Below, in pieces: positions 1 through 64,000 of a stretch of DNA of 64,000 bases (its first letter is position 1; every line of letters begins with the position of its first letter). Location: positions 1,488,001-1,552,000 of the forward strand of contig NZ_CP107902.1 of NCBI RefSeq assembly GCF_036013935.1, written 5' to 3'. The notes under the pieces are model-generated. The model searched no databases. It worked only from the letters and a program-made list of their open reading frames with translations, and was not told the DNA's origin. A program made the position numbers and the translations under genes. The DNA is from Streptomyces sp. NBC_00461 (GTDB lineage Bacteria; Actinomycetota; Actinomycetes; Streptomycetales; Streptomycetaceae).

Positions 1-22
1 CCGGGTTACCATCTTTTCCGCC

Positions 23-880
23 ATGCAGACGAACCCCACACACACCAGCCTGGTCGCGGTCGGCGACTCCTTCACCGAGGGCATGTCGGACCTGCTTCCC
101 GACGGCTCCTACCGGGGCTGGGCCGATCTCCTCGCCGGGCGGATGGCCGCCGTCTCCCCCGGCTTCCGGTACGCGAACCTCGCGGTACGCGGCAAGCTGA
201 TCAGGCAGATCGTCGACGAGCAGGTCGACGTGGCGGCGGCCATGCGGCCCGACGTGATCACGCTGGTGGGCGGGCTCAACGACACGCTGCGACCCAAGTG
301 CGACATGGGACGGGTACGGGATCTGCTCACCGAGGCCGTCGAGCGCCTGGCCCCGTCCTGCAAACAGCTGGTGCTGATGCGCAGCCCGGGCCGCCAAGGT
401 CCGGTCCTTGAGCGCTTCCGGCCGCGCATGGAGGAGCTGTTCACCGTCGTCGACGAACTCGCCGCACGGCACGGCGCGGTGGTCGCCGACCTGTACGGAG
501 CACCGTCGCTCAGCGACCCGCGCCTGTGGGACGTGGACCGGCTGCACCTGACGGCCGAGGGGCACCGCAGGGTCGCCGAGGCGGTCTGGCAGACACTCGG
601 CTACGACCCCGAGGACGCCGACTGGCACACGCCCATGGCGGCAACGCCGCCTCCGGGGTGGGCCATGCGGCGGGCGGCGGACGTCCGCTTCGCGCGGCAG
701 CACCTGCTGCCGTGGATCGGCCGCCGTCTGACGGGCCGCTCCTCCGGCGACGGCCGGACAGGCGCCCAGTTCAGCGCTGAGCTGGGCAAAGCCTTCTGGG
801 TCACCCCTGTGGACGACACAAACCCCGGCCCCGTGACGGGCTGGCGGCGGGTGGGGCTCCAGGGCTTGTCCGATGGGTAG
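23..880 (+). CDS. SGNH/GDSL-family hydrolase
   Basis: A 285-residue cytoplasmic-looking protein (no signal peptide) of the SGNH hydrolase superfamily, probably an esterase acting on acyl or acetyl esters; the substrate cannot be told from sequence. Block I is GDSFTEG near residue 15 (nucleophile Ser), block III is GGLNDT near residue 88 (oxyanion Asn), and block V is the Asp/His pair in DRLHLTAEGH near residue 176, so the catalytic set is complete. The ATG starts 22 bases from the window edge, so its promoter cannot be judged. About 60 residues after the His form a poorly conserved tail rich in Arg and Pro. A short GC hairpin follows the stop. Confidence 0.85.
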   Translation: MQTNPTHTSLVAVGDSFTEGMSDLLPDGSYRGWADLLAGRMAAVSPGFRYANLAVRGKLIRQIVDEQVDVAAAMRPDVITLVGGLNDTLRPKCDMGRVRDLLTEAVERLAPSCKQLVLMRSPGRQGPVLERFRPRMEELFTVVDELAARHGAVVADLYGAPSLSDPRLWDVDRLHLTAEGHRRVAEAVWQTLGYDPEDADWHTPMAATPPPGWAMRRAADVRFARQHLLPWIGRRLTGRSSGDGRTGAQFSAELGKAFWVTPVDDTNPGPVTGWRRVGLQGLSDG

Positions 881-885
881 GGCAA

Positions 886-901
886 CCCGCCTGCCGGCGG
901 G
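886..901. terminator. weak hairpin after the SGNH hydrolase gene
   Basis: Six-base arms CCCGCC and GGCGGG around a four-base loop, five bases past the stop codon. The stem is short and has no T-run, so terminator function is only suggested by position. Confidence 0.3.
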
Positions 902-1030
902 TCGTTCCTTCCGCAGGCAACGGCGGTGGCAACGCCTGGGACAACCCAGCGTCGTGGCCAAGGACACCAGTTGGCTCACCGCCTCTCCCTGGACCTGACG
1001 AGCAGCCGGCCTCTCCGAGCGCATACGGCA

Positions 1031-1101
1031 GCGAGCACGACCGCCTTGCAGAAGCGCAGGGAGGCCGTGCTCGCTCCGTGGCCGAACCGCTCAGGGTTCG
1101 G
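1031..1101 (-). terminator. two hairpins downstream of the beta-helix/RICIN gene
   Basis: Just past the stop of the leftward gene lie a small stem (CCGAACC at 1082-1088 with GGTTCGG at 1095-1101) and then a longer one (GCGAGCACG at 1031-1039 with CGTGCTCGC at 1066-1074, extended by GCCT/AGGC). Tandem hairpins directly after a gene are typical streptomycete 3' ends. Confidence 0.5.
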
Positions 1102-1108
1102 TAGGGAA

Positions 1109-4100
1109 TCAGTCCACGTTCACCGCCTGCCACAGCTGGCTGTCGGCGTTCGTGTCCGTCGACTGCACGAGCTGAGCGCCCGCTGTCGTCGGCGAGCCGG
1201 ACACCGAGAGCAGCTTGCCGCTGTTCACATTCTTGATCTTGTAGTAGCCGTTTCCGGCGGCGGCCAGGGTCCAGTGCTGGTTCGCACCGTTGTTGTCGGT
1301 CCACTGGACGATGGTCGCGCCGTCCGCTGTGGACGCTTGGTAGACGTCCAGCAGCTGACCGCTGTTCTGGTTGACGATCTCGTAGCTGCCGTCACCCACG
1401 GCAACCCACCGCCAGCGCTGGTTCTGCGACCCGGTGTCGTTCCACTGGATGATGTTCGCCCCGGCGGAGGTCGATCCGTCCGAGACGTCGATCGCCTTGC
1501 CGCTGTTCTTGTTGAGGACCTTGTAGAACGCGTTCTTGGAGGGGAAGTGAATGGAGGCGAACGCGTCCAGCGCACAGACGGTGCTGGTAGAGGCCGCGTT
1601 CTTCGTTCCGGTGCACACGACCTTGATCGTGTGGGGACCCGCGGCGAGATCCGTCTTCTCGAACAGCACCGTCTGCTTCGTCACCGTCGAGGCATAGGCG
1701 TCGATGCCCGCCTGCGCGAGGGTGCCGTCGATGTAGACGTCGACCTTCCCCATGTTCGGCTGCTTCATGCTGAGATATCGAACGCCCGAGCCGGTGAACG
1801 AGTACTGGACGTAGTCGCCCGCCCGGCTCGTGTGGTTCTCGGACCCCTTGAAGTCCTGCGCGTCGTTCCAGTTCGACCAGCCGGAGGAGTAGGTGAGAGC
1901 AGAGTCCTTGTCGTCGACGTAGGCCCATCGCTGTCGTACGAGCGACTTCGACGCGGCAGATGCGATCCCCTGGGCGTCCACGACGTAGAGGCGGTAGTCG
2001 CCGGCCGTCGGCGGGACAGTGATGGTCGTCGCGGTTCCGGCTGCCTTCGTCATGGTGGGGCCGACGGCGAACGTCGTCGTACCGGAGGGTGCCAGCCAGA
2101 GAGTCCTGCTCGCGTCGCCGATGGTGCGGACGGGGATGGACGAAACGCCCTTGCCGGTGAACGTGCTCGCGGGCAGGGCGTAGTCCTGCAGGCCCAGGTT
2201 GCTCTGGGGGATGATGTCCTTGTAGGCGTCCTCCAAGCCGGAGTTCACGGCGATGCTGTACGCCTGGGACGGCCACACGCCGTCCGCGTACGCGCGCACG
2301 TCCTCGATGGTGCTGTTCGGGACGTTCTTGTCGTTGATCTTGTTGACGGTGCCGTAGGTGTTGGTGATGCTCAGGTCGTGCTGCTTGCCCCAGGTGCCGG
2401 AGTTGATGGCGAAGGCCACGTTCGGGTCAAGGTCGAGCACGTTGTCGTGGAAGTTGAGGTAGGCGGAGCCTTCGTCGGGGTGGAGTCCGTACTTGTGGCC
2501 GGCCGGAACGCCCTGGATGTAGTTGTTGCTGATCTCGGTTCCCGGCTGGCTGCCCAGGTCGTAGATGGGAGCGGAGTCGCCGAGGACCTGCATCGTGTCG
2601 ACGATCTGGTTGTAGCTGATGGTGTTGTTCTTCGCTGTGGTGGTCGGCACACCCGGTCGGATCGAGTTCGACGAACCGTCGAAGTTCCACCAGCCCCAGC
2701 CGAGGGTGATGCCCGCCCACGGGGACTTCTCGATCCGGTTGTGCTGCACGGACAGGGATTCGGTGAAGTACGCCGACACGGGGCTGGACCCCTGGAACAG
2801 CACCGCGCTGTCGTAGAGGTAGTTGTCCGTGATCGAGATGTTCTTGCAGAGTCCCTCGACGTTCACCGGGTACTTCTCGTGGTTGGTCGAGGTGTAGTCC
2901 CCGATGTACACGTGCTGGGGGTGTCCCACGGTGATTGCGGATCCGGCTATGTCATTCGTGACGTTGCCGGTCAACTGCGAGTCCGTCACGTCGTTGACCA
3001 TGCTGATTCCGTCGGCGCCGGTGTGCTGCACCGTGTTGCGCCGGAGGACGATTCCGTCGGCGTTCTCGATCTGGATGATCCCCGGCGGCAGGTCGACGTT
3101 GCGGTAGGTGTACGCGTGGAAGTTCTTCTTCGCGTACACGGTCGAGCTGGCGTTGCCCTGCTGACCCTGCCGGAAGACGGAGCCCGCGACATTGACCAGG
3201 TTCCAGTCGGAGTGCTCGACCGTGAGCCCGGAGAACGTGATGTTCCGCGCATGGTCGGTCGTGGAGGTGCCGGCGATCTTGATCAGGGTGGACACGTTGT
3301 TCGGCGCGAAGACCTGCGCCGACGTCATGTCATCGGAGGGGGACTTGTAGTAGTAGACGGTGTGGGTCGTCTTGTTGAAGTAGAACTCGCCAGGCTGGTC
3401 CAGGAACTCGAACGCGTTCATGAACGTGTGGGTGCCGCTGGGGTTGAAGTTGCCGTTCGGCGGTCCCTGGGCGATGGCCGCGCCCGGCTGCTGGAACAGG
3501 GCCACGCGGTTGGCGCCGTCCGAGCTGGTGGTGATCTGGCGGACTCCCACGATGGCCGTGGTCCAGGTCGTCGCCGACTTGATCTCGACGTCGTCCTGGT
3601 TGGAGGCGATGGCGGGCAGATCGGAGAGGCTGTACTTGGATCCGTCGCACTGCGAACCCGACTCCCAGGCCCAGGGAGCCTGGCCGGCCGTGACGGTGTA
3701 GGTCCCGTAGCATCCGGCCGAGGTGATCGTCTTCGAGGCCATCTGGGCGCGCTTGCCGTTGACGTAGAGCGTCCGGAGCTTGTTGTCGCGGCTGAGGGTG
3801 GCCTTCCAGATGTTCCCGCTGTCCTGTGTCCAGCCGGTCACCGGAACGCCACCGTTCAGGACGGGCTTCTCGTTCTGGTAGGCGGCGTACACGACCTGGT
3901 GGCCGTTCGTTCCGGAGTCGGCCGGCGTGAAGTTGATGGTGCTGCTCACCGGGTAGTTGCCGCCGCGGAGAAAGACGTTGATGTCTCCGGTCATGTTGCT
4001 GTTGACGGTGCGCACGACGTCCCGTGCGTGCTGCAGGGTCTTGAACGGCGCGGTGATCGTCCCGGCGTTGGTGTCGCTGCCGTCGGGGGCGACGTAGTAG

Positions 4101-4219
4101 GTCGCCTGGGTCGCGGCCGAGGCCGGGGTCGGCGTCGCGAGGGAGGTCAGCAGCATCGCGGGGAGAGCCATCGCAAGCACTGCTGACAGCTTGCGGAGGG
4201 CAGGGGCGGCGGGCTTCAT
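1109..4219 (-). CDS. secreted right-handed beta-helix protein with C-terminal RICIN lectin domain
   Basis: A secreted protein of about 1036 residues. A Sec signal peptide (hydrophobic run ending ASAA) is followed by the YYVAPDGSDTNAGT opening typical of right-handed parallel beta-helix carbohydrate-active proteins, then many Asn-rich beta-helix rungs to about residue 600. Next come a beta-sandwich-like segment around residues 780-890 resembling galactose-binding modules, and a three-fold RICIN (R-type lectin) domain over roughly the last 130 residues with repeated QxW motifs. It probably binds and cuts plant or fungal polysaccharide outside the cell; the exact GH or PL family is not clear. 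An ATG 15 bases further upstream (4234) lies inside the GGAGGGG ribosome site of the chosen ATG, so 4219 is preferred. Confidence 0.85.
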   Translation of the reverse strand: MKPAAPALRKLSAVLAMALPAMLLTSLATPTPASAATQATYYVAPDGSDTNAGTITAPFKTLQHARDVVRTVNSNMTGDINVFLRGGNYPVSSTINFTPADSGTNGHQVVYAAYQNEKPVLNGGVPVTGWTQDSGNIWKATLSRDNKLRTLYVNGKRAQMASKTITSAGCYGTYTVTAGQAPWAWESGSQCDGSKYSLSDLPAIASNQDDVEIKSATTWTTAIVGVRQITTSSDGANRVALFQQPGAAIAQGPPNGNFNPSGTHTFMNAFEFLDQPGEFYFNKTTHTVYYYKSPSDDMTSAQVFAPNNVSTLIKIAGTSTTDHARNITFSGLTVEHSDWNLVNVAGSVFRQGQQGNASSTVYAKKNFHAYTYRNVDLPPGIIQIENADGIVLRRNTVQHTGADGISMVNDVTDSQLTGNVTNDIAGSAITVGHPQHVYIGDYTSTNHEKYPVNVEGLCKNISITDNYLYDSAVLFQGSSPVSAYFTESLSVQHNRIEKSPWAGITLGWGWWNFDGSSNSIRPGVPTTTAKNNTISYNQIVDTMQVLGDSAPIYDLGSQPGTEISNNYIQGVPAGHKYGLHPDEGSAYLNFHDNVLDLDPNVAFAINSGTWGKQHDLSITNTYGTVNKINDKNVPNSTIEDVRAYADGVWPSQAYSIAVNSGLEDAYKDIIPQSNLGLQDYALPASTFTGKGVSSIPVRTIGDASRTLWLAPSGTTTFAVGPTMTKAAGTATTITVPPTAGDYRLYVVDAQGIASAASKSLVRQRWAYVDDKDSALTYSSGWSNWNDAQDFKGSENHTSRAGDYVQYSFTGSGVRYLSMKQPNMGKVDVYIDGTLAQAGIDAYASTVTKQTVLFEKTDLAAGPHTIKVVCTGTKNAASTSTVCALDAFASIHFPSKNAFYKVLNKNSGKAIDVSDGSTSAGANIIQWNDTGSQNQRWRWVAVGDGSYEIVNQNSGQLLDVYQASTADGATIVQWTDNNGANQHWTLAAAGNGYYKIKNVNSGKLLSVSGSPTTAGAQLVQSTDTNADSQLWQAVNVD

Positions 4220-4668
4220 GGTCTGCCCCTCCATCTGGTTCGGACGGTCGGGAAAGCGTTCATGTTTCGGCTCCGGGGGTGGTGTCAGTGCGGTTGACGC
4301 GGCTCTTCATCGCTCCGCCCCTGAGCGCTCCGAAGGCTCAGGAGCGTCGGTGAGCGGCAAAACCCTGGGGATCGGGGGCGACTCCGCGACGACAGAAGGG
4401 GTGCGAGCTTCCCTCGTGACGGACGGGGCGTGGCCTGTGTAATCGGGCGGGCGGGTGACAGAAGGCGATCGTGGCGGCGGTGAGCGCGTTGATCGTGCCC
4501 CCACACACACAAGGCCGTGGAGCAGTTCGTCCACGGTGGCCGCCCCGTGGTGATCGCCCTTGTCGATCAGCGGCATCGGGAACTCCCCCCGCGAGTGCCG
4601 TCACCATGTGCCGCGGACCGTCCATCGGGCGCGGGGCGGTCGGCCGTGCCCTGTGTACCGCTGGTGGT
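4220..4668. other. intergenic, no convincing gene
   Basis: Left part is the promoter region of the beta-helix gene. The rest contains only short overlapping open frames with atypical composition. A leftward frame starting near 4576 (MPLIDKGDHHG) follows a GGGGAG and may be a broken remnant related to the adjoining decayed sugar genes, but I cannot name it. Confidence 0.4.
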
Positions 4669-4957
4669 GAGGACGTCGGGCCTGATCAGCCCTTGGCACC
4701 GGAGGTCGTCCCAGAGCGCCGGGGGTACGGCGCTTCGCTGGAGAGCCACGGTCTGCGTCACTTGTGCGCGGTCGCGCATGCCCAGCGTGACGTTGACGGT
4801 GCTGGGACGGGTGCCTTCGACCGGCCACTCACGAGAGTGCAGGCCGGAGTTGCAGACGCCGACCTGGACGATGCTCCTTGCCCGATTCCTGTACGGCGGC
4901 CAGGACGTCGTCCAGCGCGGACCGGTCGAGGAGGGTGTGGCGCCCGGCGAGCATCGG
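4669..4957 (-). pseudogene. C-terminal remnant of an aldo/keto reductase (L-fucose/D-threo-aldose dehydrogenase type)
   Basis: Read leftwards, one frame gives LAGRHTLLDRSALDDVLAA and, after a frameshift near 4890, another gives VQVGVCNSG, then MRDRAQVTQTVALQRSAVPPALWDDLR and a terminal LIRPDV. These are in the order of the C-terminal third of AKR-family sugar dehydrogenases, but the stretch between the NSGL motif and the MRD motif is shortened, so there is both a frameshift and an internal deletion. No N-terminal half is present: the upstream neighbour sequence belongs to a different family. The family oxidises L-fucose and related sugars to lactones. Confidence 0.7.
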
Positions 4958-5162
4958 TCCGGGTGCTGCTGCTGGTACAGCTTCGCGGCCTCCATAAGGA
5001 TCGCGTCCACCCGGACGGTCAACGCACCGTCCTTCTGCGGCGCTTGGGCGAAGCCGTCCTTGGTGCTCGTACCGGCGGAACCGCCGCCGCCCCAGGCCGT
5101 CACGGTCAGCAGCACTTGCTGAGCGCTCTCTTCGGGCCGGACGAAGGCATGTTGACGGTCAT
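4958..5162 (-). pseudogene. N-terminal remnant of a sugar ABC transporter binding protein
   Basis: Reads MTVNMPSSGPKRALSKCC then stops; in the neighbouring frame it continues with the lipoprotein-like LLTVTAWGGGGSAG and a mature start KDGFAQAPQKDGALTVRVDA, ending at AAKLYQQQHPD. This is the beginning of a family 1 sugar-binding lipoprotein: signal peptide, lipobox, Gly/Ser linker and first beta-strand. Decay is visible as a frameshift in the signal peptide, replacement of the lipobox Cys by Trp, and abrupt fusion at about 4958 to the aldo/keto reductase remnant. Confidence 0.65.
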
Positions 5163-5741
5163 GAGCGACTCCATTGGGCTCGCAGGTGCCCCGAGCGAGT
5201 CGGGGGGTGACGCTTGGACGGGCCGACCCCGGGCCGTCCGGGGCGGGCGTCGGGCACTGAAGGCGGCTCTTCTGCTTCCGACGTGAAAGCAATTAGCCGC
5301 CTTACCAATGGGCTCGTCAAGAGTTTGACGGCGTTCCCTTGGCGGATTTAGAGGGATGACGGGGTGTTCGCGTGCTACTACGACCGATAAAGGCTATTTG
5401 TCCGCTTGGCGATTTCAGAGCTCACGTCGTAGATCTTGTCGAAATGAGTACGACTTATCTTCGATCCAAACTGCGATGCCGGGCTCCACAGCGATCAGTC
5501 GCGTTCGCCGCGGTCACCCAGGAAGCGGAAAAAACCACGACACGCCAGCGGTCAAGGACGAGCCCGTTCAGGGCCGTAGGGGGGTCTGGGGGCGCAGCCC
5601 CCAGGTACGGGATGGGACGGGTAAGGCGGGTAAGGGCGGCGGGGGCGAAAACCCTCCCGGTCGGCCGACCGGACCGGCGTGACCCAGGTCTCGTAGGTTC
5701 CACCGAACACATCCCTGGCGCTGGCCTGCACGAATCGCCAG
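5163..5741. other. intergenic region upstream of purB
   Basis: About 580 bases without a supported gene. It includes an A/T-richer stretch at about 5290-5480, a strong hairpin at 5586-5604 and a G-rich segment after it. The open frame that continues upstream from purB here has poor codon character and is not counted as coding. Confidence 0.5.
5586..5604. terminator. GC hairpin of a common Streptomyces intergenic type
   Basis: Perfect eight-base arms CTGGGGGC and GCCCCCAG with loop GCA. The string is a recurrent intergenic element in streptomycetes. Here it could insulate purB from upstream transcription. Confidence 0.5.
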
Positions 5742-5747
5742 TAGAAT
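5742..5747 (+). promoter_or_regulatory. purB -10 element, probable leaderless start
   Basis: TAGAAT lies eight bases before the purB GTG, so transcription would begin at or within a base or two of the start codon. No Shine-Dalgarno sequence is visible. Leaderless mRNAs are common in streptomycetes. Confidence 0.5.
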
Positions 5748-5755
5748 CCGTACAC

Positions 5756-7198
5756 GTGACTTCTGCGCCCGCCAAGCCCCGCATCCCGAACGTCCTCGCC
5801 GGACGCTACGCCTCCGCCGAGCTCGCCACGCTCTGGTCGCCCGAGCAGAAGGTGAAGCTGGAGCGACAGCTCTGGCTCGCCGTGCTGCGAGCCCAGAAGG
5901 ACCTCGGGATCGAGGTGCCGGACGCGGCGATCGCCGACTACGAGCGTGTCCTGGACACCGTCGACTTGGCCTCCGTCGCCGAGCGCGAGAAGGTCACGCG
6001 GCACGACGTGAAGGCGCGGATCGAGGAGTTCAACGACCTCGCCGGGCACGAGCACGTGCACAAGGGCATGACCTCCCGCGACCTCACCGAGAACGTCGAG
6101 CAGCTGCAGATCCGGCTCTCGCTGGAGCTGGTGCGCGACCGCACGGTGGCCGTCCTGGCGCGCCTGGGCAAGCTCGCGGGCGAGTACGGCGAGCTGGTCA
6201 TGGCCGGCCGCTCCCACAACGTGGCCGCGCAGGCCACCACCCTCGGCAAGCGCTTCGCGACCGCCGCCGACGAGTTGCTCGTGGCATACGGCCGGGTCGA
6301 GGAGCTGCTGGGCCGCTACCCGCTGCGCGGCATCAAGGGCCCAGTCGGCACGGCGCAGGACATGCTGGACCTGCTGGGCGGGGACGCGGCGAAGCTGGCG
6401 GACCTGGAGCAGCGGATCGCCCGGCACCTGGGCTTCTCGCAGGCGTTCACCTCGGTCGGCCAGGTCTATCCGCGTTCGCTGGACTACGAGGTCGTGACGG
6501 CGCTGGTGCAGCTGGCGGCGGCGCCTTCGTCGCTGGCCAAGACGATCCGGCTGATGGCCGGGCACGAGCTGGTCACCGAGGGCTTCAAGCCGGGCCAGGT
6601 CGGTTCCTCCGCGATGCCGCACAAGATGAACACGCGGTCCTGCGAGCGCGTCAACGGTCTGATGGTCATCCTGCGCGGCTACGCGTCGATGACCGGCGAG
6701 CTGGCCGGCGACCAGTGGAACGAGGGCGACGTGTCCTGCTCGGTGGTCCGCCGAGTGGCTCTCCCGGACGCGTTCTTCGCTCTGGACGGTCTGCTGGAGA
6801 CGTTCCTGACGGTGCTCGACGAGTTCGGCGCCTTCCCTGCGGTGGTCGCGCGTGAACTCGACCGCTACCTCCCCTTCCTCGCCACGACCAAGGTGCTGAT
6901 GGGCGCGGTGCGCGCGGGCGTCGGGCGTGAGCTCGCGCACGAGGCCATCAAGGAGAACGCCGTCGCCTCCGCGCTCGCCATGCGCGAGCAGGGCGCCGAG
7001 CGCAACGAACTCCTCGACAAGCTGGCCGCCGACGAGCGCATCCCTCTCGACCGTGCCCAGCTCGACGCCTTGATGGCCGACAAGCTGTCCTTCACCGGTG
7101 CCGCGGCCGACCAGGTCGCCGCGGTCGTCGGCCGCATCGAGGAGATCGTGAAGCAGCACCCGGAGGCCGCGGGCTACACCCCGGGGGCGATCCTCTGA
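5756..7198 (+). CDS. purB: adenylosuccinate lyase PurB
   Basis: A 480-residue enzyme of purine synthesis that splits SAICAR to AICAR plus fumarate and adenylosuccinate to AMP plus fumarate. The fumarase/aspartase signature GSSAMPHKMN is present near residue 285, as are the early RHDVKARIEEF motif and the HKGMTSRDLTEN segment, all in the expected places, and the length fits actinobacterial PurB. Start chosen at GTG 5756 because the protein alignment-like segment TSAPAKPRIPNVLAGRYAS begins there; the longer open frame upstream is non-coding in composition. It is followed at once by a DNA glycosylase gene that may be co-transcribed. Confidence 0.95.
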   Translation: MTSAPAKPRIPNVLAGRYASAELATLWSPEQKVKLERQLWLAVLRAQKDLGIEVPDAAIADYERVLDTVDLASVAEREKVTRHDVKARIEEFNDLAGHEHVHKGMTSRDLTENVEQLQIRLSLELVRDRTVAVLARLGKLAGEYGELVMAGRSHNVAAQATTLGKRFATAADELLVAYGRVEELLGRYPLRGIKGPVGTAQDMLDLLGGDAAKLADLEQRIARHLGFSQAFTSVGQVYPRSLDYEVVTALVQLAAAPSSLAKTIRLMAGHELVTEGFKPGQVGSSAMPHKMNTRSCERVNGLMVILRGYASMTGELAGDQWNEGDVSCSVVRRVALPDAFFALDGLLETFLTVLDEFGAFPAVVARELDRYLPFLATTKVLMGAVRAGVGRELAHEAIKENAVASALAMREQGAERNELLDKLAADERIPLDRAQLDALMADKLSFTGAAADQVAAVVGRIEEIVKQHPEAAGYTPGAIL

Positions 7199-7251
7199 CC
7201 CGCTTCACCCAGGCGGAACTGGAGGCCGCCCGCGACCGCCTCGTCCCGGAC

Positions 7252-7746
7252 GTGGTCGCGGACGGCCTCGGTGTCCTGTTCTGCGGCATCAACCCCGGGT
7301 TGATGACGGCGGCGACGGGCCACCACTTCGCCCGGCCGGGCAACCGCTTCTGGCCCGTGCTGCACCTGTCCGGCTTCACGCCCAGGCTGTTGAAGCCGTC
7401 GGAACAGGGCAAGTTGCTGTCCTACGGGCTCGGGATCACGAACGTGGTGGCGAGGGCTAGCGCGCGGGCCGACGAGCTGAGTGCGCAGGAGTACCGCGAC
7501 GGCGGGCGGCAGCTGGCGCTGAAGGTGGCACGACTGCGGCCGCGCTGGCTGGCCGTGGTGGGGGTGACCGCCTACCGGGCGGCCTTCGACGACCGCAAGG
7601 CCCAGGTGGGGCCGCAGGAGCGGACGATCGGGGAGACGCGGGTGTGGGTGCTGCCGAATCCGAGCGGACTGAACGCGCATTGGACGGCTGAGACGATGGC
7701 GGAGGAGTTCGGGCGGTTGCGGGTCAGGGCGGGTCTGTCTCAGTGA
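7252..7746 (+). CDS. mug: G/U mismatch-specific uracil-DNA glycosylase, Mug family
   Basis: A base-excision repair enzyme that removes uracil or ethenocytosine from mismatches. Motif 1 GINPGL near residue 13 (catalytic Asn), the following HHFARPGNRFWP and the second motif NPSGLNAHW near residue 143 identify the Mug subgroup. GTG 7252 is the first conventional start, but the family-like sequence continues upstream in frame (TRFTQAELEAARDR) to a CTG at 7195 that overlaps the purB stop as CTGA. Either a CTG start or internal GTG initiation must apply. Its 3' end overlaps the convergent next gene by 23 bases. Confidence 0.88.
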   Translation: MVADGLGVLFCGINPGLMTAATGHHFARPGNRFWPVLHLSGFTPRLLKPSEQGKLLSYGLGITNVVARASARADELSAQEYRDGGRQLALKVARLRPRWLAVVGVTAYRAAFDDRKAQVGPQERTIGETRVWVLPNPSGLNAHWTAETMAEEFGRLRVRAGLSQ

Positions 7747-8134
7747 CCACGGCGACGAGCTGGACTTCGTCCGCCTCGTCCCGGTCGGCGACGGCCACGG
7801 CGGCCCAGCGGCCGGTGCCCACCACCTCCCAGCCGTAGGCCACGCGCGCGCGTGCGCTGAGAGTGGCCCACGGCTCCGGTATCTCCTCCCGCTCGGTGCG
7901 CAGCAGAACCGTCTGCAGGTTCCAGGGGGCGGTTTCACCCCAGCGCGGCGCCAGTTCCTCGTAGAGGGCGTCCCGGACCTTCTCGTACTGATCCACCGTC
8001 ACCGCTCGCTCGGCGCCGTCGCCGCCTCTGAGGCCATGACTGCTCTCTAACTCCGCGATGTGGTAGCCGTGTTCCGCCGGAAAGGGGCGGAAGCACAGCT
8101 CTTCGATGCGGGCGATGTGCTGTGCGATGTCCAT
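7724..8134 (-). CDS. conserved hypothetical protein
   Basis: A 136-residue soluble protein I do not recognise by function. It begins MDIAQHIARIEELCF, has no signal or membrane segment, mixes acidic helices in the first half with a Trp-rich beta-like second half ending in VQLVAVVTETDPP, and is probably a small alpha/beta domain. The codon pattern is typical of real genes and the leftward start at 8134 is the first Met after the divergent spacer. It converges on mug with a short overlap and has no apparent operon partner. Confidence 0.7.
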   Translation of the reverse strand: MDIAQHIARIEELCFRPFPAEHGYHIAELESSHGLRGGDGAERAVTVDQYEKVRDALYEELAPRWGETAPWNLQTVLLRTEREEIPEPWATLSARARVAYGWEVVGTGRWAAVAVADRDEADEVQLVAVVTETDPP

Positions 8135-8175
8135 GTGGTCCAGTAAACCGGCCGGCACTGACAATTGGTGAGGTG

Positions 8176-8898
8176 TCAGGCATCCCGGCGCCGCACGCTC
8201 CACACCCCGGCCAGCAGCGCGACCCCCGCCCACAGCCCCGTCACCGCAAGCCCTGTCCACGGTCCGAGCGTGCCGGTCCATGTCTCGTGGAGCGCCACCT
8301 GGCCCGCCCGGTCCGGCAGGACGTCCGCGACGGAACCGGACATGTCGCCGATGACGAAGGAGACGATGAGCAGGAACGGGATGAGGATGCTCAGGGTGGC
8401 GACGCCACTGCGCAGGACGGCCGTCAGTCCCGCCGCGAGCAGCGCCATCAGCGTCAGATAGACCCCGCAGCCGACGACCGCGCGCAGTTCCTCGCTCCAG
8501 CTCAGCCCGTCGGCCTTCACTCCGAGGGCGGCTCTGCCGACGGCCAGACTCACCGCACCGCCCACCAGCCCGACGACCAGCACGGGTACGGCGATCGCCA
8601 CCGCCTTGGCGGCGAACCACCGCCCGCGCCGCGGCACCGCGGCCAGGCTGACGCGCAGGGCGCCGCCCCGGAACTCGGACGACACCGCGGTCGTACCGAA
8701 CGCGATCGCCGCGATCTGCCCGAAGTTGACGCCGAAGAAGACGGAGAACAGCGGGTCGAAGTCCGCTCCGTCGCTGTCGGCGCCGGCGAGGGCCGAGAAC
8801 AGGGTGGTGGCGAGCAGCACGGCGGCGAGGCCGCCGACGAGCGACCGCAGGGTACGGATCTTGAGCCACTCCGCGTGGAGTACGGGCGTGAATTCCAT
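8176..8898 (-). CDS. ABC-2 type transporter permease
   Basis: A 240-residue integral membrane protein with six predicted hydrophobic segments. It opens with the typical ABC-2 exporter sequence ending in LHAEWLKIRTLRS, and its first long periplasmic loop follows residue 40. It is the membrane half of an exporter with the ATPase immediately upstream; the genes are two bases apart (8898/8901), so translation is probably coupled. Such pairs beside a NarL-type two-component system usually export peptides or confer resistance to cell-envelope antibiotics, but the cargo is not shown here. Confidence 0.88.
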   Translation of the reverse strand: MEFTPVLHAEWLKIRTLRSLVGGLAAVLLATTLFSALAGADSDGADFDPLFSVFFGVNFGQIAAIAFGTTAVSSEFRGGALRVSLAAVPRRGRWFAAKAVAIAVPVLVVGLVGGAVSLAVGRAALGVKADGLSWSEELRAVVGCGVYLTLMALLAAGLTAVLRSGVATLSILIPFLLIVSFVIGDMSGSVADVLPDRAGQVALHETWTGTLGPWTGLAVTGLWAGVALLAGVWSVRRRDA

Positions 8899-8900
8899 GG

Positions 8901-9821
8901 TCAGGCCTCCTGGGGCTGTGCGGTGAACTCGGTCTCTGCGCCGGTGAGGTCCAGATACGCCTGCTCCAACGTGCCTTCCTCCGAGGCGAGTTCGAGGACC
9001 GGCACGCCGGCGGCGGAGACGAGGCGCCCGATGTCGTCCACGCGTGCGTGGTCCACGATCCAGTGCCCGTCCACGTGCTCCACCGCGTCGTGTCCGTGCC
9101 GTGCCAGGACGCTCTTGAGGGCGGTGGCGTCCGTCGTCCGGATCCGCACACGTGGCTGCACGCGCGCGTCGATGAACTCCCGCATCGGGGTGTCGGCCAG
9201 CAGACGTCCACGTCCCAGGACCACCAGATGGTCGGCGAACGACGCGGTCTCGTTCATGAGGTGGCTGGAGACCAGCACGGTGCGCCCCTCGCCCGCGAGC
9301 CGGCGCAGCAACGCGCGGATCCAGACGATGCCTTCGGGGTCGAGGCCGTTGGAGGGTTCATCGAGCATGACCACCTCGGGGTCGCCCAGCAGTGCGGCGG
9401 CGATCCCGAGGCGCTGGCGCATGCCGAGGGAGTACGTCTTCACCCGTCGGCGCGCCACCGACGACAGCCCGGCCTGCGCCAGTACCTCGTCCACCCGGCG
9501 CCGCGGGATGCGGTTGCTCGCGGCCAGTGCGCGCAGATGGTCCCGGCCGGTACGGGAGCCGTGCGCGGCGTCCGCGTCGAGCAGGGCGCCGACGTGGCGC
9601 AGCGGTTCGCGGAGCGTGGCGTAGGCGCGGCCGCCGACCGTGGCGGTACCGGAGGTCGGCCGGTCGAGGCCGAGCACGAGCCGCATGGTGGTGGACTTTC
9701 CGGCGCCGTTGGGGCCGAGGAAGCCGGTGACCTTGCCGGGGTGGACGGTGAAGGTGAGGTGGTCCACGGCCCGCCGGGTGCCGTACTCCTTGGTGAGGTT
9801 GTCGACGTCGATTCTGGTCAT
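8901..9821 (-). CDS. ABC transporter ATP-binding protein
   Basis: A 306-residue ATPase partner of the adjoining permease. Walker A GPNGAGKST lies near residue 38, the ABC signature here is LGMRQRLGIAAAL near residue 137, and Walker B VVMLDEPSNGLDPEG follows near residue 155, with the switch His in SSHLM. The final 90 residues form a variable C-terminal domain ending in a putative acidic region. Start at ATG 9821 gives the usual beginning TRIDVDNLTKEYG; open sequence further upstream is not coding. It is divergent from a histidine kinase gene, with about 108 bases between them. Confidence 0.93.
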   Translation of the reverse strand: MTRIDVDNLTKEYGTRRAVDHLTFTVHPGKVTGFLGPNGAGKSTTMRLVLGLDRPTSGTATVGGRAYATLREPLRHVGALLDADAAHGSRTGRDHLRALAASNRIPRRRVDEVLAQAGLSSVARRRVKTYSLGMRQRLGIAAALLGDPEVVMLDEPSNGLDPEGIVWIRALLRRLAGEGRTVLVSSHLMNETASFADHLVVLGRGRLLADTPMREFIDARVQPRVRIRTTDATALKSVLARHGHDAVEHVDGHWIVDHARVDDIGRLVSAAGVPVLELASEEGTLEQAYLDLTGAETEFTAQPQEA

Positions 9822-9849
9822 GGCAGCAGCGTCGCCGCCGGAGTGGGGT

Positions 9850-9893
9850 GATCTCCTCCCCCACGGGTGGAGATCCTCTCCCCCACGCGGGGG
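9850..9893. promoter_or_regulatory. inverted and direct repeats between ABC exporter and two-component system
   Basis: The perfect inverted repeat GATCTCC (9850-9856) / GGAGATC (9869-9875) is followed by CCCCC-ACGC-GGGGG (9880-9893). The string CTCCCCCACG also occurs twice as a direct repeat. Placed in the shared spacer, these are good candidates for binding by the adjoining response regulator. Confidence 0.45.
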
Positions 9894-9929
9894 AAGCCCG
9901 TTGTCAGTGGCGGCTGGCACGATGACGAA

Positions 9930-11087
9930 ATGGCCCGCTTTCTGCGCCCGTTGCTCCGGGGGACGACGTACACACGGCTGCTGCACCTGTGGGTGCCGAT
10001 TCTCATCGTCAGCGTGTGGCTCTACATCGACATGTCGACGTGGTGGCTGCCCGCGGCCGTGCTCGTGCCGGTCGGGTTCATCCCGGCGGTGCGGCTGGGC
10101 GAAGGGGTGCAGGCGCGGCTGCTGCTGACACCGAGTGAGCAGGACTCGGGCATCTCCGTGAGCCCGGCGGCGACTTGGCGGGACCGGCTGCGCACAGTGC
10201 TGTGGCTCGAGGTACGCATGGCACTGGGCGCGGTGGCCTCGGCGAGCTGCGTATGGCTGCCGGCTCTGGCCTACGAGCTGGCCCGCATCTCGCTCGGACA
10301 CACCCCGGACGCTGCCGTCCCGCTCCTGCGCGAGGCTCGACCGCACTGGGCGTACTGGCTGTTGGTGCCGGTTCCGCTCGTCGCGCTGTACGGGGTCGTG
10401 GTCGGCCTGGGGGAGCTGATCACCGGCGTCGCGCGCCGACTGCTCGGCCCGTCCGCCGCCGAACGCCTCACGGCCCTGGAGGAGCGCACCGAGCAGCTTC
10501 TGGAGCGCAACCGGATCGCCCGTGAACTGCACGACTCGATCGGTCACGCGCTGACGGTGGCCGTGGTGCAGGCGGGCGCGGCCCGAACGGCGGGCGACCC
10601 GGCCTTCACCGACCGGGCCCTGGCCGCCATCGAGGAGACCGGGCGGGCCGCGCTGGAGGACCTGGAGCGGGTGCTCGGAGTGCTGCGGGAGGCGCAGCGG
10701 CCGGTGAGCAGCCGTCCGACGCTGGTGGAGGCGGACCGTCTCCTGGAGTCCGCGCGCGCGTCGGGCGCGAAGGTCGACTCGGACGTGTCCGGTCCGCTGG
10801 AGTCGATCCCGGGACCGGTCTCCCGCGAGGGCTACCGCATCCTCCAGGAAGCTCTGACCAATGTGCTGCGGCACGCGGGAGCCGTCCCCGTGCGCGTCCG
10901 CGTCGAGGTCACGGACGCCGCCCTCACCCTGGAGGTCCGCAATCCGCTGACCGCCGACATATCGGGGCCCGGCCGGGGCAGCGGGCTGCGCGGTATACGC
11001 GAGCGCGCGGCCCTGCTGGGCGGCCGCGCGCGAACCGGGCCGGACGAGGGCGACTGGCAGGTACATGTGGAGCTGCCGTTGAGCTGA
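9930..11087 (+). CDS. sensor histidine kinase, HisKA_3/NarL partner type
   Basis: A 385-residue membrane kinase. Hydrophobic segments at about residues 20-50 and 95-160 form the sensor part with very short extracellular loops, as in intramembrane-sensing kinases. The dimerisation domain carries the phospho-acceptor His in ARELHDSIGHAL near residue 200. The ATPase domain follows, with an N-box (EALTNVLRHAG near residue 310) and a G-box (GSGLRGIRERAALLGG near residue 355). Start ATG 9930 is the first in frame that gives a coherent N-terminus. Fourteen bases separate it from the response regulator; the divergent ABC exporter is the likely regulated target. Confidence 0.92.
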   Translation: MARFLRPLLRGTTYTRLLHLWVPILIVSVWLYIDMSTWWLPAAVLVPVGFIPAVRLGEGVQARLLLTPSEQDSGISVSPAATWRDRLRTVLWLEVRMALGAVASASCVWLPALAYELARISLGHTPDAAVPLLREARPHWAYWLLVPVPLVALYGVVVGLGELITGVARRLLGPSAAERLTALEERTEQLLERNRIARELHDSIGHALTVAVVQAGAARTAGDPAFTDRALAAIEETGRAALEDLERVLGVLREAQRPVSSRPTLVEADRLLESARASGAKVDSDVSGPLESIPGPVSREGYRILQEALTNVLRHAGAVPVRVRVEVTDAALTLEVRNPLTADISGPGRGSGLRGIRERAALLGGRARTGPDEGDWQVHVELPLS

Positions 11088-11101
11088 TCTACGCTGTCCG
11101 G

Positions 11102-11764
11102 ATGCCGGTCACCGTTCTCCTCGTCGACGACGAGCCCCTCGTACGCGCCGGTCTGCGGGCCGTTCTGGAGGCGCAGCCCGACATCGAGGTCGTTGGGGAG
11201 GCCGCCGACGGGGCGGCGGTGATCCCGCTCGTGCGCCGGCTGCGGCCCGACGTGGTCGCCATGGACGTACGGATGCCGCTGCTGGACGGCATCGAGGCCA
11301 CGCGCGCGGTGCTGCGGACGGTCGACGAGCCGCCGAAGATCCTCGTGGTGACGACGTTCGAGAACGACGAGTACGTGTACGAGGCGCTGCGGGCCGGCGC
11401 CGACGGGTTCCTGCTGAAGCGGGCCCGCCCGGCCGAGATCGTGCACGCGGTGCGGCTGGTCGCGGAGGGCGAGTCGCTGCTGTTCCCGGCCTCCGTGCGG
11501 CAGTTGGCCGCCGAGTACGGCGAGAGCGACGGCAACCGGGCCGCCCGGGACGCGATGGAACGGGCCCGGCTGACCGAACGGGAGGCCGAGGTGTTGCGGC
11601 TGATGGCCCGCGGGCTGTCCAACGCGGAGATCGCCGCCCGACTGATCGTCGGCACGGAGACAGTGAAGTCGCACGTGAGCGCCGTACTGGCGAAACTCGG
11701 CGCGCGTGATCGCACTCAGGCCGTGATCGCCGCGTACGAGTCGGGCTTCGTGGCCCCGGGCTGA
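11102..11764 (+). CDS. NarL/FixJ-family response regulator
   Basis: A 220-residue DNA-binding regulator. The receiver domain (residues 1-120) has the acidic pair DDE near residue 9, the phospho-acceptor Asp in AMDVRMP near residue 54, the Thr of VVTTFEN and the Lys of LLKRA. A LuxR-type helix-turn-helix at about residues 155-210 begins LTEREAEVLRLMARG and contains the recognition segment TVKSHVSAVLAKLG. It follows the cognate kinase directly and very likely controls the divergent ABC exporter through the repeats at 9850-9893. Confidence 0.94.
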   Translation: MPVTVLLVDDEPLVRAGLRAVLEAQPDIEVVGEAADGAAVIPLVRRLRPDVVAMDVRMPLLDGIEATRAVLRTVDEPPKILVVTTFENDEYVYEALRAGADGFLLKRARPAEIVHAVRLVAEGESLLFPASVRQLAAEYGESDGNRAARDAMERARLTEREAEVLRLMARGLSNAEIAARLIVGTETVKSHVSAVLAKLGARDRTQAVIAAYESGFVAPG

Positions 11765-11880
11765 TGGGCGTGCCCCGAAGGGCGCGGGGCCGTGCCATCA
11801 GCGGCTCCGCCGCGGGGCGCGACCAGCCACGACGGCGCAGCGCGGCACTCCCGAGCGGCACAACCCGGCGGAGCGACCCG
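11765..11880. repeat. dispersed Streptomyces intergenic repeat
   Basis: The stretch carrying GCCCCGAAGGGCGCGGGGC and then CGCGACCAGCCACGACGG is of the kind found between many genes in streptomycetes. The short GCCCC/GGGGC stem may end the two-component operon transcript. It is not coding, which supports the downstream TTG start for the ROK gene. Confidence 0.45.
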
Positions 11881-11923
11881 GTACGATCCGGCCAACACGC
11901 GCACGAGCTGGGAGGACGGGACG

Positions 11924-13081
11924 TTGGGGCAGCTGACCGGCGGGGACCCCTCGCTGCTGCGAAGGATCAACTCCGCGGTGGTGCTGCACGCGCTGCGTGC
12001 CACGGACGCGGCGACACTGACGGAGATCACCCGGGTGACCGGACTGTCCCGGCCGACCGTGGAAGGTGTCGTCGAGGGCCTCATCGAGGTGGGTTACGTC
12101 GTCGAGAAGGCGGCCGACGAGAGCGTCGTACGACGCCAGGGGCGGCCCGCGCGGCGCTTCCGGTTCCGGGCCGAGGCCGGACATCTGCTGGGTCTGGACA
12201 TCGGGCCCCACCGCGTTGCCGCGCTCCTCGCCGACCTCGACGGACGGGTGCTCGGCTCGGTCGCGAAGGACGTCGACGAGACGGCTCCCGCCGACGAGCG
12301 CCTGGAGCGGCTGCGCACCGCGGTGGCCGAACTGCTGCGCCGGGCCGGGGTCGCTCGCGGCTCGCTGCGGGCCGTGGGAGTCGCCTCGCCCGGGATCGTC
12401 GAGGCGGACGGCACCGTACGGCTGTGCGCCGCGCTGCCCGAGTGGACGGGGCTGCGTCTGGGCGAACGGCTCAGCCGGTCCTTCAAGTGCCCGGTGCTCG
12501 TCGAGAACGACGCCAACGCCGCGGCCGTCGCGGAGCACTGGAAGGGCGCGGCCACCGAGTCCGACGACGTAGTGATGGTGCTGGCCGGGCTGAGCCCCGG
12601 AGCCGGTTCGCTGATCGGCGGGCAGTTGCACCGGGGGTACGGAGGGGCGGCCGGCGAGATCGGCGCGCTGCATCTGCTGGGCCGCGAGGTGACCCCCGAG
12701 ACGCTGCTGTCCACCACCGACGAGCCGCTGCACCCGCTGGACGAACAGGCCGTCGCCGAGGTCTTCGCGCAGGCCCGGGAGGGAGACCAGCGGGCCCGCG
12801 CGGCCGTCGACCGCTTCATCCAGCGGCTCGTCCACGACGTGGCCGCCCTGGTCCTGGCCCTCGACCCGGAACTCGTCGTCATCGGCGGCTGGGCGGCCGG
12901 CCTGGACGGCGTACTGGACCCCCTGCGCCGCGAGTTGGCGCGTTACTGTCTGCGCCCGCCGAAGGTCACCCTGTCGCTCCTCGGCGAGGCCGCGGTGGCG
13001 ACCGGCGCGCTCCGGCTCGCCCTGGACCACGTGGAGGAGCAGCTGTTCGCGGTCGAGGGCACGATGACGGCGCGGCGCTGA
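11924..13081 (+). CDS. ROK-family transcriptional regulator (NagC/XylR type)
   Basis: A 385-residue sugar-responsive repressor. A winged helix at residues 10-75 (ITRVTGLSRPTVEGVVEGL) is followed by a ROK sugar-kinase-like domain with LGLDIGPHRVAALLADLDG near residue 88, VENDANAAAVAEHW near residue 190 and GGAAGEIGALH near residue 245. The zinc motif CxCGxxGC that most ROK proteins have after the GEIGH segment is absent. A TTG start at 11924 is chosen because GGAGGA lies seven bases before it and family members begin with GQLTGGDPSLLRRIN; the upstream frame is intergenic repeat. No sugar genes adjoin it, so its target is unknown. Confidence 0.88.
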   Translation: MGQLTGGDPSLLRRINSAVVLHALRATDAATLTEITRVTGLSRPTVEGVVEGLIEVGYVVEKAADESVVRRQGRPARRFRFRAEAGHLLGLDIGPHRVAALLADLDGRVLGSVAKDVDETAPADERLERLRTAVAELLRRAGVARGSLRAVGVASPGIVEADGTVRLCAALPEWTGLRLGERLSRSFKCPVLVENDANAAAVAEHWKGAATESDDVVMVLAGLSPGAGSLIGGQLHRGYGGAAGEIGALHLLGREVTPETLLSTTDEPLHPLDEQAVAEVFAQAREGDQRARAAVDRFIQRLVHDVAALVLALDPELVVIGGWAAGLDGVLDPLRRELARYCLRPPKVTLSLLGEAAVATGALRLALDHVEEQLFAVEGTMTARR

Positions 13082-13097
13082 GACCGGGGCACGCACG

Positions 13098-13134
13098 CGT
13101 GCTGTGCCCCGGAGCGGTCCCGGGGCACAGCACG
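13098..13134. terminator. strong bidirectional terminator between convergent ROK and GntR genes
   Basis: Perfect 15-base arms CGTGCTGTGCCCCGG and CCGGGGCACAGCACG around a seven-base loop. It is located between two convergent genes, 17 bases from either stop codon region, so it can serve both. Confidence 0.8.
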
Positions 13135-13151
13135 AGTGACGTGCGCGGGTG

Positions 13152-13913
13152 TCAGGACGCCTGGCGCTCGGGTCCCTGGTGGATCTCCACGCCTCCCGAG
13201 TCGCCGAAGGTCAGGCGGCAGGTGTCCGCCCTGTAGGTGGCGACGGAGAGGGCCGCGGTGCGGCCGTCGGCGAGGAAGCGGGTGGTGACGACGAGCACGG
13301 GCGCCCCCGGCAGCCGGTCCAGTTCCTTGGCGTCGTCCGCGCGGGCGGAGCCGAGCTCCACGGAGCTGTCCTGCCCCTCCAGCTCCAGCCGGTGCAGCTC
13401 GCGCAGCACCGCACGCGCGCGTGCCGGTCCGGACGGCGCGTCTATGGCGGAGAGGTCGGGCACCGACGACGCCGGGATGTAGAGCAGCTCCGCGGCGACG
13501 GGCTGGCCGTTTGACACACGGGAGCGGCGCACCGTGTACACGGTCTCGTCCGGGCCCGTCTCCAGCGCGGCGGCGACGGCCGCGGGCGGGGCCGCCGCCG
13601 TGCAGTCGGCGGCCTGCCACACGTCCCCGGCCGCTCCCGGCCAGGCGTGCTGCTCCGTGCCGACAGCGACGCCCACGCGCGGCGGGGCGACGGTCGTGCC
13701 GACACCGCGTCGGCGCTGCAGCCTGCCTTCCAGTTCGAGCTGCTCCAGTGCCTGGCGGAGCGTGGCGCGGGCGACGCCGAAGCGGGCGGCCAGGTCGCGC
13801 TCGTTCGGCAGGATCTCGCCCACGGAGAACTCGGAGTCCAATGCCTCACTGAGCACGGTCTTGAGATGCCAGTACTTCGGTTCCGGCACCGATTCCAGCT
13901 GCGTGGTCCCCAC
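13152..13913 (-). CDS. GntR-family regulator, HutC/UTRA (DasR-like) type
   Basis: A 253-residue repressor. The winged helix (residues 15-80) contains PNERDLAARFGVARATLRQALEQL, and the UTRA ligand-binding domain fills residues 95-245 with VYTVRRSRVSNGQPVAAELLY and the closing VATYRADTCRL typical of the HutC/DasR branch, whose ligands are usually amino sugars or amino-acid derivatives. The start at ATG 13913 is the first Met of the family-like N-terminus. Its own promoter carries a DasR-like palindrome overlapping the -35 element, suggesting autoregulation. Confidence 0.9.
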   Translation of the reverse strand: MGTTQLESVPEPKYWHLKTVLSEALDSEFSVGEILPNERDLAARFGVARATLRQALEQLELEGRLQRRRGVGTTVAPPRVGVAVGTEQHAWPGAAGDVWQAADCTAAAPPAAVAAALETGPDETVYTVRRSRVSNGQPVAAELLYIPASSVPDLSAIDAPSGPARARAVLRELHRLELEGQDSSVELGSARADDAKELDRLPGAPVLVVTTRFLADGRTAALSVATYRADTCRLTFGDSGGVEIHQGPERQAS

Positions 13914-13989
13914 CCTGTCCTCCGCAATCGCCGTGGTCCGGCGGCGTTTTAGCGCCCTTGTTTATTAAAGGTTGTTGCACTTATCTGCG

Positions 13990-14024
13990 ACCATAGGGCG
14001 GCCCAAACCCTTGGTCAAGACCAA
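13990..14024 (-). promoter_or_regulatory. promoter of the GntR gene with overlapping palindromic operator
   Basis: Read on the minus strand, -35 TTGACC (14018-14013) and -10 TATGGT (13995-13990) are separated by 17 bases. The -35 lies inside a perfect palindrome TTGGTC-AA-GACCAA at 14011-14024, whose core matches the TGGTCTAGACCA core of DasR-type operators except for one central base. Transcription would start near 13983, leaving a 5' leader of about 70 bases. Confidence 0.6.
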
Positions 14025-14103
14025 TCCTCGATCCCGTCCGCGCGGCGCGGGGCACCTGCCGCACAGCGTTCACACGGCGTTCGTACGGGCCCGTCCGCGC
14101 CGC

Positions 14104-14988
14104 CTAGACCTCGGCCAGCGACAGCAGCTTGTCGGGGTTGCGCATGATGTAGACGGCCTGGATGCGCCCCTCGAAGACGTCCACCTGGAAGACGCTGTCG
14201 GGTTTGCCCGCCGAGAGGATGACGACCGCGAGGCCGCCGTTGATCTCCATGAAGCGGAAGGACAGGTCCGCCACGCCCTTCTGGGCGACCCCGACGAGGA
14301 AACGGCCCACCTTGTCGGCGCTCTCCAGGACCCGCAGCGGCGCCCGGGACTTGCCGCCGCTGTCGCCCACCAGGCGCACATCGGGCGCGAGCAGCGCCAT
14401 GAGACCTTCCAGATCGCCTTCCCCGGCGGCGGCGAGGAACCGCTCGGTCAGCTCACGACGCCGGCCGGGGTCGACCTCGTAGCGCGGCCGGCGCTCCTCG
14501 ACGTGCCTGCGGGCCCGCCCGGCCAGCTGGCGCACGGCCGGCTCGCCGCGCTCCAGCATGGCGGCGATGTCCGCGTAGGGGTAGCCGAAGGCCTCTCTGA
14601 GCACGAACACGGCCCGCTCCAGCGGCGACAGCGACTCCAGGACGACGAGGACGGCCAGGGAGACGGAGTCGGCGAGCACGGCCCGCTCGGCGGTGTCCGG
14701 GACGGTGTCCCCGAAGTCGGTCACGTACGGCTCGGGCAGCCAGGGCCCGACGTACGCCTCGTTGCGCGCCTTGACCTGGCGCAGCCGGTCGATGGCGAGG
14801 CGGGTGGTGATGCGCACCAGATAGCCGCGCGGTTCCCGCACCTCGGCGCGGTCGGCGCCGGACCAGCGCAGCCACGCCTCCTGGACGACGTCCTCCGCGT
14901 CGGCCACCCGCCCGAGCATGCGGTAGGCGACGCCCATGAGGACGGGGCGGTGGTCTTCGAAGACGTCGGTTCCGGTGTCCGTGGTCAC
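14104..14988 (-). CDS. ECF41-type RNA polymerase sigma factor (SigJ-like)
   Basis: A 294-residue extracytoplasmic-function sigma factor. Region 2 (residues 10-80) includes YRMLGRVADAEDVVQEAWLRW, region 4 (about 115-170) includes LSPLERAVFVLREAFGYPYADIAAML, and a SnoaL-like C-terminal domain of about 100 residues ends in NPDKLLSLA, the NPDK motif that marks the ECF41 group. In that group the C-terminal extension replaces a separate anti-sigma factor and modulates activity. WLPEPYV between regions 2 and 4 is also typical. Start at GTG 14988 gives the normal N-terminus. A reductase gene is divergent, and ECF41 factors usually control such an adjacent oxidoreductase. Confidence 0.92.
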   Translation of the reverse strand: MTTDTGTDVFEDHRPVLMGVAYRMLGRVADAEDVVQEAWLRWSGADRAEVREPRGYLVRITTRLAIDRLRQVKARNEAYVGPWLPEPYVTDFGDTVPDTAERAVLADSVSLAVLVVLESLSPLERAVFVLREAFGYPYADIAAMLERGEPAVRQLAGRARRHVEERRPRYEVDPGRRRELTERFLAAAGEGDLEGLMALLAPDVRLVGDSGGKSRAPLRVLESADKVGRFLVGVAQKGVADLSFRFMEINGGLAVVILSAGKPDSVFQVDVFEGRIQAVYIMRNPDKLLSLAEV

Positions 14989-15099
14989 GGCACCATCCCA
15001 TGCGACGCGTCCGGACATGTCCAGGAGAAATCCATGTGTCCCGGAGCAGAATGACCCGCGGGCCGTCGGGGGTCGGCGGCCGGAGTTGCGGAGGTGGCC

Positions 15100-15753
15100 A
15101 TGCGGTACGGGGTTCTGGGCACGGGCGAGGTCGGCCGTACGCTCGGCGGAAAGCTTGCGGAGCTGGGCCACGAGGTGACTCTGGGTTCCCGCTCGAAGGA
15201 CAACCCCACCGCCCTGGAGTGGGCGCGCGGCGCCGGCGCGGGAGCACAGGCCGGCACGTTCGCGGAGGCGGCCTCGTCCGCCGAGGTGGTCGTGGTCGCC
15301 GTCGGGGGCCGGGTGGCGCTCACGGCTCTGGAGGCGGCGGGGGCGGAGAACCTCGACGGGAAGGTCGTCGTCGACGTCTCCAACCCGATGGCGTTCGAGG
15401 ACGGGGAGCTGAGGCTGTCGCCCGTCGAGTCGGACAGCGTGGGCGAGCAGATCCAGCGCGCGTTCCCGCACGCGCGTGTGGTGAAGACCCTCAACACCGT
15501 CAACTCCAACGTGATGGTGGATCCCTCGCTGGTGCCGGGCGAACACCAGATCTTCGTGTGCGGTACGGACGCGAGCGCCAAGGAGCAGGTCATCGGTCTC
15601 CTCGGGGAGTTCGGGTGGCCGCCGCACCGGGTGCTCGACCTGGGTGGCATCCGGTCGGCGCGGAGCGTGGAGATGCTGCTGCCGTTGTGGCTCGACCTCT
15701 TCCGGAATCTCGGGCACGCGGAGTTCAACATCGAGGTGCGCAGGGGGCATTGA
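15100..15753 (+). CDS. NADPH-dependent F420 reductase-like oxidoreductase
   Basis: A 217-residue dinucleotide-binding protein of the F420-dependent NADP reductase / NAD(P)-binding family. The Rossmann loop GVLGTGEVGRTLGGKLAELGHEV begins the protein, SNPM near residue 105 and the conserved VKTLNTVNSNVM near residue 132 follow, and the closing GGIRSARSVEMLLPLWLDLF is typical. Residue selection for NADP is suggested by the SRSKDN loop. ATG 15100 is preferred to GTG 15094 because GGAGG lies five bases before it. It is divergent from the ECF41 sigma gene, its probable regulator. The TGA stop coincides with the first bases of the neighbouring IS remnant, so the last residues may have been altered. 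Confidence 0.88.
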   Translation: MRYGVLGTGEVGRTLGGKLAELGHEVTLGSRSKDNPTALEWARGAGAGAQAGTFAEAASSAEVVVVAVGGRVALTALEAAGAENLDGKVVVDVSNPMAFEDGELRLSPVESDSVGEQIQRAFPHARVVKTLNTVNSNVMVDPSLVPGEHQIFVCGTDASAKEQVIGLLGEFGWPPHRVLDLGGIRSARSVEMLLPLWLDLFRNLGHAEFNIEVRRGH

Positions 15754-16351
15754 GAGGTTTTCATCCTGTTTTCGCAGTTCACGGGGCTGGTGTGGCCCTG
15801 AGTTGACGTGCTCGTGCCGGTCAGGAGCGTGATCGTTCCGGGGAGATCGTCGGTCACCTCTGGATCTCGGTGTTCGCGAGGACGAGGAGGGCCCGCAGGA
15901 GGGTGGTCGCGTGGCGGGCGTGCATGCGGACCTTGGTGAGGCAGCGCCAGGTCTTGAGGTTGGCGAAGCCGTGCTCGCCGACGGCGCGTTCGCGGCTGAG
16001 CAGACGGTTCGCCTCCTTCTCCCCCTCGGTGAGCTTGTGGTTCCGGGTGGCTTTGCGGCCGGTGATGATCGCGGGGTGGTCGTCGGGGTCGTCGTCCAGG
16101 CCGACGAAGCCGAGGTCGGCCAGGGCGCCGAGGCCGGCCTCGCGCAGCTCGGTGAGCTTGTCGTGGCGGGCGGTGGTGATCTCGCTGGACCGGCCGGGGC
16201 CGGGCTGAGGAGATCCAGATCAGGTCGTCCTGCTGGACGGCACCCTGATCCGCACCCGCCGCCGCACCGGGACGGACAACCGCAAGAACTACAGCGGGAA
16301 ACATAAGGCCCATGGCCTGCTGTTTCTCGCGCTGACCGACGAGAAGGGCAG
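15751..16351 (-). mobile_element. IS5-like element remnant, copy 1, with internal inversion
   Basis: The minus strand from 16230 to 15857 encodes, with one frame only lacking a start, the C-terminal part of a DDE transposase (DLIWISSAR, then EITTARHDKLTEL, GFVGLDDDPDD, ANRLLSRERAV, NLKTWRCLTKVRMHARHA). The 3' end reaches TGAGAGGTTTTCATC at 15751, matching the 3' end of copy 2. The segment 16224-16350, which should precede it on the same strand (LLDGTLIRTRRRTG to LFLALTDEKG), is instead on the plus strand. The N-terminal third is missing. Confidence 0.75.
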
Positions 16352-16417
16352 AGGAGCCGGTATGCCTTGGCCGTCATCGTCGGCAGCAGCTGCCCGCAGG
16401 CGCACGGATGACGGGCC

Positions 16418-16463
16418 GTTCCGTCCGGTGCCCCGTACGCGGAGACGGGGCGCCGAACGGAAC
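16418..16463 (-). terminator. long imperfect hairpin downstream of the GDSL/RICIN gene
   Basis: Eighteen-base arms at 16418-16435 and 16446-16463 pair with two mismatches around a ten-base loop. It lies just beyond the stop of the leftward esterase gene. Confidence 0.65.
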
Positions 16464-16489
16464 TACGCCGTCCGGGAGGTGGGCACCGC

Positions 16490-18124
16490 TCAGGAGGTGA
16501 GCAGCGAGAGGTTCACCGTGTTGGCCATGGCCTGCATGCCCGCGCTGTTGGGGTGCAGATGGTCGCCGCTGTCGTAGGCGGGGAGCAGCTGCGCCGGGTT
16601 GGCCGGGTCCCGGAGCGCCGCGTCGAAGTCGATCACCGCGTCGAACGCGCCGCTGGTCCGGATCCACTGGTTGACCTGGGCGCGGATGGCGGCCTTGGCT
16701 GCGGTCTGCGTGGAGTTCGGCAGGATGGTCCCACCGATGATCCGGACGCCTGCCTGGCGCGCCTGGTTGATCATGGTCTGGTAGCCGGCGATGATCTGGT
16801 CGGCGGTGACGCTGGTTTGGTTGATGTCGTTGATGCCCTCCAGCAGGATGGCGTCCTTCACGCCCGGCTGGGTCAGGACGTCGTGGGAGAACCGGGTGAC
16901 GGCCGCGATGCCCTGCTGCGCGGACGGGCTGTCGGTGACCACCCGGTTGCCGCCGATGCCCGCATCGGCCACGCCGAGGCGCTGGCCGCCGGACTGGGCC
17001 TGCAGCCGCCGGGCGAGGTAGTCGGGCCAGCGCTGGTTGGCGTTGTCGGTGGCGATGGAGCCGTCGGTGATGGAGTCGCCGATGGCCACGACGGTTCCCT
17101 TGGCCGTGGGTGACACGACGTCGAGTCCGGCGACGTAGAACCAGTGGTTCGTGGTGGTGGTGAAGTTCGTCGCGGCCGCCTCGGCGGCGTGGTTGCCGGT
17201 GCCCGCGGCGGACAGGTACGAGGTCTGGTGGGCGTCGTAGTGGTAGGTGGAGGCGCCGGTGGTGCCCGGGAGGTAGACGCTCACCAGCAGGTTCTGCTCC
17301 GCGGCGACCGGCATCGGTATGACGTCGCTGGTCAGTTCCTGCCCGGCGGGGATGGTCGGCGTGGCCGACCGGCCGAAGGTGACGGTGTGTGTGGTGCCCG
17401 CGACCGCGGTGGCGCCGCTGGACTGGACGGCCACGGTGACGGCCCCGACCGAGAGGGCGGTCGTGCTGCGCAGGTTGGACAGTCGGATGCGCAGTCCCGC
17501 GCCGGAGGTGTTGTTGTGGACGACCATCCGGATGGTCTGCGAGGTGAAGGTCTGGCCGCCGCTGACCATGCTCGGGCCCCAGGTCGCCGAGCGTGGGCGC
17601 TCGGTCAGGCTCCACTGCTGGTTGGTGGTGTTCTTGCAGGTCCACTGGATGATCGCGTGGTCCTCCGCGGTGGAGCCGTCGGAGACGTCCAGGCACAGGC
17701 CGCTGCGGGCGGAGACGATCGCCGAACCGCTGAAGGTCCAGTTCTGGTTGCCGGCGCCGGTGCAGGGCCACTGGATGATCGCGGCCCCCGCGTTCGTGGA
17801 GCCGTTCTGGACGTCCATGCACTTGCCGCTGTTGATGTTGACCAGCGAGAAGGTGCCGTCGCCGTGGTCGACCGCCTCCCACAGCTGGCCGGGGCCGCCG
17901 GAGGCGGTCTTCTGCACGACCGTCGCTGCGTTGGCCAGGGAGTCCGACAGCACGGCGGCGTTCTTGCCGCTGTTGGCCGCCGTCAGCGCGTAGACGTGGC
18001 CGCCCTGCGGCGCGCCCGCGGCCGAGGCCTCTCCCGCCGGGACGAGCGCGAGTCCTGCGGCGGCCAGACAGGCGGCGGATGCCGTGGCCGTGAGTCTGGC
18101 GGTGAGTCTTCGGGAGGTGTGCAT
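16490..18124 (-). CDS. secreted GDSL/SGNH esterase with N-terminal RICIN lectin domain
   Basis: A 544-residue extracellular enzyme. A Sec signal peptide (cut after ASAA, about residue 36) is followed by a RICIN domain (residues 42-173) with QLWE, QNWT and QQWS motifs and LCLDVSDG/KCMDVQNG repeats. A beta-rich linker then leads to an SGNH domain from about residue 343 with GDSITDG (nucleophile Ser351), GGNR, EGINDI and DHLHPN near residue 525. It probably removes acyl groups from polysaccharide bound by the lectin. Its upstream leader contains tandem 23-base repeats. The gene is part of the IS-bounded segment together with the fucosidase. Confidence 0.92.
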   Translation of the reverse strand: MHTSRRLTARLTATASAACLAAAGLALVPAGEASAAGAPQGGHVYALTAANSGKNAAVLSDSLANAATVVQKTASGGPGQLWEAVDHGDGTFSLVNINSGKCMDVQNGSTNAGAAIIQWPCTGAGNQNWTFSGSAIVSARSGLCLDVSDGSTAEDHAIIQWTCKNTTNQQWSLTERPRSATWGPSMVSGGQTFTSQTIRMVVHNNTSGAGLRIRLSNLRSTTALSVGAVTVAVQSSGATAVAGTTHTVTFGRSATPTIPAGQELTSDVIPMPVAAEQNLLVSVYLPGTTGASTYHYDAHQTSYLSAAGTGNHAAEAAATNFTTTTNHWFYVAGLDVVSPTAKGTVVAIGDSITDGSIATDNANQRWPDYLARRLQAQSGGQRLGVADAGIGGNRVVTDSPSAQQGIAAVTRFSHDVLTQPGVKDAILLEGINDINQTSVTADQIIAGYQTMINQARQAGVRIIGGTILPNSTQTAAKAAIRAQVNQWIRTSGAFDAVIDFDAALRDPANPAQLLPAYDSGDHLHPNSAGMQAMANTVNLSLLTS

Positions 18125-18208
18125 GTGCGGCCCTTCTTTGCTGGGTGGGGACGTGCGGCTCTTCCGCGTGGGGACGTGCGCGTCTTCTTCGTGGAGACGT
18201 GCGCGCCG
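18122..18208. repeat. tandem 23-base repeats in the leader of the GDSL/RICIN gene
   Basis: Units starting GTGGGGACGTGCGGC (18145), GTGGGGACGTGCGCG (18168) and GTGGAGACGTGCGCG (18191) repeat with a period of exactly 23. The start codon region at 18122 (ATGTGCGGCCCTTCTTTG) looks like a further diverged copy, so the ribosome-binding region itself appears to have been duplicated. Confidence 0.7.
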
Positions 18209-18299
18209 GAGGGACCCCGGCCCACAGCGGCCACGCAGGAGGCACGTCGTGGCCCTGTGGCCCGGGAAGAGGTACGGGCGGCGCGGCGATGACGGGTGG

Positions 18300-20363
18300 T
18301 CAGGAGGTGGGCTGGAACGTCCACAGCAGGTTGTTGTTGGTCACCCAGGTCCACTGCTTGGTCACGGATCCGGAGGGGACCTGTCCGCCGCCGTCGAGGA
18401 CGAGTCCGGTGGTGCGGTTGGCGATCGAGTACTGGCCGTTGCCGCGGTCGGTTACCTTCCACTGCTGGTGGGGGCCGCCGTTCCAGGCCGCTTGCTGGGC
18501 TGGAGCGCCGTCGCTGGTCGAGCCCCAGCCGTCGGCGACCATGCCGTTGGCGCGGTTGACCAGCCTGTAGTAGCCGTCGCCGAGGTCTACGGCCTGCCAC
18601 TGGAGGTTGGGGCTGTCGACCGGGGTCCACTGCTTGAGGTTCGAGCCGCTGGCGACGTTGCCGCCGCTGTCCAGGGCCAGACCGTCGGTGACGTTGATCA
18701 GACGGAAGTACGTGGCCGGATTGAAGGTGACCTTCAGCGAGACGATGGCGTCGTTGTTGCCGGTCACCCGCAGGTCGGGATTGTCCGCGGTGAACGTCCA
18801 GGCCGTGCCGGTGAAGTTGTCGCCGGAGTAGCCCGTCACCCGGTAGCCCTGGGGCACCCTCAGCGAGGAGATGGTCGCGGACCCCACCCCCGCGGCCGAC
18901 AGCTGGGAGGAGGTGTAGCTGCCCAGCGTCAGGACGGCGCTCGCCGAGGAGTAACTCACGTCCTGGAACACGGTCACCCGGGCTCCGCCGGCGGCCGTGG
19001 GGACGCCGCTGACCTCGACGCAGACCACGGAGTCATTGGCGTCCGGGGCGGTAGCCGGCACGGTGACGCTGATCTGGCCGCCGCTGACGGTGTAGGTGAG
19101 CGAGGCCGAGGGGTTGTTCATCAGGTAGACGCGGCTGATCGTGTTGGTGATCGCCGGGATCTGCAGCACGCCGCCCGCGGGCCAGGTGAAGACGTGGGCG
19201 AACAGCTTGCCGTCCTTCTTGGTGGCCCTCCCCCAAGTGGGGTCGGTGGTGAAGGGGCTTGCCGTGGCTCCGTGCACGCTGTCGCCGTACGTCGCCATCC
19301 AGGAGGCCAGGCCGCGCAGGATGGTCACGGATCCGGCGGTGACCGAGCCGTCGCCCTTGGGGCCGATGTTCAGCAGGAAGTTGCCGTCCCGCGAGACGCA
19401 GGTGACGAGCTCCTGAACGAAATCCTTGACGGGGCGGTAGGAGTTCTCTCGGCCCGCCTGGTAGCCCCAGGCACCGTTCATCGTGTCGCATCTCTCCCAC
19501 TGGCGCTCCAGCGGCGCGTTGGGGACACCGAACTCCGCGACCGTGTAGTCGCCCAGACCGAGGTCCCGCTTGACCCGTTCGTTGACGACGAGTCCGGGCT
19601 TGCGGGCGATCAGCCAGTTGTAGAGGTCGACACCGTCCGACCGCAGCCACCAGTCCTGGAGGGTGGGGCTGGAGGGTTCGCCGAACCAGTCGCCGTCGAA
19701 CCACAGGAGCGCCGGGTCGTAGCGGTCCAGCAGCTCCTGCAGTTGGGCTTTCATGTCCGCGATATAACCTGTGCGGGCAGCCTGCGATGCCATCGTGGTG
19801 ACACCGCCGCTTCGGATGGTCTGGGAGGGGTGGTTCCAGTCCAGGATCGAGTAGTAGAGCCCGAATTTGACGCCTCGTGCCTCGCACTCGGTCTTGAGCG
19901 CCGCCAGCAGATCACCCTGGACACCGGCGTAGTCGTGCAGGTTGTACAGCTTGGTGCCGGTGGTGTCGGTGAAGCTGGGGACGTTGGAGTCCCACATGGC
20001 GAAGCCTTCATGGTGTTTGGCAGTGATGACCAGGTACTTCATGCCGGCGTCCGCCGCCAGTTGGGCGATGGTTGCCGCGTTGAACGCGGTGGGGTTGAAG
20101 TGCGCGGACACCTGGGTCTGGTAGTTGGCCTTGGACCAGCTCTCGGAGCTGAAGGCCCACTCGCCGTGGCCGAGGTAGGAGTAGGACCCGAAGTGGATGA
20201 ACATCCCGAACCGGGCCTGGTACCACCAGTCCATCTTCGAGGGGACCGAGTACGCCTCGGCGGCGGTGGGCCACAGGGCCTGCGGCAGCCCGAAGGCCAC
20301 GGTGCCGCCGGCGAGGGCGGCGGCCTTGATGAGGGAGCGCCTGCTGAGGGGAGCGGAGGTCAT
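18300..20363 (-). CDS. secreted GH29 alpha-L-fucosidase with beta/gamma-crystallin-like and RICIN domains
   Basis: A 687-residue enzyme exported by the Tat route (SRRSLIKAAA near residue 8, cleavage after about residue 37). The GH29 barrel (residues 40-370) shows WYQARFGMFIHFG, the conserved AKHHEGFAMWDS near 115, and LLWFDGDW with Asp223 as likely nucleophile, then LLNIGPKGDG. A beta-sandwich follows to about 455; residues 470-560 resemble a crystallin Greek-key module (VTVFQDVSYSS, YSGDNFTGT); the last 125 residues are a RICIN lectin with QW motifs. It releases L-fucose from glycans outside the cell. Its promoter region contains an ACATC-G-GATGT palindrome. Confidence 0.93.
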   Translation of the reverse strand: MTSAPLSRRSLIKAAALAGGTVAFGLPQALWPTAAEAYSVPSKMDWWYQARFGMFIHFGSYSYLGHGEWAFSSESWSKANYQTQVSAHFNPTAFNAATIAQLAADAGMKYLVITAKHHEGFAMWDSNVPSFTDTTGTKLYNLHDYAGVQGDLLAALKTECEARGVKFGLYYSILDWNHPSQTIRSGGVTTMASQAARTGYIADMKAQLQELLDRYDPALLWFDGDWFGEPSSPTLQDWWLRSDGVDLYNWLIARKPGLVVNERVKRDLGLGDYTVAEFGVPNAPLERQWERCDTMNGAWGYQAGRENSYRPVKDFVQELVTCVSRDGNFLLNIGPKGDGSVTAGSVTILRGLASWMATYGDSVHGATASPFTTDPTWGRATKKDGKLFAHVFTWPAGGVLQIPAITNTISRVYLMNNPSASLTYTVSGGQISVTVPATAPDANDSVVCVEVSGVPTAAGGARVTVFQDVSYSSASAVLTLGSYTSSQLSAAGVGSATISSLRVPQGYRVTGYSGDNFTGTAWTFTADNPDLRVTGNNDAIVSLKVTFNPATYFRLINVTDGLALDSGGNVASGSNLKQWTPVDSPNLQWQAVDLGDGYYRLVNRANGMVADGWGSTSDGAPAQQAAWNGGPHQQWKVTDRGNGQYSIANRTTGLVLDGGGQVPSGSVTKQWTWVTNNNLLWTFQPTS

Positions 20364-20478
20364 GTGCGGCTCCAGAAGGGGTGAAGGACACGGGGCGTGT
20401 CGACAGTCGTTTGTCCGTGACTCAGCCCGGACGGCGGGGAACGGCGGCTCGTGTCCGCTCAGGCCACATCCTTCTCGG

Positions 20479-20489
20479 ACATCGGATGT
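20479..20489. promoter_or_regulatory. palindrome upstream of the fucosidase gene
   Basis: ACATC-G-GATGT is a perfect five-base inverted repeat about 115 bases before the fucosidase ATG, in the A/T-richest part of the spacer. Its size and symmetry fit a GntR- or LacI-type sugar-acid regulator operator, but no dedicated regulator gene adjoins it. Confidence 0.4.
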
Positions 20490-20667
20490 ATTAAGGGCTA
20501 CGCCCTCACGTCTTGTCTAGAGCTAAGGACAGAAATAAGAAAGCTCCACGTCACTGCCCCATGATCAGGTCAACGCGCAAGAATAGATCGGATCTATCAC
20601 GGTCGATGCGTGGAAACTGCACACGGCTTCGCAGCGCGGCCACCTGACCGCACTGCGAAACCGTGAT

Positions 20668-21259
20668 GTCCGGACCCGCTCCAGCTCGATGTCGCTGGTC
20701 GCCGAGGGGCCTGAGATGAGTGTCAGCGGCCGCGACGGGTCGAGGCGGCGGAGCGCATCGGGCACGTCGGGTGTGATCTGATCGGCCCGGACCAGGCAGA
20801 TGTGCTGGGCCGGGAGCAGCGTCAGTGCCCGCCGTCCCTGGCCCCGACCGTGGTCGAGGACCACGGTGCCGGTGACGGCGATGGCCGCGGCGACCGTGGT
20901 GACGACGGCGTCCGCCGAGTCGAGCTGTCCGACGGTCAGCGGCGGGACGTCCGCCGGCAGCGACCAGGGGCCGTCCGGGACCAGGCCTTCGGGGAGTCCT
21001 ACGGCACCACGAGGGAACGTGCTCCGGTACAGCGCAGAGCGCGGCCCACGGCCGCCGCGGCACCGGCTGCCGGAACACGGACCACTGTGGCGCGGTACTC
21101 GGCGGCACGCTCGGCGAACAGCCCCACGACGTCCTCTCCCGCGTGGTCGGCGCGGCGACCACGCGGACGTGGCAGATCGTCGGGGCGCTCGGAGCCGGGA
21201 ACACCGGACAGGGCTGCCCGAACCGCGCTCAGGACGGTCTCGCGGCCGTTCATCGACAT
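20668..21259 (-). pseudogene. lutC: lactate utilization protein C (LutC) remnant
   Basis: Starts at ATG 21259 with GGAGG six bases upstream and reads MSMNGRETVLSAVRAAL to ARSLVVP, where a stop codon falls at about 21000. The neighbouring frame continues with GLPEGLVPDGPWS, the family motif LDSADAVVTTV, TGTVVLDHG and PAQHICLVRADQ, then SGPSATSDIELERV. After ELERV the usual ending (VHGPRTL-type) is missing and unrelated sequence follows, so there is both a frameshift and 3' truncation. LutC belongs with LutA and LutB to the L-lactate oxidising complex. Confidence 0.8.
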
Positions 21260-21355
21260 TCCTTGCCTCCCGCCGTCGTACGGCTGTCTTCTCTCACACG
21301 TGGTCTCGTACGGCGCCACCAGGCGCGCAGTGACTCCCGGGGTGGGGCCGGCGTG

Positions 21356-22638
21356 TCACGGGTGGCGGACCAGCGGGCCTGGCAGGGCGCCGATCCGGCC
21401 GTTGCGGGCCACCAGCCGTGCTCTCAGGGCGGCGACCCTTTGTGCCGCCGCCAGCCGCCCGGGAGAGGACAGGACGGCGCCCGCGGCTTTCATGGCGAGC
21501 GCCTCGGTGGTGGGCAGCAGCCGCGCACGGCGTTTGGCCTCCACCGCCTCTGCCCGTAGGTGGACCAGCACCTCCGGGATGTCGATCTTCACGGGGCGGG
21601 CGTCGTAGCAGGCGCCGCAGAGCAGCGAGGCCGCGTTCTCGACGCCGACCAGCTGCGGGGTGAGCACGGCGCCGATTGGGCCGGGATAGACGGAGCCGTA
21701 GGCGTGGCCGCCGGTGCGCTCGTAGACCGGGCAGACGTTCAGGCAAGCGGAGCAGCGAATACAGGACAGCGCCCGGCGCCCGACCTCGTCGGCGAGGGGC
21801 GCGGTGCGGCCGTTGTCGAGGAGGATCAGATGGAAGGTCTGCGGGCCGTCGCCCTCGGTGACGCCCGTCCACAGCGAGGTGTACGGATTCATCCGCTCTC
21901 CCGTGGACGAGCGCGGCAGGAGCTGGACGAAGACATCGAGGTCGGCGAAGGACGGAAGCACCTTCTCGATGCCCATGAAGGTGATCAGCGTGTCCGGCAG
22001 GGTCAGGCACATCCGCCCGTTGCCCTCCGACTCCACGACCACGACCGTTCCGGTGTCGGCCGCCGCGAAGTTGGCGCCGGAGACGGCGACCTTGGCGCGC
22101 AGGAACTTCTCCCGCAGATGGAGCCGGGCCGCCTCGGCGAGGTCACGGGGGTCGTCGGTGAGTTCGTCGGGAGCCGGCCTGCCCCACTTCCTCATCTCCC
22201 GCCGGAAGATCTCCCGGATCTCGGAGCGGCCCCGGTGGATGGCGGGCACGAGGATGTGCGACGGGCGGTCGCCGTCCAGCTGCACGATGAGTTCCGCGAG
22301 ATCGGTCTCGTACGCGCGGATACCCGCGTCCGCCAGCGCCTCGTTGAGACCGATCTCCTGGGTCGCCATCGACTTGACCTTGACGACCTCGTCCTCGCCG
22401 GTCTGCTTCACGAGAGATGGTGGTCGAGGTGGCGCAGGGTGTGACGTTTGACCGCGGCGGCCCTCTCCCGCAGTTCCTCCCAGTCCTCCAGTTCGGAGGT
22501 GACCGCCAGCCGCTTGTCCCGGATGGTGCCCGTCGCCCGGCGCAGGTTCGCCCGCAGCCGGGTGTCGGCGAGCGCGGTGCGCGCCGCCTCGGGGAAGGCC
22601 GGGGTGCCCAGCCATACGACGTTGTCGGCGCCGCTCAC
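21356..22638 (-). pseudogene. lutB: lactate utilization iron-sulfur protein B (LutB), disrupted
   Basis: The 5' part from GTG 22638 encodes FPEAARTALADTRLRANLRRATGTIRDKR to HTLRHLDHHLS and stops near 22408. In the next frame the rest runs from LVKQTGEDEVVKVKSMATQEIG to the C-terminus at 21356. About 25-35 residues that normally join these parts are missing, so a small deletion caused the frameshift. The first 4Fe-4S motif CIRCSACLNVCPVY is intact, but in the second (CGACYDARPVKIDIP) the expected fourth Cys is Arg. LutB passes electrons from L-lactate; this copy should be inactive. Confidence 0.85.
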
Positions 22639-22676
22639 CGTACGTCACCTTCCGTGCGGGCCAGCAACGGCTTGCG

Positions 22677-23652
22677 TTGGAAGGACGGGCTGAGCTGCTT
22701 CGCAAGGAACTGTCCGGAATCGAGTCGCAGTTGGCCCGGCTGGAGGCCGCCGAGGTGGTGTTCGGGTCGGCTTCCGGTGTCGAAGCGGACCCTCGATCTC
22801 GTCGGCGGCCTGATACGCCAGGAACGCAACCGGCTGAACACCCGCTGGCGCAAGGTCAGTTCCGGCACCCAGGCCGTCATCGTGCTCGCGGTGCTCCGCC
22901 ACGACCAGCGTCTTTCTGACATGGCCGGCGGCAACGCGGTCTCCGCCTCCACCGTGCGCCGCTGGGTGCTGGAAGTGATCCGCCTGCTGTCCGCCCGCGC
23001 CCCGCGCCTGGACCGCGCGCTGAAGGAGATCGCCCGCGTCGGCGGGGTCGTGGTCCTGCTGGACGGCACCCTGATCCGCACCCGGCGCCGCACCGGGAGA
23101 GACAACCGGAAGAACTACAGCGGCAAACACAAGGCGCATGGCCTGCTGTTTCTCGCGCTGACCGATGAGAAAGGCAACCTGATCTGGATCTCGGCAGCGA
23201 AGCCGGGCCGGTCCAGCGAGATCACCACCGCCCGCCGCAACAAGATCACCGGACACCTGCAAGAGGTCGGCCTCGGCGCCCTGGCCGATCTCGGATTCGT
23301 GGCCTGGATGACGCCCCCGACGACAACCCGGTGATCATCACCGGCCGCAAGGCCACCCGCAAGCACCAGCTCACCGACGCGGAGAGGGAAGCAAACCGCC
23401 TGCTCAACCGCGAACGCGCCGCCGTCGAGCACGGCTTCGCCAACCTGAAATCGTGGCGCTGCCTCACCAAGGTCCGCATGCACGCCCGCCACGCGACCAC
23501 CCTCCTGCGGGCCCTCCTCGTCCTCGCGAACACCGAAGTGCAGAGGTGACGGACGATCTCCGTCAAGCGATCATGCCCTCAGCCTCCGCGAGCACATCAC
23601 TCCCGACCCACGCCAGCCCCGTGACCTGCGAAATCACGATGAAAATCTCTCA
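22677..23652 (+). mobile_element. IS5-like element, copy 2
   Basis: Same IS as copy 1 but in the opposite orientation. The outer 3' end (ATGAAAATCTCTCA at 23639-23652) matches the outer end of copy 1. The left end is not clear: no matching inverted repeat is visible near 22640-22780, and the first 100 bases encode an unrelated coiled-coil-like peptide fragment (RAELLRKELSGIESQLARLE). It lies where lutA would be expected upstream of lutB. Confidence 0.7.
22777..23549 (+). pseudogene. DDE transposase of copy 2, frameshifted
   Basis: From VSKRTLDLVGGLIRQERN the frame continues with a helix-turn-helix (NAVSASTVRRWVLEVIRLL), the first catalytic Asp in VVLLDGTLI, and LFLALTDEKGNLIWIS. At about 23298 one base is missing (GTGGCC where copy 1 has GTCGGC), giving a premature stop at 23332; the other frame carries PDDNPVIITGRKATR and RERAAVEHGFANLKSW with the catalytic Glu. 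The start itself is uncertain because the reading frame also breaks around 22770. Confidence 0.75.
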
Positions 23653-23673
23653 TTGAGGGCCGTACGGCTGCGA

Positions 23674-23697
23674 GGTAGCCCCCACCCGGGGGCTACC
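23674..23697. terminator. perfect ten-base hairpin
   Basis: GGTAGCCCCC and GGGGGCTACC around the loop ACCC, 22 bases outside the IS end and 70 bases before the hydrolase gene. It would stop transcription coming out of the IS or act in the hydrolase leader. Confidence 0.6.
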
Positions 23698-23704
23698 CGT
23701 CGGT

Positions 23705-23714
23705 AGCAATTGCT
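23705..23714. promoter_or_regulatory. AGCAATTGCT palindrome
   Basis: A ten-base perfect palindrome followed by the loosely symmetric TGACAAGCTGTC, about 55 bases before the hydrolase start. The form is like MarR-type operators; no MarR gene is adjacent. Confidence 0.35.
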
Positions 23715-23767
23715 GACAAGCTGTCTACACGGCGTCCGCCGGCGAGCCCCAGACGAGGAGCACCCCC

Positions 23768-24598
23768 ATGTCCGCCACCGTCTCCTTCAAGGTTCCCTCT
23801 CCCCGTGGCCCACAGCCCGTGACCGTGTCCTACACGCGCGTGGGCAGCGGCGAACCGCTGCTCCTACTGCACGGCATCGGTCATCACCGGCAGGCCTGGG
23901 ACCCGGTGGTGGACATCCTCGCGACCGAGCGCGACGTGATCGCCGTGGACCTGCCCGGATTCGGCGCCTCCCCCGCTCTGCCTGACGGCCTCGCCTACGA
24001 CCTGCCCACGACGACGGCCGTGTTCGGCGCGTTCTGCGAGGCCATGGAGCTCGTGCGTCCGCATGTGGCGGGCAATTCGCTGGGCGGTCTGCTCGCCCTG
24101 GAGCTCGGCCGCGAGAAGCTCGCGCGGTCGGTGACCGCCCTGTCCCCGGCCGGGTTCTGGTCGGAGGCGGAGCGGCGCTACGCCTTCGGGGTCCTGCTCA
24201 CCATGCGGCAGATCTCCCGTCGGCTGCCGCTGCCCCTGGTGCGGCAGCTGTCCCGCTCGGCGGCCGGCCGGACGCTGCTGACGAGCACCATCTACGCCCG
24301 CCCGGGCCGCCGTTCACCCGAGGCCGTGGTCGCCGAGACGCTGGCCCTGGCCCGGGCGGCGGGGTTCGACGCGACCCTCACGGCCGGCAGCACCGTCAAG
24401 TTCACCGACGACCTCCCCGGCGTCCCGGTCACGGTGGCCTGGGGCACCCGGGACATGCTGCTCGTGCGCCGTCAGGGGGTGCGCGCCAAGCGGCTCATCC
24501 CCCGGGCCCGGCTGGTGCGGCTGCCCGGCTGCGGGCACTGCCCGATGAACGACGATCCGGCGCTGGTCGCCCGCGTCATCCTCGACGGCAGCCGCTGA
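23768..24598 (+). CDS. alpha/beta-fold hydrolase
   Basis: A 276-residue soluble alpha/beta hydrolase. The oxyanion segment LLLLHGIGHHRQAWDPV begins near residue 33, the nucleophile elbow is GNSLGG (Ser near residue 104), a flexible cap with many Arg and Leu follows, the acid lies in WGTRDMLL near residue 226, and the His is in GCGHCPMNDDP near residue 257. All three catalytic residues are present. Substrate is not evident; family members hydrolyse esters, epoxides or lactones. ATG 23768 has GGAGCA seven to twelve bases upstream. The 3' 285 bases are covered on the other strand by the extended EamA reading frame. Confidence 0.88.
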   Translation: MSATVSFKVPSPRGPQPVTVSYTRVGSGEPLLLLHGIGHHRQAWDPVVDILATERDVIAVDLPGFGASPALPDGLAYDLPTTTAVFGAFCEAMELVRPHVAGNSLGGLLALELGREKLARSVTALSPAGFWSEAERRYAFGVLLTMRQISRRLPLPLVRQLSRSAAGRTLLTSTIYARPGRRSPEAVVAETLALARAAGFDATLTAGSTVKFTDDLPGVPVTVAWGTRDMLLVRRQGVRAKRLIPRARLVRLPGCGHCPMNDDPALVARVILDGSR

Positions 24599-25480
24599 CG
24601 GGGCGCGCCTGGGAGCCAACGCGCCGGATCCGAGGGCGACTCCGGCGCCGACCAGAGCGCTGCCGACGGCCTGGGCGGCCCCGTAGGAGCCCGTTTCGAC
24701 AAGTGGCGCCGTGCAGGCGGCGGCCACCGGGATGAGGCCGGAGAACAGCGTGGCGCGTTCCGCGCCGATCCGCTGCATCGCCATGTACCAGCACACGAAG
24801 CCGACGACGGTGACGACCGCCGCCTGCCACAGCAGCGCGGCGGCCTCGGTGGTGTCGGGGCGCCGCAGCCACGCCGTGCCGTCCATGACCAGCCCGGCCG
24901 CCGCGGACTCGACCGCCGCGACACCGCACACCGTGGCGGACAGCAGCCGGGGCTCCAGGGGGCGCAGCACGGGCACGGCGAGCACGGCGAAACCGACCTC
25001 GCCGGCCAGCGCACAGACGGAGAAGGCGATCCCGGTGCCGTCGGCGCGCCCCCACCCCTGGACCGTGAAGGCCCCGAAGGCAACCAGCAACGCCCCGTAC
25101 AGGACCGTGCGCCGGGGCCTTCGGCCCTCGATCGCGGGGACCACGACGGCCACGACCACGGGCGCGCATCCGACGAAGACGCCGGGCACCGCCGGTTCGG
25201 CGGAACGCTCGGCCGCGATCACGGCCAGGTTGAAGCCGACCATGCCGACGGCGGCGAGGAGTGCGAGGCGGAGCCACTGACGGGGCGCGAGCCTCCGCAG
25301 CCGTGCCGTCGCTCCCGCGCCGGCCGACGGGAGGAGGAGCAGAAAGGCGAGGCCGTAGCGCAGGAACTGGCCGCCCGCGTACGGGTAGTGGCCCAGGACG
25401 CTGTTCGCGGTGAAGGAACCACCGACGAGGACACAGGCGAGCGCGGCGAGAAGGGCTCCACGCGTGGTGGTGGCGTTCAT
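24314..25480 (-). CDS. EamA/DMT-family transporter with long antisense 3' extension
   Basis: A 388-residue reading frame. Residues 1-295 are a normal drug/metabolite exporter with ten hydrophobic segments arranged as two EamA repeats (first TALLVGGSFTANS-like segment, second around VVGFVCWYMAMQRIGAERA). The usual end of such a protein would fall near GVALGSGALAPRRAP. Here no stop occurs and the frame runs another 90 residues through the antisense of the convergent hydrolase gene, giving an Arg/Gly/His-rich tail without family character. Loss of the stop codon is the likely cause. It is divergent from a MocR-type regulator 47 bases away, its probable controller. Confidence 0.8.
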   Translation of the reverse strand: MNATTTRGALLAALACVLVGGSFTANSVLGHYPYAGGQFLRYGLAFLLLLPSAGAGATARLRRLAPRQWLRLALLAAVGMVGFNLAVIAAERSAEPAVPGVFVGCAPVVVAVVVPAIEGRRPRRTVLYGALLVAFGAFTVQGWGRADGTGIAFSVCALAGEVGFAVLAVPVLRPLEPRLLSATVCGVAAVESAAAGLVMDGTAWLRRPDTTEAAALLWQAAVVTVVGFVCWYMAMQRIGAERATLFSGLIPVAAACTAPLVETGSYGAAQAVGSALVGAGVALGSGALAPRRAPSAAAVEDDAGDQRRIVVHRAVPAAGQPHQPGPGDEPLGAHPLTAHEQHVPGAPGHRDRDAGEVVGELDGAAGREGRVEPRRPGQGQRLGDHGLG

Positions 25481-25527
25481 GGCAGCGACGCTAGGGAGCG
25501 CGGTGGCCCGGTTTAAGGTCCATTTCC

Positions 25528-27000
25528 ATGACGCCATCGCAGACCAATCGGGACGGGAGCGCCGATCCGGCACGAGGCACGGATCCCGCTCGCGCGGGAT
25601 CACCCGCCTGGGAACTGCTCCTGCCCGCGGCCTCCGCGCCGGCACGCACGCGTGGACGTTCGCTGCAGGCCGCGCTGCGTGCGGCGGTACGGACGGGGAG
25701 GCTGGCGCCGGGCACCCGGCTGCCGTCGAGCCGTGATCTCGCCGCCGATCTGGGGGTGTCGCGGGGGCTGGTCACCGAGGCGTACGAGCAGTTGACGGCG
25801 GAGGGCTATCTGCGAAGCGGGCGCGGTGCCGGCACCTGGGTGGGGGGTGCCGTGCGGGCCGCGCCCCCACGCGCGCGGGATCTCGCCCCGCGCTCCCCCG
25901 GTGCGCGCGCCGACTTCGTGCCCGGCACGCCGGATCTTTCACTGTTCCCGCGCGCCGCCTGGGCCGCGGCGCAGCGTGCGGTGCTGGCGGAACTGCCGCA
26001 CCAGGACCTCGGCTATCCCGACCCGCGCGGGCTGCCGCAGTTGCGTACCGTGCTGGCGGAGCTGCTGGCCCGCCGCCGGGGTGTGGTCGCGGACCCGGAG
26101 CGGATCGTGGTCGTCTCCGGTGTGGCGCAGGCGACGACGCTGCTCGGATTCGCGCTCCACGCGCGCGGGTTGCGCACCGTCGGCGTGGAGGATCCCGGGA
26201 GCCCTCAGCACGACGCGCTCTACGCGTCGGCCGGCGTCACGACCGTACCCGTGCCCCTGGACGGCGAGGGAATCGCCGTCGGGCCGTTGCGGGACTCGGG
26301 CGTGAGGGCCGTCGTGACGACGCCCTCCCACCAGTTCCCCACCGGGATCGCGTACTCCGCGCGCCGCCGCACCGAACTGCTCGACTGGGCGCGGTCCGTG
26401 GACGGGCTCGTTGTGGAGGACGACTACGACGGCGACTTCCGCTACGACCGCGCCCCGGTGGGCGCGCTGCAGGGACTCGACCCGGAGCACGTGGCCTACA
26501 CGGGCTCGGTCAGCAAGTCACTCGCCCCGGGCCTGCGGCTGGGCTGGCTGCTCGTGCCCCAGTCCATGGCCGACGAGGTCGTCGAGCGCAAACGGACCAT
26601 GGACCTCGGCCATCCCACCCTCGACCAGGCCCTGTTCGCCCGTTTCGTGGAGCGCGGCGACTACGACCGTCAGCTGCGCCGCTGCCAGCGCGCTTACCGC
26701 GAACGGCGCGACACCCTCGTGGCGGCGCTGGAGGAGCACTTCCCGGGCGCGGAGGTGGCCGGGATCGCGGCGGGGCTGCACGTCATCGCCGAACTCCCGC
26801 ACCGATACGGCCCGCAGGAGGACTTCCTCGCGCGCGTGGCCGCGGCGGGCGTCGCCGTACGCCCCCTGACGGACTACACGCACGCGCGTGGCGGGCACGA
26901 CGGGGAGCGGGGCGTGCGGCTGGTGCTCGGATACGCGCATCTCTCACCCGCGCGGATCCGCGCGGGCGTACGGCTGATGGCCGAGGCGACGCGCGTGTGA
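25528..27000 (+). CDS. MocR/PdxR-type GntR regulator with aminotransferase domain
   Basis: A 490-residue regulator. An N-terminal GntR winged helix (residues 45-110) contains LPSSRDLAADLGVSRGLVTEAYEQL. It is fused to a fold-type I aminotransferase-like domain (residues 125-485) with the Asp of VVEDDYDGDFRYDR near residue 297 and the PLP-binding Lys in YTGSVSKSLAPGLRLGW near residue 330. MocR proteins sense PLP or PLP adducts; several control vitamin B6 or amine metabolism. The divergent EamA exporter, sharing a 47-base spacer, is the obvious target here. Confidence 0.93.
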   Translation: MTPSQTNRDGSADPARGTDPARAGSPAWELLLPAASAPARTRGRSLQAALRAAVRTGRLAPGTRLPSSRDLAADLGVSRGLVTEAYEQLTAEGYLRSGRGAGTWVGGAVRAAPPRARDLAPRSPGARADFVPGTPDLSLFPRAAWAAAQRAVLAELPHQDLGYPDPRGLPQLRTVLAELLARRRGVVADPERIVVVSGVAQATTLLGFALHARGLRTVGVEDPGSPQHDALYASAGVTTVPVPLDGEGIAVGPLRDSGVRAVVTTPSHQFPTGIAYSARRRTELLDWARSVDGLVVEDDYDGDFRYDRAPVGALQGLDPEHVAYTGSVSKSLAPGLRLGWLLVPQSMADEVVERKRTMDLGHPTLDQALFARFVERGDYDRQLRRCQRAYRERRDTLVAALEEHFPGAEVAGIAAGLHVIAELPHRYGPQEDFLARVAAAGVAVRPLTDYTHARGGHDGERGVRLVLGYAHLSPARIRAGVRLMAEATRV

Positions 27001-27099
27001 CGGCTGGGTGACCTGCGCGGAGAACACCGAGTGGCTCATGCCTCTCCGCATCATCGTCGCACCCCTCGCACACGGGTTTCCCTGCCCCTGCGGTCAGTT

Positions 27100-27121
27100 G
27101 TTCACCTGTGGTTTCCGTGTG
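27100..27121 (+). promoter_or_regulatory. candidate PHO box upstream of phoD
   Basis: Two consecutive 11-base units, GTTCACCTGTG and GTTTCCGTGTG, match each other at 8 of 11 positions and resemble the direct-repeat units (GTTCACC core) bound by PhoP in streptomycetes. They lie about 65 bases before the phoD ATG, a normal activator position. Confidence 0.5.
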
Positions 27122-27186
27122 CGCTGCGGCGCACCAGTAGGTCTGGCATCGCACACTGGCCGGATCCCGTCCCTGGAGGCGCATCC

Positions 27187-28770
27187 ATGTCCCACCGTCC
27201 GTTCCCGGGCCGCCGTAGCGTGCTGCGCGGTTCCCTGGCCGCGTCGGCGGCCCTGACTCTGCCCACCGCCCTCGGCGCCGCACCGGCGTTCGCCCTGTCC
27301 GGGCGCCCCAAGGCGGGCTGGGGCGTGCAGGCGGGAGACGTGACCTGCGACTCCGGTCTGGTGTGGGTGCGCTCCGACCGTCCGGCCCGGATGATCGTCG
27401 AGACGTCCGCGACCGAGTCGTTCCGCAACCCGCGCAGATGGCACGGTCCGCTGCTCGGCGCGGATTCGGACTTCACCGGTACGACCCGGCTGCACGGGCT
27501 CCCGTCGGGCGAGCAGATCCACTACCGCGTCCTGCTCGCCGACCCCGACGACCCGCGCCGCACCGGCGAACCGGTGACCGGCACGTTCCGCACGGCGCCC
27601 GCCAAGCGGCGTCATGACGTGAAGTTCGTATGGTCCGGAGACCTCGCGGGGCAGGGCTGGGGCATCAACGAGTCGATCGGCGGCTACCGCATCTTCGACG
27701 CCATGGCCAAGGTGGACCCGGACTTCTTCCTGTGCAGCGGCGACAACATCTACGCCGACGGGCCCATCGCCGCCGCCGCCACGCTGCCCGACGGCAGCGT
27801 CTACCGGAGCGTCACCACCGAGGAGAAGTCCCACGTCGCCGTCACCCTCGACGACTACCGGGGCAACTTCCGCTACAACCTGCTGGACCAGGCGCTGCGC
27901 CGGTTCAACGCCCGGGTGCCGAACATCATCCAGTGGGACGACCACGAGGTCCGCAACAACTGGTACCCGGGCGAGGTCATCGGCTCCGGCACGCCCTACC
28001 CGGCCGGCACGAAGCTCGACGACCTGGCGGGGCGCTCCCGGCAGGCCTTCTCCGAGTACTTCCCGATCTCCTCCATCAGCAGGCGCCCGGACGGCCGGAT
28101 CTACCGCGTCGTCAACCACGGCCCCCTGCTCGACGTGTTCGTGCTCGACATGCGCACCTACCGCAACGCGAACTCGCCGGACAACCAGACCACGGACCCG
28201 GTGGGCATCCTCGGCCGCGAGCAGCTGGAGTGGCTCAAGCGGGAGCTCTCGAAGTCGCGTGCGGTGTGGAAGGTGATCGCCAACGACATGCCGCTCGGCC
28301 TGGTCGTGCCCGACTCGAACGAGGGCAAGCCGAACTTCGAGGCCGTCGCACAGGGCGACCCGGGCGCGCCGCTCGGCCGTGAGCTGCAGATCGCCGAGCT
28401 GCTGCGGTTCATCAAGCACCGGCGGATCACCGGCACCGTGTGGCTGACGGCCGACGTGCACCACACGTCGGCGCAGCACTACGACCCGTCGCGGGCCGCG
28501 TTCAAGGACTTCGAGCCGTTCTGGGAGTTCGTGTCCGGTCCGCTCAACGCGGGCGCCTTCCCGGCCAACGCGCTCGACGGCACCTTCGGCCCGGACCGGG
28601 TGTACGTGAAGGCGCCGACGACCGCGAACGTCTCCCCCGCCGAGGGCTACCAGTTCTTCGGCGAGGTCGACATCGACGGGGACAGCGGCGAGCTGACGGT
28701 GCGTCTGCGCGAGTACGACGGCACCGTCCTGTTCACGCATACGCTGCAGCCGGGCCGCGTCGGCCAGTAA
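27187..28770 (+). CDS. phoD: secreted alkaline phosphatase / phosphodiesterase PhoD
   Basis: A 527-residue Tat-exported enzyme (GRRSVLRGSLAASA near residue 8, cleavage around residue 33). A PhoD-type N-terminal beta domain (residues 37-135: VQAGDVTCDSGLVWVRSDRPA) is followed by the metallophosphatase domain with SGDL near residue 150, CSGDNIYADGP near 185, IIQWDDHEVRNNW near 255, and TADVHHT near 420, which supply the Fe/Ca ligands of this family. It releases phosphate from phosphodiesters and phospholipids outside the cell. ATG 27187 has GGAGG seven bases before it. A PHO-box-like repeat lies upstream and a terminator hairpin follows. Confidence 0.93.
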   Translation: MSHRPFPGRRSVLRGSLAASAALTLPTALGAAPAFALSGRPKAGWGVQAGDVTCDSGLVWVRSDRPARMIVETSATESFRNPRRWHGPLLGADSDFTGTTRLHGLPSGEQIHYRVLLADPDDPRRTGEPVTGTFRTAPAKRRHDVKFVWSGDLAGQGWGINESIGGYRIFDAMAKVDPDFFLCSGDNIYADGPIAAAATLPDGSVYRSVTTEEKSHVAVTLDDYRGNFRYNLLDQALRRFNARVPNIIQWDDHEVRNNWYPGEVIGSGTPYPAGTKLDDLAGRSRQAFSEYFPISSISRRPDGRIYRVVNHGPLLDVFVLDMRTYRNANSPDNQTTDPVGILGREQLEWLKRELSKSRAVWKVIANDMPLGLVVPDSNEGKPNFEAVAQGDPGAPLGRELQIAELLRFIKHRRITGTVWLTADVHHTSAQHYDPSRAAFKDFEPFWEFVSGPLNAGAFPANALDGTFGPDRVYVKAPTTANVSPAEGYQFFGEVDIDGDSGELTVRLREYDGTVLFTHTLQPGRVGQ

Positions 28771-28789
28771 CTCCCGTATTCTTTCCCGT

Positions 28790-28826
28790 AGGCCGCGTAC
28801 CGGCGTCATCCCCCGGTGCGCGGCCT
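28790..28826 (+). terminator. hairpin after phoD
   Basis: Fourteen-base arms at 28790-28803 (AGGCCGCGTACCGG) and 28813-28826 (CCGGTGCGCGGCCT), pairing with one G-T wobble around a nine-base loop, 20 bases past the phoD stop. Confidence 0.7.
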
Positions 28827-28964
28827 TCGCGTGCCCGCGAGCGTGATCAGGCCGGCTACCGCACCACAACCGTAAGAAGAACTCCAAAAGGTGCATAACC
28901 AGGCTTTACCCGTCGGTCACAAGGCGTTCGTGATCACGCAACACCGTTCCTTCACAGTGGTTGC

Positions 28965-30275
28965 ATGAGTCGAGACATATCTGATGCGACGCGTGCGAAG
29001 CAGGACCGTCCCGTGCGGGCGGTCGCCCGGTCCGCCATGGAGGGGCTCCAGACGTGGTGGACACGCCGCCACGGTCACGCACCGCCGACGAGCGATACCG
29101 ACGCCCGGTCGCCGTCGCGAAAGCAGCAGACCGGGCCGTCCGACGGGTCGCCGGCCACGCCGGAGGCCGCGCCCGGCGAGAGCGCGCTGTGGCGGATGCG
29201 GACGACGGTGCAGGACGAGCCGGGGTCGCTGGCCGCGCTGTGCACGGCGCTCGCCGGCCGCCGGGTCGACATCCTGAGCCTGCAGACGCATCCGCTGGCC
29301 GAGGGCACGGTGGACGAGTTCCTGCTGCGGGCTCCCGGCGAGCTCATGGCCAGCGACCTCACCCAGGTGGTGTCGCTGGCCGGGGGCGCCGACACCTGGA
29401 TCGAGCGGGCCGACGCCCACGATCTGGTGGACGCGCCGACCCGGGTCCTGGGCCTGGCCACCCGCACCGCCCTGGACGCGGCGGAACTGCCGCTCGCGCT
29501 GCGGCAGTTGCTCGGCCGGTGCACCATCCGCCAGCTGCCCGCCGCGCCGGTGGGCGGCGGTCGGGGCGCGGAGCAGGTGCCCGTGGAAGGGGTGCTGGAG
29601 GACACGGTGATGCGGCTGCGCGCGCCGGAAGGCGGACTGATCACCGTGGAGCGGCCGTATCTGCCGTTCACCCCGGCCGAGTTCGCCCGGGCGCGGGCGC
29701 TGGTGGAGCTCGACGCCCGGCTCGGGCCGCGCATGCCGGCCGGCCAGGACGTGCTGACGCTGCCCGAGGGCAACGAGATCACGGTGCGGCGGGCCGACGC
29801 ACGCGACCTGGAGGCCGCGAAGGCGATGCACGAGCGCTGCTCGGCGCGGACGCTCGCCATGCGGTACCACGGGCCGGTCGGTGACGCCGACCGCTACCTC
29901 AGCCACCTGCTCAGTCCGCGGTTCGGCCGGACTCTCGCCGTGCAGACGGCGTCGGGACGCATCGTCGGCCTCGGCCACCTGATGTGGGACGGGGACGAGA
30001 CCGAGGTCGCTCTGCTCGTCGAGGACAAGTGGCAGCGGCGCGGCATCGGCGCGGAGCTTCTGGAGCGGCTGGTGGCCATGGCCGCCGAGGCGGGCTGCGA
30101 GAGCGTGTACGCGGTGACACAGGCCTCCAACACCGGGATGGTCACGGCGATGCGTGGTCTTGAGCGCCCGCTCGACTATCAGATCGAGGAGGGCACGCTG
30201 GTCATCACCGCACGGCTGGGCGATCCACTCGGAGTGGGCGGCGCGGTAAGGGTCACCAGCGCCGAAGCACCCTAG
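28965..30275 (+). CDS. ACT-domain GNAT N-acetyltransferase
   Basis: A 436-residue two-domain protein. After a basic, low-complexity N-terminus (residues 1-75), an ACT-type ligand-binding domain occurs at about 77-150 (MRTTVQDEPGSLAALCTALAG). A less conserved segment joins it to a GNAT domain at about 280-420 with the acetyl-CoA loop QRRGIGAELLERL near residue 360. ACT-GNAT fusions in actinobacteria are known as lysine acetyltransferases switched by amino-acid binding and acting on enzymes such as acetyl-CoA synthetase; that role is inferred here. It stands alone, with a 190-base upstream spacer that contains the palindrome CGTGATCACG at 28929-28938. Confidence 0.85.
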   Translation: MSRDISDATRAKQDRPVRAVARSAMEGLQTWWTRRHGHAPPTSDTDARSPSRKQQTGPSDGSPATPEAAPGESALWRMRTTVQDEPGSLAALCTALAGRRVDILSLQTHPLAEGTVDEFLLRAPGELMASDLTQVVSLAGGADTWIERADAHDLVDAPTRVLGLATRTALDAAELPLALRQLLGRCTIRQLPAAPVGGGRGAEQVPVEGVLEDTVMRLRAPEGGLITVERPYLPFTPAEFARARALVELDARLGPRMPAGQDVLTLPEGNEITVRRADARDLEAAKAMHERCSARTLAMRYHGPVGDADRYLSHLLSPRFGRTLAVQTASGRIVGLGHLMWDGDETEVALLVEDKWQRRGIGAELLERLVAMAAEAGCESVYAVTQASNTGMVTAMRGLERPLDYQIEEGTLVITARLGDPLGVGGAVRVTSAEAP

Positions 30276-30278
30276 GGG

Positions 30279-31475
30279 CTATGGGGCACCGATGGGCTGC
30301 GGGTGCGCCGCGGCTGGTCGCGTGGTTGCCCGCGCCCCTGAAGGGGCGCGGACGCGGCCCAGGGCGCCGTCCAGGTCCGCCCACAGGTCCTCGACGTCCT
30401 CCAGGCCCACCGACAGCCGCAGCAGCCGGTCGCTCACCCCGGCACCCCGGCGGTCCTCCGCGTCCACGATGCGGTGGCTGATGGACGCCGGGTGCTGGAT
30501 GAGGGTGTCGACGCTGCCCAGGCTCACGGCGGGGGTGACCAGGCGGACGCCGGCGATGACCTCGTGCGGGTCGCCGGCCACCTCGAAGGCGATCATCGCG
30601 CCGCCGATGCGCGGGTAGTGGACGCGGGTGACCCGCGGGTCCTCGGCGAGGCGGCGCGCGAGTTCGGCGGCGTTCGCCGAGGCGGCCCGGACACGCACCG
30701 GAAGCGTCGCGAGGCCGCGCAGCAACAGATAGCCGGCGAGCGGATGCAGTACGCCGCCAGTGGCGAACCGGACCTGCCGCAGCCGTCCCGCGAACTCCTC
30801 GTCGCAGGCCACCACGCCCGCCATCACGTCCCCGTGTCCGCCGAGGTACTTGGTAGCGCTGTGCAGCACAAGCCGTGCACCGTGTTCGGCGGGGCGTTGC
30901 AGCACCGGCGTGGCGAAGGTGTTGTCCGCGAGCAGCGGGACGGAGCCGCAGGCGTGGGCGACGGCCCGCAGGTCGACTTCGGCCAGGGTCGGGTTGGCCG
31001 GTGACTCGACCATCACCAGTCCGGTGTCGGGGCGCAGGGCGTCCGCGATCCCGGCCGGGTCGGTCCAGGTCACCTCGGAGCCGAGCAGTCCGGCGGTCAG
31101 CAGGTGGTCACTGCAGCCGTACAGTGGCCGTACGGCGACGACGTGGCGCAGGCCCATCGACGCCCGTACCAGCAGGATGGCGGTCAGTGCGGCCATGCCG
31201 CTGGCGAACGCCACCGCCGACTCGGTGCCTTCCAGGCGGGCCAGCGCGGTCTCGAAACGGGCGACCGTCGGGTTGCCGAGGCGCCCGTAGACGGGCGGGC
31301 CCTCGGGCTCGGCGCCGGTGGTGGCGAAGGCGTCGATGCGCGCCGCCTCGCCACGGCTGTCGTACGAGGGATAGGTGGTCGACAGGTCGATCGGCGGGGC
31401 GTGCAGTCCCTGCCGGGCGAGGTCGTCGCGGCCGGCATGGACGGCTTCGGTGGCCAGTGCTCTCGTGGAGTCCAT
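30279..31475 (-). CDS. PLP-dependent trans-sulfuration family enzyme (cystathionine gamma-synthase/lyase type)
   Basis: A 398-residue Cys/Met-metabolism enzyme. Landmarks are YGRLGNPTVARFETALARLEG near residue 60, SGMAAL near 94, the PLP phosphate site, VMVESPANPTL near 150, the ADNTFATP segment near 178, and the PLP Lys in LVLHSATKYLGGHGDV near 205. Which reaction it catalyses (gamma-synthase, gamma- or beta-lyase) cannot be fixed. The last 25 residues (from about RVRAPSGARATT) are encoded by a dispersed intergenic repeat including a hairpin, so the native C-terminus was probably replaced. ATG 31475 gives the standard start; the divergent Lrp gene is 59 bases away and is the likely regulator. 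Confidence 0.88.
   Translation of the reverse strand: MDSTRALATEAVHAGRDDLARQGLHAPPIDLSTTYPSYDSRGEAARIDAFATTGAEPEGPPVYGRLGNPTVARFETALARLEGTESAVAFASGMAALTAILLVRASMGLRHVVAVRPLYGCSDHLLTAGLLGSEVTWTDPAGIADALRPDTGLVMVESPANPTLAEVDLRAVAHACGSVPLLADNTFATPVLQRPAEHGARLVLHSATKYLGGHGDVMAGVVACDEEFAGRLRQVRFATGGVLHPLAGYLLLRGLATLPVRVRAASANAAELARRLAEDPRVTRVHYPRIGGAMIAFEVAGDPHEVIAGVRLVTPAVSLGSVDTLIQHPASISHRIVDAEDRRGAGVSDRLLRLSVGLEDVEDLWADLDGALGRVRAPSGARATTRPAAAHPQPIGAP
30331..30350 (-). terminator. hairpin of the dispersed repeat, inside the end of the PLP-enzyme frame
   Basis: Arms CGCGCCCCT (30331-30339) and AGGGGCGCG (30342-30350). The surrounding bases belong to a repeat family that normally sits just after genes in streptomycetes. 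Confidence 0.55.
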
Positions 31476-31526
31476 GGACGGAGAATGAACAACCACCGGG
31501 TCACAGGATTCGAACACCGTGCTACG

Positions 31527-31543
31527 TTCGGCCAATGGCCGAA
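31527..31543. promoter_or_regulatory. palindrome over the start codon of the Lrp gene
   Basis: TTCGGCC-AAT-GGCCGAA is a perfect seven-base inverted repeat spanning the ATG at 31535. Its place in the divergent spacer suits binding by the Lrp protein itself and would control both directions. Confidence 0.45.
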
Positions 31544-32026
31544 TCTGTCGTACTGGATCCGGTGGATCTTCATCTGCTGCGGCTGCTGCAGAACGACGCC
31601 CGGACCACCTACCGCGACCTCGCCGCGCAGATCGGCGTGGCGCCCTCGACGTGCCTGGACCGCGTGACCCGGCTGCGCCGCTCCGGTGTGATCCTCGGGC
31701 ATCAGCTGCGGCTCGATCCGGCCAAGCTCGGACGTGGTCTGGAGGCGCTGCTGTCCGTGCAGGTCAGGCCGCATCGACGGGAGTTGGTGGGGCCGTTCGT
31801 GGAGCGCATCCGGGTGCTGCCGGAGTCCCGTACCGTTTTCCATCTGACCGGGCCGGACGACTATCTCGTCCATGTCGCGGTCGCGGACATGGCGGACCTG
31901 CAGCGGCTGGTCCTGGACGAGTTCACCTCTCAGCGTGAAGTGGCCCGCGTCGAGACCCGGTTGATCTTCCAGCAGTGGGACTGCGGACCGCTCCTGCCGC
32001 CTACGCCCTCGGCTCAATCCGGGTGA
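31535..32026 (+). CDS. Lrp/AsnC-family transcriptional regulator
   Basis: A 163-residue feast/famine regulator. The helix-turn-helix lies at about residues 8-60 (LLRLLQNDARTTYRDLAAQIGVAPSTCLDRV) and the RAM ligand-binding domain at about 70-150 (LEALLSVQVRPHRRE, FHLTGPDDYLVHVAVADMADL). It is divergent from the trans-sulfuration enzyme, which strongly suggests that it activates that gene in response to a sulfur-containing or branched amino acid; the ligand is unknown. The start codon is embedded in a 17-base palindrome. A second, unrelated Lrp gene occurs at 43086. Confidence 0.92.
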   Translation: MAESVVLDPVDLHLLRLLQNDARTTYRDLAAQIGVAPSTCLDRVTRLRRSGVILGHQLRLDPAKLGRGLEALLSVQVRPHRRELVGPFVERIRVLPESRTVFHLTGPDDYLVHVAVADMADLQRLVLDEFTSQREVARVETRLIFQQWDCGPLLPPTPSAQSG

Positions 32027-32059
32027 CGGGCGGCGGCCCCTCGTATGAGGATGGACCGC

Positions 32060-33751
32060 ATGTCACAGACCACGAACCCGCTGCCCCGCGAGGTCGCCGA
32101 CGCGTATGTCGACGACCTCATCGCCCTCGACCCGGTGACCGGTACCTACCTCGGTGTGAAGGAGAGTTCGAGCAGGCTGCCCGATCTGTCGCCCGCGGGC
32201 CAGGAGGCGCTCGCGGAGCTGGCGCGGCGGACGCTGGCGCGGCTCGACGAGGCCGAGCGGCGGCCCGGCGCGGACAGTGACATCGAGCGCCGGTGCGGCC
32301 GACTGCTGCGCGAGCGGCTGACCGCCGAACTGGCCGTCCACGAGGCCGAAGAGGGTTTGCGCGCCGTCGGCAACATGGCCACGCCCGCCCACTCGGTGCG
32401 CGAGGTCTTCACCGTGACGCCGAACCAGTCCGAGGAGGACTGGGCGGCGATCGCCGAGCGGCTGCGTGCCGTGCCCGCAGCGCTGGCGGGCTACCGCGAG
32501 TCCCTCGCCCTCGGCCTGGAGCGCAAGCTGCACGCGGCTCCGCGCCCGACGGCCACGTTCGTCGAGCAGCTCACCGAGTGGTCGGACACGGACGGCAAGG
32601 GCCGCGGCTGGTTCGAGGACTTCGCCTCGGCGGGCCCCGAGACGCTGCACGCGGAGCTGGACGAGGCGGCCCGCTCGGCGACCGCGGCCGTCGTGGAGCT
32701 GCGCGACTGGATGCGCGACGTGTACACGCCGGCGATCGAGGGCGCGTCGAACACGGTGGGCCGCGAGCGGTACGCCCGCTGGGCGCGCTACTTCAACGGC
32801 ACGGACTTCGACCTGGACGAGGCGTACGCGTACGGCTGGTCCGAGTTCCACCGTCTGCTCGGCGAGATGAAGCAGGAGGCCGAGAAGATCCTGCCCGGCG
32901 CCGAGACCCCGTGGACGGCGCTCGCGCATCTCGATGAGCACGGCAAGCACATCGAGGGCGTCGACGAGGTCCGCGACTGGCTGCAGGGTCTGATGGACCA
33001 GGCGATCGACGAGCTGGACGGCACGCACTTCGAACTCGCCGAGCGGGTGCGGAAGGTGGAGTCGTGCATCGCCCCGCCCGGCGGTGCGGCGGCGCCCTAC
33101 TACACGCCCCCGTCGGAGGACTTCTCGCGCCCGGGCCGCACCTGGCTGCCGACCATGGGACAGACCCGTTTCCCGGTCTACGACCTCGTCTCGACCTGGT
33201 ACCACGAGGGCGTCCCCGGTCATCACCTCCAGCTCGCGCAGTGGGCGCACGTCGCCGGGAACCTCTCCCGCTACCAGGCCACCATCGGCGGGGTCAGCGC
33301 CAACGCCGAGGGCTGGGCGCTGTACGCGGAGCGGCTGATGGACGAGCTCGGCTACCTCACGGACGCGGAGCAGCGGCTCGGCTACCTCGACGCGCAGATG
33401 ATGCGGGCCGCCCGCGTCATCGTCGACATCGGCATGCACCTGGAGCTGGAGATCCCGGCGGACTCCCCCTTCCACCCCGGCGAGCGCTGGACTCCGGAGC
33501 TGGCCCAGGAGTTCTTCGGCGCGCACAGCAGCCGTCCGGCGGACTTCGTGGAGAGCGAGCTGACCCGCTACCTCACCATCCCGGGGCAGGCGATCGGCTA
33601 CAAGCTCGGTGAGCGGGCCTGGCTGCTGGGCCGGGAGAAGGCACGCGAGCGGCACGGCGACGCGTTCGACCTCAAGGCCTGGCACATGGCGGCGCTCTCG
33701 CAGGGCTCGCTCGGCCTGGACGACCTGGTGGACGAGCTGTCCCAGCTCTGA
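32060..33751 (+). CDS. DUF885 family protein, putative zinc-dependent peptidase
   Basis: A 563-residue soluble protein of the DUF885 family. The metallopeptidase-like motif HEGVPGHHLQ (near residue 390, after STWY) contains the paired His and Glu of the expected zinc site. Other family marks are YYTPPSEDFSRPGRTWLPT before it and LYAERLMDELG after it, ending with DLVDELSQL. Members act as carboxypeptidase-like or dipeptidase enzymes; the actual substrate is unknown. ATG 32060 is favoured over ATG 32045 because GAGGA is eight bases before it. No signal peptide is visible. Confidence 0.88.
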   Translation: MSQTTNPLPREVADAYVDDLIALDPVTGTYLGVKESSSRLPDLSPAGQEALAELARRTLARLDEAERRPGADSDIERRCGRLLRERLTAELAVHEAEEGLRAVGNMATPAHSVREVFTVTPNQSEEDWAAIAERLRAVPAALAGYRESLALGLERKLHAAPRPTATFVEQLTEWSDTDGKGRGWFEDFASAGPETLHAELDEAARSATAAVVELRDWMRDVYTPAIEGASNTVGRERYARWARYFNGTDFDLDEAYAYGWSEFHRLLGEMKQEAEKILPGAETPWTALAHLDEHGKHIEGVDEVRDWLQGLMDQAIDELDGTHFELAERVRKVESCIAPPGGAAAPYYTPPSEDFSRPGRTWLPTMGQTRFPVYDLVSTWYHEGVPGHHLQLAQWAHVAGNLSRYQATIGGVSANAEGWALYAERLMDELGYLTDAEQRLGYLDAQMMRAARVIVDIGMHLELEIPADSPFHPGERWTPELAQEFFGAHSSRPADFVESELTRYLTIPGQAIGYKLGERAWLLGREKARERHGDAFDLKAWHMAALSQGSLGLDDLVDELSQL

Positions 33752-34096
33752 GACGTCATCCGCTCATCGATCACGGGTCCGGTCCGGTCGAACAGGGTTC
33801 CTGACCGGGTGATCGCGTGAGGGCGGAGGCGTGGCAGCAGGGCTTCTTGGTGGTTCGGGGGTGCGATCCCCATCGAGTGCCAGGAGGCCCTGTTGCCGCA
33901 GTCTTTCGCGTCCGCCCGCGTGGAGTCCGACTCGCTGCCGGCGTCGTGTGACTGCCTCGCGCACAGGTTCGGCAACGCGGCGGACGGGCCGGACCGCACC
34001 CCGAGTGCCTGCTCGGCGCGCAGACCGGTGACAGCGTGAGGATCGCCTGTGTGCCGTGGCGCTCCCCGCGGATAGGGTGGACGGTGATCGACAGGG
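33752..34096. other. intergenic, possibly a degenerate IS end
   Basis: About 345 bases with no supported gene. The leftward stretch 33775-33960 contains short frames (for example GIAPPNHQEALLPRLRPHAITRSG) that look like the worn end of a transposase, but no catalytic motif or terminal repeat could be found. The last 60 bases should hold the LacI-gene promoter. Confidence 0.35.
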
Positions 34097-35188
34097 ATGG
34101 GCTGGGCGAGGGCGGCGGACGGCGTGGGCGGTGCCGAGGAGAGCGGGAGCACGGGCACCGGGCGCCCGACGTCACGGGACGTCGCCCGGCTCGCAGGCGT
34201 GTCGCACACCGCGGTGTCCTTCGTGTTCAACGGCCGAGCCGAGGGAAACCTCTCGCCCGCCACCCAGGAACGCATCCGGCAGGCCGCGGCCCAGCTGGGC
34301 TATCGCCCCGACCCGGTGGCCCGCGGTCTGCGCCGTCGCCGTACGGCCGTGATCGGGCTGGTCACCGATGAGATCGCGTCCTCGCCGTTCGCCGGCCGGC
34401 TGCTGCGCGGCGCCATGGAGACCGCCTGGGACAGCGACCATCTCGTCCTCACCGTCGACTCCGGCGGTGACCCGGTCAAGGAGGACGCGGCCGTCGCGGA
34501 ACTGCTCGACCGGCGCGTGGACGGCATCGTCTACGCGGCCATGTCACTGCGCCGGGTCCGCGTCCCCGAGGGCCTGCACCGCACCCACTCCGTGCTGGCC
34601 AACTGCCTGCCCGAGGACGACTCCCTGCCCGCCGTGGTCCCTGCCGAGCGCGCCGGTGGCCGCAGCGCGGCCCGGCTGCTGCTCGGTGCGGGCCACCGCC
34701 GGCTCGCCGTGATCGGCGGTCTGGACGACATCGCCTCGGTGGAACGTACCCGCGGCTTCCGGGACGCGCTGCGCGCCGAGGGCGTCACCGTGCCCGGGGG
34801 GTGGATCGTGCGCGGCGGCGGGGAGATCTCCGCGGGATACGCGGGGGCGCTGCGCCTGCTCGACGGGGTCGAGCCGGGCCGTCGCCCCACTGGCGTCCTG
34901 TGCTACAACGACCGGGTCGCGGCGGGTGTCCTGCACGCCGCGACCCGGCTCGGGATCGACGTGCCCGCCGATCTGTCCGTGGTCGGCTACGACGACCAGG
35001 AGCACATGGCCGCGTTCCTCACACCGCCGCTCACCTCGGTCGCGCTGCCGCACCGGGCGATGGGCGAGGCGGCGGCCCGGCTGCTCCTGGACGCCATCGA
35101 AGCCGGCCGTACGCCGCCCGCGACCGTCCGGCGCCTGGCCTGCCCTGTGGTCAGCCGCGCCTCCGTGGGTCCGGCGCCCACCCGGTGA
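34097..35188 (+). CDS. LacI-family repressor of the fructan locus
   Basis: A 363-residue regulator. The helix-turn-helix (residues 28-75) reads SRDVARLAGVSHTAVSFVFN, followed by a hinge and a periplasmic-binding-like sensor domain (ALGYRPDPVARGLRRRRT, then VIGLVTDEIASSPFAG, GHRRLAVIGG, VVGYDDQEHMAAFLTPPLTSVALPH). The position beside the fructan genes and the operator-like palindromes in front of the two outward promoters point to a fructose- or levanbiose-responsive repressor. The start is uncertain: ATG 34097 has a weak ribosome site and GTG 34124 is a possible alternative. Its end overlaps the convergent GH32 gene by 38 bases. Confidence 0.9.
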   Translation: MGWARAADGVGGAEESGSTGTGRPTSRDVARLAGVSHTAVSFVFNGRAEGNLSPATQERIRQAAAQLGYRPDPVARGLRRRRTAVIGLVTDEIASSPFAGRLLRGAMETAWDSDHLVLTVDSGGDPVKEDAAVAELLDRRVDGIVYAAMSLRRVRVPEGLHRTHSVLANCLPEDDSLPAVVPAERAGGRSAARLLLGAGHRRLAVIGGLDDIASVERTRGFRDALRAEGVTVPGGWIVRGGGEISAGYAGALRLLDGVEPGRRPTGVLCYNDRVAAGVLHAATRLGIDVPADLSVVGYDDQEHMAAFLTPPLTSVALPHRAMGEAAARLLLDAIEAGRTPPATVRRLACPVVSRASVGPAPTR

Positions 35189-36542
35189 CCCGGGCACCCG
35201 GCCCGTCGACGACCAGTTCGGCGATGTCGCCGGGGCGCCGGTAGACGCGCTCGGTGACCATGGCCCGTTCCGCGACGAAGAGTTCGAGGAGCGAGCCGTC
35301 GACGAGCAGCCGGAGCGCGAGTTCCGGCCCCTTCGGCACGTGCACGGTGATCGGGGCGGAGCCTTCCCTGCCGGTTCGGGGCCAGGCGCTGCGGTCGAGG
35401 ACGACGGTCCCCGAGGCAGGGTCCGCCCGGACGGTCAGTTCCCGGCCCGACCCGTCCCGCAGCAGGCTCACCGTGGTCGGTTCGCGTGCGGTGACCGTCA
35501 GGTCGTACGTGTGGGGAAGCGGGACCCGTCCTGGCGCGGTGACGAACGGCTCGGCCGGGCGCAGCAGTTCGAGTTCCGGGGCCGGACTCACCCGCAGTGA
35601 ACCGTCGGGGTGGACGTCGACGACCCGTGGCGCGGTGAGTACGCCCGCCCATCCGGCCCGGTTGATCTCCTCCTGCGGGCGGGCCTCCCACGACCAGCCC
35701 CACAGCAGTGCGCGGTCCGGCTCCTGGAGCACGGCGGGAGCGTAGAAGTCCCGCCCCTGGTCGAGCCGGCCGCCGGCGCGCGGTACCAACCTCAACGCGC
35801 CCTGGCCGTCCGCCTCCAGACGACCCGTCAGATATCCGGTGGAGCAGGGATCCCCGTCCCACAGGGACACCAGGAGCACGTGCTCGCCGCCTGCTGTCCG
35901 GTACAGGTGCGGGCACTCCCAGCCCACCGACTTGTCGCCGAACACGCCCACGGCCACCGGGTCCCTGCCGTCCAGCAGCACACCGGCGAACCGCCAGTCG
36001 GTCAGGTCGTCGCAGTCGTAGAGCAGGACCGACGGCGTGCCGTCGGCGTGCCCGGCCCCGACGAGGGCCCAGCGCCTGTCCGCGTGGCGGAAGACGAACG
36101 GGTCGCGGAACATCACCACGTCCAGTCCCGGCGGCGGCCCTGCCACCACCGGCGTCGGCAGCGGCTTCCACTCGGTCAGCAGCTCGTCGTCCGGGTCCGC
36201 CGCCCGCGCCAGGCAGATGGTGCCGAGCCCGGTGTGGGCATGGTCAACTCCCGTGTACACGGCGGTCGGTGTGCCGGCGTCGTCGATCACGCAGCCCGAC
36301 CAGCAGCCTGCCTCGTCGGGGCCGCCCGGCGTCGGGGTGAGCGCGATCGGGTGGTGCTCCCAGTGCGCGAGATCGGCGCTGGAGGCATGACCCCAGTGGA
36401 CGTTCGCGTGCACCGGTGCGTCGGGGTTGTGCTGGTAGAAGAGGTGGTAGCGGTCCCGCCAACGGAACGGCCCATTGGGGTCGTTGATCCAGCCGACAGG
36501 CGGACGGACCCTGAAACGCGGCGCGTTGGGGTCATTGCTCAA
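35151..36542 (-). CDS. intracellular GH32 beta-fructosidase
   Basis: A 463-residue glycoside hydrolase family 32 enzyme without a signal peptide, expected to split fructosides imported by the adjoining ABC transporter. The nucleophile motif is VGWINDPNGP near residue 15, the transition-state stabiliser motif is FRDPF near residue 141, and the acid/base Glu is in WECPHL near residue 203, so the catalytic triad is complete; a C-terminal beta-sandwich begins at about residue 320. The TTG start at 36542 overlaps the stop of the upstream permease as TTGA, indicating translational coupling in the operon binding protein - permease - permease - GH32. Confidence 0.92.
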   Translation of the reverse strand: MSNDPNAPRFRVRPPVGWINDPNGPFRWRDRYHLFYQHNPDAPVHANVHWGHASSADLAHWEHHPIALTPTPGGPDEAGCWSGCVIDDAGTPTAVYTGVDHAHTGLGTICLARAADPDDELLTEWKPLPTPVVAGPPPGLDVVMFRDPFVFRHADRRWALVGAGHADGTPSVLLYDCDDLTDWRFAGVLLDGRDPVAVGVFGDKSVGWECPHLYRTAGGEHVLLVSLWDGDPCSTGYLTGRLEADGQGALRLVPRAGGRLDQGRDFYAPAVLQEPDRALLWGWSWEARPQEEINRAGWAGVLTAPRVVDVHPDGSLRVSPAPELELLRPAEPFVTAPGRVPLPHTYDLTVTAREPTTVSLLRDGSGRELTVRADPASGTVVLDRSAWPRTGREGSAPITVHVPKGPELALRLLVDGSLLELFVAERAMVTERVYRRPGDIAELVVDGPGARVTGWAPDPRRRG

Positions 36543-37402
36543 CGGTTGACTCCTGCCGAGGTGATGCCCTCGCGCAGAGGGCGCTGGCCGACGACGAACA
36601 CGGCGACGGCGGGGAGCATCGAGAGCACGACCCCGGCCAGGACCACCGAGATCGACCCGGTGCCGAGGTTGCCCTGCAGGGAGACCAGACCCAGCGGAAG
36701 CGTGTAGTTCTGGCCGGAGGTCTCCAGGATCAGCGGGCGGAAGAACTCGTTCCAGTGGTAGTTGAAGGCCAGCACGCCGACGATCGCCAGGCCGGGTGTG
36801 GCCAGCGGCGCGTACACCGAGCGGAAGATCCGCCAGGGCCCCGCGCCGTCCAGCATGGCCGCCTCGCCCAGGTCCTTCGGCATACCGAGGAAGTACTGGC
36901 GCATCAGGAAAGTGCCGAAGGCCGTCGGGAAGGCCGGGATGATCAGGCCGAGGAGCGTGTCGGTGAGGCCCATCGACTTCAGCACCAGGAACACCGGCAC
37001 GATGGTGACCTGCAACGGCACCATCATGGTCGCCAGGACCAGGCCGAAGAGCGGCTTCTTGAGACGGAACTCCAGGCGCGCGAAGGCGTATCCGGCCAGG
37101 CCCGCCGTGATCATCTGGCCGACGGCGATCAGCGCCGTCACCAGCGTGGAGTTCAGGGCGAGCAGCCACACGTCGATCTGCTGGAAGACCCCGCGGTAGG
37201 CCGCGGTCGTCGGGTGCGTCGGGATGATCTGCGGGGGCAGGTCGAAGGACTGGGCCGGAGTGCGCAGTGAGGTGGCGACGGTCCAGATGACCGGGCCCAG
37301 CGTCAGCAGGGCGCACACGGTCAGTGCGGCGATCCGGGCCCACGGGGTGAGTGAGTGACGTACGCGGCTCTGGGTCGGGGTTGCTTGGCTCATGCGGCTC
37401 AC
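36539..37402 (-). CDS. sugar ABC transporter permease, MalG type
   Basis: A 287-residue membrane protein with six hydrophobic segments and the EAA loop (EAAMLDGAGPWRIFRSVYAPLATPG near residue 190) that contacts the ATPase. It opens with LTPWARIAALTVCALLTLGPVIW and has the long first periplasmic loop of MalG homologues. Start may be GTG 37402 or ATG 37393; both lie close to the previous stop, so coupling is likely either way. No ATPase is encoded here; streptomycete sugar importers of this kind normally share the MsiK ATPase encoded elsewhere. Confidence 0.92.
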   Translation of the reverse strand: MSRMSQATPTQSRVRHSLTPWARIAALTVCALLTLGPVIWTVATSLRTPAQSFDLPPQIIPTHPTTAAYRGVFQQIDVWLLALNSTLVTALIAVGQMITAGLAGYAFARLEFRLKKPLFGLVLATMMVPLQVTIVPVFLVLKSMGLTDTLLGLIIPAFPTAFGTFLMRQYFLGMPKDLGEAAMLDGAGPWRIFRSVYAPLATPGLAIVGVLAFNYHWNEFFRPLILETSGQNYTLPLGLVSLQGNLGTGSISVVLAGVVLSMLPAVAVFVVGQRPLREGITSAGVNR

Positions 37403-37406
37403 CGGC

Positions 37407-38357
37407 TCACTGGTAGTGGACGAAACGCCGGCTGAGCCGGAACTGGAGGGCGGTGACCGCCATGATCAGCACGAAGAGCAGCACGCCCACCGCGGATGCC
37501 TCGCCGAAGTCGAGCTGCTCGAAGGCCCTCTCGTAGATCACCATCACCACGGTGCGGGTGGCGTCGCCGGGTCCGCCGTCGGTGAGGACGTAGGGCTGTT
37601 CGAAGACCTGCAGGGCATTGATGATGCCGACCACCGACGCGACGAGCAGCGTGGGCGACAGCAGCGGCAGCGTGATGCCGAGGTGCTTGCGCAGGCCGGT
37701 CGCGCCGTCGAGAGCGGCGGCCTCGTGGATCTCCTTGGGGATGTTGTTCAGACCGCCGACGAACAGCAGGAACGAGAAGCCGAACTGCTGCCAGACGTAG
37801 ACCAGGATCACCGTGGCCATCGCCGCGTGCTCCGAGGTCAGCCAGGGCACGGGCGCGACGCCGACCAGGCCGATCGCCCAGTTCACCACCCCGAAGTCCT
37901 GGTTGAACAGGTACTTCATCACCACCGAGATCGAAGCGGCCGACAGCACCAGCGGGAAGAAGAACGCCGAACGGAACACCGACCGCAGCCACACCGGCAT
38001 CCGCCCGTTCAGCGCGAGCGCCAGCGCCAGCGCGATCAGCAGTTGCAGCGCGACAGCGAGGACCATGAAGAGGAGCGTGTTGCGGAAGGAGACCAGAACG
38101 GTCGAGTCCGTGAAGGTCGTGCGGTAGTTGGCGCCGCCGGCGAAACGGGGCGGGTCGATCACGTTCCAGTGGAACAGGCTCAGCACGATGGACCCGATGA
38201 TCGGCACGACCGTGAAGACGACGATGCCGACGACCGTGGGCGCCAGGAACAGCGCGGCCAGCAGCCGGGTACCGCGGTCGCGGACGGACGGCCGCACGGC
38301 GACGGCGGGTGGCGTGGCGGGCCGCGGACGTACGGCCGGGACCTGGGTGTTCGTCAT
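37407..38357 (-). CDS. sugar ABC transporter permease, MalF type
   Basis: A 316-residue membrane protein with six main transmembrane segments after a cytoplasmic, Arg/Pro-rich N-terminus of about 28 residues. The EAA loop is EIHEAAALDGATGLRKHLGITLPL near residue 220. It overlaps the binding-protein gene by four bases (ATGA) and is four bases from the MalG-type partner, so the three are one translational unit. Likely transports fructo-oligosaccharide or levanbiose. Confidence 0.92.
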   Translation of the reverse strand: MTNTQVPAVRPRPATPPAVAVRPSVRDRGTRLLAALFLAPTVVGIVVFTVVPIIGSIVLSLFHWNVIDPPRFAGGANYRTTFTDSTVLVSFRNTLLFMVLAVALQLLIALALALALNGRMPVWLRSVFRSAFFFPLVLSAASISVVMKYLFNQDFGVVNWAIGLVGVAPVPWLTSEHAAMATVILVYVWQQFGFSFLLFVGGLNNIPKEIHEAAALDGATGLRKHLGITLPLLSPTLLVASVVGIINALQVFEQPYVLTDGGPGDATRTVVMVIYERAFEQLDFGEASAVGVLLFVLIMAVTALQFRLSRRFVHYQ

Positions 38358-39763
38358 ACCTCACGCTCCATGGCCTGCTCCAGGTCGCTCTGCATCCGGC
38401 GCAGGGCGGGACCCACCGCGCGCGGCGAGGCCAGCGCAGTGCCGGTGTACTTGAGCAGGACGTCGGTCACCTCGGCGACCTGCGGCGGCGCGGGGATCGG
38501 GCCGGTGTCGGGAAACCGGTCGAGGGTGTCGTAGAAGACCCGCCAGTGTGCCGGGCCGCTCGCGGCGTAGCGTGCGGCGTTCAGCATCGAACGCCGGGCC
38601 GGGGTGGTCTGGTTGCTCTTGAACAGCCGGGTCATGGTGTCCTTGCGGGCCGCGTATTTGATGAACTCCCAGGCGGCTTCCTGCTTCTTCGAGGTGCGCA
38701 GCAGCGCGTAGCCCGCCGCGCCGAACTGGTGGCGCTGGGTACGCCAGCGCGGGAAGTACTGCACGTCGTAGTCGGCGGCCCGCATGCCGGCCAGCTGCAG
38801 GCCGCCCGCCCAGAATCCGCCTGCCGGTGTGACGCCGACGCGGCCGGTGGAGAACACGCCGACCAGATTGCTGCCGTTGCCGCCCTCGGGCCGGGAGCAC
38901 AGGTTCTCCTGGACGAGGGAAGCGAGATAGTCGTACGCCTCCTCGACCCGGTCGGCGGTGACCTGCGGGGTCGTCCAGCGGAAGCCCCCGCCGCGCCCCT
39001 GCCGGTCGGCGGCCGGGTAGAAGGCGTCCCACAGCCAGGAGCCGCCGGGCGCCTTCGACTCCTTCAGCAGGTTCGTGCCGTTTGCGAAGAGCCAGGGCAT
39101 CACGCCGCCCCACAGCCGGTTGGTCCAGAAGTACGGCGTGAAGTGCGCACCGCCGGTACGTTTCATCTCCCGCAGCAGCGCGGTGAAGTCGTCGCGGCTC
39201 CAGTCGGCCGCCGGGAAACCCGCGCCCGCCCGTTTCAGCACCTGCTTGTTGAGGTAGATGTCGGCGGCGTTGAACTCCATCGGCAGCTGGTAGAGGTTCC
39301 CCTCGTACATCATCGACTCCACCAGCGAGGGGTGGACGTCGGCGAAGTACTCACGCAGTTGAGCCGCGTCCCGCCGCACCCAACGGTCCAGGGGCACGCC
39401 GAGCCGTTGGGCGAACAACTGCACGCCCTCGGTGGCCACATACACCAGGTCGGGGGCGGTGCCCGCGGCGATCTGGGTGAGGATCTTCGCGAAGAAGTCC
39501 GACCAGTCGACGGCCTGCACCGCGTTCACCCGCAGCGGGATGTCGGGGTGGAGCCGGTGGAAGCCCTTGGTGAGGGCGTCGACGGTGGCCGGGTCGAAGG
39601 CGGAGCCGAGGGTGGCGACGACGAGGGAGCCGTCGTCACGGCCGGGGATGTCGGCTCCCGTGAGCCGGTCCCAGCTCGCGGCGGTCGCGGCCAGGGCGGC
39701 TGCTCCGGCCCCGTATGCGCCGTACCGCAGCAGCGTGCGGCGGGGGAGGTGCGAGTCAGTCAT
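38354..39763 (-). CDS. extracellular sugar-binding protein of the fructan ABC importer
   Basis: A 469-residue family 1 solute-binding protein. The N-terminus has a Tat-like signal (PRRTLLRYGAYGAGAAALAATAA) with no lipobox Cys, unusual for Gram-positive binding proteins, which are mostly lipoproteins. The mature part begins near LVVATLGSAFDPATVDAL, contains FAKILTQIAAGTAPDLVYVATEG near residue 100 and GVTPAGGFWAGGLQLAG near residue 300. The substrate is inferred from the operon to be a fructoside. The gene has its own promoter with a LacI-type palindrome about ten bases before the start codon, and a poor ribosome-binding site. Confidence 0.9.
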   Translation of the reverse strand: MTDSHLPRRTLLRYGAYGAGAAALAATAASWDRLTGADIPGRDDGSLVVATLGSAFDPATVDALTKGFHRLHPDIPLRVNAVQAVDWSDFFAKILTQIAAGTAPDLVYVATEGVQLFAQRLGVPLDRWVRRDAAQLREYFADVHPSLVESMMYEGNLYQLPMEFNAADIYLNKQVLKRAGAGFPAADWSRDDFTALLREMKRTGGAHFTPYFWTNRLWGGVMPWLFANGTNLLKESKAPGGSWLWDAFYPAADRQGRGGGFRWTTPQVTADRVEEAYDYLASLVQENLCSRPEGGNGSNLVGVFSTGRVGVTPAGGFWAGGLQLAGMRAADYDVQYFPRWRTQRHQFGAAGYALLRTSKKQEAAWEFIKYAARKDTMTRLFKSNQTTPARRSMLNAARYAASGPAHWRVFYDTLDRFPDTGPIPAPPQVAEVTDVLLKYTGTALASPRAVGPALRRMQSDLEQAMEREV

Positions 39764-39772
39764 CGAACGGGC

Positions 39773-39835
39773 CTAACTCGTGTTAGATCAGGGGTGATGC
39801 CCCAGATGATGTGAACCGGGCAGCAGACCTGTCAA
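39773..39835 (-). promoter_or_regulatory. promoter and operator of the fructan importer operon
   Basis: On the minus strand a perfect -35 TTGACA (39835-39830) is followed after 18 bases by a weak -10 CATCAT. Downstream of the expected start site lies the perfect palindrome CTAAC-TCGT-GTTAG (39773-39786), placed to block elongation or translation. It shares CTAACTCGT with the site at the divergent levanase promoter. Confidence 0.6.
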
Positions 39836-39848
39836 GGGTCGGGAACGC

Positions 39849-39876
39849 TTGACCTTTAACGAGTTAGGTCTACAGT
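39849..39876 (+). promoter_or_regulatory. promoter and operator of the secreted GH32 gene
   Basis: -35 TTGACC (39849-39854) and -10 TACAGT (39871-39876) flank a 16-base spacer filled by TTTAACGAGTTAGG, whose reverse complement begins CCTAACTCGT. A repressor bound there would occlude RNA polymerase. Confidence 0.6.
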
Positions 39877-39986
39877 CCTCGTTCACACGAACCGATTTTT
39901 CACGCCCTCCGCGTTGTGAGCCGCACTCGCGTGCGTGACGAGCCGCCACGGGCCCTCATGGGCCGCCACGAGAGGAACGATGTGTC

Positions 39987-41576
39987 ATGCCCGGAACATC
40001 GGGGATTTCCAGGAGATCACTGTTCGCGGGATCGGCGGCGGGCACCGCCGCCGCGCTGCTGCCCACCGCGGCGGCCACGGCCGCCCCGAAGCCCAAGCAC
40101 GGGGCCACGGCCAAGAGCAGGACCAAGTCCACGGCGAGCGGGGCGAGTTACCGCCCCGCGTACCACTTCACGGTCCCCGACCAGTGGAAGAACGACCCGC
40201 AGCGGCCCGTCTGGATCGACGGCGAGTATCACTACTACTACCTCTACAACGCCGACTACTTCTCCGGTGTCGTCGGCACCGCATGGCGCCTGGCCACCAC
40301 CAAGGACCTGGTCTCCTTCACCGACCGCGGGGTCGCCGTGCCCAAGGACACCACGCCCAATGGCGATCTCTGGTCGGGTTCGGCGGTGGTCGACACCGGT
40401 AACACGGCCGGATTCGGCGCGGGCGCGGTCGTCGTCATCGTCACCATGTCCCCCGGCGACGGCACCGACCACCAGGAGCAGTTCCTGTACTACTCGACCG
40501 ACGGCGGTCTCACCTTCACCAACTACGGGGCCGACCCCGTCCTGGCCAACCCCGGCGTCGCCGACTTCCGCGACCCCAAGGTGATCCGCGACGAGGAGCG
40601 GGGCCGCTGGGTGATGGCCCTCGCCGAGAACGACAAGATCGGTTTCTACCACTCCGACGACCTCAAGTCCTGGACGTACGTAAGCGGTTTCGTCCACGCC
40701 GGCATCGGCGTCCTGGAGTGCCCCGACCTGTTCCGCATCACCGCCGGCGACGGCACCGTGAAGTGGGTGCTCGGCGTGAGCGCCAACGGGAAGAGCTCGG
40801 GGCTGCCCAACACGTACGCCTACTGGACGGGTTCCTTCGACGGCAGCGCGTTCACCGCTGAGGCGAGTGACCCGCAGTGGCTCGACCACGGCTGGGACTG
40901 GTACGCCGCCGTCACCTTCGAGAAGCGGGACGCGAGCGGCGCGGTGGACGCGGCTGCCCGGTACGCGATCGGATGGGTGAACAACTGGGACTACGCCAAC
41001 ACCACCCCCACCATCGACTGCGACGGCTTCAACGGCACCGACTCCATCGTCCGCGAGATCACCCTGAAGAAGGCATCCGACAACACCTATTACCTCGCCT
41101 CCCAGCCCGTCGCCGGCCTCGACTCGCATGTCTCCCGCACCGTGAACCTGGGCGACGTGACCGTGGACGGCATGAAGGTGCTCGACTACACCGGTATCTC
41201 CTACGAGGTGACGACCGAGATCACCTGGTCCCAACTCACCGGCGTCGGACTCCAGTTGAGGCGCTCGCCCGACGGCGGTCGGCACATCGATGCCGGGATC
41301 TACACCGACTACGCCTTCCTCAACCGACGCAACACGGTGAACGCCGACACGTCCGGCAAGTGGCAGGAGAGCCACACCCCGTTCGACCCGTCCGCCGGCA
41401 CGGTGAAGCTGCGCATCCTGGTGGACCGCACGTCGGTGGAGATGTTCGTCGACGACGGCCGCTACGTGCACACCAGCCAGGTGTTCCCGTACCTGCTGGA
41501 CACCCGGCTCGCACTGTTCACGATCGGCGGCAGCGCGGTGTTCCGCAACACGGTGATACGCGAGTTCTCGGTGTGA
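39987..41576 (+). CDS. secreted GH32 levanase-type enzyme
   Basis: A 529-residue extracellular enzyme with a Tat signal (SRRSLFAGSAAGTAAALLP near residue 8) and a Lys-rich linker to about residue 52. The GH32 five-bladed propeller carries the nucleophile motif in the variant form QWKNDPQRP near residue 68, the RDPK motif near 196 and the acid/base Glu in LECPDL near 246. The NDPQRP variant and the adjacent YYYLYNADYFS are found in levanases and levanbiohydrolases rather than inulinases. A beta-sandwich with VDRTSVEMFVDDGRYV closes it. It would release fructose or levanbiose for the divergent ABC importer. Confidence 0.92.
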   Translation: MPGTSGISRRSLFAGSAAGTAAALLPTAAATAAPKPKHGATAKSRTKSTASGASYRPAYHFTVPDQWKNDPQRPVWIDGEYHYYYLYNADYFSGVVGTAWRLATTKDLVSFTDRGVAVPKDTTPNGDLWSGSAVVDTGNTAGFGAGAVVVIVTMSPGDGTDHQEQFLYYSTDGGLTFTNYGADPVLANPGVADFRDPKVIRDEERGRWVMALAENDKIGFYHSDDLKSWTYVSGFVHAGIGVLECPDLFRITAGDGTVKWVLGVSANGKSSGLPNTYAYWTGSFDGSAFTAEASDPQWLDHGWDWYAAVTFEKRDASGAVDAAARYAIGWVNNWDYANTTPTIDCDGFNGTDSIVREITLKKASDNTYYLASQPVAGLDSHVSRTVNLGDVTVDGMKVLDYTGISYEVTTEITWSQLTGVGLQLRRSPDGGRHIDAGIYTDYAFLNRRNTVNADTSGKWQESHTPFDPSAGTVKLRILVDRTSVEMFVDDGRYVHTSQVFPYLLDTRLALFTIGGSAVFRNTVIREFSV

Positions 41577-41796
41577 GGGCCGGCCAGGGGCGCGGGTGCA
41601 CACCAGACGCGTGAACCCGATCGGCAACACCGGAACGGGCCGCCCGGTCCTGGAAGACACCTCCACGAGCCGAACGAGCGGAGGAATCACGCCCATCTGT
41701 CCCTCCACCGACCGGGGTTCATGCCCACCCGAGCCGAACGCCTGGCCTGACCCAGTCCGCCTCGTCCGTGCCGGCCACGCGATGAGGCGGGCGGGG

Positions 41797-42321
41797 TCAT
41801 GAACGGCTCTGCTCGATGCGCCGCAGCTGTACGAGGCCCAGCCAAGTCTCCGGCCCCGGCTGGACGTTGGCCGCGCGTACCGCGTACCTTCCCGCTTCCA
41901 GCTCGACCCGGAGGCAGTCGGTGCGGTCCGTTTCGCCGCCGGGCCAGGCCGAGTCGAACAGCACGACCGTGCCGGGCACTTCCCAGCTCATCTCGTGCTC
42001 CCAGTCCGCCGTGGCGAGGGCAGCCGGGACACCGGCCAGGAGTTCGTCCTCGGAGCCGGCCGCCCACCACCGTACGAAGGTGCCGTGTTCCGGCAGGAAG
42101 GCGGTGGAGGCGGGTTCGTCGCCCAGGACCAGCGCGGTCGAGTCGCCGACCGGGAGCAGTCCGACGTACCCGTCGACCTCGCAGGCGCGGTCGTAGTCGG
42201 AGGCGTTCTCCTCGCCGTCGGCGCCCGCCCAGAACGGCAGAACCGTCTCCGGCACCGCGATCAGCGGCCCGCCACCCGACTCGACCCACTCCGCCACACC
42301 GGGTTCCGCGTATCGCACCAT
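41797..42321 (-). CDS. Imm21-like immunity-family protein
   Basis: A 174-residue acidic soluble protein. The segment WVESGGGPLIAVPETVLPFWAG, then DYDRACEVDGYVGLLPVG and ALVLGDEPASTAFLPEHGTFVRW, matches my memory of the Imm21 immunity family of polymorphic toxin systems. No toxin gene with a recognisable WXG or RHS delivery domain is adjacent, so it is either an orphan immunity gene kept against rivals or a domesticated relative. The start is taken at ATG 42321; upstream sequence up to the 7-base tandem repeats is non-coding. Confidence 0.65.
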   Translation of the reverse strand: MVRYAEPGVAEWVESGGGPLIAVPETVLPFWAGADGEENASDYDRACEVDGYVGLLPVGDSTALVLGDEPASTAFLPEHGTFVRWWAAGSEDELLAGVPAALATADWEHEMSWEVPGTVVLFDSAWPGGETDRTDCLRVELEAGRYAVRAANVQPGPETWLGLVQLRRIEQSRS

Positions 42322-42401
42322 GGCGCAGAACGGTACACGCCCAAGGAACCCACCATTCCAGAAGTGCTGTCGAGTGGCGCGTAGTTGGAGCCGACCTGGC
42401 T

Positions 42402-42443
42402 GCGGACTGCGGACTCCGGACTCCGGACTCCGGACTCCGGACT
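42402..42443. repeat. seven-base tandem repeat, six units
   Basis: Two units of GCGGACT are followed by four perfect units of CCGGACT. The array lies in the spacer between the Imm21-like gene and the rhodanese gene, about 80 bases upstream of the Imm21-like start, and is a likely slippage hotspot. Confidence 0.85.
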
Positions 42444-42514
42444 GCGATTGTGGTGGGCGTCTGCGACGCGCCGCGCGCCGGACGCGGGGCGGGACCGAGG
42501 CGGTCGTCGGGCGT

Positions 42515-42991
42515 TCAGCAGCCGCAGTCCTCCGAGTTCTTCGGCGCCGTGAGCGGGTCGGCGGCGCGACGCTCGCGGCCCTCCCAGGTCTCGTACGCGA
42601 AGCCCTCGCGCACCCAGTACTCGAAGCCGCCGAGCATCTCCTTGACGCGGTAGCCGAGTTCGGCGAGGGCGAGCGCCGCGCGGGTCGCGCCGTTGCAGCC
42701 GGGACCCCAGCAGTACGTGACCACCGGGACGGACTTGTCGAGGAGCTGTACGGCCTGCTCGGGGATGAGCGCGGTCGGCAGGTGGAGCGCGCCGGGGACG
42801 TGGCCCTGGTCCCAGGACTCGGTGGAGCGGGAGTCCAGGACGACGAACCCGGGGTCGCCGCCGGCCGCGAGTGCGGCGGCGACATCCGACACGTCGGCGT
42901 GGAAGGCGAGGCTCGCGCGGAAGTGGGCGGCGGCCTCGGCCGGGGCGGCAGGAGCAACCCGGAGGACGGCGTTCACGGCGTCAGTGGTCAT
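42515..42991 (-). CDS. rhodanese-domain protein
   Basis: A 158-residue single-domain rhodanese. The fold is marked by FVVLDSRSTESWDQGHVPGALHLP near residue 50 and the active-site loop TYCWGPGCNGA near residue 95, where Cys94 or so would carry the persulfide. A second Cys in the loop and a CGC end are unusual and could take part in disulfide exchange. Expected role is sulfur transfer or persulfide handling; partner unknown. Divergent from an Lrp gene with a 94-base spacer. Confidence 0.9.
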   Translation of the reverse strand: MTTDAVNAVLRVAPAAPAEAAAHFRASLAFHADVSDVAAALAAGGDPGFVVLDSRSTESWDQGHVPGALHLPTALIPEQAVQLLDKSVPVVTYCWGPGCNGATRAALALAELGYRVKEMLGGFEYWVREGFAYETWEGRERRAADPLTAPKNSEDCGC

Positions 42992-43085
42992 GACAACGAA
43001 TCTATGCCTGCCGTTCGGCCATCTGAAGCGAGGATCCCCGGGCCACCTCTTGATCGGCCGGGGCTTCCCCTGCTATCCATCCAGG

Positions 43086-43532
43086 GTGACCGTGTTTTCC
43101 CCGGACGCCACCGACTGGCGCATCCTCGACGTCCTCCAGCGTGAGGGCCGGGCCAGCTTCGCCGAGCTGGCCCGCGCCGTCTCCATGTCCCCGAGCGCGG
43201 TCACCGAACGGGTGCGCCGCCTGGAGGAGGCGGGCGTCATTCAGGGGTACGCGGCCGTCGTGGACCCCGAGCGGCTGGGGCTGCCGATCCTGGCGTTCGT
43301 GCGGCTGCGCTATCCGAACGGGAACTACAAGCCCTTCCGCGACCTGGTCGCCGTCACGCCCGAGATCCTGGAGGCGCACCACGTCACGGGCGACGACTGC
43401 TTCGTCATCAAGGTCGCCGCCCGGTCGATGCGCCACCTGGAAGAGGTGTCGGGCAGGATCGGCGCGCTCGGCTCGGTGACCACGAGCGTCGTCTACTCCT
43501 CGCCGCTGCCCCGACGCCCCCTCGGCCACTGA
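43086..43532 (+). CDS. Lrp/AsnC-family transcriptional regulator
   Basis: A 148-residue regulator. The helix-turn-helix occupies residues 8-55 (ILDVLQREGRASFAELARAVSMSPSAVTERV) and the RAM domain residues 65-140 (PILAFVRLRYPNGN, HHVTGDDCFVIKVAARSM). GTG 43086 is chosen because related proteins start V/MTVFxPDATDWRIL; a second GTG lies six bases on. It probably controls the divergent rhodanese gene, and it converges with sbcC with one base between the stops. Confidence 0.9.
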   Translation: MTVFSPDATDWRILDVLQREGRASFAELARAVSMSPSAVTERVRRLEEAGVIQGYAAVVDPERLGLPILAFVRLRYPNGNYKPFRDLVAVTPEILEAHHVTGDDCFVIKVAARSMRHLEEVSGRIGALGSVTTSVVYSSPLPRRPLGH

Positions 43533-43533
43533 C

Positions 43534-46500
43534 TCAGCCGGCGCCGCGCTGCCGCAGCACGGAGCCGGATCTGCCCTTCACGACCTCCAGTTGCGCGTGG
43601 ATCCGGCGTCTCAGGTCCGCCACATGGCTGACGATGCCGACGCTGCGGTCCCGCTCACGCAGGGAGTCGAGCACGTCCAGGACCTCGTCGAGGGTCTGGT
43701 CGTCGAGGCTGCCGAAGCCCTCGTCGATGAAGAGCGTGTCCAGGCGGACTCCACCGGCCTCGTCGGTGACGACGTCCGCCAGACCAAGAGCCAGCGCGAG
43801 CGAGGCGAAGAACGTCTCACCGCCCGACAGCGTCGCCGTGTCCCGCTCGCGTCCGGTCCAGGCGTCGACGACGTGCAGCCCGAGACCGCTGCGGCCGCGT
43901 CCGGCCCGGTCGTCGGAGTGGACGAGGGTGTAGCGGCCGGACGACATGCGCTGGAGCCGCACGGTCGCCGCGGCGGCCACCTGCTCCAGACGGGCCGCCA
44001 GCACATACGACTCCAGGCGCATCTTGCGCTCGTTCTCCGCGGAGGTGCCCGCGGTGAGGGAGGCCATGCGTGCCACCCGGTCGTACTCCTCGCGCAGCGG
44101 AGCCAGGCGTCGTATTCCAGCGGCCGAGCGGGCGGAGAGCCGGTCGAGTTCGGTGCAGCGGCGGCCCGCCGCATCCCGTGCGGAGGCCGCGTCGCGCAGC
44201 CGTTGGGCCGCACCGGCCGCGGCCCGCTCCGCCGATTCGAGGTCGGCGCGCGGCTGCTGGGCGGCGGCCGCGGTGTCCGCCTCGGCGAGTACGGCGCGCA
44301 CGGCGGCCTCCTCGGACTGCCAGGCGTCCAGGCGGTGTTGCAGCTCGCGGTGGGCGGCGGCGTCGAGGAGCGCCGCGGCCGCGGACTGCGGGGTGTCGAA
44401 ACCTGCCCGGTAGGCGGCGTCGGCGAGCCGGGCGTCGGCGTCCTTGAGCCGCTGCGCGGTGTCCTCGGCGGCACGTGCGGTGTCGGCGCCGTCGGTGAGC
44501 AGCGCGACCCGCCGCTCCAACTGCGCGGCCCGGGCGGCCACGCTGTCCGCGGTGCCGCGCGCTTGCGTCAACTCCTCTTCCAGGCCTGCCCGTTCGCGGT
44601 CGAGTCGCTCTCGGTGGCCCACCCGCGAGGCGGCTCTGACCGCCGCCTGCTGCCGCACCGCGGTCCGTCGCTCGTGCTCGTGCTCCGCCTGCCGCAGCTG
44701 CTCGCTCGCCGGGTGCAGTTCCGAGGCGGCACCGCGTTCCCGGGCGTGGAGCCGCTCCAACTCCTCGACCTCTTCGGCGAGTCGGTCTGTCGGCGTGTCA
44801 CCCGCCTCGGCCGTGGCGGCGGCCAGCGCCTCTCGCACGACGCCGAGGCGCCGCTCGTCCTCGGCGCGCTGTTCGTCGGCGCGCTGGAAGGCGGTGAGGG
44901 CGCGCTCCTCCGCCTCCCGGTCGACGTGTCCGGCGACCTTGCGCGCGGGGGCGGGGTGTTCGGTGGCTCCACAGACGGCGCACGGCTCGCCGTCGGTGAG
45001 GCTCGCGGCCAGCTCGGCCGCGATGCCGTTCAGCCGCTGTTCCTTGAGGTCGAGCCAGTGGGCGCGGGCCTCGGTGGCGCGTTCGCGGGAGGCGAGGACT
45101 CGTGCCTGGGCCTGGTCGGTGTCGCGGGCGAACTGGTCACGCTGGCGGGCCGCGCCGAGCCTGCGCTGCGCGGGCTCGCGCTGCACGCGGAGCTGTTCGG
45201 CCCTCGTCGCGGCCTCCTGCGCGGCCTCGATACGGGTAAGCAGTCCGGAACGGGTCGTCTCCCAGCCGTCGAGCCAGGCCTCGGCCTCCTGCAGCACGTC
45301 CTCGTCGGCGCGCTCCTGCCGGTCCAGGTCGATGCGCTCCCGGACCAGTCCGGCCAGCCGCTGCTCGGCACGGCGGGCGGACTCCAGCCCGCCGAGTTCC
45401 TCTGCGGTGCGGCGCGCGGCGGAGGCGAGTCCTGCGGCACCGGCGTCGGCGAGAGAGCCGTGCAACTCCTCGCGCGTGTGCGATTCCTCGCACGTGCCGG
45501 CGTCACCGCGCGCGTCCCTCGACGCCGCGGGTCCGCTCACACCGGTTTCGGCAACTGCGTCTCTCGGCTGCGCGGACCCGGTCTTCTCGGCGGCCACCTC
45601 ACCTGCGAACCCGGCCGCACCCACCTCGCAGCCACCGTCCCGGGCCCCCGCGAACCCTGCCGCACCCACGTCCGGGTTCTCCGCTCGGGACACCGTGTGT
45701 TCCGTACCGAGGGCCGATCGCAGCAGTGCACGCGCGCGTGTCTCCGCCTGGGCCGCGCGCCGGTGTTCCGTCTCGGCAAGGTCGCGCAGCTCCAGGGCGG
45801 GCGCCACCGCCTCGGCCTTGCGGGCCCGCTCCATGTGTGCCTGCGCCTGCCGGTGCGCAGCCGACCGCTCCTCCAGCCGCTCGGCACGCTCCCGTGCCTC
45901 GCCGAACCGCCTTTGCAGCCTTGCCAGTTCACGGACGTCGCCCAGCGTACGCTCGGCAGCCGCCTGCGCGGACTCGGCCGCCATGAGACGGCAGTGGGCG
46001 ACGGTGAGCTGTTCGCGAGCGGTGCTGCGGGCGACCGCGGCGGCCGTGATCACCGCCTCGGCCAGCCCCGGCTCCCCCGGCTGGAGCTCCGGCAAGTCGA
46101 GGGCGCCGTCCGCCGCCTGCTGCATGCGGTGCGCGTCGGCGAGCAGCGCGGCGTCCCCCTCGCGCACCTGGGCCTCGGCGGCACGCCGGCGCTCGGCGAG
46201 GCGCTTCTCGACCTCGGCGAAGCGGTGGGTGTCGAAGAGACGGCCGAGCAGCTTGCCGCGCGCCTCGGCGTCGGCACGCAGAAAGCGCGCGAAATCGCCC
46301 TGGGGCAGCAGGACGACCTGGCAGAACTGCTCGCGGCTCATGCCGAGGAGCTGGGTGATCTCCTCGCCGATCTCCTGGTGCGAGCGGCTGAGATCCTTCC
46401 AGGCGCCGACGGCCGGGTCATACTCGCGCAGCCAGCTCTGGGCCTTCTCCAGCGTGGTGCCCGAGCCGCGCTTCTTGGGGCGCTCCCAGGGCGGCTGCCG

Positions 46501-46785
46501 GGTGACCTCCAACCGGCGTCCCGCGACGGTCAGTTCGAGGGTCACGCCCGTGCGCGTGCCCGATGCGGCGTGGTCGCTGCGCAGGGCCAGGCCCTGGCCG
46601 CTGTGGCGTGCGCCCGGGACCGTGCCGTAGAGGGCGTAGCACACGGCGTCGAGGACGGACGTCTTGCCCGCTCCCGTCGGTCCGTGCAGCAGGAAGAGGC
46701 CGGCCGCCGACAGTTCGCCGAAGTCGACGCTCTGGGATCCGCCGAAGGGCCCGAACGCGGTGATGTCCAGCCGGTGCAGCCTCAT
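43534..46785 (-). CDS. sbcC: exonuclease subunit SbcC
   Basis: A 1083-residue SMC-like ATPase of the SbcCD nuclease, which opens DNA hairpins and blocked ends. Walker A GPTGAGKTS lies at residues 35-43, long heptad coiled coils surround the zinc hook (CAVC at about residues 602-605), and the C-terminal signature LSGGETFFASLALAL and Walker B DTLFIDEGFGSLD complete the ATPase. Residues of about 361-455 form a low-complexity insert with repeated VGAAGFAG units that interrupts the N-terminal coiled coil. The gene overlaps sbcD by four bases (ATGA). Confidence 0.95.
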   Translation of the reverse strand: MRLHRLDITAFGPFGGSQSVDFGELSAAGLFLLHGPTGAGKTSVLDAVCYALYGTVPGARHSGQGLALRSDHAASGTRTGVTLELTVAGRRLEVTRQPPWERPKKRGSGTTLEKAQSWLREYDPAVGAWKDLSRSHQEIGEEITQLLGMSREQFCQVVLLPQGDFARFLRADAEARGKLLGRLFDTHRFAEVEKRLAERRRAAEAQVREGDAALLADAHRMQQAADGALDLPELQPGEPGLAEAVITAAAVARSTAREQLTVAHCRLMAAESAQAAAERTLGDVRELARLQRRFGEARERAERLEERSAAHRQAQAHMERARKAEAVAPALELRDLAETEHRRAAQAETRARALLRSALGTEHTVSRAENPDVGAAGFAGARDGGCEVGAAGFAGEVAAEKTGSAQPRDAVAETGVSGPAASRDARGDAGTCEESHTREELHGSLADAGAAGLASAARRTAEELGGLESARRAEQRLAGLVRERIDLDRQERADEDVLQEAEAWLDGWETTRSGLLTRIEAAQEAATRAEQLRVQREPAQRRLGAARQRDQFARDTDQAQARVLASRERATEARAHWLDLKEQRLNGIAAELAASLTDGEPCAVCGATEHPAPARKVAGHVDREAEERALTAFQRADEQRAEDERRLGVVREALAAATAEAGDTPTDRLAEEVEELERLHARERGAASELHPASEQLRQAEHEHERRTAVRQQAAVRAASRVGHRERLDRERAGLEEELTQARGTADSVAARAAQLERRVALLTDGADTARAAEDTAQRLKDADARLADAAYRAGFDTPQSAAAALLDAAAHRELQHRLDAWQSEEAAVRAVLAEADTAAAAQQPRADLESAERAAAGAAQRLRDAASARDAAGRRCTELDRLSARSAAGIRRLAPLREEYDRVARMASLTAGTSAENERKMRLESYVLAARLEQVAAAATVRLQRMSSGRYTLVHSDDRAGRGRSGLGLHVVDAWTGRERDTATLSGGETFFASLALALGLADVVTDEAGGVRLDTLFIDEGFGSLDDQTLDEVLDVLDSLRERDRSVGIVSHVADLRRRIHAQLEVVKGRSGSVLRQRGAG

Positions 46786-47945
46786 CGGGCCACCTCCCGC
46801 ACGACCTCGTCCGCGCGCACCGCGTCGAACGCGTCCCGCAGCACGCCCTGTTCGCGTGCGTCGGGTCCGGCGCCGCGCACATGGGCGACGAAGTCCTCGG
46901 CGATCTCCTGGTCGCTACGGCCCGCGAGCCGCCTGGCATACGACACGTCGGGGTCGTCCGGTGCCCGCTCGGGGTCGAAGACGAGGCTGAGGGTGTGCGG
47001 GAAGCGCTCGGTGAGCCGGGCCATGGGGTCGGCCGGGCGGACCGGGTCGGTGAGGGTGGCCTCCACCCACGCCTCCTCGTGGCGGGCGAGCTGCGGATCG
47101 GCCAGCAGGTCCTCAAGGGTGCCCCGGATCCGGGCCAGGGCGCGGGGCACCGGGCAGTCGACGCGCTCGGCGGCGACGAAACCGTCAGCCCCGAGGTCGA
47201 CGAGCCACATGCTCTTGCGGTGGTCGGTCTCCGAGAAGGAGTACGGCAGTGGGGAGCCGGAGTAGCGCACGCGCTCGGTGATCGTCTGGCAGCCGTGCAG
47301 GTGGCCGAGGGCCGCGTAGTCGACCCCGTCGAAGACTCCCGCGGGCACGGCGGCGACCCCGCCGACGGTGATGTCCCGCTCGCTGTCGCTGGCTTCGCCG
47401 CCGGTGACGAAGGCGTGCGCGAGGACGACGGACCGGGTGCCGGGCGCGCGGGTGGCGAGGTCGGCGCGGACACGGTGCATGGCGGCGGCGAGCACCGCCT
47501 CGTGTCCGGCTTTCTCCACGCCGAACTCGTCCTTCACCAGGGCCGGTTCGAGATACGGAAGCCCGTAGAAGGCCACGTCCCCGTGCGGGTCCGACAGCAC
47601 CACCGGTGTCCCGGATGCCGAGGGTTCGGTCCGCAGATGGATGCCCGCGCGTCCGATGAGGCCGGCGCCGACACCCAGTCGGCGCGCCGAGTCGTGGTTC
47701 CCGGAGATCATCACCGTCGGCACGCCCAGGTCGGCGAGGCGGTGCAGCACGTCGTCGTACAGCTCGACCGCGGCGAGGGGCGGCACCGCGCGGTCGTACA
47801 CATCACCCGACACGACCACCGCGTCCACGCCGCGCTCGCGCACGGTCGTGACGAGGTGGCCGATGAACTCGGCCTGGGCGCCGATCATGTTCACCCGGTG
47901 GAACGCCCGGCCGAGATGCCAGTCGGAAGTGTGCAGCAGCCTCAT
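46782..47945 (-). CDS. sbcD: exonuclease subunit SbcD
   Basis: A 387-residue metallophosphatase-type nuclease, partner of SbcC. The metal-binding motifs are intact: TSDWHLGR near residue 6, SGDVYDRAVPP near 46, ISGNHDS near 78, and the later LAHAF and GHLHG. The C-terminal region contains the capping domain that contacts SbcC. ATG 47945 is the only sensible start. The two-gene operon is monocistronic in direction with no other repair genes next to it. Confidence 0.95.
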   Translation of the reverse strand: MRLLHTSDWHLGRAFHRVNMIGAQAEFIGHLVTTVRERGVDAVVVSGDVYDRAVPPLAAVELYDDVLHRLADLGVPTVMISGNHDSARRLGVGAGLIGRAGIHLRTEPSASGTPVVLSDPHGDVAFYGLPYLEPALVKDEFGVEKAGHEAVLAAAMHRVRADLATRAPGTRSVVLAHAFVTGGEASDSERDITVGGVAAVPAGVFDGVDYAALGHLHGCQTITERVRYSGSPLPYSFSETDHRKSMWLVDLGADGFVAAERVDCPVPRALARIRGTLEDLLADPQLARHEEAWVEATLTDPVRPADPMARLTERFPHTLSLVFDPERAPDDPDVSYARRLAGRSDQEIAEDFVAHVRGAGPDAREQGVLRDAFDAVRADEVVREVAR

Positions 47946-48053
47946 GATCCCCGACCCTAACGGCCGGGTCTGACATCACGGTTGGTTACTCCCGTATCGG
48001 CCCGTCATGGACCGTCCCGTACCGGTCCGTTACGTCCCATTTCGCGCGGAACG

Positions 48054-48680
48054 TCAGGCGTCCCCGTAGGCCTCCCCGCCCAGTTCGAAGCCCGCCGTGC
48101 CTGCCGTCACGTCCGCGAGCCACGCCCGGAAGGCGTCCACGTCGGCGTCCGGCAGTCCGACCTCGATGGTGACGGCCTCGCCGTAGCGGACGTCCCGCAC
48201 GTCGCGTCCGGTCGAACGCAGGTCGTTCTCCACCTTCCCGGCGCGCTGGTGGTCGACCGTGACCGTGGCCAGCCGGAACCTGCGGCGGGTGCGGGTGCCG
48301 ACGGCGTCGAGGGCCTCCCCGACCGCGCCGCCGTACGCCCTGATGAGGCCGCCCGCGCCGAGCTTGACCCCGCCGTAGTAGCGGGTGACGACGGCGACGA
48401 CGTACCTCATGTCGCGGCGCAGCAGCATCTGCAGCATGGGGACGCCCGCTGTGCCGCCCGGTTCGCCGTCGTCGCTCGCCTTCTGGACGGAGGCGTCGGC
48501 GCCTACGACGTAGGCCCAGCAGTTGTGGGTGGCGTCCGCGTGCTCCTTGCGCACGCCGGCGATGAAGTCCTGGGCCTCCCGCTCGGTGGCCACCGGCGCC
48601 AGGGCGCACAGGAAGCGGGAGCGGTTGACCTCGGTCTCGTGCACGCCCGCGTGGGCGACCGTGCGGTACTCGTCCGGCAT
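48054..48680 (-). CDS. YigZ/IMPACT family protein
   Basis: A 208-residue protein of the IMPACT family. The N-terminal domain (residues 15-125) has SRFLCALAPVATEREAQDFI, ATHNCWAY, the signature DDGEPGGTAGVPML near residue 70 and VVTRYYGGVKLGAGGL; the C-terminal DUF1949-type domain fills residues 140-195. Bacterial members are of uncertain role; eukaryotic IMPACT affects translation control through GCN2, and bacterial YigZ is thought to bind nucleic acid. The next gene leftward-oriented (SixA-like) is 25 bases upstream, so they may be co-transcribed. Confidence 0.92.
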   Translation of the reverse strand: MPDEYRTVAHAGVHETEVNRSRFLCALAPVATEREAQDFIAGVRKEHADATHNCWAYVVGADASVQKASDDGEPGGTAGVPMLQMLLRRDMRYVVAVVTRYYGGVKLGAGGLIRAYGGAVGEALDAVGTRTRRRFRLATVTVDHQRAGKVENDLRSTGRDVRDVRYGEAVTIEVGLPDADVDAFRAWLADVTAGTAGFELGGEAYGDA

Positions 48681-48705
48681 CCGGCCAGCCTATGCGGCGC
48701 GCCCG

Positions 48706-49260
48706 CTACTTCTTCCCGCCACCCTTCTTGCCCCGCGGCACGATCACGCTCGTCAGCAGTGCGGTGCCCGGGGCGAGCGCGTCCCAGGTGACGCCGTGCC
48801 AGGCCAGCACCGCGATCGCCGAGGTCGGGAACTTCACCCGCACCTCGTCCAGCGCGTCGTCGAGGCTGTCCCCCGCCAGTTCGAGGACGAGTTCCTCGAG
48901 GCCGGGGTTGTGCCCGACCAGGAGCAGCGTCTCCACCTCGGGGGACACCTCGTGGACGGCGGTCAGCAGATCGCGCACGTCGGCGGCGTACAGCCGTGGG
49001 TCCCGGCGTACCGGCGGTGGCGTGCCCCACTGGGCCGAGGCCAGTTCCCACGTCTGGCGCGTGCGTACGGCGGTGGAGCACAGGGCGAGGTCCGGCAGGC
49101 AGTCGGCCTCGGCGAGCGCCCGGCCGGCGGCGGGTGCGTCCCGGCGGCCGCGCGGCGCGAGCGGGCGCTGATGGTCCGCGACACCCTCGGGCCAGGCCGA
49201 CTTGGCGTGCCGCAGCACCACCAGGCGGCGCAGCGGGCCCACTCCCGCGCGCGCGATCAC
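48706..49260 (-). CDS. SixA-like phosphohistidine phosphatase
   Basis: A 184-residue histidine phosphatase. The nucleophile His is in VVLRHAKSAWPEG near residue 17, the conserved Arg in LCSTAVRTRQTWEL near 65, and the second His in LLLVGHNPGLEEL near 118, giving the SixA pattern of a short RHAKS-type phosphatase. It may act on phosphohistidine proteins. The GTG start at 49260 overlaps the TGA of the preceding gene (GTGA), so the two are translationally coupled. The tail GKKGGGKK is strongly basic. Confidence 0.88.
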   Translation of the reverse strand: MIARAGVGPLRRLVVLRHAKSAWPEGVADHQRPLAPRGRRDAPAAGRALAEADCLPDLALCSTAVRTRQTWELASAQWGTPPPVRRDPRLYAADVRDLLTAVHEVSPEVETLLLVGHNPGLEELVLELAGDSLDDALDEVRVKFPTSAIAVLAWHGVTWDALAPGTALLTSVIVPRGKKGGGKK

Positions 49261-50021
49261 GCCGGCGATCCCAGGTCGCGGGTGAGATCGAGGCCGAGCA
49301 GCCGGTCCGCGTGGGCATAGGTCTCGAAGCGGGCGCCGTCCGGCAGCTCGGACACGGTCTCGACCCAGGTCAGCACATCGAGCACGGCGGGGACGTCCAA
49401 GTCGTCCTCCCATGCGGTACGGAGGCGTGCGCGCGCCTCGTCGGGAATGGGCCGTGACGGCTGCCGCGCCCAGGAGGCGACCGCTCGGCGCCAGCGTGCG
49501 AGGGTCGCCCGGGCCTCGTCCAGGGCGGCGGCGTCGAGCCGCACGGGCGTGCCGCGACGGTGGGAGAGCAGGGCCAGGCGCAGCACGTCGGGGGCGGCGC
49601 CCTCCAGGATGCCGGGCCCCTCCGGGTGAACGGGAGCGACGGCGATCCGGACGCCCTCGGGTGTGGCGTCGCCCTCCGCCGCGACATGGAGGACCTGCGC
49701 CTCACCCAGTCCGGTTCCGACGTCCCGCGTGTCCTCGAAGGGGCGGATGCCGAGCGTGACCACCCAGGCCCGTAGTTCCGCCTGATCCCGCTCAGCGGTC
49801 AGCACCCCCCACACGGGAGTGCCGCCGAGCTCCAGAGCACGCACGAGCAGGTCGGCGACCAGCAGCACCCGCAGGGAGCCGGTGCCGGACCCGGGCACAT
49901 GGACTTCGACCCGGGTCAGACCCCGCCGGGCGGGGGCGGCGTCGACGGACTCGCCGGTTCGGGCGTCGGTGATGTGCAGCACGGGCTGAGCGTAGGCGGG
50001 CGAACGTCCGCGCGCAGGCAT
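49257..50021 (-). CDS. cysteinyl-tRNA-synthetase-like protein lacking catalytic motifs
   Basis: A 254-residue protein I identify by pattern as a shortened relative of class I cysteinyl-tRNA synthetase. The segment ADLLVRALELGGTPVWGV sits where the early Rossmann helix would be, LRLALLSHRRGTPVRLDAAALDEARATLARW matches the post-KMSKS helical region, and WEDDLDVPAVLDVLTWV followed by LLGLDL matches the C-terminal anticodon-side bundle. The HIGH and KMSKS motifs and the zinc Cys residues are all absent, so aminoacylation is not possible. Coupled by a four-base overlap to the SixA-like gene. Confidence 0.65.
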   Translation of the reverse strand: MPARGRSPAYAQPVLHITDARTGESVDAAPARRGLTRVEVHVPGSGTGSLRVLLVADLLVRALELGGTPVWGVLTAERDQAELRAWVVTLGIRPFEDTRDVGTGLGEAQVLHVAAEGDATPEGVRIAVAPVHPEGPGILEGAAPDVLRLALLSHRRGTPVRLDAAALDEARATLARWRRAVASWARQPSRPIPDEARARLRTAWEDDLDVPAVLDVLTWVETVSELPDGARFETYAHADRLLGLDLTRDLGSPA

Positions 50022-50232
50022 CCGGCACGAACTTCGGACACAGTGGCGAAATTCAACAGGGTGCGCGGGGTGGGACGGTGACGCACGCGCGCGCGTGCCC
50101 GCGGCCTTCCCGCAGCAGGTCGTACCCGGACACCGGCCACCCCCACCTGAGCGACAGAGGCCGGGGAATCATCGCGCTCTCCCGGCCGTTGTCGGACGGG
50201 AGAGAAGGTCCACGAGGCGCAGGAGGCCCGGG

Positions 50233-50646
50233 GTGTACGGCGACGAGGCAACGATCCGCAAGATCCTTACCGAGTCCGGCGACACCTGGGCCGTGGTGGG
50301 TCTGTCGTCGAACCGGGCTCGCGCCGCATACGGCGTCGCCCAGGTACTGCAGCGCTTCGGCAAGCGTGTCGTGCCCGTCCACCCCAAGGCCGAGACGGTG
50401 CACGGCGAGCAGGGGTACGCCTCCCTCGCCGACATCCCCTTCGAGGTGGACGTCGTCGACGTCTTCGTGAACAGCGACCTGGCCGGTCCGGTCGCCGACG
50501 AGGCGGTGGCGAAGGGCGCCAAGGCCGTCTGGTTCCAGCTCGGCGTGATCGACGAGGCGGCGTACGACCGCACGCGCGCGGCGGGCCTGGACGTGGTCAT
50601 GGACCGCTGCCCCGCGATCGAGATACCCCGCCTCGGCCGGCCGTAG
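50233..50646 (+). CDS. CoA-binding domain protein (YccU type)
   Basis: A 137-residue single-domain protein of the CoA_binding_2 family, related to the CoA-binding part of succinyl-CoA synthetase. Marks are WAVVGLSSNRARAAYGVAQVLQRFG near residue 15, VHPKAETVHGEQGYASLADIP near 45 and AVWFQLGVIDEAAYDR near 95, closing with MDRCPAIEIPRL. It probably binds CoA or an acyl-CoA; the function is unknown. GTG 50233 is chosen because GGAGG lies six bases upstream. The longer upstream frame is unlikely to be coding. Confidence 0.9.
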   Translation: MYGDEATIRKILTESGDTWAVVGLSSNRARAAYGVAQVLQRFGKRVVPVHPKAETVHGEQGYASLADIPFEVDVVDVFVNSDLAGPVADEAVAKGAKAVWFQLGVIDEAAYDRTRAAGLDVVMDRCPAIEIPRLGRP

Positions 50647-50945
50647 GTCTTCGCCGGCTTCCTGCCCGGCGCCCTGCGGCGCGACGCCCGCGTCCCGCGT
50701 CCGGAGGCCACCCCTCGCTCCGCAACCGCCACAGCGTGGCCGCGCACAGCGCCAACACTGTGGACAACTCCGGTGGTCACACTGGTCTTCGCTGTGTACA
50801 GAGCGCTTGAAGGGCTGCCCAGGAACCACCCGGGCTTTGGTCAAAACTTCACATAGGGTCTTCTGCTCGACCTCTGTTGTTTTCTAATCTGCGACGTCGC
50901 ACGCACTGAAAACTTGTATTCACTTCGTGAGAGGCCGCTGAAAAT
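50647..50945 (+). other. spacer upstream of the APC permease, with palindrome at 50890
   Basis: About 300 bases. The right half is A/T-richer and must carry the permease promoter. A perfect 12-base palindrome TGCGACGTCGCA occupies 50890-50901, about 45 bases before the start codon, and is a candidate operator. Confidence 0.4.
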
Positions 50946-52583
50946 ATGGTGAGCGTCGAACAGACCTCCGCAGAACAGACCGGAAGTCCAGGCGGCCTCA
51001 GGAGGGACATCGGGCTGATCGGCCTGATGTGGGCCTCGGTGGGATCGATCATCGGCTCCGGCTGGCTGTACGGCGCCGAGAAGGCGGTCGGGGCGGCCGG
51101 CCCCGCGGCGATCATCTCGTGGGTGATCGGCACGGTGGCCATCGTCCTGCTGGCCCTTGTGCACGCCGAGCTCGGCGGCATGTTCCCGGTGGCCGGAGGC
51201 ACGGCGCGCTATCCGCACTACGCCTTCGGCGGCCTGGCCGGCATGTCCTTCGGCTGGTTCTCCTGGCTGCAGGCAGCGACGGTGGCGCCGATCGAGGTCG
51301 AGGCCATGATCGGCTACGCCGGTCACTGGAGCTGGGCGCAGGGCCTGGAGCACAAGGACCAGACACTGACCACGTCCGGTCTCGTCACGGCCGTGCTCCT
51401 CATGGCCGTCTTCGTCGCGATCAACTTCTTCGGTGTACGCGCCCTCGCGCACACCAACAGCGCCGCCACCTGGTGGAAGATCGCCGTTCCGCTCGGCGCG
51501 ATCTTCGTCATCGCGATCGGCAACTTCCACCCCGCGAACTTCACCTCGGAGGGCTTCGCCCCGTTCGGCGCGAAGGGCGTGCTCAGCGCCATCAGCGAGA
51601 GCGGCATCATCTTCGCGCTGCTCGGCTTCGAACAGGCCATCCAACTGGCGGGCGAGAGCCGCAATCCGAAGCGTGACCTGCCCCGGGCGACCCTCGGCTC
51701 GGTCGCGATCGGCGCGGTCATCTACATCCTGCTGCAGATCGTGTTCATCGCCGCCCTGCCGCACAGCACCTTCGCGAAGGGCTGGGACCACCTCGACTTC
51801 CCGGGCATCAGCGGCCCCTGGGCGGGCCTTGCGACCCTGGTGGGTCTGGGCTGGCTCGCGATCGTTCTCTACGCGGACGCCATCATCTCCCCCGGTGGCA
51901 CCGGCCTGATCTACACCACCGCCACCTCCCGCGTCTCCTACGGTCTGGCCAAGAACGGCTACGCGCCGAAGATCTTCGCCCGCACCGACCGCCGCGGCGT
52001 GCCGTGGTTCGGCCTGATCATCTCCTTCGTGACCGGCGTGGTCTGCTTCCTGCCCTTCCCGAGCTGGCAGCAGCTGGTCGGCTTCATCACCTCGGCGAGC
52101 GTGCTGATGTACGCGGGCGCGCCCCTGGCGTACGGGGTCTTCGCCGACCGGCTGCCGCACCACGAGCGCCCGTACCGGCTGCCCGCCGGCAAGGTCATCT
52201 CCCCGCTGTCGTTCTTCGTGGCGAACCTGATCATCTACTGGGCCGGCTGGGACATCCTGTGGCGGCTCGGTATCGCCGTCGTCCTCGGCTATCTGCTGCT
52301 CGGCGGCTACGCCCTGTGGTCCAACGCCACGAACCAGCCCGACGCGCCCCGTATGGACTTCAAGGCCGCCCAGTGGCTGCCGGTCTACCTGCTGGGCATG
52401 GGCGTCATCTCCGCGCAGGGCGGCTTCGGCGGCACGGGCAACATCGGCCTGTGGTGGGACATGCTGGTCATCGCCGTGTTCTCGCTGGTCATCTACTACT
52501 GGGCCCGGGCGACCGCGTCCCGGACCGAGCAGATCGAGCAGAGCATCGAAGAGGTCGTGGTCACCGACGCTCCCGCGCACTGA
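50946..52583 (+). CDS. APC-family amino acid permease
   Basis: A 545-residue membrane protein with about twelve transmembrane segments. It begins RRDIGLIGLMWASVGSIIGSGWLYG, with the GS[IG]xGSG substrate-binding stretch in the first unwound helix, and has an EAMIGYAG region, the GFEQAIQLAGESRNPKRDLPRA loop after segment 6 typical of APC proteins, and SRVSYGLAKNGYAPKIF after segment 8. The final 30 residues are a hydrophilic cytoplasmic tail. Substrate not evident. A very strong terminator follows the gene. Confidence 0.92.
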   Translation: MVSVEQTSAEQTGSPGGLRRDIGLIGLMWASVGSIIGSGWLYGAEKAVGAAGPAAIISWVIGTVAIVLLALVHAELGGMFPVAGGTARYPHYAFGGLAGMSFGWFSWLQAATVAPIEVEAMIGYAGHWSWAQGLEHKDQTLTTSGLVTAVLLMAVFVAINFFGVRALAHTNSAATWWKIAVPLGAIFVIAIGNFHPANFTSEGFAPFGAKGVLSAISESGIIFALLGFEQAIQLAGESRNPKRDLPRATLGSVAIGAVIYILLQIVFIAALPHSTFAKGWDHLDFPGISGPWAGLATLVGLGWLAIVLYADAIISPGGTGLIYTTATSRVSYGLAKNGYAPKIFARTDRRGVPWFGLIISFVTGVVCFLPFPSWQQLVGFITSASVLMYAGAPLAYGVFADRLPHHERPYRLPAGKVISPLSFFVANLIIYWAGWDILWRLGIAVVLGYLLLGGYALWSNATNQPDAPRMDFKAAQWLPVYLLGMGVISAQGGFGGTGNIGLWWDMLVIAVFSLVIYYWARATASRTEQIEQSIEEVVVTDAPAH

Positions 52584-52616
52584 CCCGACCGTCCCCGACC
52601 TGACTGCTCCTGACCC

Positions 52617-52656
52617 GGCCCGTCGGCCACGGCTCCCCTGCCGTGGCCGACGGGCC
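52617..52656 (+). terminator. strong terminator after the permease gene
   Basis: Perfect 17-base arms at 52617-52633 and 52640-52656 around a six-base loop TCCCCT, 34 bases past the stop. Confidence 0.85.
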
Positions 52657-52673
52657 ATCGTCATCATGCTCGG

Positions 52674-52841
52674 GTGGCCGCCGCCCCCTCCAACTCCCCC
52701 TCAGACGTGTACCACGGCACGTAGTCGGGCGACGCCTACCGCGCGGGCACCACGCCGGCCCGGCTGCGCCGCCTGTTCGAATCCCCCGCCGCGGCGGCCG
52801 CGTTCGCGGAGCAGTACCTCGGCGAGAGCTCCACGTCCTGA
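52674..52841 (+). pseudogene. short open frame interrupted by TAG
   Basis: From GTG 52674 a 56-codon frame has good streptomycete codon use but an in-frame TAG at codon 17. The part after it (SGDAYRAGTTPARLRRLFESP, then an Ala-rich stretch and EQYLGESSTS) looks like the C-terminus of a small helical protein. It is unknown; a broken small gene is the simplest reading. Confidence 0.3.
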
Positions 52842-52924
52842 CGGGGCGACAGAAGGCGCCGATCGCGCTACACCGTCCCTAGGGCATCCAACGGGGGACG
52901 CTCACAGCACGGGCGGTGGTCGAC

Positions 52925-53560
52925 ATGCCATTCCTGCAAGGAGACGTGAACGTCAAGCAGATCGACGCGACGCGGTGGCGTCTGATGGAGCCCGTGGAGT
53001 ACGAGGGCCGGGACGAGTCGTTCACCGTCCCGACCGACTTCTGCACCGACTTCGCCTCGGTCCCGACCGTCTTCGTGTGGCTGATTCCGCGATACGGCGT
53101 CTACACCAAGGCCGCGATCCTGCACGACTACCTCTGCGAGAGGCATCCCGTGAGCCGCAGGGACGCCGACGGCATCTTCCGCCGCGCCCTGCGCGAGCTG
53201 GGTGTCTCGGTGCTGCGCCGGTGGATGATGTGGGCGGCCGTCCGGGCGGGCGGCCACTGGTCCGGTGCCGGGGTGGGGCAGGGGGCACTGTGGCTGCTGG
53301 TGGCGGTGCCCGCCGCGGCGTTCCTCGCGATCCCCGCGCTGGTCGTGACCGTGTGGCTGGCCCTCTTCCTGGCCCTCGAATGGCTCGTGTACGCCGTCAC
53401 CCCGCCCCGCGTCGCTCCTCCGGCCAACCGGCCCCGCTTCACCGGCGCACCGAGCAGGGAGGGCGAGGCGGACAAGGGCGGGCTGCCGGGGGCCGCACCG
53501 GGCACACCGGATCCGTGCGTACCGGATCCGGGCGCACCGGGAGAACCCGAACCGGCGTGA
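52925..53560 (+). CDS. DUF1353 domain protein with C-terminal membrane segment
   Basis: A 211-residue protein. The DUF1353 domain at residues 8-105 has the signature FTVPTDFCTDFASVPTVF near 38 and AAILHDYLCERHPVSRRDAD near 62, with the conserved Asp and His suggesting a metal or hydrolase site. A hydrophobic double segment at about 123-157 anchors it, and a Pro-rich cytoplasmic or external tail follows. DUF1353 is common in phages and actinobacteria but has no firm function. ATG 52925 is used; GTG 52916 is a possible alternative. Confidence 0.8.
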   Translation: MPFLQGDVNVKQIDATRWRLMEPVEYEGRDESFTVPTDFCTDFASVPTVFVWLIPRYGVYTKAAILHDYLCERHPVSRRDADGIFRRALRELGVSVLRRWMMWAAVRAGGHWSGAGVGQGALWLLVAVPAAAFLAIPALVVTVWLALFLALEWLVYAVTPPRVAPPANRPRFTGAPSREGEADKGGLPGAAPGTPDPCVPDPGAPGEPEPA

Positions 53561-53562
53561 CC

Positions 53563-53922
53563 TCAGTCGTGCAGCGGCCGGTCGCTCAGCCTGTGGTCCG
53601 CGACCTTCAACGCCTCGTCCACCAGCCGCCGCAGGTGCCCGTCCCGCAGTGAGTAGATCACCCGCCGTCCCTCCTTGCGCGTGTTCACCAGACCCGCGAG
53701 CCGCAGCCGCGCCAGGTGCTGGCTGACCGCCGGCCGGGCCGCCCCGCACGCCTCCGTGAGCGTCGTGACGTCGGCCTCGCCGCCGGTCAGGGCATGCAGC
53801 AGGGTCAGGCGGGTGCGGTCACCGAGGAGCGCGAGGAGTTCGGCGGCGAGTGCGAACTGCTCCTCGCCCGGGGTGCGCGGATGCGCATCGTGCGCAGGTG
53901 ATAGGTGCATGCGTGCGCTCAT
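53563..53922 (-). CDS. ArsR/SmtB-family metal-responsive repressor
   Basis: A 119-residue winged-helix repressor. FALAAELLALLGDRTRLTLLHALTGGEADV leads into LTEACGAARPAVSQHLARLRLAGLVNTRKEGRRVIYSLRDGHLRRLV. The His-rich N-terminus (HLSPAHDAHP) and the C-terminal helix with DHRLSDRPLHD supply His and Asp residues like those of zinc sensors of the NmtR/CzrA type. It is divergent from a cation-efflux gene, the expected target. An approximate inverted repeat (TGTGCG / CGCACG, 53913-53930) covers its start region. Confidence 0.9.
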   Translation of the reverse strand: MSARMHLSPAHDAHPRTPGEEQFALAAELLALLGDRTRLTLLHALTGGEADVTTLTEACGAARPAVSQHLARLRLAGLVNTRKEGRRVIYSLRDGHLRRLVDEALKVADHRLSDRPLHD

Positions 53923-53983
53923 ACGCACATAATGGCCTCGTGGGCGCCGCGCGTCCACACCCGCGCACCGGAAGGGGACCCAC

Positions 53984-55036
53984 GTGAGCGACCGGCACCA
54001 CGCACACCACGAGCACCACGCACACCCGCGTCGGCACACCCACCCCTCCCCCGGCCTGCGCCATCGGCTCGGCCATCTCCTCACCCCCCACTCCCACGAG
54101 AGTGCCGACAAGCTCGATGCGGCCCTGGAGTCCTCTGCCCGCGGAATGCGCGCGCTGTGGGTCTCGCTGACCGTCCTCGGAGTGACGGCGCTGGTGCAGG
54201 CCGCCGTGGTCGCCGTGTCCGGATCGGTGGCTCTGCTCGGCGACACGGTGCACAACGCGGCGGACGCACTGACCGCGGTACCGCTGGGAATCGCCTTCGT
54301 GCTGGGGCGTCGGGCGGCCACACGGCGGTTCACCTACGGCTACGGGCGGGCCGAGGACCTCGCGGGCATCGCGATCGTGCTCACCATCGCCGCGTCGGCG
54401 GCGTTCACGGCCTGGGCGGCGGTGGAGCGGCTGCTCGATCCGCGTCCCGTCGCACACGTACCGGCCGTGGCGGTGGCCGCACTGGCGGGATTCGTCGGAA
54501 ACGAGTGGGTGGCCCGGTACCGGATCCGGGTGGGCCGCGCGATCGGCTCGGCCGCACTGGTCGCCGACGGGCTGCACGCCCGTACGGACGGATACACCTC
54601 ACTGGCCGTGCTGCTGGGCGCCGGGGGCTCGGCGCTGGGGTGGCAACTGGCCGACCCGGTCGTCGGGTTGGCGATCACGGCCGCCATCGCGCTCGTGCTG
54701 CGGGACGCGGCGCGCGAGGTGTTCCGGCGCGTGATGGACGCCGTCGACCCGGAGTTGGTGGACCGGGCCGAGGGGGCGCTGCGCGAGGTGCCGGGCGTGC
54801 GGGCGGTCGGTGAGCTGCGGCTGCGCTGGATCGGGCACCGGCTGCGGGCCGAGGTCGCGGTGGCGGTCGACGGCGAGGCGACCGTGCGCGAGGCGCACGC
54901 GATCGCCGTCGAGGCCGAACACGCGCTGCTGCACGCCGTACCGAAGCTGACCGCGGCCCTGGTGCACGCCGATCCGGCGCCGGCCCCGGGCCAGGAGGAC
55001 CCCCATCTGGCCCTGGCGCATCACGCCACTCGCTAG
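53984..55036 (+). CDS. cation diffusion facilitator (zinc-type) exporter
   Basis: A 350-residue CDF transporter. A His-rich cytoplasmic N-terminus (HHAHHEHHAHPRRHTH) is followed by six transmembrane segments. The metal site residues are present in LLGDTVHNAADAL (segment 2) and in ADGLHARTDGY (segment 5), each with the DxxxD or HxxxD pattern. A cytoplasmic ferredoxin-like domain occupies residues 255-330. It exports zinc or a similar divalent cation and is probably repressed by the divergent ArsR protein. GTG start 53984 is preceded by GGAAGGGG. Its TAG stop is part of a CTAG that borders a small transposon derivative. Confidence 0.93.
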   Translation: MSDRHHAHHEHHAHPRRHTHPSPGLRHRLGHLLTPHSHESADKLDAALESSARGMRALWVSLTVLGVTALVQAAVVAVSGSVALLGDTVHNAADALTAVPLGIAFVLGRRAATRRFTYGYGRAEDLAGIAIVLTIAASAAFTAWAAVERLLDPRPVAHVPAVAVAALAGFVGNEWVARYRIRVGRAIGSAALVADGLHARTDGYTSLAVLLGAGGSALGWQLADPVVGLAITAAIALVLRDAAREVFRRVMDAVDPELVDRAEGALREVPGVRAVGELRLRWIGHRLRAEVAVAVDGEATVREAHAIAVEAEHALLHAVPKLTAALVHADPAPAPGQEDPHLALAHHATR

Positions 55037-55197
55037 TGCCGCAACAGGCAACGTTCGCCCCGTCGCGACGCCCGGCACGCACTCTCACCGCACCGGCCGA
55101 AAGCCCAAGTACGTCCAGTACGAGGACTTCCGGCCGGCACGCCGAGAGCACGCACCGGACGCCGCTCCTTGACGGGCAAACGTTCCCTGCCGCGGCA
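55037..55197. mobile_element. 161-base MITE-like element flanked by CTAG
   Basis: Ends are inverted repeats of about 30 bases (left from TGCCGCAACAGGCAACGTT, right reading inward TGCCGCGGCAGGGAACGTT, both continuing to GCCC and CGTC). CTAG occurs on both sides (55033-55036 and 55198-55201) as a four-base target duplication. An internal frame TGRKPKYVQYEDFRPARRE may be a transposase fragment, and the inside also forms a hairpin. It cannot move without a transposase from elsewhere. Confidence 0.75.
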
Positions 55198-55201
55198 CTA
55201 G

Positions 55202-55545
55202 GTGTATTGACCCGCAGCGTTGTTGACGCGGGTGATGGCTGGCTGGCCGCCGAGTGCGGGGACGGCTGGGGCGGTCGATGAGTCCGCTCGCGCCCTCGGA
55301 GTGCCGGCGCCGGATCCACTTGTGGGCGGTGGGACGGGAGATGCCCATCTCGGCTGCGACGTGCGCGACGGGACGGCCGGAGCGCACACGTTCGACGAGC
55401 AGTCGCCTGCCGTGAACGGTCAGCCGGGCATTACGGTGGGACACGAAGGCCTCCGTGCGGTGAAGATTCGACACCTCCACCACACACGGGGGCCTTCGCC
55501 ATGATCAAGCCCGGCCCGCGTTAACAACGCTCGTGATCAATACAC
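55202..55545 (-). mobile_element. internally deleted IS481-family element flanked by CTAG
   Basis: A 344-base element with imperfect terminal inverted repeats of about 34 bases (GTGTATTGA outermost, then AGCGTTGTT and ACGCGGG), and CTAG at both borders (55198-55201 and 55546-55549). It contains only the N-terminal part of an IS481 transposase. IS481 elements are known to insert at CTAG-containing targets. Directly abuts the 161-base element, sharing the middle CTAG. Confidence 0.78.
55247..55444 (-). pseudogene. N-terminal fragment of an IS481-family transposase
   Basis: From GTG 55444 it reads SHRNARLTVHGRRLLVERV, GRPVAHVAAEMGISRPTAHKWIRRR, SGLIDRPSRPRT, which is the helix-turn-helix and linker of IS481 transposases. 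The DDE catalytic domain is gone and the frame runs out into the element end. Confidence 0.8.
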
Positions 55546-56100
55546 CTAGGCGCCGAGCCCCTCCAGCACGACCGCGCCCGGCAGTTGCGCGAACGCCTTT
55601 CCCGGCACCAGCAGTTTGCCGCGTCGGCGGCCGCTGCCCACCAGGACGTACGGGAGGTCGACGACGGCCGAGTCGACCAGCACCGGCCAGCCGTCCGGGA
55701 GCCCGATCGCGGTGATACCGCCGTACTCCATTCCGGTCTCCCCCGTCGCGGTGTCCATGGACGCGAACGAGGCCTTGCGGGCGCCGAGTTGGCGGCGGAC
55801 GACGCCGTTGACGTCGACCCGGGTGGTGGAGAGCGCGACGCACGCGGCCAGGGTCGTCTCACCGCCCCGCCTGCCGGCCACCACCACGCAGTTCGCCGAC
55901 CGCTCGAGCAGTTCCCGCCCGTAGTGCTCCACGAAGACGGCGGTGTCGGCCCACCGGGGGTCGGTGTCGACGTAGACGATCTGCTCGGCGGGGACGCTGC
56001 CGCGCCAGTCGCGTACGGCGGCGGCGACCGGGGCGGTCAGTTCGTCGAGGGCGTCGGGAGCGGGGATGGCGATGTCGAAGTGTCCGAGGGGCGCGTCCAT
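55546..56100 (-). CDS. YbaK/aminoacyl-tRNA deacylase domain protein
   Basis: A 184-residue protein of the YbaK/ProX editing family, which hydrolyses mischarged aminoacyl-tRNA such as Cys-tRNA(Pro). The family pattern VDTDPRWADTAVFVEHYG, NCVVVAGRRGGETTLAACVALSTTRVDVNGVVRRQLGARKASFAS near residues 70-115, and EYGGITAIGLPDGWPVLVDSAV near 125 is clear, including the conserved Lys of RKASF. It ends at a TAG that is part of the CTAG next to the IS481 derivative, so its last residue is unaffected. Confidence 0.9.
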   Translation of the reverse strand: MDAPLGHFDIAIPAPDALDELTAPVAAAVRDWRGSVPAEQIVYVDTDPRWADTAVFVEHYGRELLERSANCVVVAGRRGGETTLAACVALSTTRVDVNGVVRRQLGARKASFASMDTATGETGMEYGGITAIGLPDGWPVLVDSAVVDLPYVLVGSGRRRGKLLVPGKAFAQLPGAVVLEGLGA

Positions 56101-56131
56101 GACGGCACGCTAACAGGGCGCCGGGGCGCGC

Positions 56132-56722
56132 TCAGGGGACGGGCGGGACCGACACCGCCAGCACGAACTGTGCCGGGACGTCGCCCTGATTGCCGTAGGT
56201 GTGCGGGGCGTTGGCCTCGAAGGTGACGCTCGCGCCGGCCGGGACGCGGTGCTCGGCACCCTCGACGGTGAGGGTCAGCTCACCCGCGGTGACGTGGGCG
56301 ATCTCGACCGTGCCCACGGGGTGCGGGTCCGAACTGCTGCTGTCCCCCGGCATCAGAAGCCATTCCCACATCTCCAGCGGGCCGGGCGCCTCGGTGCCCG
56401 CGAGGAGGCGGCTGTAGCTGCCGGCCTCCGTGTGCCACAGCCGCACCACCTGGTCGGCCGGGACGACCCGCACCTTCGGGCCCTGCTCGTAGTCCAGCAG
56501 CGTGGTGATGCTGATCCCGAGCGCGTCGCCGATCTTGACGACCGTACCGATGCTCGGGTTGGTGCGCGCCTGCTCGATCTGGATGAGCATGCCTCGGCTG
56601 ACGCCGGCGCGGGCGGCGAGCGCGTCAAGAGTGAAGCCGCGCTCGTTGCGCCAGCGCTTGACGTTGCGCGCCAGGGACTGGGTCAGCAGGTCGAGGTCCG
56701 ACACGTTCCGTCCAATATCCAT
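56132..56722 (-). CDS. XRE-family regulator with cupin domain
   Basis: A 196-residue regulator. The XRE helix-turn-helix (residues 15-70) has RNVKRWRNERGFTLDALAARAGVSRGMLIQIEQARTNPS, and a cupin-2 domain follows at about 100-190 (GTVEIAHVTAGELTLTVEGAEHRVPAG, then PHTYGNQG). ATG 56722 is preferred; an in-frame TTG at 56737 would add five residues. Such proteins sense small metabolites, and the divergent EamA transporter is the likely target through the CCAATAT repeats in the spacer. Confidence 0.9.
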   Translation of the reverse strand: MDIGRNVSDLDLLTQSLARNVKRWRNERGFTLDALAARAGVSRGMLIQIEQARTNPSIGTVVKIGDALGISITTLLDYEQGPKVRVVPADQVVRLWHTEAGSYSRLLAGTEAPGPLEMWEWLLMPGDSSSSDPHPVGTVEIAHVTAGELTLTVEGAEHRVPAGASVTFEANAPHTYGNQGDVPAQFVLAVSVPPVP

Positions 56723-56745
56723 GTACCGCTGGGCCAATATTTTGG
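56712..56745. promoter_or_regulatory. CCAATAT direct repeat upstream of the XRE-cupin gene
   Basis: CCAATAT occurs at 56712-56718 and 56734-56740, exactly 22 bases apart (two helical turns). The second copy is part of CCAA-TATT-TTGG, a perfect four-base inverted repeat. It lies over the XRE-cupin start and in the divergent promoter, typical of autoregulated control. Confidence 0.45.
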
Positions 56746-56819
56746 ATGACAGGGTTCACTTTGCTGAACTACGGTGTGGTGGACCCGATCGTTCACCGAA
56801 CTGTACTGCGAGGTGACCC

Positions 56820-57677
56820 GTGACAGCATTTTTCGCGCTGTCCACCAGCCTCATGTGGGGGCTGGCCGACTTCGGCGGCGGACTGCTGACGCGACGTGCG
56901 CCGGCGCTCACCGTGGTCGTCGTCTCGCAGGGGATCGCGGCGGTCGTCCTCGGGGTGATCATGGTCGCCACGGGTGGCTGGAGCGAGGCGGGTCCGCGGC
57001 TGTGGTTCGCCTTCGCCGCAGGTCTGGTGGGGCCGGTCGCCCTGTTCTCGTTCTACAAGGCCCTCGCGCTCGGCCCGATGGGCGTCGTCTCCCCGCTCGC
57101 GACTCTGAGCGTGGCGGTCCCGGTCGGCGTAGGCCTCGTCCTCGGCGAACGCCCCGGCCTGATGCAGGTCGCGGGGATCGCGGTCGCCGTCACCGGCGTC
57201 GTGCTGGCGGGCGGACCCCAGCTCAAGGGCGCGCCCGTGCAGCGGCAGGCCATCCTGCTCACGCTCGTCGCGGCACTCGGCTTCGGCACGGTGTTCGCGC
57301 TGATCACGGAGGCGTCGGCGAGTGTCACGGGCCTGTTTCTCGCGCTGTTCGTGCAGCGACTGACCAACGTCGCCGGGGGCGGCATCGCGCTCTACGTCTC
57401 CGTGAAGCGCGGCGGCGAGGCGCTCCCGGCCGGCGGTTTCCCCTGGGCGTCTCTCCCGGCGCTGGCCTCCGTCGGCCTCGCGGACGTCGCGGCCAACGGC
57501 ACGTACTCGGTCGCCGCACAGCACGGCCCCGTCACGGTGGCCGCCGTCCTCGCCTCGCTCTATCCGGTGGTGACCGCACTCGCCGCCCGCGGCTTCCTCA
57601 GCGAACGGCTCCGCGGCATCCAGGCGGCGGGCGCGGGCCTCGCCCTGGTGGGCACGCTGCTGCTGGCGACGGGCTAG
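56820..57677 (+). CDS. EamA/DMT-family transporter
   Basis: A 285-residue membrane exporter with ten hydrophobic segments in two EamA repeats (first from STSLMWGLADFGGGLLT, second from ILLTLVAALGFGTVFALITEA). The SFYKALALGPMGVVSPLATLS segment near residue 80 and its counterpart ASLYPVVTALAARGFLSER near 240 are typical. GTG 56820 has GAGGTGA upstream. It is divergent from the XRE-cupin regulator and so likely repressed by it. Substrate unknown; amino-acid or metabolite export is common in this family. Confidence 0.9.
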   Translation: MTAFFALSTSLMWGLADFGGGLLTRRAPALTVVVVSQGIAAVVLGVIMVATGGWSEAGPRLWFAFAAGLVGPVALFSFYKALALGPMGVVSPLATLSVAVPVGVGLVLGERPGLMQVAGIAVAVTGVVLAGGPQLKGAPVQRQAILLTLVAALGFGTVFALITEASASVTGLFLALFVQRLTNVAGGGIALYVSVKRGGEALPAGGFPWASLPALASVGLADVAANGTYSVAAQHGPVTVAAVLASLYPVVTALAARGFLSERLRGIQAAGAGLALVGTLLLATG

Positions 57678-57680
57678 TTT

Positions 57681-58445
57681 CTAGGCCTCGGCGTCCAACT
57701 CGGCGAGCCGCGCGACCGTCTCCTCGTCCAGTTCCGAGAGCGCGCGCAGCTGTTCGGGGGTGATCCCGTCCGGTATCGGCACCGGCGCGGGTGTCCTGAG
57801 GGGCGGCTGCCAGCCCTCGCCGGCCGTCCAGCGCCGTACGACTCGGGCGGGCGCGCCCGCGACCACGGCGTGGTCGGGCACGACGCCTCGGACCACGGCA
57901 CCCGCGGCCACCACCACGTTCCGTCCGATCCGCGCGCCCGGCAGGATCACCGCGCCGGTGCCGATCCAGCAGCCGGAACCGATCGCCACCGGCTCCATCC
58001 GCGGCCACTGCTTGCCGATGGGCTCGTGGGGATCGTCGTAGGAGTGGTTCGTGGACGTGACGTACACGTACGGCCCGAAGTAGCAGTCGCTGCCGATGGT
58101 GACCGTCGTGTCGGCGATGACATGGCTGCCCCGGCCCAGGACGACGCCGTCCCCGATGCGCAGGATCGGGTCGGGGCCGAGGTCGAGGTCGGGCATCAGG
58201 CCGGCGGTGAGGGTGACCTGTTCGCCGACGATGCAGTGGGAGCCCAGGTGGATCCAGGGTTCGCCGAAGACCGTGCCGAGCGGGAAGGCGAGCCGGGTGT
58301 GGGCGCCCAGCGCACCGAAGCGGAAGCGTCCCGGATGCTGCGCGGTGACCGAGCCCGTGCGCTGCACCCAGGCCCAGCCCGCGTGGACGGCGCGCTGCGT
58401 GAGGCTTCGCCGCCAGGATGAGAACGTGTTCTTGCGCTTCGGCAC
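57681..58445 (-). CDS. left-handed beta-helix O-acyltransferase
   Basis: A 254-residue acyltransferase of the LbH (hexapeptide) superfamily. Hexapeptide rungs run from about residue 65 to 205 (IHLGSHCIVGEQVTLT, ILRIGDGVVLGRGSHVIADTTVTIGSDCYFGPYVYVTST, then WIGTGAVILPGARIGRNVVVAAGAVVRGVVPDHAVVAGAPARVVRR). The catalytic His is expected in the NHSYDD loop near residue 133. It probably transfers an acetyl group to a sugar or lipid-linked glycan. A C-terminal acidic helical tail of 40 residues is extra. Convergent with the EamA gene, three bases apart. Confidence 0.88.
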   Translation of the reverse strand: MPKRKNTFSSWRRSLTQRAVHAGWAWVQRTGSVTAQHPGRFRFGALGAHTRLAFPLGTVFGEPWIHLGSHCIVGEQVTLTAGLMPDLDLGPDPILRIGDGVVLGRGSHVIADTTVTIGSDCYFGPYVYVTSTNHSYDDPHEPIGKQWPRMEPVAIGSGCWIGTGAVILPGARIGRNVVVAAGAVVRGVVPDHAVVAGAPARVVRRWTAGEGWQPPLRTPAPVPIPDGITPEQLRALSELDEETVARLAELDAEA

Positions 58446-58586
58446 CCGCTCACCGTACTCAGGGCCACGTGCACCGACGGGCTCCGCGCCCTGTGATCTT
58501 CACCCCACCTGAGCAGGCGTCACCCGGGACGCGGATCACCCGTAGCGGATGAGGCGGCCGCGGCCGACCTGTGGTGCGGTTCGAGG

Positions 58587-59237
58587 ATGACTATGCGCAG
58601 CCTCCCGAACCCCTTCGACGCGGCGGGGCGAGTGGCCCGGTACGCACTGGGGACCGCCGGCTCGGTCGCCGACCGCGTGGTCCCCGCGGTGACGGCCGCC
58701 GTCCTGGACCGGCTCGACCTGGACGGCCTGGCCGCCCGCATCGACGTCAACCGGATCGCCGACCGCGTGGACGTGATGCGCGTGGCCCGCCGGCTTGACG
58801 TCGACCTCGTCGCCGACCGGGTCGATGTGGATCGCATCGCCGACCGCGTGGACATCGAGCGGGTGGCGGCCCGGGTGGACGTGAACGAGGTCGCCGCCCG
58901 TCTCGACGTCGACAGGGTCGCTGCGCAAATCGACGTCGCCAGGATCGCGGCGCGTATCGACGTCGACCGGATCGCCGCCCGGCTGGACGTGGACGCCGTG
59001 ATCGACCGGATCGACCTGGTCGCGCTCACCAAGGCCGTGCTGGAGGAGATCGATCTGGGCCGGATCGTCCGGGACACCAGCGGCGGGATGGCCGAGGAGA
59101 CGGTCGACGCGCTCCGGCTGAGCAGCGCGCGGGCCGACCGGATGGTGGACCGTGTCGCCGACCGCCTGCTGCACCGACCGGGCGCGGCCCCCAAGGGCAC
59201 CGACGGTCTCGCGCCGCCGCACGGGCAGACACCGTGA
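58587..59237 (+). CDS. nine-residue-repeat protein, unknown function
   Basis: A 216-residue protein built around about ten consecutive nine-residue units (residues 52-142) of the form x-R-I/V-A-x-R-x-D-V, for example DRIADRVDI and ERVAARVDV, corresponding to a 27-base period in the DNA. The first 50 residues (NPFDAAGRVARYALGTAGSVADR) and the last 60 are helical and non-repetitive. No membrane segment or signal is visible. It overlaps the downstream RDD-family gene by four bases (GTGA), so both are made together; a scaffold or docking role at the membrane is only a guess. Confidence 0.8.
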   Translation: MTMRSLPNPFDAAGRVARYALGTAGSVADRVVPAVTAAVLDRLDLDGLAARIDVNRIADRVDVMRVARRLDVDLVADRVDVDRIADRVDIERVAARVDVNEVAARLDVDRVAAQIDVARIAARIDVDRIAARLDVDAVIDRIDLVALTKAVLEEIDLGRIVRDTSGGMAEETVDALRLSSARADRMVDRVADRLLHRPGAAPKGTDGLAPPHGQTP

Positions 59238-59677
59238 CGCGTACGGCGCCGGGCCCCGAGGGCGACACGGCGGGAATCGTGTCACGGTGCCTGGCGGCCC
59301 TGGTCGACGCGATCGTGGTGGCGGGCATCGGCCTCGCCGCATACCTCGCCTTCGGCGGCCTGCGACTGCTCGTCACCGGGCCGCCCTTCCGCATGCCCGA
59401 CCTCTCCGGCTGGCTGACCGGTGTGCTCGGCTGGGCCCTGGCCGTCGTCTACCTGGCTCTGAGCTGGGTCACTTCCGGAGGCACCGTCGGCGACTGGCTG
59501 CTGGGGCTGCGTGTCACCGGCCGCACCGGGCGGCTGCTCGGCATCCCCCGCGCGCTGCTGCGGGCCGTGCTGTGCGTCGTCCTTCCCGTAGGCCTGCTCT
59601 GGGTTCCCTTCAGCCGGCGCCATGCCTCGGTCCAGGACGTCGCCCTGGCCAGCGCCGTGCACTATCACCACTTCTGA
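59234..59677 (+). CDS. RDD-family membrane protein
   Basis: A 147-residue protein with three or four hydrophobic segments. RDD-domain features are GIVSRCLAALVDAIVVAGIGL near residue 15, GTVGDWLLGLRVTGRTGRLLGIPRALLRAV near 85 and PFSRRHASVQDVALASAVHY at the end; the name-giving Arg-Asp-Asp pattern is reduced to RCLAALVD. The family is of uncertain function, with ion-exchange suggested in some cases. GTG start within the stop of the repeat-protein gene indicates coupling and a joint function. Confidence 0.85.
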   Translation: MTRTAPGPEGDTAGIVSRCLAALVDAIVVAGIGLAAYLAFGGLRLLVTGPPFRMPDLSGWLTGVLGWALAVVYLALSWVTSGGTVGDWLLGLRVTGRTGRLLGIPRALLRAVLCVVLPVGLLWVPFSRRHASVQDVALASAVHYHHF

Positions 59678-59758
59678 CACCACCAGCGTCGCCCCGGCAG
59701 GCTGCTCGGGGGGCTCATCGCCTACGGTGCGTGTTGAATCGACGACGAGGAGAGGGCG

Positions 59759-60292
59759 ATGACGCACAAGGCGTTGATCACGGGGATCGGCGGCAGGGAA
59801 CCGAAGATCGACGGGACGGCCTTCGTGGCGCCCACGTCGTCGGTCATCGGCGACGTGACGGTGGAGGCCGGAGCGAGTGTCTGGTACGGGGCGGTGCTGC
59901 GCGGCGATGTCGAGCGGATCTCCGTGGGGGCGCGGAGCAACATCCAGGACAACTGCACGCTCCACGCCGATCCGGGGTTTCCCGTCAGCATCGGGGAGCG
60001 GGTGTCCGTGGGGCACAACGCGGTGGTGCACGGGGCGACCGTCGGGGACGACTGCCTGGTCGGCATGGGGGCGACCGTGCTGAACGGTGCCGTCATCGGC
60101 GCGGGATCGCTGGTGGCCGCGCAGGCCCTCGTGCCGCAGGGCATGCAGGTGCCGCCGGGGTCACTGGTGGCGGGAGTGCCGGCCAAGGTGAAGCGGGAGC
60201 TGACGCAGGAAGAGCGCGAGGGCGTCACGCTCAACGGCACGCTGTACGCGGACCTCGCCAAGGCGCACCACGAGGTGCACGACAGGGCCTAG
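59759..60292 (+). CDS. gamma-carbonic anhydrase family protein
   Basis: A 177-residue left-handed beta-helix protein of the gamma carbonic anhydrase/PaaY class. The three zinc His ligands are expected at CTLHADPG (near residue 68), GHNAVVHGA (near 86 and 91); VWYGAVLRGD near 42 supplies the conserved Arg and Asp. The rungs are well preserved to about residue 135. Activity could be CO2 hydration or thioester hydrolysis. ATG 59759 with GAGGAGAGGG five to fourteen bases before it. Confidence 0.92.
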   Translation: MTHKALITGIGGREPKIDGTAFVAPTSSVIGDVTVEAGASVWYGAVLRGDVERISVGARSNIQDNCTLHADPGFPVSIGERVSVGHNAVVHGATVGDDCLVGMGATVLNGAVIGAGSLVAAQALVPQGMQVPPGSLVAGVPAKVKRELTQEEREGVTLNGTLYADLAKAHHEVHDRA

Positions 60293-60295
60293 GCC

Positions 60296-60946
60296 TCAGT
60301 CGGCGGCCGGGACGGGCTCCGGTTCGGCCGCTTCCCTCTCGGCCGCCGCCTTCTTCGCCTTGCGCTTCAGCACCAGCATCGACGTCAGGCCGATCAGCAC
60401 GGCAGCTACCAGGCCCAGGTACGAGAACCGCTTCAGCCAGTCCTCGGCGACGACGCCCACGTAGTAGATGACGGCCGTCGTGCCGCCCGCCCAGCAGATG
60501 CCGCCGAGGACGTTGGCGAGCAGGAACTTCCAGTACGGCATGTGGAGGACGCCCGCGAGCGGGCCGGCGAAGATGCGCAGCAGGGCGACGAAGCGGCCGA
60601 AGAAGACGGCCCACATGCCCCACTTCTCGAAGGACCGCTCGGCGGTGGCGACATGTCCCTCGCTGAAGTGCCTCGGGAACTTCCCGCCCAGCCAGGCCAG
60701 CAGCGGGCGTCCGCCCTTGCGGCCGATCGCGTAGCCGATGGAGTCGCCGATGACGGCACCGGCGGTCGCGCACGCGCCGAGCACGATCGGGTTGATGCCG
60801 GAGTGCTGCGAGGACAGCAGGGCCGCCGAGACCAGGACGATCTCGCCCGGCAGCGGGATGCCCAGGCTCTCCAGACCGATGACCAGCGCCACCACGGCAT
60901 AGACGGCCCCGGCGGGTACGGTGTCGAGCCACTCCTGGACGTGCAA
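60296..60946 (-). CDS. DedA/VTT-family membrane protein
   Basis: A 216-residue membrane protein of the DedA family with about five or six hydrophobic segments. The family marks are LESLGIPLPGEIVLVSAALL near residue 25, GDSIGYAIGRKGG near 68, and FFGRFVALLRIFAGPLAGVLHMPYWKFL near 115, the region with conserved Arg and Glu needed for lipid/undecaprenyl-phosphate flipping. A TTG start at 60946 is chosen because GGGAGGA lies four to six bases upstream and the family begins there (HVQEWLDTVPAG); the longer open frame runs through a terminator hairpin and cannot be coding. C-terminus is Lys/Glu-rich. Confidence 0.88.
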   Translation of the reverse strand: MHVQEWLDTVPAGAVYAVVALVIGLESLGIPLPGEIVLVSAALLSSQHSGINPIVLGACATAGAVIGDSIGYAIGRKGGRPLLAWLGGKFPRHFSEGHVATAERSFEKWGMWAVFFGRFVALLRIFAGPLAGVLHMPYWKFLLANVLGGICWAGGTTAVIYYVGVVAEDWLKRFSYLGLVAAVLIGLTSMLVLKRKAKKAAAEREAAEPEPVPAAD

Positions 60947-60989
60947 CGCCGGTTCCTCCCGTTGAAAAAACGCTTCGTTCCCTGCATTC

Positions 60990-61020
60990 CCGGCGTGCGC
61001 CCGAAAGGGGCGCACGCCGG
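60990..61020 (-). terminator. terminator after the carboxylesterase gene
   Basis: Thirteen-base perfect arms at 60990-61002 and 61008-61020 around the loop GAAAG, followed on the minus strand by a six-T run at about 60970-60965. It is also just upstream of the DedA gene. Confidence 0.75.
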
Positions 61021-61033
61021 GAAGCCTACCGGG

Positions 61034-62587
61034 TCAGCCCGTTGAGGCGCCGTCCCAGAGATCGCACTGGTGTTCCTGATGGACAGAGGTGCTGAGGGTG
61101 TTCCCGCCCTTGGACGCCGTCTTCAGCGAGAGCACCGTCCCGGGGACACCGGGCATCACCGGCTGCCCCTCGGCACGCGGCACACCGTCCCGTACGAAGG
61201 ATCCCCAGTACTGCACCATCTGCCGCGAGAGCACCCTCTGCTCGGCGTTCAGCGGGGAATCCAGACCGAACTGCCTGAAGAGGTACTGGACCTCGTTCAC
61301 GTGGGTCGCACCGAAGTCGAAGTCCGTGTGCAGGTTGCGCAGGGAGGCGAAGGGCGGGGAGGTGAGGTCGGCGAACTCGTACGAGTAGACCCGGCCGCGG
61401 GTGGCGAGCAGGCCGTCGAGCCGCAGTGCCGGGCAGCTGAACAGCGTGTCGCCCAGTGCGGTGGCATAGGCGATCGTCGGCGTCGGGTAGGCCGACAGCG
61501 GGTAGCGCTGCAGGGCCTGCTCGCCGAAGGCGTTCCGCATGACGTCGGGATACTGCCCGGCCGTGAGCGGCGTGCCGTTCAGGTCATAGGCGGCGAAGGC
61601 GAACAGACGCCCCTCGTCCTTGTTCGAGCCGTTGATCACCGGCACACGGGACGCGGTCCCGTTCGCGACGGCCTCCTCCGGCTGCACCGGCAGGAAGGCA
61701 CCGCCGGCCACCGGGCCCCAGTCGAAGCCGCCCTGGGCCTCAAGGATCTCGCGAGCGGACTTGCCGCGCAGACACGCGATGTCCGTGCAGCCGAGCTTCT
61801 TCACGAAGTCGGCCCCCTGAGCCACCGCGTCCTGGTGCGTGCGTGCGCCGCAGTCGTCGTAGGCACCGCTCTCGATGATGCCCGCGCGGAACAGGCCCCT
61901 CGCCGTCGGTGAGGCCAGCTGGGTGCAGACCGAGCGGCCGCCCGCCGACTCGCCCGCGATCGTGACCCGGGCCGGATCGCCGCCGAAGCGGGAGATGTTG
62001 GCGCGCACCCAGCGCAGCGCCGCCTGTTGGTCGAGCATGCCGAAGTTGCCGGAGACCCGGTCGTGCGTCTCGCCGTCGAGACCGGCCGTGGCGAGGAAAC
62101 CCATCGCGCCGAGGCGGTAGTTGACGGTCACGACGACCGTTCCCGTCTGCCGCGCGAAGGTGTCGGGCACGACGTCCTGACCGGCACCGGCGGTCAGTCC
62201 GCCGCCGTGGAACCAGACCAGGACCGACCGCCTGGCAAAGCCGTCGGGGACGTACACGTTCAGGTCCAGGCAGCTCTCGGTGTACGAGGGCTGCTCGTAG
62301 CCTGGATCCCAACTCGCGCTCTGTACGCACTTGTTGCCGAAGTCCCGTGCGGAGCGCACCCCGTGCCAGGCCCGGACGGCGTGCGGCGCACGCCAGCGGA
62401 GCCTGCCGACCGGCGGCTCGGCGTACGGGATGCCGAGGAACTGCCGTCCCTCGGCGGTGCTTTCGCCGCGTACCCGGCCCGCATCGGTACGGACGACGGG
62501 GTCGCCGTGCGCGGCGGCCTGCGCCGGCACCGGGGCGACGAGGACGGCCGCGAGGGCCGTCAGCACGAGGGCGATTCGGCGTATCAC
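61034..62587 (-). CDS. secreted type-B carboxylesterase
   Basis: A 517-residue extracellular esterase of the alpha/beta-hydrolase carboxylesterase family. A Sec signal (ALAAVLVAPVPAQAAA) leads to FLGIPYAEPPVGRLRW near residue 52, SCLDLNVYVPDG near 107 (a conserved Cys pair), the oxyanion WFHGGGL near 127, the nucleophile elbow IAGESAGG with Ser near residue 213, an acidic NKDEGRLFAF near 325 and the His of THVNEVQY near 430. The GH3 gene upstream overlaps it by four bases (ATGA), suggesting they work together on plant-derived glycosides with ester groups. Confidence 0.92.
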   Translation of the reverse strand: MIRRIALVLTALAAVLVAPVPAQAAAHGDPVVRTDAGRVRGESTAEGRQFLGIPYAEPPVGRLRWRAPHAVRAWHGVRSARDFGNKCVQSASWDPGYEQPSYTESCLDLNVYVPDGFARRSVLVWFHGGGLTAGAGQDVVPDTFARQTGTVVVTVNYRLGAMGFLATAGLDGETHDRVSGNFGMLDQQAALRWVRANISRFGGDPARVTIAGESAGGRSVCTQLASPTARGLFRAGIIESGAYDDCGARTHQDAVAQGADFVKKLGCTDIACLRGKSAREILEAQGGFDWGPVAGGAFLPVQPEEAVANGTASRVPVINGSNKDEGRLFAFAAYDLNGTPLTAGQYPDVMRNAFGEQALQRYPLSAYPTPTIAYATALGDTLFSCPALRLDGLLATRGRVYSYEFADLTSPPFASLRNLHTDFDFGATHVNEVQYLFRQFGLDSPLNAEQRVLSRQMVQYWGSFVRDGVPRAEGQPVMPGVPGTVLSLKTASKGGNTLSTSVHQEHQCDLWDGASTG

Positions 62588-64000
62588 GAGCCCACCTCCA
62601 CGTTCGTCCGCAGTCGAAGATCACGCGAGGACGCACCGACCCACACGGGGCGGCGGCCGGTCCCGAGCACCCAGTGATGGCGCCTGGGGTCCCATGAGGA
62701 CAGGGTGCGCGCGGCGACGTCCACCTCGACCCGCCGCCGCTCCCCCGCACGCAGGGTCAGCCGCCGGTAGCCTCCCAACACCCGTACCGGCTGGTCGAGT
62801 CGGAGCCGGGGCGAGGGTCCGACGTACACCTGCGGCACGGCCACGCCCTCGCGCCGCCCGGTGTTGCGGACGCCGAAGGACACCGCCAGGCCACGCCGCG
62901 TCCAGCGCGCCCGCACGTCCTCGTACGAGAAGGAGGTGTACGACAGTCCGTGCCCGAAGGGGAACAGCGGCCGTACGCCCTCGGCGTCGTACCAGCGGTA
63001 GCCGGCGTGGATGCCTTCCGAGTACTCCTCGGTGCCGTCCACGCCCGGGTAGCGGTGGGGGTCGCCGGCCACGGGGTGGTGGTCGTCGTCGGCCGGGAAG
63101 GACTGGGTGAGACGGCCGCCGGGGTCGCGGTCGCCGAACAGGACGGCGGCGGTGGCGGCCGCGCCCTCCTGGCCCGGGTAGTACATCTGGAGCACGGCCC
63201 CGGTGCGCCTCAGCCAGGGCATCGACGTCGAGGACGAGGTGTTGAGGACGACGGTGGTGCGCGGGTTGGCCGCCGTGACGGCCTCGATCAGCTGCTCCTG
63301 GTGGCCAGGAAGGGCGATCGTGGCCCGGTCCAGGCCCTCGGTCGCGTCCTCGTAGGCGAACAGCACCACGTTCCGCGCGGCCCGTGCGGCGGCGACGGCC
63401 TCGGTGACGTCCCGCGCCCGGGTCGCGCCGGTACTGCGCCGCAGCCGGAAGAGCAGGCCGTCGGCCCCTCCTTGTGCGGTGATCCGCAGCGCATGGGCGC
63501 CCTTGGCGAGCGTCAGGGTCTTGCGGCGCACCGAGAGCCCGTCGGGGGCCGCCGAGACGAGCCCTCCCGTGAAGAACTCGCCGTATCCGGGGGCCTGCGG
63601 GAACAACTCCGTGCCGTCCAGGAGCACCTTGGGGCGTGCCGTGGGCGCGGACGAGAAGTGCAGGACGAGGGTCCACTCGTCGGCGTCGGGGACGGTGAGC
63701 GTTCCGTCGTACGTCCAGACCTTGCCGGCGTCGACCCGGCGGCCCTCGCTGTCGAGGGCGGGGCTCAGCGCGGACGCCGGGATCGCCTTGCCGAACAGGT
63801 CCTCGCCGAGTGCGTAAGTCACTTTCCCGGCACGGGACTTGATGACGTCCAGCGGGCTGTCGGCGTGGTCCGGCACGACGTGCGCGCTCCCGCCGCCGCT
63901 GACGAAGGGCAGGGCGCCGGTCGGGCCGATCACCGCGACGCCGGTGCCCTCGGCCAGGGGCAGGGTGCGGTGCTCGTTGCGCAGCAGGGTGGCGCCCGCC
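62584..64000 (-). CDS. GH3 beta-glucosidase, 5' part beyond the window
   Basis: The C-terminal 470 or so residues of a glycoside hydrolase family 3 enzyme; the start lies past the right edge. Visible parts are the end of the GH3 N-terminal/C-terminal linker (VIGPTGALPFVSGGGSAHV), an inserted PA14-like domain at about positions 63810-63420 (VWTYDGTLTVPDADEWTLVLHF, PKVLLDGTELF), the C-terminal alpha/beta sandwich (NTSSSTSMPWL, then MYYPGQEGAAATAAVLFGDRDPGGRLTQSFP), HGLSYTSFSYEDV, and a fibronectin type III end domain. The PA14 insertion resembles beta-glucosidases acting on branched or aromatic glycosides. The nucleophile Asp is upstream of the window edge. Confidence 0.9.
   Translation of the reverse strand, partial: AGATLLRNEHRTLPLAEGTGVAVIGPTGALPFVSGGGSAHVVPDHADSPLDVIKSRAGKVTYALGEDLFGKAIPASALSPALDSEGRRVDAGKVWTYDGTLTVPDADEWTLVLHFSSAPTARPKVLLDGTELFPQAPGYGEFFTGGLVSAAPDGLSVRRKTLTLAKGAHALRITAQGGADGLLFRLRRSTGATRARDVTEAVAAARAARNVVLFAYEDATEGLDRATIALPGHQEQLIEAVTAANPRTTVVLNTSSSTSMPWLRRTGAVLQMYYPGQEGAAATAAVLFGDRDPGGRLTQSFPADDDHHPVAGDPHRYPGVDGTEEYSEGIHAGYRWYDAEGVRPLFPFGHGLSYTSFSYEDVRARWTRRGLAVSFGVRNTGRREGVAVPQVYVGPSPRLRLDQPVRVLGGYRRLTLRAGERRRVEVDVAARTLSSWDPRRHHWVLGTGRRPVWVGASSRDLRLRTNVEVGS

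Follow-up and report, generated by a model that had tools for sequence, protein, structure and literature searches.

What a short, highly repetitive protein does beside a membrane protein of the RDD family is the question raised by two overlapping genes of Streptomyces sp. NBC_00461, which lie in the 64,000-nucleotide stretch of DNA analysed here (hereafter, the window). An excerpt of a 2025 paper (PMC12419801) states that what the RDD domain does is unknown and describes its conserved intramembrane site as facing the cytoplasm, and excerpts of PMC4694148 and PMC5445863 name a mycobacterial RDD gene. Among the open-licence PMC papers brought up by searches, no title or abstract start was found that describes the nine-residue repeat.

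The Overlapping Gene Pair

The repeat protein gene occupies positions 58587–59237 of the forward strand and encodes 216 amino acids from its first ATG, or 214 from an in-frame ATG at 58593. The sequence GAGG at 58583–58586 (forward strand) is the likely ribosome-binding site, spaced 6 nt from ATG 58593 and 0 nt from ATG 58587, and the nearest homologue, P0001 (94%), begins at the equivalent of 58593; because of this spacing and this homologous start, translation more probably begins at ATG 58593 than at 58587. At its other end, the gene shares the bases GTGA (59234–59237, forward strand) with the following frame, its stop codon overlapping the GTG start of an RDD-family membrane protein, just as the initial annotation had read it, and the overlap makes it likely that the repeat protein and the RDD protein are produced together.

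The RDD frame (59234–59677, forward strand) encodes 147 amino acids and belongs to Pfam family PF06271, which it matches with 53.8 bits (cut-off 24.1; E 3.3e-14). In an alignment of 98, the family residues R18, D25, and D135 each account for 1.00 of the residues once gaps are set aside, and in alignment A4 (96) for 90% or more. Kyte–Doolittle windows over 1.6 start at residues 12–29, 57–64, and 101–109, and these three hydropathy groups agree, by a simple hydropathy test only, with the three transmembrane segments of the RDD family. The genome from which the window comes holds eight RDD matches and a single repeat protein. Two RDD matches of equal score (G000:C1, 63905–64309 on the plus strand and 10310552–10310956 on the minus strand) are equidistant from the two ends of the chromosome, an arrangement that terminal inverted repeats of 64 kb or more would produce.

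The Repeat Protein of the Window

The protein opens with a helix at residues 9–42 (58611–58712, forward strand), predicted by AlphaFold2 with a pLDDT of about 58–78, in a region whose mean pairwise identity is 48% over residues 31–42 and 28% over residues 1–30. Eleven strict nine-residue units follow at residues 43–141 (58713–59009), a degenerate twelfth unit occupies residues 142–150 (59010–59036), and a conserved C-terminal cap with a predicted helix at residues 157–194, homologous to a segment of the single-frame relatives described below, spans residues 155–198 (59049–59180), all on the forward strand.

The tandem nine-residue repeat is real and conserved. Within residues 43–150, 54 of 99 residues are identical to the residue nine positions away, whereas the count averaged 14.5 and peaked at 29 when the residues of this segment were shuffled 20,000 times. 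Tandem Repeats Finder (TRF) reports a period of 27 bases, with 9.8 copies and 70% matches, at 58731–58994; as neighbouring units have just 14–22 of 27 bases in common, the conservation of the unit is clearest at the protein level. The whole-gene dN/dS values against four relatives (0.33, 0.30, 0.43, and 0.31), which describe the whole gene and not the repeats alone, are consistent with purifying selection. The initial annotation had described ten consecutive units in the register Ile/Val at position 3, Ala at 4, Arg at 6, and Asp-Val at 8–9, a regular 27-base periodicity, and ordinary helical sequence at both ends. The repetition, the register, and the DNA period are borne out, the count becomes eleven strict units plus the degenerate twelfth, and helices are indeed predicted at both ends, but the C-terminal one is no ordinary sequence, being a cap conserved across the family.

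Pairing with RDD Proteins within Streptomyces and Beyond

Both proteins were used to search a sample of 295 Streptomyces genomes. The repeat protein matched 23 of the 295 genomes at E ≤ 1e-3, 17 of them strongly (E ≤ 1.3e-24) and six weakly (E ≥ 1.3e-5), and the RDD protein matched 91, again 17 strongly (E ≤ 1.1e-24), with the next match at 3.7e-6. The strong matches to the two proteins fall in the identical 17 genomes, and the RDD gene lies directly downstream of the repeat gene in all 17 loci. Because the two sets coincide, the partner RDD is a distinct subfamily that never occurs without the repeat protein in the 295-genome sample. The six genomes left out as weak (G036, G051, G058, G137, G265, and G280; E 1.3e-5 to 4.6e-4) hold no strong partner RDD, and a profile search found no RDD at their loci, L018–L023.

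A wider contig scan yielded at least 46 loci, of which one (L073) was removed as a chance match, its reading frame having been judged by eye, to leave 45. These include loci from Geodermatophilus, Blastococcus, Nocardioides, Terrabacter, Rhodococcus, Pseudonocardia, Kribbella, and Acidimicrobiales; 18 of the 45 are from Streptomyces, and at least four (L032, L036, L038, and L042) appear to be shared with the genus set, so that, because of these overlapping loci, the two sets are not independent. The RDD gene comes next in the same direction in 37 loci, counting one in which the RDD frame looks truncated (L063), and repeat and RDD form a single fused reading frame in five (L055, L060, L065, L067, and L068); altogether, 42 of the 45 loci are tandem or fused, an arrangement that the window pair likewise shows. 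In one locus (L061, Geodermatophilus aquaeductus, 6846–9074), the RDD gene adjoins on the other strand, which may reflect an inversion or a fault in the assembly. The overlap itself, in the form NTGA with an in-frame start on the stop codon, recurs in 15 of the 17 genus loci and 27 of the 37 wider tandem loci.

Fused forms are abundant. Of 8000 proteins scored against the fused L065 protein as query, 1914 matched at E ≤ 1e-3, and the best 120 of these 1914 all carry PF06271 and all match the fused cap profile; where the source gives a fused relative a name, it is RDD family or YckC-like protein. In a phylum-wide sample, the fused query matched 130 of 396 genomes at E ≤ 1e-3, many via the RDD part alone, and, as read from the table, 24 of 396 had a match at E ≤ 1e-10 reaching into the repeat part. 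In the samples searched, these counts show the repeat protein and the RDD protein to be a near-obligate pair, tandem or fused, across Actinomycetota, and their genetic association is strong. The initial annotation had proposed the pairing and had asked whether homologues might occur widely without an adjacent RDD gene; the neighbourhood search gave no such picture, just two of the 45 wider loci (L050 and L071) being ones in which no RDD gene was found.

The pairing also bears on whether the repeat might be slippage noise at the DNA level, without function. A 27-base tandem period does exist, but the bases of adjacent units have diverged while the key residues are kept, and many actinobacterial genera carry the repeat, tied to one partner; this reading is contradicted on both counts and is highly improbable. 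Two further candidates were tried and rejected: anti-phage defence, as PADLOC gave no match for three proteins, and a plasmid-borne pair, as tblastn of the repeat protein against a plasmid collection found nothing.

The Nine-Residue Unit in Split and Fused Proteins

Units were located in 120 split and 120 fused proteins by a pattern that admitted just D, E, N, or H at position 2 and just hydrophobic residues at positions 1, 3, 6, and 7, and left positions 4, 5, 8, and 9 free; the figures for positions 1, 2, 3, 6, and 7 are therefore partly built in, and degenerate units are missed by the count. The consensus of the 120 split proteins is [VI]-D-[LV]-[DN]-[AR]-[VI]-[AV]-[AD]-R, and the overall unit can be written [VI]-D-[LVP]-[DN]-[AR]-[VIL]-[AVL]-[AD]-R, in tandem and in variable number. 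Aspartate occupies position 2 in 98% of split and 97% of fused units, among the four residues that the pattern admitted there, and arginine occupies the pattern-free position 9 in 90% and 83%, respectively. Among fused units, 23% have proline at position 3. As a guide to the size of a solenoid turn, the likeness between units shows a weak preference for a lag of two units, in the fused proteins only.

The number of units ranges by pattern count from 2 to 19 in split and from 2 to 26 in fused proteins, and eight near relatives compared by a stricter count have 11 to 13. Such a wide range is what would be expected if the array were a mere flexible or rod-like spacer, whose unit number drifts freely, leaving the cap and its RDD partner as the only parts that count. 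The retention of Arg9 at its pattern-free position, that of Asp2 within the choice of residues set by the pattern, and the whole-gene dN/dS of about 0.3–0.4, a value for the whole gene rather than the repeats, speak against a mere spacer, which we regard as unlikely. A reading of the array as a scaffold or sensor is put first, since the conservation of Arg9 is stricter than a spacer appears to require.

Predicted Structure of the Array

In the AlphaFold2 model of the window protein (mean pLDDT 72.5, pTM 0.25), each unit forms a helix of seven residues followed by a two-residue break (45–51, 54–60, and so on to 135–141), and the array is flanked by the helices at 9–42 and 157–194. In the model of the fused protein P0230 (mean pLDDT 81.0, pTM 0.69), seven-residue helices run from 29–35 to 74–80 with a longer last helix at 83–90, the repeats being of low to middling confidence (pLDDT blocks of about 46–81 over residues 21–90), and a cap helix at 92–129, with ten-residue pLDDT means of 79–94, leads into the RDD helices. 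An aspartate N-cap followed by proline at N1 marks the start of a helix. The occurrence of both in the unit therefore speaks against one continuous helix through the array, and each unit is likely, according to the models, to be a short helix and the array a chain of such helices. The rod, solenoid, or helical spacer suggested in the initial annotation all fit these models; with a pTM of just 0.25, the model of the window protein does not fix the packing and global shape of the array.

The repeat protein shows no transmembrane-like peak, its highest 19-residue Kyte–Doolittle mean being 1.14. The hydrophobic moments of the eleven repeat helices point alike, at angles of −3 to 31 degrees, the partner is a membrane protein, and positions 1, 3, 6, and 7 are mostly hydrophobic (as the unit pattern required), all of which would suit an array that, in the manner of 11-residue lipid-binding repeats, lies as a carpet of short amphipathic helices on the cytoplasmic leaflet and anchors or curves the membrane around the RDD protein. 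However, the individual moments are mostly not above those of shuffled sequences (2 of 11 below 0.05), the net charge of −5 over residues 43–150 would be poorly suited to acidic lipids, and the same helix faces could equally pack against each other, so that a membrane-surface carpet seems rather improbable.

A Conserved Cap Links the Split and Fused Forms

As the repeats alone could mislead, the comparison of split and fused proteins was limited to the segment that follows the repeats. In hhalign, the split cap (window residues 155–198) aligned with the segment before the first transmembrane helix of the fused proteins with a probability of 97.8 and an E-value of 8e-13. At E < 1e-3, the split cap profile picked up 34 of the 120 fused proteins and the fused cap profile 51 of the 120 split ones, so that the larger part of each set (86 and 69 of 120, respectively) escaped the cross-search, and none of 120 shuffled fused proteins matched the cap profile. 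D156, R162, R177, D184, V187, D192, R193, L195, and R197 are conserved at 90% or more in a split alignment of 67. At the level of sequence profiles, a conserved cap that closes the repeats is thus shown to be common to the split and fused forms.

Likeness to Known Repeat and Membrane Families

The alpha-solenoids of the TPR, HEAT, and Armadillo type are built from helical units of about 30–45 residues. The window repeat resembles them in its tandem helical units of variable number and differs in its single predicted helix per nine residues, far from a 30–45-residue unit, and no TPR, HEAT, or ARM family of Pfam was listed for the window proteins and the relatives scanned. The 11-residue lipid-binding repeats of proteins such as alpha-synuclein and the apolipoproteins form a continuous amphipathic helix; short-period amphipathic helices are shared with the window repeat, whose period is nine and which has a predicted break in each unit. 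The RTX nonapeptide repeats, described in an excerpt of PMC3034196 as glycine- and aspartate-rich and calcium-binding, likewise have a nine-residue, Asp-rich unit but are rich in glycine, whereas the window unit has no position with a dominant glycine and is helical in its model, which sets it apart from the RTX class as that excerpt describes it. As for calcium binding, which stays conceivable for the window repeat, one pattern search for an EF-hand-like loop found none among the A3 members examined.

No Pfam or NCBIfam model exceeded its cut-off on the repeat protein of the window, which Dzip-like_N and PG_binding_4 touch below their Pfam cut-offs, and a Pfam scan of six split relatives gave no match over cut-off on the repeats; P0020 matched Dzip-like_N at E 2.5e-4, below cut-off. 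When 53 fused proteins were compared with Pfam at E ≤ 1, DUF7935 (17), Dzip-like_N (13), HU-HIG (9), and EF-hand_7 (4) appeared, with a best E-value of 1.7e-4, and a precomputed Pfam list assigns HU-HIG to P0295 and DUF7935 to P0309, two of the 120 fused proteins. These domain matches are tentatively read as reflecting repeat composition. P0046 is named Asp23/Gls24 by one source. Against solved structures, the split model (pTM 0.25) gave no PDB match in Foldseek and no chain in VIA, the split repeat profile found none by sequence, and the fused profile gave seven rows, all aldehyde dehydrogenases, with a best E-value of 0.17.

The partner protein is a member of the PF06271 RDD family, and in the window a gene of its own encodes the N-terminal repeat half. 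The VanZ–RDD fusions mentioned in the same excerpt of PMC12419801 likewise join an RDD membrane module to another domain, the partner here being a helical-repeat array, of which that excerpt says nothing. By fold, the RDD domain (59234–59677; residues 120–311 of model m6b6210860d0f) is similar to chains of 7t92, a peroxisomal ubiquitin ligase complex, and by profile it matches the Pex2_Pex12 Pfam model weakly in both search directions, always below the curated cut-offs. A resemblance of the RDD domain to the membrane domain of the peroxins Pex2/10/12 is accordingly offered as a lead. The RDD profile gave 13 rows against PDB sequences at E ≤ 10, led by Frizzled-4 at 0.0033, and none of the 13 is a peroxin, which speaks against the lead at the sequence level.

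Proposed Working and Genomic Neighbourhood

The reading that we consider the probable one, with room for doubt, is that the two genes encode the halves of a bipartite membrane protein, in which a detachable cytoplasmic array, docked through its cap near the first RDD transmembrane helix, would act as a scaffold or sensor. Each unit is predicted to be a two-turn amphipathic helix that starts after the conserved aspartate and tolerates proline at its first helical position. The repeat protein would sit in the cytoplasm, and its cap helix would dock close to where RDD transmembrane helix 1 begins, the place at which it is covalently attached in the fused proteins. A cytoplasmic array held by its cap is inferred because the protein has no transmembrane-like segment, the repeats of the fused forms precede RDD helix 1, and the conserved RDD site is said to face the cytoplasm in the available text of PMC12419801. 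The array could then be a scaffold or sensor of variable length, delivering a ligand or partner to this cytoplasm-facing site and thereby regulating the RDD protein. A more far-reaching version, which we hold to be doubtful though conceivable, is that the repeat forms a new, very short alpha-repeat class, with one Asp-capped two-turn helix per nine residues, and serves as a cytoplasmic antenna of tunable length by which the RDD domain, a bacterial relative of the RING-peroxin membrane domain, is gated or fed.

Neighbouring genes were clustered over the 45 loci by a base-composition rule and one representative of each cluster was compared with Pfam; many of the 45 loci are from Streptomyces, and the resulting counts are not independent. 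They comprise DUF7144 (17), MFS (13), PPK2 (8), P-type cation ATPase (7), SulP (7), DAGK-domain (6), SHOCT with PLDc_N just below cut-off (6), and DUF1269 (5) proteins, and the recurrence of DUF7144, PPK2, P-type cation ATPase, SulP, and MFS neighbours hints at envelope or ion homeostasis. In the window, the pair is surrounded by genes for an EamA transporter, two hexapeptide-repeat proteins, one of them closest to gamma carbonic anhydrase, below the cut-off of that model, and a VTT-domain DedA-like protein. As the four window neighbours scanned include neither DUF7144 nor PPK2, the hint does not come from the window locus. Elsewhere in the window, at 42403–42443, the 7-base unit CGGACTC is repeated in tandem (5.9 copies, 97% matches).

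Another reading takes the RDD half to be a Na+/H+ antiporter of the Halobacillus type, with the repeat protein as its regulatory subunit. An excerpt of PMC5996927 (2018) reports Na+(Li+,K+)/H+ antiport by a Halobacillus RDD protein, and the P-type cation ATPase cluster of seven of the 45 loci would be in keeping with it. Of the four indispensable residues named in that excerpt, however, D154 (D135 here) and R129 (R110) match, whereas A139 stands in place of D158 and P105, with R106 beside it, in place of R124, in an ungapped reading by offset rather than an alignment. We hold an antiporter with a regulatory subunit to be distinctly unlikely.

The array would represent a very short helical unit for which the window protein and the split form have no curated family over cut-off, no sequence relative in the PDB, and no Foldseek PDB match. 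The near-obligate presence of this soluble partner, separate or fused according to species, provides a handle on RDD function, and the conserved cap can be mutated.
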